A stretch of DNA of 11,024 bases from an uncultured bacterium. GTDB lineage: Bacteria > Patescibacteriota > Saccharimonadia > Saccharimonadales > Saccharimonadaceae. This document shows, piece by piece, positions 1 through 11,024 of this stretch. The stretch is taken from positions 1 through 11,024 of the forward strand of contig CALMQN010000047.1 in the NCBI GenBank assembly GCA_937872185.1, in the 5' to 3' direction. The stretch's first letter is position 1. Each line of letters begins with the position of its first letter. A program made the position numbers and the translations under genes. A model generated the notes under the pieces. It searched no databases and was not told where the DNA came from. It was given only the letters and a program-made list of their open reading frames with translations.

Positions 1-1407
1 AAGTTCGTAGTTGAACGACCCATACCGACTGGTGACGGATTTGAGTTGATCGTAAAAATCAGTCAGCAGGTTCGCGAGTGGTGCTTCAAAACTAATTAAT
101 GCTCGTTCGTCGATATAGCTTAAATTGTCCTGCTTACCGCGCTTATTAATGATTAGTTGTAGGACTGCACCAATATATGCCTGAGGCACGATGATCTCGC
201 CCTTGATCCAAGGTTCACGAATCTCACGGACACGGCTGACGTCGGGTAGCTCGCTGGCACTTTTAATGTCCAGATCATCACCAGCTGTCAGACTGACCTG
301 ATAATCAGTCGAGGGATTTGTGACCACCAAATCCAAATCATATTCGCGTTCAAGACGTTCACGAATAATGTCCATATGCAGCAGTCCCAAAAAGCCAATA
401 CGCACACCGAAACCAAGTACCGGCGAGTTCTCTGGTTCAAACTGCAGGGCCGAGTCACTCAAGCTCAGCTTTTCGATTGCATCCTTTAGGTCTTGATAGT
501 CATCGTTACTGACGGGAAAGAATCCAGCATAGACAAATGGTTTGACCAATTTATAACCTGGCAGCTGCGAGTCGGTATGCGAGCGCTTGGTCGTCACGGT
601 ATCACCGACGCGCGCGTCACGGGTCGTACGCAGGTTTGTCACGACATATCCGATCTCGCCCGTTGTTAGTTCGCCGCCTGGGCTCATGACTGGGTTGAGT
701 GAACCAACCTCGAGCGCCAGACCATTGGCGCTTGTGGCCATCATTTCAATGGTATCGCCTTTTTTGATACTGCCATCGACGACACGAATATACAAAATAA
801 CACCACGATAATCATCATAATAGCTGTCAAAAATGAGCGCACGTGTCGGTTGGGCGGCATCTCCTTGCGGCGGGGCAACACGATCAATCACAGCGTCCAA
901 TACATCAGTCACGCCCTCACCTGTTTTGGCACTAATCTTTAAAATGTCGTCTTCACTGCAACCAAGCAGATTAATAATTTCGGCGCTAACACGTGGCACA
1001 TCGGCAGCCGGCAAATCAATTTTATTCAGCACCGGTATGATCGTAAGGTCCGCCGCGAGTGCTAAATACACGTTTGCTAATGTCTGCGCCTGAATCCCTT
1101 GGCTGGCATCAACGACCAATATCGCACCTTCACAGGCCTGTAGCGATCGACTGACTTCATAACTAAAATCAACGTGGCCTGGTGTATCAATCAAGTTCAG
1201 ATCGATGCCCTTATACTTCATTCGAACAGGTGCCAACTTAATCGTGATACCTTTTTCTCGTTCCAAATCCATACTGTCGAGCAGCTGCGATTTCATGTCG
1301 CGTTTTTGAACAGTGCCGGTTAGCTCTAACATACGATCAGCAAGTGTCGACTTTCCGTGATCGATATGGGCAATAATACAAAAATTACGAATCTGATTCT
1401 GGTCCAT
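1..1407 (-). CDS. lepA: Elongation factor 4 (LepA), N-terminal 469 residues, cut by the window edge
   Basis: LepA is a ribosome-bound translational GTPase related to EF-G that acts on stalled or mis-translocated ribosomes. Reading leftward from the ATG at 1407, the protein starts MDQNQIRNF and shows all GTPase motifs: P-loop AHIDHGKST (residues 13-21), the switch I element GITIK, DTPGH, NKID and SAK. The later segment GFGVRIGFLGLLHMDII is characteristic of LepA/EF-G domain III, and the visible part ends in the TSRYGSFNYEL region of domain V. The stop and the LepA-specific C-terminal domain (about 130 residues) lie beyond position 1. The gene starts 2 bp after the murJ stop codon, with AGGT a few bases ahead of the ATG, so translation is probably coupled to murJ. 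It is the last visible gene of the minus-strand cluster. The family assignment is very secure. Confidence 0.97.
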   Translation of the reverse strand, partial: MDQNQIRNFCIIAHIDHGKSTLADRMLELTGTVQKRDMKSQLLDSMDLEREKGITIKLAPVRMKYKGIDLNLIDTPGHVDFSYEVSRSLQACEGAILVVDASQGIQAQTLANVYLALAADLTIIPVLNKIDLPAADVPRVSAEIINLLGCSEDDILKISAKTGEGVTDVLDAVIDRVAPPQGDAAQPTRALIFDSYYDDYRGVILYIRVVDGSIKKGDTIEMMATSANGLALEVGSLNPVMSPGGELTTGEIGYVVTNLRTTRDARVGDTVTTKRSHTDSQLPGYKLVKPFVYAGFFPVSNDDYQDLKDAIEKLSLSDSALQFEPENSPVLGFGVRIGFLGLLHMDIIRERLEREYDLDLVVTNPSTDYQVSLTAGDDLDIKSASELPDVSRVREIREPWIKGEIIVPQAYIGAVLQLIINKRGKQDNLSYIDERALISFEAPLANLLTDFYDQLKSVTSRYGSFNYEL

Positions 1408-1409
1408 AA

Positions 1410-3032
1410 TTACCTGACCCTAAATAACAATATCTTCTTGGCCCGATCCAAAATTGGTTTGACTTCACGGAGTCGTAATAAATGGCTGAATAATAAATAT
1501 GCCAGGCCACTCACCAAGCCGATTAACACGAATTTTGGAAAGCTGGCGAAGAAACTTTGGTCAGTCGCGCTCAACGGAAACAAAATCACCATAACATAGG
1601 TAACAGCAGCCATAAACCCAGTGGCGCTGGCCATGCGAGCAATAGCGTGAATAAATGGCCTGTCAAATAGTCCCTTGATACGACGCGACATCATGATGAA
1701 AAGAACGATCACTTCGATGACCGATACGATCGCTGCCGCCCAGGCCAGGCCATAGACACCCAGGCCAAGCCCCATCGTAAACCAAATCGCCAGCGAAATA
1801 TTGAGGCTAATCGTAAACAGCGAAATGTATAATGGCGTCCTGGTATCTTGCTGTGCATAAAAGCTACGAGCCGAGATATAGTAGATCGATCGAAACAGAA
1901 TCGTCACCGCCAAGATACCCAAAATACTCGCCATCAAAACATCACCACCATTGACGATAAAGTTTACTAAATAACCACGTCCAAAAAACGCGATGACTGT
2001 TGCCGGGAGTGCCAGCCAAATGATGACTCGAAGCACTGCTTGTAGCTCACTCTTAAATAAGTCGGGTCGGCCTTCACCCAATCGCTCGGCCATCTTTGGA
2101 AAAGCCGCCGTGCTGATTGCAACACCGATCAAATTCACTGGGGCATAGGCGAGCGTCGTGGCTTGTTGATACGCCGTAACGCTCCCTGCCAGCATACGCG
2201 ATGCCAGGTTGACTTCGACAATACCATTTACGTAATCAATACTTTGGTCAAGTGAACGGGGCGGGAGTAACGTCAGTACTTTACGAAAACCCTTATTTTT
2301 CCAGTAAATCTTAAAACGATAATCAAATCCCATACCGACCAGCCCAAGCGTTGCCACCAATAATTGCAAGACAGATCCCAACACTACACCCAGCGCTACG
2401 CCCATAATGCCGCCTTCAAACACTTGCCAGCCAAAAATATTAATCCCGTTTGTAAAAACCGTAATCCCGATGACGATACCAATATTGTATAAGATCGGAA
2501 CGAGTGCAAAGAACGTAAAACGCCCAATAGCTTGTTGCATGCTGGCGATGACAGTTGAAATGGCGAACAAGAATGGGCTAATGGCGATCACCCGCATCAT
2601 ACTGATCGCGAGAGCTCGACCCGATTCATCCAGTCCAGGACCAACCACATAGTGCACCAACGGTTCAGCAAAAATAATAATTAAAATGCTAGCAAGTAAC
2701 GTGATAAGCGCCATGAAATTAAGCAGGCTGGTCGAAAGCTCCCAGGCAGATCGCTTGTTGCCCGACGCCAGTCGTTGGGTAAAGACCGGGATAAATGTCA
2801 CGCTCAGCGCTCCAGACACCAAGATAATAAACATGAAGTCCGGGATAGTAAACGCTACCGCATAGGCATCGCGCCCCACCGGATAGGTTGTGTAGTACAG
2901 ACTGTTTAGTTGACGGTCACGGAACCACCCTAGCAAGCTGGCCAGCAGCGACGAGCCTGCTAAAAGCGCAGCTGCCAGCTGAAGTGGCAGCTTTGCATTG
3001 GCCCTTGCGACGGTGCTTTTAATGCGTGACAT
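1410..3032 (-). CDS. murJ: Lipid II flippase MurJ (MviN family)
   Basis: A 540-residue integral membrane protein of the MOP superfamily (MviN/MurJ), which moves the undecaprenyl-linked peptidoglycan precursor lipid II across the cytoplasmic membrane. The translation is a string of hydrophobic helices, consistent with the usual 14 membrane segments, joined by short loops. The N-terminal half has the family signature SGALSVTFIPVFTQRLASG (residues about 58-76), with the Arg and the Ser-Gly-Ala element typical of the central cavity. The positively charged N-terminus (SRIKSTVARANAK) is expected in the cytoplasm. Length is close to the usual 500-550 residues, so the gene appears intact. It begins 18 bp after the ftsH stop with only a weak AAGG ahead of the ATG, and ends 2 bp before lepA. 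This suggests the cell makes peptidoglycan. Confidence 0.95.
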   Translation of the reverse strand: MSRIKSTVARANAKLPLQLAAALLAGSSLLASLLGWFRDRQLNSLYYTTYPVGRDAYAVAFTIPDFMFIILVSGALSVTFIPVFTQRLASGNKRSAWELSTSLLNFMALITLLASILIIIFAEPLVHYVVGPGLDESGRALAISMMRVIAISPFLFAISTVIASMQQAIGRFTFFALVPILYNIGIVIGITVFTNGINIFGWQVFEGGIMGVALGVVLGSVLQLLVATLGLVGMGFDYRFKIYWKNKGFRKVLTLLPPRSLDQSIDYVNGIVEVNLASRMLAGSVTAYQQATTLAYAPVNLIGVAISTAAFPKMAERLGEGRPDLFKSELQAVLRVIIWLALPATVIAFFGRGYLVNFIVNGGDVLMASILGILAVTILFRSIYYISARSFYAQQDTRTPLYISLFTISLNISLAIWFTMGLGLGVYGLAWAAAIVSVIEVIVLFIMMSRRIKGLFDRPFIHAIARMASATGFMAAVTYVMVILFPLSATDQSFFASFPKFVLIGLVSGLAYLLFSHLLRLREVKPILDRAKKILLFRVR

Positions 3033-3050
3033 AGTGGGAGTACGCCTTGC

Positions 3051-4913
3051 TTAGTAGAGCTTGGCCTCCTTGGGAAGAACAGCATCTTTCAAAATCTTGA
3101 CGACACCAGTTTCTTCAATCGTTTCTTCTTTTAATAGCGCCTTAGCAAGTGCGTCCAAGCTTTTGCGGTTGGCCGTCAGGACTGCGCGCGCGCGAACACG
3201 CGCCTCTTCGACAAGCTTGCGCACTTCATCGTCGATCTTCGTAGCAGTATCTTCGCTGTACGGACGTTCGTGCGTCATCTTGTCAAACACCATGCCGCCG
3301 TTATCGTCGTGAAATACCTGATCGCGCAAAGTCGTTCCCATTCCCTGCTCGATAACCATATCGCGGGCAATTTCGGTTGCCTTACGAAGGTCTGACCCAG
3401 CACCTGTTGTAATACCATCTTTGCCATAGATGATCTCTTCGGCGATACGGCCGCCAAGTGCACGGGCCAAAACATCTTTAAATTCGTACACGTTTGTGTA
3501 ACTCGTATCTTCGGGCGGCAAGAACCACGTCACACCACCAGTACCACCACGCGGGATGATCGTTACTTTGTGTACAGGATCGCTGTCAGGCAAAATGTGG
3601 CCGACAATCGCATGACCCGCTTCGTGATACGCAGTCAGCTCTTTTTCTTTGTCATTCATGACCTTGGCTTTGCGTTCTGGGCCAATGGCAACTTTTTCAA
3701 AAGCTTCAGTCAGATCAGCGTTACTAATCTTTTTAGCGTTACGCCTAGCAGCAACAATCGCAGCCTCGTTGGCCATATTCGCCAAATCCGCACCTGATGA
3801 TCCAGCGGTCTTTGCCGCTAGCGCATCAATGTTAACTGTGTCGTCAACGGGTTTCTTCTTAAAGTGGACACGCAGAATCGCTTCACGGTCTTTGCGTTCA
3901 GGCAGCATAATGTTGGTGCGACGGTCAAAGCGACCTGGTCGCAGCAACGCTGGGTCCAACACGTCGGCACGGTTGGTTGCCGCCAGGACAATCACATTAG
4001 CGCCTGTTTCGAATCCATCCATCTCAACCAAAATTTGGTTAAGCGTTTGTTCGCGCTCGTCATGGCCCCCACCCATGCCGCTGCCACGTTTGCGGCCAAC
4101 AGCATCGATCTCATCAATAAAGATAATCGCCGGTGCGTTCTTTTTTGCTTTGGCAAAAAGATCGCGAACGCGCGAGGCACCAACACCCACAAACATTTCA
4201 ACAAATTCTGAACCACTAATTGAAAAGAATGGGACGTTTGCTTCGCCCGCGACCGCTCGCGCCAACAGTGTCTTACCAGTTCCCGGGTTACCCACCAGCA
4301 GAACGCCCGTTGGGATCTTGGCGCCAAGCGCCTCGTATTTCTTTGGGTGTTTTAGAAAGTCAACAACTTCTTCAAGATCCTGCTTGGCTGATTCATTACC
4401 GGCAATGTCGTCAAACACGACTTTTTCTTTGTCTTGACCGTATAGCTTCGCCTTTGACTTACCAAATCCTAGTGCCTGGTTGTTTTGGCCCTGTGCCTGA
4501 CGCATCATGAACATAAAGAACCCAGCGATCAGCAGAACGGGAATGATAATCGTAGCCAATGTCCAAACTGTATCCCCTGTCGTTGATGGCGGAACGACGT
4601 TAACGACAGCCTTGGTGTCTTTATTCAGGCCTTGTTCGTAAATGCTGCTGCCGGCTTCCTTGGTCGATTTTTCAGTTGCAGTATCACTGCCTTTTGGCGT
4701 GACTTTTACGTCGTTGCCTTGGATTTCGATCTTGCTGATCTCGCCAGCGTTGGCACGACTGATAACATCTGATATTGCAACTTCTTTTAAGTTATCGCGT
4801 GGTGCAGTGATGGCAACAACTGCCAGCACACCGAATACCAAGATTGCCCAAAACAAGCTTAGGCGAATAAAGTTAGTCGGTTTTTTGTTAGGGACGGGGG
4901 ATTTGATTGCCAT
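3051..4913 (-). CDS. ftsH: ATP-dependent zinc metalloprotease FtsH
   Basis: A membrane-anchored AAA+ protease that extracts and degrades misfolded or unassembled membrane proteins and some regulators; it acts as a hexamer facing the cytoplasm. Of 620 residues, two membrane helices (about 18-37 and 116-137) flank an extracytoplasmic domain. The AAA+ module has Walker A GNPGTGKT (208-215), pore loop FVGVGA (241-246), Walker B IIFIDEID (263-270), and the second region of homology [10 protein letters not shown] followed by RPGRFDR (325-331). The zinc site HEAGH is at 430-434, and Asp508 in [16 protein letters not shown] is the likely third ligand. Walker A carries Asn where most FtsH proteins have Pro (GPPGTGKT); catalytic residues are intact. 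The ATG at 4913 is the natural start, but the nearest purine-rich site (AAAGGAAC) lies about 15 nt upstream, farther than usual. A 54-bp gap to tilS may hold its own promoter. Confidence 0.98.
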
Positions 4914-4967
4914 AAAGAATTATCTGTTCCTTTCAGTCTATGGTTGCACAAGGGCTCTTACTCTGTC

Positions 4968-5801
4968 TTATTTTATCAGTTCCACCTTAAAATTACGAGA
5001 GGTGAAACTGAGTGTCACTGCAGATCCAGGCTGGTAAACCGAGCCGGGTTTTGCCGTTTTAATAGCCATCAGCGTCCGCCCCAGTTGCGGCCGAGTCAGT
5101 CGTGCGGCCGTAATAAACCGCAGGCACTCCATAGCTGCCGCTGGTTCAGCATGCGTAAAAAAATATCGGCCATAGTCGGGGCCGTCGCCAACCAGCGCTC
5201 GGACCTCTTGGTCAATATGCTGTTTGGTCGCCACCTGCTGAGCACGCAGTGCTAACAACTGTCGCTTCGTATCATCTTGCATTGGCTGGGCCTTAACGCG
5301 GATACGATTACGCAGATAAGCGTCACTCATATTGGTGCTGTCTTCGCGCCACTCTAGGCCATGCTCATTTGCATAGGCAATGATTTCGTCCTTACTCATA
5401 TCAAGTAGTGGCCGCACGATGTCTGAATCAAGCACGGCCAGTCCCCGCCAGCCAGTACCGCGCGTGACATTAATCGCGATCGTTTCGATACTGTCATCGG
5501 CGTGATGAGCCGTTGCAATTGGAGCATTGTGACGATGAGCAACCTCACGTAAAAAGGCGTACCGTCTGTCGCGCGCCAACTCCTCACTCGCCTGCTTGCC
5601 CAGTTCTTCGCGGACTGTTTCAAATACGGCACCGTAATGCCTGGCAAGACCCTGCACAAACGCAGCGTCCATAGCCGAATCGTCGCGAATGCCGTGATCA
5701 AAATGAGCAACGACAAGATCTTCGTACTGCTTCGAAAGCATATGAAGCAGTACAACAGAATCAACTCCGCCACTGACTGCTATAACTAAGCGTTTGTTCA
5801 T
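4968..5801 (-). CDS. tilS: tRNA(Ile)-lysidine synthetase TilS, compact form
   Basis: TilS converts cytidine 34 of tRNA-Ile2 (anticodon CAU) to lysidine using ATP and lysine, changing both amino-acid identity and decoding from AUG to AUA. The PP-loop ATP-pyrophosphatase motif is SGGVDS (residues 10-15), followed by the family motifs TAHHADDSIET, VTRGTGWRGL, RPLLDMSKDEIIAYA and DSTNMSDAYLRNRIR. I chose the ATG at 5801 (277 aa, MNKRLVIAVSGG) because the PP-loop then sits at the usual distance from the N-terminus. A TTG at 5819 in the same frame would add six residues; neither has a strong ribosome-binding site. Only the catalytic N-terminal part and a short helical tail are present; the extra C-terminal domains of longer TilS proteins (about 430 residues in Escherichia coli) are missing. 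The gene starts 23 bp after the polymerase stop. Confidence 0.93.
   Translation of the reverse strand: MNKRLVIAVSGGVDSVVLLHMLSKQYEDLVVAHFDHGIRDDSAMDAAFVQGLARHYGAVFETVREELGKQASEELARDRRYAFLREVAHRHNAPIATAHHADDSIETIAINVTRGTGWRGLAVLDSDIVRPLLDMSKDEIIAYANEHGLEWREDSTNMSDAYLRNRIRVKAQPMQDDTKRQLLALRAQQVATKQHIDQEVRALVGDGPDYGRYFFTHAEPAAAMECLRFITAARLTRPQLGRTLMAIKTAKPGSVYQPGSAVTLSFTSRNFKVELIK
4970..4975 (-). promoter_or_regulatory. Possible internal promoter for ftsH (extended -10)
   Basis: On the minus strand TGATAAAAT gives an extended -10 (TG, one base, TAAAAT). It overlaps the tilS stop codon and would start a transcript about 50 nt upstream of the ftsH ATG. No recognisable -35 lies 17 bp upstream (TCGTAA), so this rests on the -10 alone. 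An extra promoter would uncouple ftsH, a common stress gene, from the repair and tRNA genes ahead of it. Confidence 0.3.
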
Positions 5802-5824
5802 GTCTCTAGTATAGCCCAAGATCT

Positions 5825-7048
5825 CTAGAGGTATCTTGTGCTGCCAAACGGAATCTTTTGCTTTACAAAATCGCCCGTTTGCAGGGTATCTGCTGAATGC
5901 ACCGTCCGGTCACCGTACCGTCCATTAATCGTATCAATGGCACTCACCAACTGATGTTCACGCGCCAGCATATCGCCAAATAAACTGGTCTGCGGTTGAT
6001 CGTCGGTCGATAATTCGTAACAGTGCACCCCTATTTCGCGAATGTCACCAGGTGCCTTATAAAATAACCGCTCAGCCAGGCTATATATAGTCGCATCACT
6101 ATAGAAGGGAAGTTGTGCCATATGACTGGCATGCCAATAGCGTCGGTCCGCTGTTTTGGCATACACGTATACTCCCCTGGCTGCTTTGCCCTGACCGCGC
6201 AGTCGTGCCCCTACCGATTCACACAAATGGTGCAGGCGTTGCATGATTTGCTGCCTACTCAGGTCGCGGCGTTCCAACACGAACTGACGACCCACGCGCT
6301 TAATGTCAAACACGCGGTCATCTACCTCCCATCCCCGCAGTCGTTGGTGCCAATGCCCGCCCACGATACTTTTAAAGACTACTTTTTCAAGTGTCACCGG
6401 GTCGGTATCCAAAAACTGTAGGGGAGTAGTAATCCCGACTGCATTCAGGCGCGCTTCGTTATGATAGGCAATCCCCGTCAGGTCACGTAGCTTTAGGGTC
6501 GCCAGTACCGTTCGCAGGTTTTCGTGGTTGATCTCGTCTAACCCATCAGGTTTATGCAGCCCAGCCGCAGTCTTCGCCAAAAAACGATTCGTACTAATCC
6601 CCACGTTACAGCGCATGGCACAGCCAATCTCGTCCTTTAGGCGCTGCTTAATCTCGTGGCCTATCTCTACCAGCGACCGATCAATCGTTATCCCATAAAA
6701 ATCAATCACACCCTCATCGATACTTTTCATCGTAACGTGTGGCGAATAATCGTTCAAAATAGCGAGCAGCTTTTTATAGACAAATCGATATTTGGCCGGG
6801 TCGCTTTCGACGGCAATCAGGTCGGGGACTAGTAGTTTTGCCTGGGCGACTTTCATACCGACAACGACTCCCCGCGCCTTGGCTTCGTAACTGGCGGTCA
6901 CAATGGCCGTGTGTTCGGTCCGGCGGTTCACGACCACAACTGGGCGCCCACGCAGCATCGGCCGGGCCTGTTGTTCGGCCGTGGCAAATGCCGAGTTTAA
7001 GTCGACGTGCATCACCAGCGACTGCTCGCTATTATAATCAGTCCGCAT
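5825..7048 (-). CDS. dinB: Y-family translesion DNA polymerase (DinB/Pol IV-like)
   Basis: An error-prone polymerase of the DinB/UmuC family that bypasses damaged template bases. In the 407-residue product the palm carries the metal ligands Asp16 (HVDLNSAF) and Asp111-Glu112 (KSIDEGVIDF). Phe21 is the probable steric gate against ribonucleotides. YEAKARGVVVGM (54-65) and GISTNRFLAKTAAGLHKPDGL (150-170) are classic family blocks. The little-finger domain occupies roughly 250-345. QTSLF (353-357) fits a sliding-clamp-binding motif and is followed by the AIDTINGRYGDRTV segment common in this family. The ATG at 7048 has GAAGG eight bases upstream and is preferred; a GTG at 7063 in frame would add five residues. 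The start overlaps the end of the small upstream gene by 11 bp, implying translational coupling. I saw no LexA-type operator upstream, so SOS control is not shown. Confidence 0.93.
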   Translation of the reverse strand: MRTDYNSEQSLVMHVDLNSAFATAEQQARPMLRGRPVVVVNRRTEHTAIVTASYEAKARGVVVGMKVAQAKLLVPDLIAVESDPAKYRFVYKKLLAILNDYSPHVTMKSIDEGVIDFYGITIDRSLVEIGHEIKQRLKDEIGCAMRCNVGISTNRFLAKTAAGLHKPDGLDEINHENLRTVLATLKLRDLTGIAYHNEARLNAVGITTPLQFLDTDPVTLEKVVFKSIVGGHWHQRLRGWEVDDRVFDIKRVGRQFVLERRDLSRQQIMQRLHHLCESVGARLRGQGKAARGVYVYAKTADRRYWHASHMAQLPFYSDATIYSLAERLFYKAPGDIREIGVHCYELSTDDQPQTSLFGDMLAREHQLVSAIDTINGRYGDRTVHSADTLQTGDFVKQKIPFGSTRYL

Positions 7049-7307
7049 AATGATCGCCTTCACGCGTTAAGTGCCAGGTCAGCTGATGCGTATCCAGTTC
7101 GATGCGGTAATCTGCCTGGCCATCCGTCACGTCAAATATGTGCAATTCTCGCTTGCCCTGCGTGCTGGGATGGCGCAGGCCAATTTCGGTGATGGTCACT
7201 TCCCGCCCATTCGACCGCCTAAACTTGAGTGGGCGACACGGGTTTAGGCCTGTGCCAAATGTTGCAATCACATCAATACGTTCGTTCAAAAAAGTTTCGT
7301 CATTCAT
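7038..7307 (-). CDS. Small protein of unknown function, translationally coupled to dinB
   Basis: An 89-residue soluble protein starting MNDETFLNERIDVIATFG, with no signal peptide or membrane segment. The layout (N-terminal strand ERIDVIATF, a Pro-rich segment PCRPLKF, then RREVTITEIGLRH-like, LHIFDVTDG, YRIELD and LTWHL strands) suggests a compact all-beta fold. It faintly resembles short beta-rich proteins of the DUF6504 type found beside dinB genes in other bacteria; that resemblance is from memory and unverified. The ATG at 7307 has AGAGGA eight bases upstream, and a hairpin can cover that site. It is the first gene of the minus-strand cluster, and its stop overlaps the dinB start by 11 bp, so the two proteins are probably made together. 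A role as polymerase accessory is inferred from position only. Confidence 0.8.
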   Translation of the reverse strand: MNDETFLNERIDVIATFGTGLNPCRPLKFRRSNGREVTITEIGLRHPSTQGKRELHIFDVTDGQADYRIELDTHQLTWHLTREGDHYAD

Positions 7308-7315
7308 ATCAAAAA

Positions 7316-7338
7316 TCCTCTAAAAATTAACTAGAGAA
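7316..7338 (-). promoter_or_regulatory. Hairpin that can cover the ribosome-binding site of the 89-aa gene
   Basis: On the minus strand TTCTCTA (7338-7332) pairs with TAGAGGA (7322-7316), seven pairs with one G-U, around a nine-base AT-rich loop. The 3' arm contains the AGAGGA ribosome-binding site of the gene starting at 7307. If folded, it would limit initiation. The structure is seen in the sequence; a regulatory role is inferred. Confidence 0.4.
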
Positions 7339-7460
7339 ACGTTTTGAATTGTTCGCCCGTTTTCTTGTCCGTTTCTAACCAGAATCCGAAGACGATGAAT
7401 GATCCAGCCGTGAGGGACGCTTAACTCGAAAGTCAGTGAGTGTCACAGGGAAGTACCCTC

Positions 7461-7490
7461 ATTATACACCTGAGGGCCCCTAGAAAAGAA
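7461..7490 (-). promoter_or_regulatory. Promoter of the minus-strand cluster, with a leader of about 150 nt
   Basis: A perfect TATAAT lies on the minus strand at 7466-7461. Upstream at 17-18 bp spacing there is only TTCTTT, a weak -35. Transcription would start near 7454 and leave about 147 nt of leader before the ATG at 7307. The leader contains small foldable elements, for example UGACU-UUCG-AGUUA and the ribosome-binding-site hairpin next to the start. The -35 region overlaps that of the rightward tRNA promoter, so the two promoters are back-to-back and may compete. Confidence 0.55.
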
Positions 7491-7509
7491 GCCCGTAATT
7501 TGCTACAAT
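7481..7509 (+). promoter_or_regulatory. Promoter of the tRNA gene (extended -10)
   Basis: TGCTACAAT gives an extended -10 with hexamer TACAAT at 7504-7509. TAGAAA at 7481-7486 is a fair -35 at 17 bp spacing. The predicted start near 7516 lies about 25 nt ahead of the mature tRNA 5' end, a plausible length for a leader removed by RNase P. Confidence 0.6.
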
Positions 7510-7510
7510 C

Positions 7511-7541
7511 ACGTCTGTAGCCGCGAACTGGCTGCAGACGT
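7511..7541 (+). other. 12-bp inverted repeat (hairpin) abutting the tRNA 5' end
   Basis: Arms ACGTCTGTAGCC (7511-7522) and GGCTGCAGACGT (7530-7541) pair over 12 positions with a single G-U, around the loop GCGAACT. The last base of the 3' arm touches the first base of the tRNA at 7542. With a transcription start near 7516, only about six or seven inner pairs would be in the RNA, so the full repeat may matter as DNA (a protein-binding site) or come from an earlier start. Confidence 0.7.
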
Positions 7542-7618
7542 GGCACCGTAGCTCAGCTGGTTAGAGCGTAGGACTCATAAGCCTAAGGTCACAGGTTCGA
7601 GCCCTGTCGGTGCTACCA
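7542..7618 (+). tRNA. tRNA with anticodon CAU, probably elongator tRNA-Met
   Basis: A 77-base cloverleaf with encoded CCA. The acceptor stem GGCACCG pairs with CGGTGCT (G1-U72 wobble, discriminator A73). The D arm is GCTC/GAGC, the anticodon loop CTCATAA with CAU, and the T arm ACAGG-TTCGAGC-CCTGT. The anticodon stem TAGGA/GCCTA pairs at four positions but has an A31-G39 mismatch next to the loop. A CAU anticodon can belong to initiator Met, elongator Met or the lysidine-modified tRNA-Ile2. Initiator is excluded by the paired first base and the lack of the three G-C pairs in the anticodon stem. The body resembles elongator tRNA-Met more than tRNA-Ile2, but A4-U69 with C5-G68 leaves some doubt. 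It has its own promoter and terminator. Confidence 0.95.
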
Positions 7619-7628
7619 CGATATGATG

Positions 7629-7655
7629 AAAAGAGCCCTAGATAGGGCTCTTTTA
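7629..7655 (+). terminator. Intrinsic terminator after the tRNA gene
   Basis: AAAAGAGCCCTA (7629-7640) and TAGGGCTCTTTT (7643-7654) form a near-perfect inverted repeat ending in a T run, 10 bp after the CCA. The symmetric A and T runs mean it could also stop leftward transcription. Confidence 0.88.
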
Positions 7656-7675
7656 TGTTCTATAGAAAAGGGATG

Positions 7676-7698
7676 GCCCCGGCCTAAGTGGCCGGGGC
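7676..7698 (-). terminator. GC-rich hairpin ending the 46-aa gene
   Basis: GCCCCGGCC (7676-7684) and GGCCGGGGC (7690-7698) form a nine-pair, all-GC stem with a five-base loop. In the leftward direction the RNA then reads into CCAUCCCUUUUC, a short and imperfect U tract. It lies 28 bp after the stop codon of the small membrane protein and is the likely end of its message. Confidence 0.65.
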
Positions 7699-7725
7699 GG
7701 TGTGTCCCAAGGGGCGCGTCATCGC

Positions 7726-7866
7726 CTAGACGCTGAACGGACCGATGACATACAACGCGACGAATCCAAAGATCGCCACAAAGACAAGAATGATCTTGCC
7801 CGTTGAATGCCGGCGGAGCCACGACGTCAACTCCAGATACGGGTAAGTCTTTTTTGCTTTTGCCAC
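7726..7866 (-). CDS. 46-residue single-pass membrane protein, unknown function
   Basis: A very small protein starting from a GTG at 7866 with a strong ribosome-binding site (AAGGAG) six bases upstream; the frame is open further upstream but no other start has such a site. The N-terminal 23 residues are basic and aromatic (MAKAKKTYPYLEL, SWLRRHSTGK). A single hydrophobic helix (about 25-42, IILVFVAIFGFVALYVI) follows, with the short tail GPFSV. By the positive-inside rule the N-terminus is cytoplasmic. It has no signal-peptidase or lipobox motif. It stands alone, between the hairpin terminator at 7676-7698 and another terminator at 7989-8018, so it must have its own promoter; only a weak candidate (TATGAT at 7938-7933, poor -35) is visible. 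I do not recognise the family. Possible roles are a small subunit or regulator of a membrane complex, with no direct evidence. Confidence 0.75.
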   Translation of the reverse strand: MAKAKKTYPYLELTSWLRRHSTGKIILVFVAIFGFVALYVIGPFSV

Positions 7867-7873
7867 TAGTGGC
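7862..7873. repeat. Perfect 12-bp palindrome over the start of the 46-aa gene
   Basis: GCCACTAGTGGC reads the same on both strands. On the minus strand it spans the gap between the AAGGAG site and the GTG start codon and includes the start codon itself. It could be a protein-binding site or form a short RNA hairpin; either would affect initiation. A chance palindrome is also possible. Confidence 0.5.
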
Positions 7874-7988
7874 TCCTTACGGATCACGGCTGAGGTATCA
7901 GCGTCGGCCACCTTGGTCAACGAAAGAATACTATCATAATCGCGATAAAGACGCGAGCATATCCAATTTAAATGAAACCGGGGCAACA

Positions 7989-8018
7989 AAATAAGCCCAT
8001 GAAAGCGCGGGCTTATTT
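7989..8018 (-). terminator. Intrinsic terminator of the 52-aa gene
   Basis: AAATAAGCCC (7989-7998) and GGGCTTATTT (8009-8018) form a ten-pair stem around a ten-base loop. Leftward, the 3' arm runs into UUAUUUUGUU. It begins about 10 bp after the stop codon at 8029, and no plus-strand gene lies just upstream, so it serves the minus strand. Confidence 0.8.
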
Positions 8019-8028
8019 ATGAAAGAGA

Positions 8029-8187
8029 TTACAAATTATCAGATTGAATGTGCGAGATAGCGTTTTCGTGGCGAGCGATAAAATTCACCAGTTCGTCACT
8101 TGATCGGGGACGATCCCAGCTGGATAGCTGCAGGATGTCACTCATTGTGACTGATTCGACGTTACCTTCTTGAATGTCAATGTCCAT
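8029..8187 (-). CDS. 52-residue acidic small protein, unknown function
   Basis: A short open frame from ATG 8187 to TAA 8029, starting MDIDIQEGNVESVTMSDIL and ending HIQSDNL. It is acidic, with no cysteines, no membrane segment and no signal peptide. The middle (SWDRPRSSDELVNFIARHE) looks helical and amphipathic. A promoter-like pair upstream and a strong terminator 10 bp after the stop support that it is a real transcription unit. The ribosome-binding site is weak (AGAAAG, about 11 bases from the ATG). An internal ATG at codon 15 is a possible alternative start. I do not recognise a family. A short regulatory or adaptor protein would fit, and a non-coding RNA cannot be excluded. Confidence 0.6.
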   Translation of the reverse strand: MDIDIQEGNVESVTMSDILQLSSWDRPRSSDELVNFIARHENAISHIQSDNL

Positions 8188-8227
8188 GGTATGTTGCTTT
8201 CTTTTGGTTTTGTTGTTTTGTGATACT

Positions 8228-8256
8228 ATTTAAGCATAAGTTGCATAAAAAAGCAA
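8228..8256 (-). promoter_or_regulatory. Promoter of the 52-aa gene
   Basis: On the minus strand TTGCTT (8256-8251) and TTAAAT (8233-8228) are separated by 17 bp, with TGC directly before the -10 (an extended -10). The predicted start near 8221 leaves a leader of about 35 nt, A-rich and free of other genes. Confidence 0.55.
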
Positions 8257-8326
8257 TACCTAATGTAACAAAAGTATAATAATAGCAAACTAACAGGGGT
8301 GGCAAAAATGCCATTATGCTTATTCT

Positions 8327-8356
8327 TTGACGGCTGTACCACGGTTATGCTATAAA
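8327..8356 (+). promoter_or_regulatory. Promoter of the membrane protein/ATP-cone/flavoprotein operon
   Basis: TTGACG (8327-8332) and TATAAA (8351-8356) at 18 bp spacing, with TGC directly before the -10. The start would be near 8363, about 23 nt ahead of the ATG at 8386. The AAGGAA at 8364-8369 sits almost at the RNA 5' end and too far from the ATG to be an ordinary ribosome-binding site. A small hairpin, TGGCA-AAAA-TGCCA, lies just upstream at 8300-8313. Confidence 0.65.
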
Positions 8357-8385
8357 TAAGCCTAAGGAAACAAAAAATAAACAGC

Positions 8386-9090
8386 ATGACTATCTTTGAA
8401 TCACTTGCAATTGTCGCCCTGGCTGGGCTTATTCACGCAAGTTTTCAATTGAGCGTCAGCGTCCTGACGCTGCTGAGCGGCCACTCAATTGGCGCCAAAC
8501 ATTCACAGGGCAAACTGCTACGCCTGACAACATCGTTCGTCCTGGGAGCTGGTCTGATGACCCTGCTGCTATTATCGTTCATTTCACTAATGTTACTGAG
8601 CGTCTTTGGTGCTGATACACCTCAAATCGTCTGGGCAATGGCCTGTGGACTGCTGTTTGGTGTTGGTGTGGCTGTCTGGTTGTTTTATTACCGGAAAGAG
8701 AAGGGGACAGCGCTATGGATCCCCCGTCCAGTCGCCTCTTTTTTGAGTGAACGAACCAAAGCAACTAAACGAAGCGCCGAGGCCTTTAGCCTAGGGCTTA
8801 CGGGTGTCATCGGTGAAGTCATCTTTATCATCGCACCAATTATCGTCAGTGCCCTGGTATTAATCAACCTGGATCCCCTTTGGCAGCTTGCTGGCATTGG
8901 TATATACACTGTCGTTTCCCTATTGTCACTGATTATCGTCTGGGTCCTGGTGGGCAGCGGACACAAGCTTAGCAACATTCAAAAATGGCGTGAATCAAAC
9001 AAATACTTTTTGCAGTTTGCGGCCGGCAGTGGCATGTTAATCCTGGGATTTTATGTATACGTTGCACAAGTCGTTGCGGGGGTAATGTAG
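8386..9090 (+). CDS. Six-helix integral membrane protein, unknown function
   Basis: A 234-residue protein with six strongly hydrophobic segments at about 5-27, 46-75, 80-101, 132-160, 165-190 and 208-232. Positive charges cluster in the loops after helices 1, 3 and 5 (GHSIGAKHSQGKLLR; YYRKEKG and SERTKATKRS; GHKLSNIQKWRESNK), and acidic or neutral residues in the others. This predicts both termini outside and a central cytoplasmic loop of about 30 residues, a 3+3 arrangement as in small exporter folds of the LysE or DsbD/CcdA kind. It has a single cysteine (in WAMACG), so a thiol electron carrier like CcdA is unlikely. No family is recognised with confidence. The ATG lacks a well-spaced ribosome-binding site. 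It is first in an operon with an ATP-cone protein and a flavoprotein, and its stop directly abuts or lies just before the next start. Confidence 0.85.
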   Translation: MTIFESLAIVALAGLIHASFQLSVSVLTLLSGHSIGAKHSQGKLLRLTTSFVLGAGLMTLLLLSFISLMLLSVFGADTPQIVWAMACGLLFGVGVAVWLFYYRKEKGTALWIPRPVASFLSERTKATKRSAEAFSLGLTGVIGEVIFIIAPIIVSALVLINLDPLWQLAGIGIYTVVSLLSLIIVWVLVGSGHKLSNIQKWRESNKYFLQFAAGSGMLILGFYVYVAQVVAGVM

Positions 9091-9099
9091 GTGGGCTCA

Positions 9100-9375
9100 G
9101 TGATTGATATTGTTAAAAGCGATGGCAGCCGGCCAAGTGAAAGTTTTTCAAGGGATAAACTGCATGCCAGTATCGTTGCCGCCTGTCTGAGCGTCCGCAC
9201 GCCTGTTGGTCAAGCCGAGGCAATCGCCAGCGCCGTGACCGATGCCGTCGTATCCTGGCTGGAAAGCAAACCCGAAGTCACTAGTCATGACCTGCGACGC
9301 ATTGCCGCCAGTCATCTGCATACCCATCATCCCGACGCAGCCTACATTTATCAACAACATCGGATAACGATGTAA
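9100..9375 (+). CDS. Stand-alone ATP-cone domain protein
   Basis: The whole product (91 residues) is one ATP-cone, the nucleotide-binding regulatory domain known from ribonucleotide reductases (NrdA, NrdD) and the repressor NrdR. Visible landmarks are the N-terminal IVKSDGSRPSESFSRDKL (family pattern V-K-R-D-G, E-x-F, KL), the helix ASIVAAC, the mid-domain helix AVTDAVVSWLE, VTSHDLRRIAASHL, and the closing PDAAYIYQQHR. The usual Arg of KRDG is Ser here; the Lys remains. There is no zinc ribbon as in NrdR and no reductase domain. The GTG at 9100 has AGGTGG five bases upstream and is preferred; a GTG at 9091, directly after the membrane-protein stop, would add three residues. It sits 14 bp ahead of the flavoprotein, suggesting a nucleotide-sensing partner for it; that role is inferred. 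Confidence 0.85.
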   Translation: MIDIVKSDGSRPSESFSRDKLHASIVAACLSVRTPVGQAEAIASAVTDAVVSWLESKPEVTSHDLRRIAASHLHTHHPDAAYIYQQHRITM

Positions 9376-9389
9376 CAGGAGACCAGACA

Positions 9390-10760
9390 ATGGCAACAAA
9401 GAACGTATTTGATTATGACCTGATTGTTATCGGTAGCGGCGCCGGCGGAAGTGCTGCTGCGACCATTGCTGCCCGGGCTGGTAAGCGCGTTGCCATTATT
9501 GAAGCTGACACATTTGGTGGTGATTCGCCGAACTGGGGCGATGTCCCGACCAAAGCCTTATTGCACGCCGCACATTTGTACGATGAAGCCCGACACGGCG
9601 CACGCTTTGGTCTGCGTTCTAGCACGCTCGGATACAATTATCCATCACTGCGCACTTGGAAAGATTTGGCCGTACAGCGCACCGGTGCCGGCGGCAACCG
9701 TCGTTATTATGAAAACCAAGGCATCAGTGCCTTTAGCGGAACGGCGCACTTTTTGTCGCCCAACGAAATCAGCATCAACCGCCGCCATTTATCTGCCAGC
9801 AAGTTTTTGATTGCCACTGGATCAAGTTGGATTGTCCCCGACGTTCAGGGTCTAACTGACATTACTTATCTGACGCCTCGCACCATTTTAGAATCAATTC
9901 GTCCGCCCAAAAGCCTGTTTATTATTGGCGGCGGGGGAGTCGGCGTTGAAATTGCCCAGCTGATGGCCATTTTTGGGACAAAAGTATACATAGGGGAGAA
10001 GGCAAGTCGTATACTCCCCCACCAAGATCCCGAAGTTGGGGCTCTGATGGAACGCGTATTATCTGAACAAAAAGGCATTACCAGTCTGACGCAAACGCGC
10101 GTTGTATCAGTTACCAAAGAAGGCCTTGGCAAACGCGTTATCATATCACGTGGCGGTGTTGAAAAATCAGTCCGTGTTGACGAAGTACTCATTGCTGCCG
10201 GACGCGCGCCAAATGTCGACCTAGGGCTAGAAAATGCCGGTGTTAAATACACCCCCAAAGGCATCGACGTTAACGACCAATTGCAGACTAGCGTCAAACA
10301 TATCTTTGCTGCCGGCGATGTGCTGGGTCGCGACAGCCATACCCACACCGCCCTATTAGAAAGCCGTATTGCAGCCAATAACATTTTGCACAAAACCAAG
10401 GTTGCGCCCGATTATACAGCCACACCAGGCGTCATATTCACCTATCCTGGTATCGCGCAGGTTGGCCTGTCCGAAGATGATTGTCTGAAGCGCGACCTAT
10501 CGATTAACAAGGCAATCGCCCCGCTTAACAGCATCACCCGATCAAATACATCCGATTTTCGCGATGGGTTTGTCAAAATTATCACCGATAAAAAAGGTGT
10601 CATTTTGGGGGCAACCGTTGTCGCCCCACATGCCGCAGAAATGATCCACGAACTGGCTCTTGCGATCAAACATGGTATGACAGCAGACGACATTGCGCAA
10701 ACGCCACATGCTTTCTTGTCCTGGTCAGAAGCAATCAAGATTGCCGCCGGCAAACTTTAA
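9390..10760 (+). CDS. FAD/NAD-dependent oxidoreductase of the lipoamide dehydrogenase/mercuric reductase fold lacking redox cysteines
   Basis: A 456-residue flavoprotein with the full class I pyridine nucleotide-disulfide reductase layout. The FAD-binding GSGAGG is at 15-20, ATGS at 143-146 and the second FAD motif FAAGD at 306-310. The NAD-binding fold GGGGVG spans 180-185, with Glu203 at the end of the second strand favouring NADH. A C-terminal dimerisation domain runs from about 340. The redox motif, normally GGxCxNxGCxPxK, reads GGDSPNWGDVPTK (43-55): both cysteines are replaced, by Ser46 and Asp51. The C-terminal HPTxxE-type motif reads FLSWSE, with Phe442 in place of the catalytic His and Glu447 kept. 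Cys365 is the only cysteine. It therefore cannot do dithiol chemistry; a flavin-based NADH oxidase, quinone reductase or diaphorase activity, or a regulatory role, is more likely. ATG 9390 has AGGAG nine bases upstream. Confidence 0.93.
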   Translation: MATKNVFDYDLIVIGSGAGGSAAATIAARAGKRVAIIEADTFGGDSPNWGDVPTKALLHAAHLYDEARHGARFGLRSSTLGYNYPSLRTWKDLAVQRTGAGGNRRYYENQGISAFSGTAHFLSPNEISINRRHLSASKFLIATGSSWIVPDVQGLTDITYLTPRTILESIRPPKSLFIIGGGGVGVEIAQLMAIFGTKVYIGEKASRILPHQDPEVGALMERVLSEQKGITSLTQTRVVSVTKEGLGKRVIISRGGVEKSVRVDEVLIAAGRAPNVDLGLENAGVKYTPKGIDVNDQLQTSVKHIFAAGDVLGRDSHTHTALLESRIAANNILHKTKVAPDYTATPGVIFTYPGIAQVGLSEDDCLKRDLSINKAIAPLNSITRSNTSDFRDGFVKIITDKKGVILGATVVAPHAAEMIHELALAIKHGMTADDIAQTPHAFLSWSEAIKIAAGKL

Positions 10761-11024
10761 GATCGGCTAAGCTTCCCTACTCCAAATGGCTCCTCGCGAG
10801 TAATCTCTCCTCTACGGATCATGCTATCCAGCTCTTCGCCCAAGTAGAAGCGCTCGATGCCATTTTGCGTGGCCAGCCCCAGTAACTGTTGATACGTGAG
10901 CGCAATTTCGCCGACGAACACATCGCCCAAGAACCGTTGCGCCTGTTCACGAGGCGACAATTGCACCTGTTCGCGCGTAGTGGTGATGTCGCCTGAAGGC
11001 ACGCCCAACGCTATCGATCCGACA
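10757..11024 (-). CDS. C-terminal part of an unknown protein, cut by the window edge
   Basis: An open frame enters from the right edge and ends at TAA 10757, giving at least 89 residues. No stop precedes it within the window, so the TTG at 11008 need not be the start. The visible part is hydrophilic and mostly helical in character (SPREQAQRFLGDVFVGE, LTYQQLLGLATQNGIERF, EELDSMIRRGEITREE), with no cysteine, membrane helix or motif I recognise. It converges on the flavoprotein gene, and the two stop codons overlap in a TTAA shared by both strands. There is no room for a terminator between them, so convergent transcripts must overlap. Its coding nature is supported only by the long open frame up to the edge. 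Confidence 0.6.
   Translation of the reverse strand, partial: VGSIALGVPSGDITTTREQVQLSPREQAQRFLGDVFVGEIALTYQQLLGLATQNGIERFYLGEELDSMIRRGEITREEPFGVGKLSRS

Follow-up and report, generated by a model that had tools for sequence, protein, structure and literature searches.

A conserved operon of Saccharimonadaceae points to a sulfur-free use of a former CcdA thiol relay associated with a free ATP-cone

Introduction

What can a redox unit do once the sulfur on which it was built has gone? CcdA and disulfide reductases operate through their cysteines, and a locus from an uncultured bacterium of the Saccharimonadaceae (Patescibacteriota) raises this question, as it combines a CcdA-derived membrane protein, a free ATP-cone and a disulfide reductase-like flavoprotein in which the cysteines are gone at all four redox sites; that the unit is nevertheless retained suggests another job for the scaffold. 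The window analyzed here is a stretch of 11,024 nucleotides (assembly GCA_937872185.1, contig CALMQN010000047.1, positions 1 to 11,024, forward strand). An initial annotation had proposed an operon of a six-helix membrane protein without thiols, a stand-alone ATP-cone and a cysteine-less flavoenzyme, together forming a nucleotide-responsive switch of an NADH oxidoreductase. That reading is partly supported by the conservation of the operon, the cone residues and the NADH-type fold, whereas the descent from CcdA and the lost thiol relay had been overlooked. In open-licence papers, where absence is weak evidence, we found no description of the operon, and among the matches listed there was no paper naming an ATP-cone together with CcdA. 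The main text of PMC10633639 contains no mention of oxidoreductase, ATP-cone, flavo or NADH.

Results

Three open reading frames can be read from the + strand of the window, at 8386-9090 (membrane protein, 234 aa), 9091-9375 (ATP-cone, 94 aa) and 9390-10760 (flavoprotein, 456 aa). The gap between the membrane and the cone gene is 0 bp, the GTG start of the latter lying directly 3' of the TAG of the former, and the gap between the cone and the flavoprotein gene is 14 bp. On the same strand, a promoter at 8327-8356 can be read directly, with a -35 hexamer TTGACG (8327-8332), an 18-bp spacer that ends with TGC (extended TGn) and a -10 hexamer TATAAA (8351-8356); a standard promoter scan requires T at the sixth -10 base and therefore does not list this site. 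Of the 46 named three-gene loci, 37 were scanned over 120 bp of upstream sequence, and the top-scoring site reached at least 10 of 13 in 31 of these 37, as compared to 8.6% of 740 letter shuffles; the best sites ended 25-32 bp before the start codon in 31 of the 37. Coordinates and promoter conservation thus agree with the earlier claim of one promoter in front of three genes that are spaced by 0-14 bp.

The gene order is conserved in 46 of the 53 loci from named genomes, four of the remaining seven being contig ends. The complete genome of TM7i likewise has the operon (L179). In a hand tally of 53 family genomes, the membrane and flavoprotein genes were both present in 49, both absent in three, and represented by the flavoprotein gene only in one and by the membrane gene only in none (Fisher p = 1.7e-4, kinship not corrected for), and the co-conservation that the initial annotation had named as a check is thus found. 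In genome G095, the flavoprotein is kept and the other two genes are absent. A hand tally across the class detected the membrane gene in 139 of 147 genomes of the window's family versus 11 of 97 others, and dN/dS was far below 1 in each measurable pair, with dS being saturated in most pairs. Duplicates (L002, L080-L083), paralogues (L074, L075) and fragments (L086, L087) are excluded from the counts, and L073, L076-L079 and L059 additionally from the trees. Most genomes seen from this one family of tiny Saccharibacteria keep the unit despite the lost sulfur contacts.

For the membrane protein of the window, Pfam gave no family above cut-off, and PF02683 was not listed; of two Cys-type homologues scanned, L118 exceeds the PF02683 cut-off (33.4 vs. 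27.1 bits), whereas L124 falls short of it. When the window-type profile (A1) was compared with Cys-type CcdA homologues (A3) by hhalign, the probability was 99.4%, with an E-value of 1e-21 over 220 columns, and this profile homology marks the membrane protein as descended from CcdA. In the alignment with Cys-type homologues, Q21-L22 (8446-8451, + strand) falls on the 'PC' of the NPC motif in helix 1 of CcdA, and E144-F147 (8815-8826, + strand) on the helix-4 'ELPC', with the Glu retained and the Cys replaced by Phe. All 72 aligned membrane copies of the family have a cysteine at neither CcdA site: Leu occupies the former helix-1 position 22 in 71 copies and Val in one, and the former helix-4 position 147 is Phe in 67, Ile in three and Leu in two. 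No Cys lies within three residues of either former site in 67 of these 72 rows, E144 and R202 are found in all of them, and Q21 in 65. The AlphaFold2 model (mean pLDDT 91.6) is all helical, with predicted helix breaks at residues 18-22 and 143-145, and would fit about six membrane spans, as had been proposed. Structure comparison of this model revealed no clear solved relative, and no CcdA was among the 50 matches listed, which does not speak against the fold; a PDB sequence search with membrane profiles gave nothing convincing. One Cys is left in each window protein (C87 in the membrane protein, C32 in the cone, C365 in the flavoprotein), and the earlier descriptions as 'without thiols' and 'cysteine-less' are therefore correct for the redox positions only.

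The flavoprotein contains Pyr_redox_2 (PF07992) and Pyr_redox_dim (PF02852), and its nearest PDB chains are 4ywo and 5x1y (E about 1e-70), which identifies an NADH-type FAD flavoprotein of the disulfide-reductase/mercuric-reductase fold. The CxxxxC active site of the two solved relatives with alignments is SxxxxD in the window (S46 to D51, 9525-9542, + strand), D51 being in place of the flavin-side Cys. The redox disulfide is thus lost, as initially annotated, and fold and sequence motifs are those expected for the NADH-type flavoenzyme. Of the 68 Cys-less family rows, 64 have Asp at the flavin-side position 51, and D51 ranks 54 of 456 in conservation within the flavoprotein, position 46 only 219 (count and ranks exclude L127, L056, L059 and L073). 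Among the 72 Cys-less flavoprotein rows, the FAD motif GxGxxG and the acidic NADH-type residue are invariant, the NAD motif GxGxx[GA] is found in 63, and the GD motif is altered in 16. The Glu of the terminal His-Glu pair is retained, and the His site is Phe, as in 59 of the 72 rows; the 14 CxxxxC relatives, too, have Phe or Tyr at this site. In the source records, such flavoproteins are labelled mercuric reductase or dihydrolipoamide dehydrogenase. Our tests do not support these labels, and the annotation should be corrected: the flavoprotein has a single Cys and scores 363.5 bits with the MerA model (cut-off 454.45), and it remains below the cut-off of the lipoamide dehydrogenase model and has no CxxxxC. 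The score with the soluble transhydrogenase model is likewise below cut-off (NCBIfam, 241.6 vs. 465 bits), and the motif is SxxxxD and not CXXXXT.

That the second gene encodes a free ATP-cone, as initially annotated, is borne out by PF03477 (33.5 bits, cut-off 25.8) and by a model (pLDDT 83.3) that Foldseek relates with a probability of 1.00 to the ATP-cones of NrdR, NrdB, NrdD and NrdA (best E 0.0087). In the alignment to 7p37, the candidate nucleotide-contact residues K9, E17 and K23, together with I7 (9115-9159, + strand), match K50, E56, K62 and V48 of NrdR from S. coelicolor, the roles of which are taken from PMC12176259. Of 80 rows, 56 have an intact K/E/K set, with the truncated L059 scored as not intact, and the set is lost in deep subclades that retain the operon. 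A nucleotide switch therefore cannot be the whole function, and nucleotide sensing by the cone, as far as these residues tell, is not universal. The window cone differs from an NrdR repressor in that it has no Zn-ribbon (94 aa, one Cys), and its TIGR00244 score is 16.6 vs. 124.65 bits. The window's genome encodes a separate 153-aa ATP-cone frame, probably NrdR, at C40.

The membrane homologue of other Saccharimonadia carries the two CcdA cysteines, one within the NPC of helix 1 and one within the ELPC of helix 4, and usually adjoins a free cone and a CxxxxC flavoprotein, downstream of a protein that is predicted to be outside. Eight outgroup loci (L118-L125) show the order up-CcdA(NPC)-flavoprotein(CxxxxC), with the cone in between in seven of the eight, and four Cys are invariant across 11 sequences of the up protein, which is the predicted outside protein. 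The expectation that the membrane cysteines are kept wherever the flavoprotein keeps its CxxxxC fails at both membrane sites, as six family loci (L039, L043, L046, L050, L054, L061) have the CxxxxC without Cys at the membrane sites, and the membrane cysteines were therefore lost first. A Cys is found three residues before the former helix-1 site in L039, L043 and L054, which keep the CxxxxC, and in L056, and next to the former helix-4 site in L061; a displaced thiol contact is possible in these sequences. L046 and L050 have no Cys near either former site. A tree calculated without the motif columns has three flavoprotein-Cys and two membrane-Cys changes, and it supports an order in which the CcdA cysteines and the outside protein disappeared before the flavoprotein disulfide. 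A second family with identical gene order misses both pairs (L214 with NPF and NxxxxT, L127 with EPL and SxxxxV) and apparently lost them independently. A single origin of the Asp that includes L191 was not rejected (AU p = 0.157). In L191 and L192, a four-Cys up protein is encoded beside a membrane protein that lacks Cys at both sites and matches the CcdA profile weakly (26.9 and 12.8 bits), and the cysteines of the up protein thus need not be the substrate of a relay.

Discussion

Homology, gene order, the cysteines missing at the redox sites and the retained cofactor motifs can all be read from sequence, and together they point to a new role, without sulfur, for an old relay. The explanation that we tentatively prefer, with slightly less than even confidence, is a membrane-docked NADH/FAD unit that originates from a CcdA thiol relay, with the flavin acting directly and the cone as regulator. 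The ancestral electron path, the complex and its docking, the direction and the acceptor of electron transfer, and the nucleotide effect are what we infer. In the ancestor, electrons from NAD(P)H would have passed via the CxxxxC flavoprotein and the two membrane-embedded CcdA cysteines to an extracytoplasmic cysteine protein, and the free ATP-cone of the operon presumably exerted a nucleotide-responsive control. The first losses in the window's family would have been those of the outside protein and of both CcdA cysteines; the flavoprotein disulfide would have followed, with the flavin-side Cys becoming Asp. The present flavoprotein, docked on basic cytoplasmic loops of the CcdA-fold protein, would transfer hydride from NADH onto FAD and most likely hand it on straight from the flavin, and the cone may switch docking or activity by ATP/dATP in lineages that still have the nucleotide residues. 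Function without a disulfide is described for soluble transhydrogenases, which have the motif CXXXXT (PMC9460512). A general respiratory role is unsupported, as COX1 is present in 40 of 101 family genomes, and a search of the genome to which the window belongs (86% complete) did not detect it. A more far-reaching version, which we regard as improbable, is a transmembrane redox device that works without sulfur: its FAD enzyme would use Asp51 to reduce a small non-thiol carrier, the CcdA-fold protein would move this carrier across the membrane, and the free ATP-cone would be a detachable nucleotide brake. If true, a redox system with the CcdA fold would do without cysteines, and the cone would be one of the rare ATP-cones that work outside nucleotide reduction, another one being that of archaeal 2-phosphoglycerate kinase.

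It is also conceivable, but rather unlikely, that the unit is a sensor and not an enzyme, in which the flavoprotein reports NADH/NAD+ and the cone ATP/dATP, and both gate a CcdA-fold protein that carries a small solute. CcdA belongs to a transporter-like fold class, and such a role would be in line with the conservation of E144, R202 and Q21, and with members that retain the operon with changed NAD or GD motifs. However, the invariant FAD motif and acidic NADH-type residue of the Cys-less rows, and the strong conservation of D51, fit better with catalysis. We further consider it improbable that the flavoprotein is a soluble transhydrogenase, NADH oxidase or diaphorase that transfers hydride between nicotinamides or to oxygen, with the membrane protein as a mere anchor. 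For the CXXXXT enzymes, PMC9460512 describes that Tyr replaces the terminal His and that adenine nucleotides have an effect, which may be compared with the SxxxxD and the prevalent Phe in the window's family, and L214 has Thr at the flavin-side site. In the window's family, however, this residue is Asp and not Thr, and the score of the window protein is below the cut-off of the transhydrogenase model. We know of no linkage of transhydrogenases to a membrane protein and a cone.

There is little to recommend the idea of a continuing thiol system in which the electrons would now travel via other cysteines or via a small thiol. The one Cys left in each window protein, the cysteines close to a former membrane site in L039, L043, L054, L056 and L061, and a VKOR encoded in the genome, which represents the oxidising side of extracytoplasmic disulfide chemistry, could be taken in its favor, but none of the three window proteins has a second Cys for an internal disulfide, and the great majority of the family membrane rows has no Cys near the former sites. 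Still less probable is a cone that acts in trans on ribonucleotide reductase (RNR) and shares the operon by chance. The raw counts are suggestive (44 intact and 7 degraded cones with RNR, 8 and 12 without; Fisher p = 1.9e-4), but the rows are not independent, and a paired tree test, powerless with five pairs, gave no support; moreover, near-complete genomes without detected RNR, such as G010, have an intact cone, and the gaps between the cone gene and the genes of the membrane protein and the flavoprotein are short. Decay of the unit is unlikely, and a functionless relic of the thiol relay is scarcely credible: the cysteines, the outside protein and, in some clades, nucleotide residues were lost stepwise, but the low dN/dS (though with mostly saturated dS), the FAD motif kept in all 72 Cys-less rows, the near-ubiquity of the membrane gene in the family, the conserved promoter and the Asp held at site 51 argue against it.

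The unit also provides an example of an ATP-cone that is free of both ribonucleotide reductase and NrdR, and the candidate key residues are D51 of the flavoprotein and E144, R202 and Q21 of the membrane protein. In comparison to the transmembrane domain of CcdA/DsbD (PF02683), the profile homology, the equal length, the Glu of the helix-4 ELPC and the predicted helix breaks at both former Cys sites are shared, whereas both redox cysteines (now L22 and F147) and the outside cysteine protein are missing. With class I flavoprotein disulfide reductases, such as dihydrolipoamide dehydrogenase and mercuric reductase, the flavoprotein shares the fold, the FAD and NADH motifs and the dimer domain, but it differs by the SxxxxD, the Phe at the terminal His site and scores under the model cut-offs of both enzymes. 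The soluble transhydrogenase SthA likewise works without a disulfide and has an aromatic residue at the terminal His site, but carries CXXXXT instead of SxxxxD. The ATP-cones of RNR and NrdR, finally, resemble the window cone in profile score, fold and nucleotide-contact residues, whereas the window cone is a free protein with neither an RNR body nor a Zn-ribbon, and its operon also encodes a membrane protein and a flavoprotein.

Results

The initial annotation had described a three-gene operon behind one promoter with gaps of 0–14 bp, and direct reading of the window bears this out: the genes for a membrane protein (gene 1, 8386–9090), an ATP-cone (gene 2, 9091–9375) and a flavoprotein (gene 3, 9390–10760) lie on the plus strand, separated by 0 and 14 bp, respectively, behind a plus-strand TTGACG-18-TATAAA promoter with TGn (8327–8356). 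The expected conservation of gene order in relatives was found as well, as the order is the same at the 30 nearest loci of the family Saccharimonadaceae, and all three genes occur at 41/47 more distant loci of the family that encode this flavoprotein and at 46/53 named-genome loci. A promoter site of at least 10/13 within 120 bp upstream was present in 31 of 37 scanned loci from these 46, versus 8.6% of 740 letter shuffles. Neighbouring genes of the unit often overlap by 4 bp or stand a few bases apart; the cone–flavoprotein distance is about 1.16 kb in L028/L082. The six family exceptions are L059 at a contig end, L063, L067 and L073, for which no neighbours were found, and L076 and L078, which have the membrane gene and a gap of ~300 bp in which a cone was undetected; L074 and L075 are ordinary Cys-containing paralogues and were left out of the counts. 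Of the other seven named loci, four are cut by contig ends (L181, L183, L184, L189) and three belong to other organisms (L187, L188, L190). By hand count, the membrane gene occurs in 139/147 family genomes and a homologue in 11/97 other genomes of the class Saccharimonadia. Among 53 family genomes surveyed for both, 49 have membrane protein and flavoprotein, three have neither, one has only the flavoprotein and none only the membrane protein (Fisher p 1.7e-4, hand count, kinship ignored).

The window's genome is a 653-kb draft (85.75% complete), and the nearest full-length named matches are Candidatus Saccharibacteria, with 86% flavoprotein identity. A contig titled Pedobacter sp. (L185) carries a Saccharibacteria-type operon with 77% identity, probably through a binning error. 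Upstream of the unit lie a tRNA-Met gene (anticodon CAT; 7542–7618, plus strand; ARAGORN and Rfam) and a minus-strand cluster (1–7063), which from reading the sequence we take to encode LepA/EF4, MurJ, FtsH, TilS and a Y-family polymerase. Genes of this cluster lie at 9178–10999 in L127, 1–1569 in L214 and 15271–19001 in L081. As TilS and FtsH adjoin the operon also in a second family (L127, L214), the local synteny looks old. Two small minus-strand frames of 87 and 83 aa (7726–7989 and 10757–11008) had no Pfam or NCBIfam match above cut-off.

Gene 1 had no match above cut-off in Pfam or NCBIfam. A profile of 27 sequences including the window's retrieved distant homologues beyond the family that hold both CcdA signature cysteines (SINPCAIGVL in helix 1, VELPCTGAP in helix 4) and have many relatives labelled CcdA by their sources; of two scanned against Pfam DsbD_TM, one passes and the other does not. 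Profile–profile comparison of the family group with this Cys-type group gave a probability of 99.4% (E 1e-21, 220 columns). In the predicted structure (pLDDT 91.6), two helices are interrupted at residues 18–22 and 143–145, the former Cys sites. The model had no clear match among solved structures, and it is from sequence that the fold is assigned and gene 1 is placed as a descendant of CcdA. Basic loops face the cytoplasm according to the positive-inside rule, and those of gene 1 (about 32–46, 101–131 and 191–207, read from sequence) should therefore be cytoplasmic. The cone and the flavoprotein may dock at G107, W201, E203 and K206, which do not vary in 67 rows from the near family and the Cys-type group; across the whole family, G107 is kept in 62/72, W201 in 65/72 and K206 in 65/72 rows.

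The Cys-type state, taken as the ancestral form, is seen in eight outgroup loci (L118–L125), which have a longer operon with an upstream protein ('up'), CcdA with both cysteines, a free cone (7/8; not found in L122) and a CxxxxC flavoprotein. The 'up' protein (e.g., L118 4171–5172; L124 6631–7569), which is predicted to be an outside protein anchored in the membrane, adjoins Cys-type CcdA at the 11 loci aligned, across which four of its cysteines are invariant and an HWH and an HEH motif are conserved; for the two sequences scanned, Pfam and NCBIfam gave nothing above cut-off. It was found in 10/238 class genomes and in none of the window's family. Outside the class, L129–L131 have 'up', CcdA and cone with no flavoprotein nearby. 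A divergent P-type ATPase adjoins the operon in L118, L119, L124 and L125; the L124 protein matched a Ca-type P-type ATPase best, and the other three we take to be such ATPases from reading their sequences. The second family retains only a short ATPase piece (L127 6711–7727, 339 aa; L214 1953–2996, 348 aa), of which the former matches P-type ATPase models and the latter was assigned by resemblance.

Gene 3 has the disulfide-reductase fold, with mercuric reductases and dihydrolipoamide dehydrogenases as nearest PDB relatives; sources annotate its relatives as either of these or as plain NAD(P)/FAD-dependent oxidoreductases, and it scores under the cut-offs of the curated MerA, lipoamide dehydrogenase and transhydrogenase models. 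The proposed absence of the redox disulfide is confirmed by GGDSPNWGDVP in the window versus GGTCVNVGCVP in 4ywo. In the Cys-less family rows, the flavin-side former Cys site is Asp in 64/68, Glu in 2 and Asn in 2, and it ranks 54th in conservation among 456 positions, the other former Cys site 219th. As this Asp was gained and then held, a chemical role rather than drift is suggested. All 72 Cys-less rows keep both FAD GxGxxG and the acidic residue of the NADH type, 63 keep NAD GxGxx[GA] and 56 keep GD. Even the 14 CxxxxC relatives have Phe or Tyr in place of the terminal catalytic His.

Across the 72 membrane proteins of the family that were aligned, Leu (71) or Val (1) occupies the former Cys site of helix 1, and Phe (67), Ile (3) or Leu (2) that of helix 4, with E144 and R202 kept in all. 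Six of the 72 loci retain the flavoprotein CxxxxC (L039, L043, L046, L050, L054, L061), which points to an earlier loss of the membrane cysteines. A membrane Cys lies three residues ahead of the helix-1 site in L039, L043, L054 and L056 and beside the helix-4 site in L061; at these five loci, four of which have a CxxxxC flavoprotein, a thiol contact may have been displaced. In a tree without motif columns, there were three changes of the flavoprotein cysteines and two of the membrane cysteines. Two members of the second family lack both pairs with gene order unchanged: L127 has EPL and SxxxxV, L214 has NPF, in which the NP of NPC is still readable, and NxxxxT, and against the Cys-type profile their membrane proteins reach 53.4 and 53.0 bits, respectively. 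L191 has CxxxxD and a cone (94 bits), and its membrane protein (26.9 bits) lacks Cys at either site; L192 has 'up' and a membrane protein weakly matching the Cys-type profile (12.8 bits). The tree with L191 requires four changes, but the AU test does not reject a tree that unites all Asp rows (p 0.157). Both loci retain the four 'up' cysteines, which argues against these being simply the relay substrate.

Decay of the unit is unlikely, given the Asp held at the flavin-side site, the invariant FAD motif and low dN/dS values. From 11 pairs, these were 0.02–0.16 for the flavoprotein (10 measurable), 0.05–0.13 with one at 0.35 for the membrane protein (8 measurable), and 0–0.38 for the cone (6 measurable). 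Most of these ratios are approximate, as L009/L010 is the one pair whose dS does not exceed 1.

The stand-alone ATP-cone was likewise correctly recognized: gene 2 is above the Pfam cut-off, its model (pLDDT 83) matches the cones of NrdR, NrdB, NrdD and NrdA (Foldseek probability 1.00, best E 0.0087), and Streptomyces coelicolor NrdR aligns with its profile (E 0.0083). In that NrdR, mutating V48, K50, E56 or K62 reduces nucleotide binding (PMC12176259), and these residues align with I7, K9, E17 and K23 of the window's cone. The K9/E17/K23 set is intact in 56/80 cone rows including outgroups, with losses mainly in deep subclades. Ribonucleotide reductase was found in 66/101 family genomes; those without a detected one have degraded cone residues more often in raw counts, which kinship may explain, and a comparison of independent pairs, which had no power here, lent the association no support. 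At E≤1e-8, the cone profile hit 19/286 sampled genomes of the phylum, 14 of them in the window's family. The window's genome has another ATP-cone in a 153-aa frame at C40, probably NrdR. A distant Patescibacterium has a further free cone of 80 aa (L215 4020–4259, plus strand), and inspection of the 8 kb around it by eye revealed no such membrane protein or flavoprotein.

Discussion

In conclusion, the operon derives from a thiol relay whose thiols disappeared in an order that can still be read, apparently in two or more lineages, and the three-protein core of this former relay became nearly universal in one family. The literature searched contained no description of the operon. The initial annotation's proposal of a membrane-associated NADH unit that responds to nucleotides is plausible but incomplete. 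We infer a complex, its regulation and an acceptor: cone and flavoprotein may dock on the cytoplasmic basic loops of the membrane protein, and the cone could make the unit responsive to ATP or dATP where its nucleotide site is intact. The genome of the window has VKOR; COX1 was found in 40/101 family genomes and not in the window's own. With the terminal His absent from the CxxxxC relatives too, the simplest continuation would be a FAD enzyme that depends on NADH and carries out its reaction from the flavin, and D51 of gene 3, by its aligned position, may provide a polar or acid group nearby. A known system of this kind is transhydrogenase, which has CXXXXT and uses FAD directly, and which resembles the CxxxxC relatives of gene 3 in having Phe/Tyr at the terminal His site (PMC9460512).
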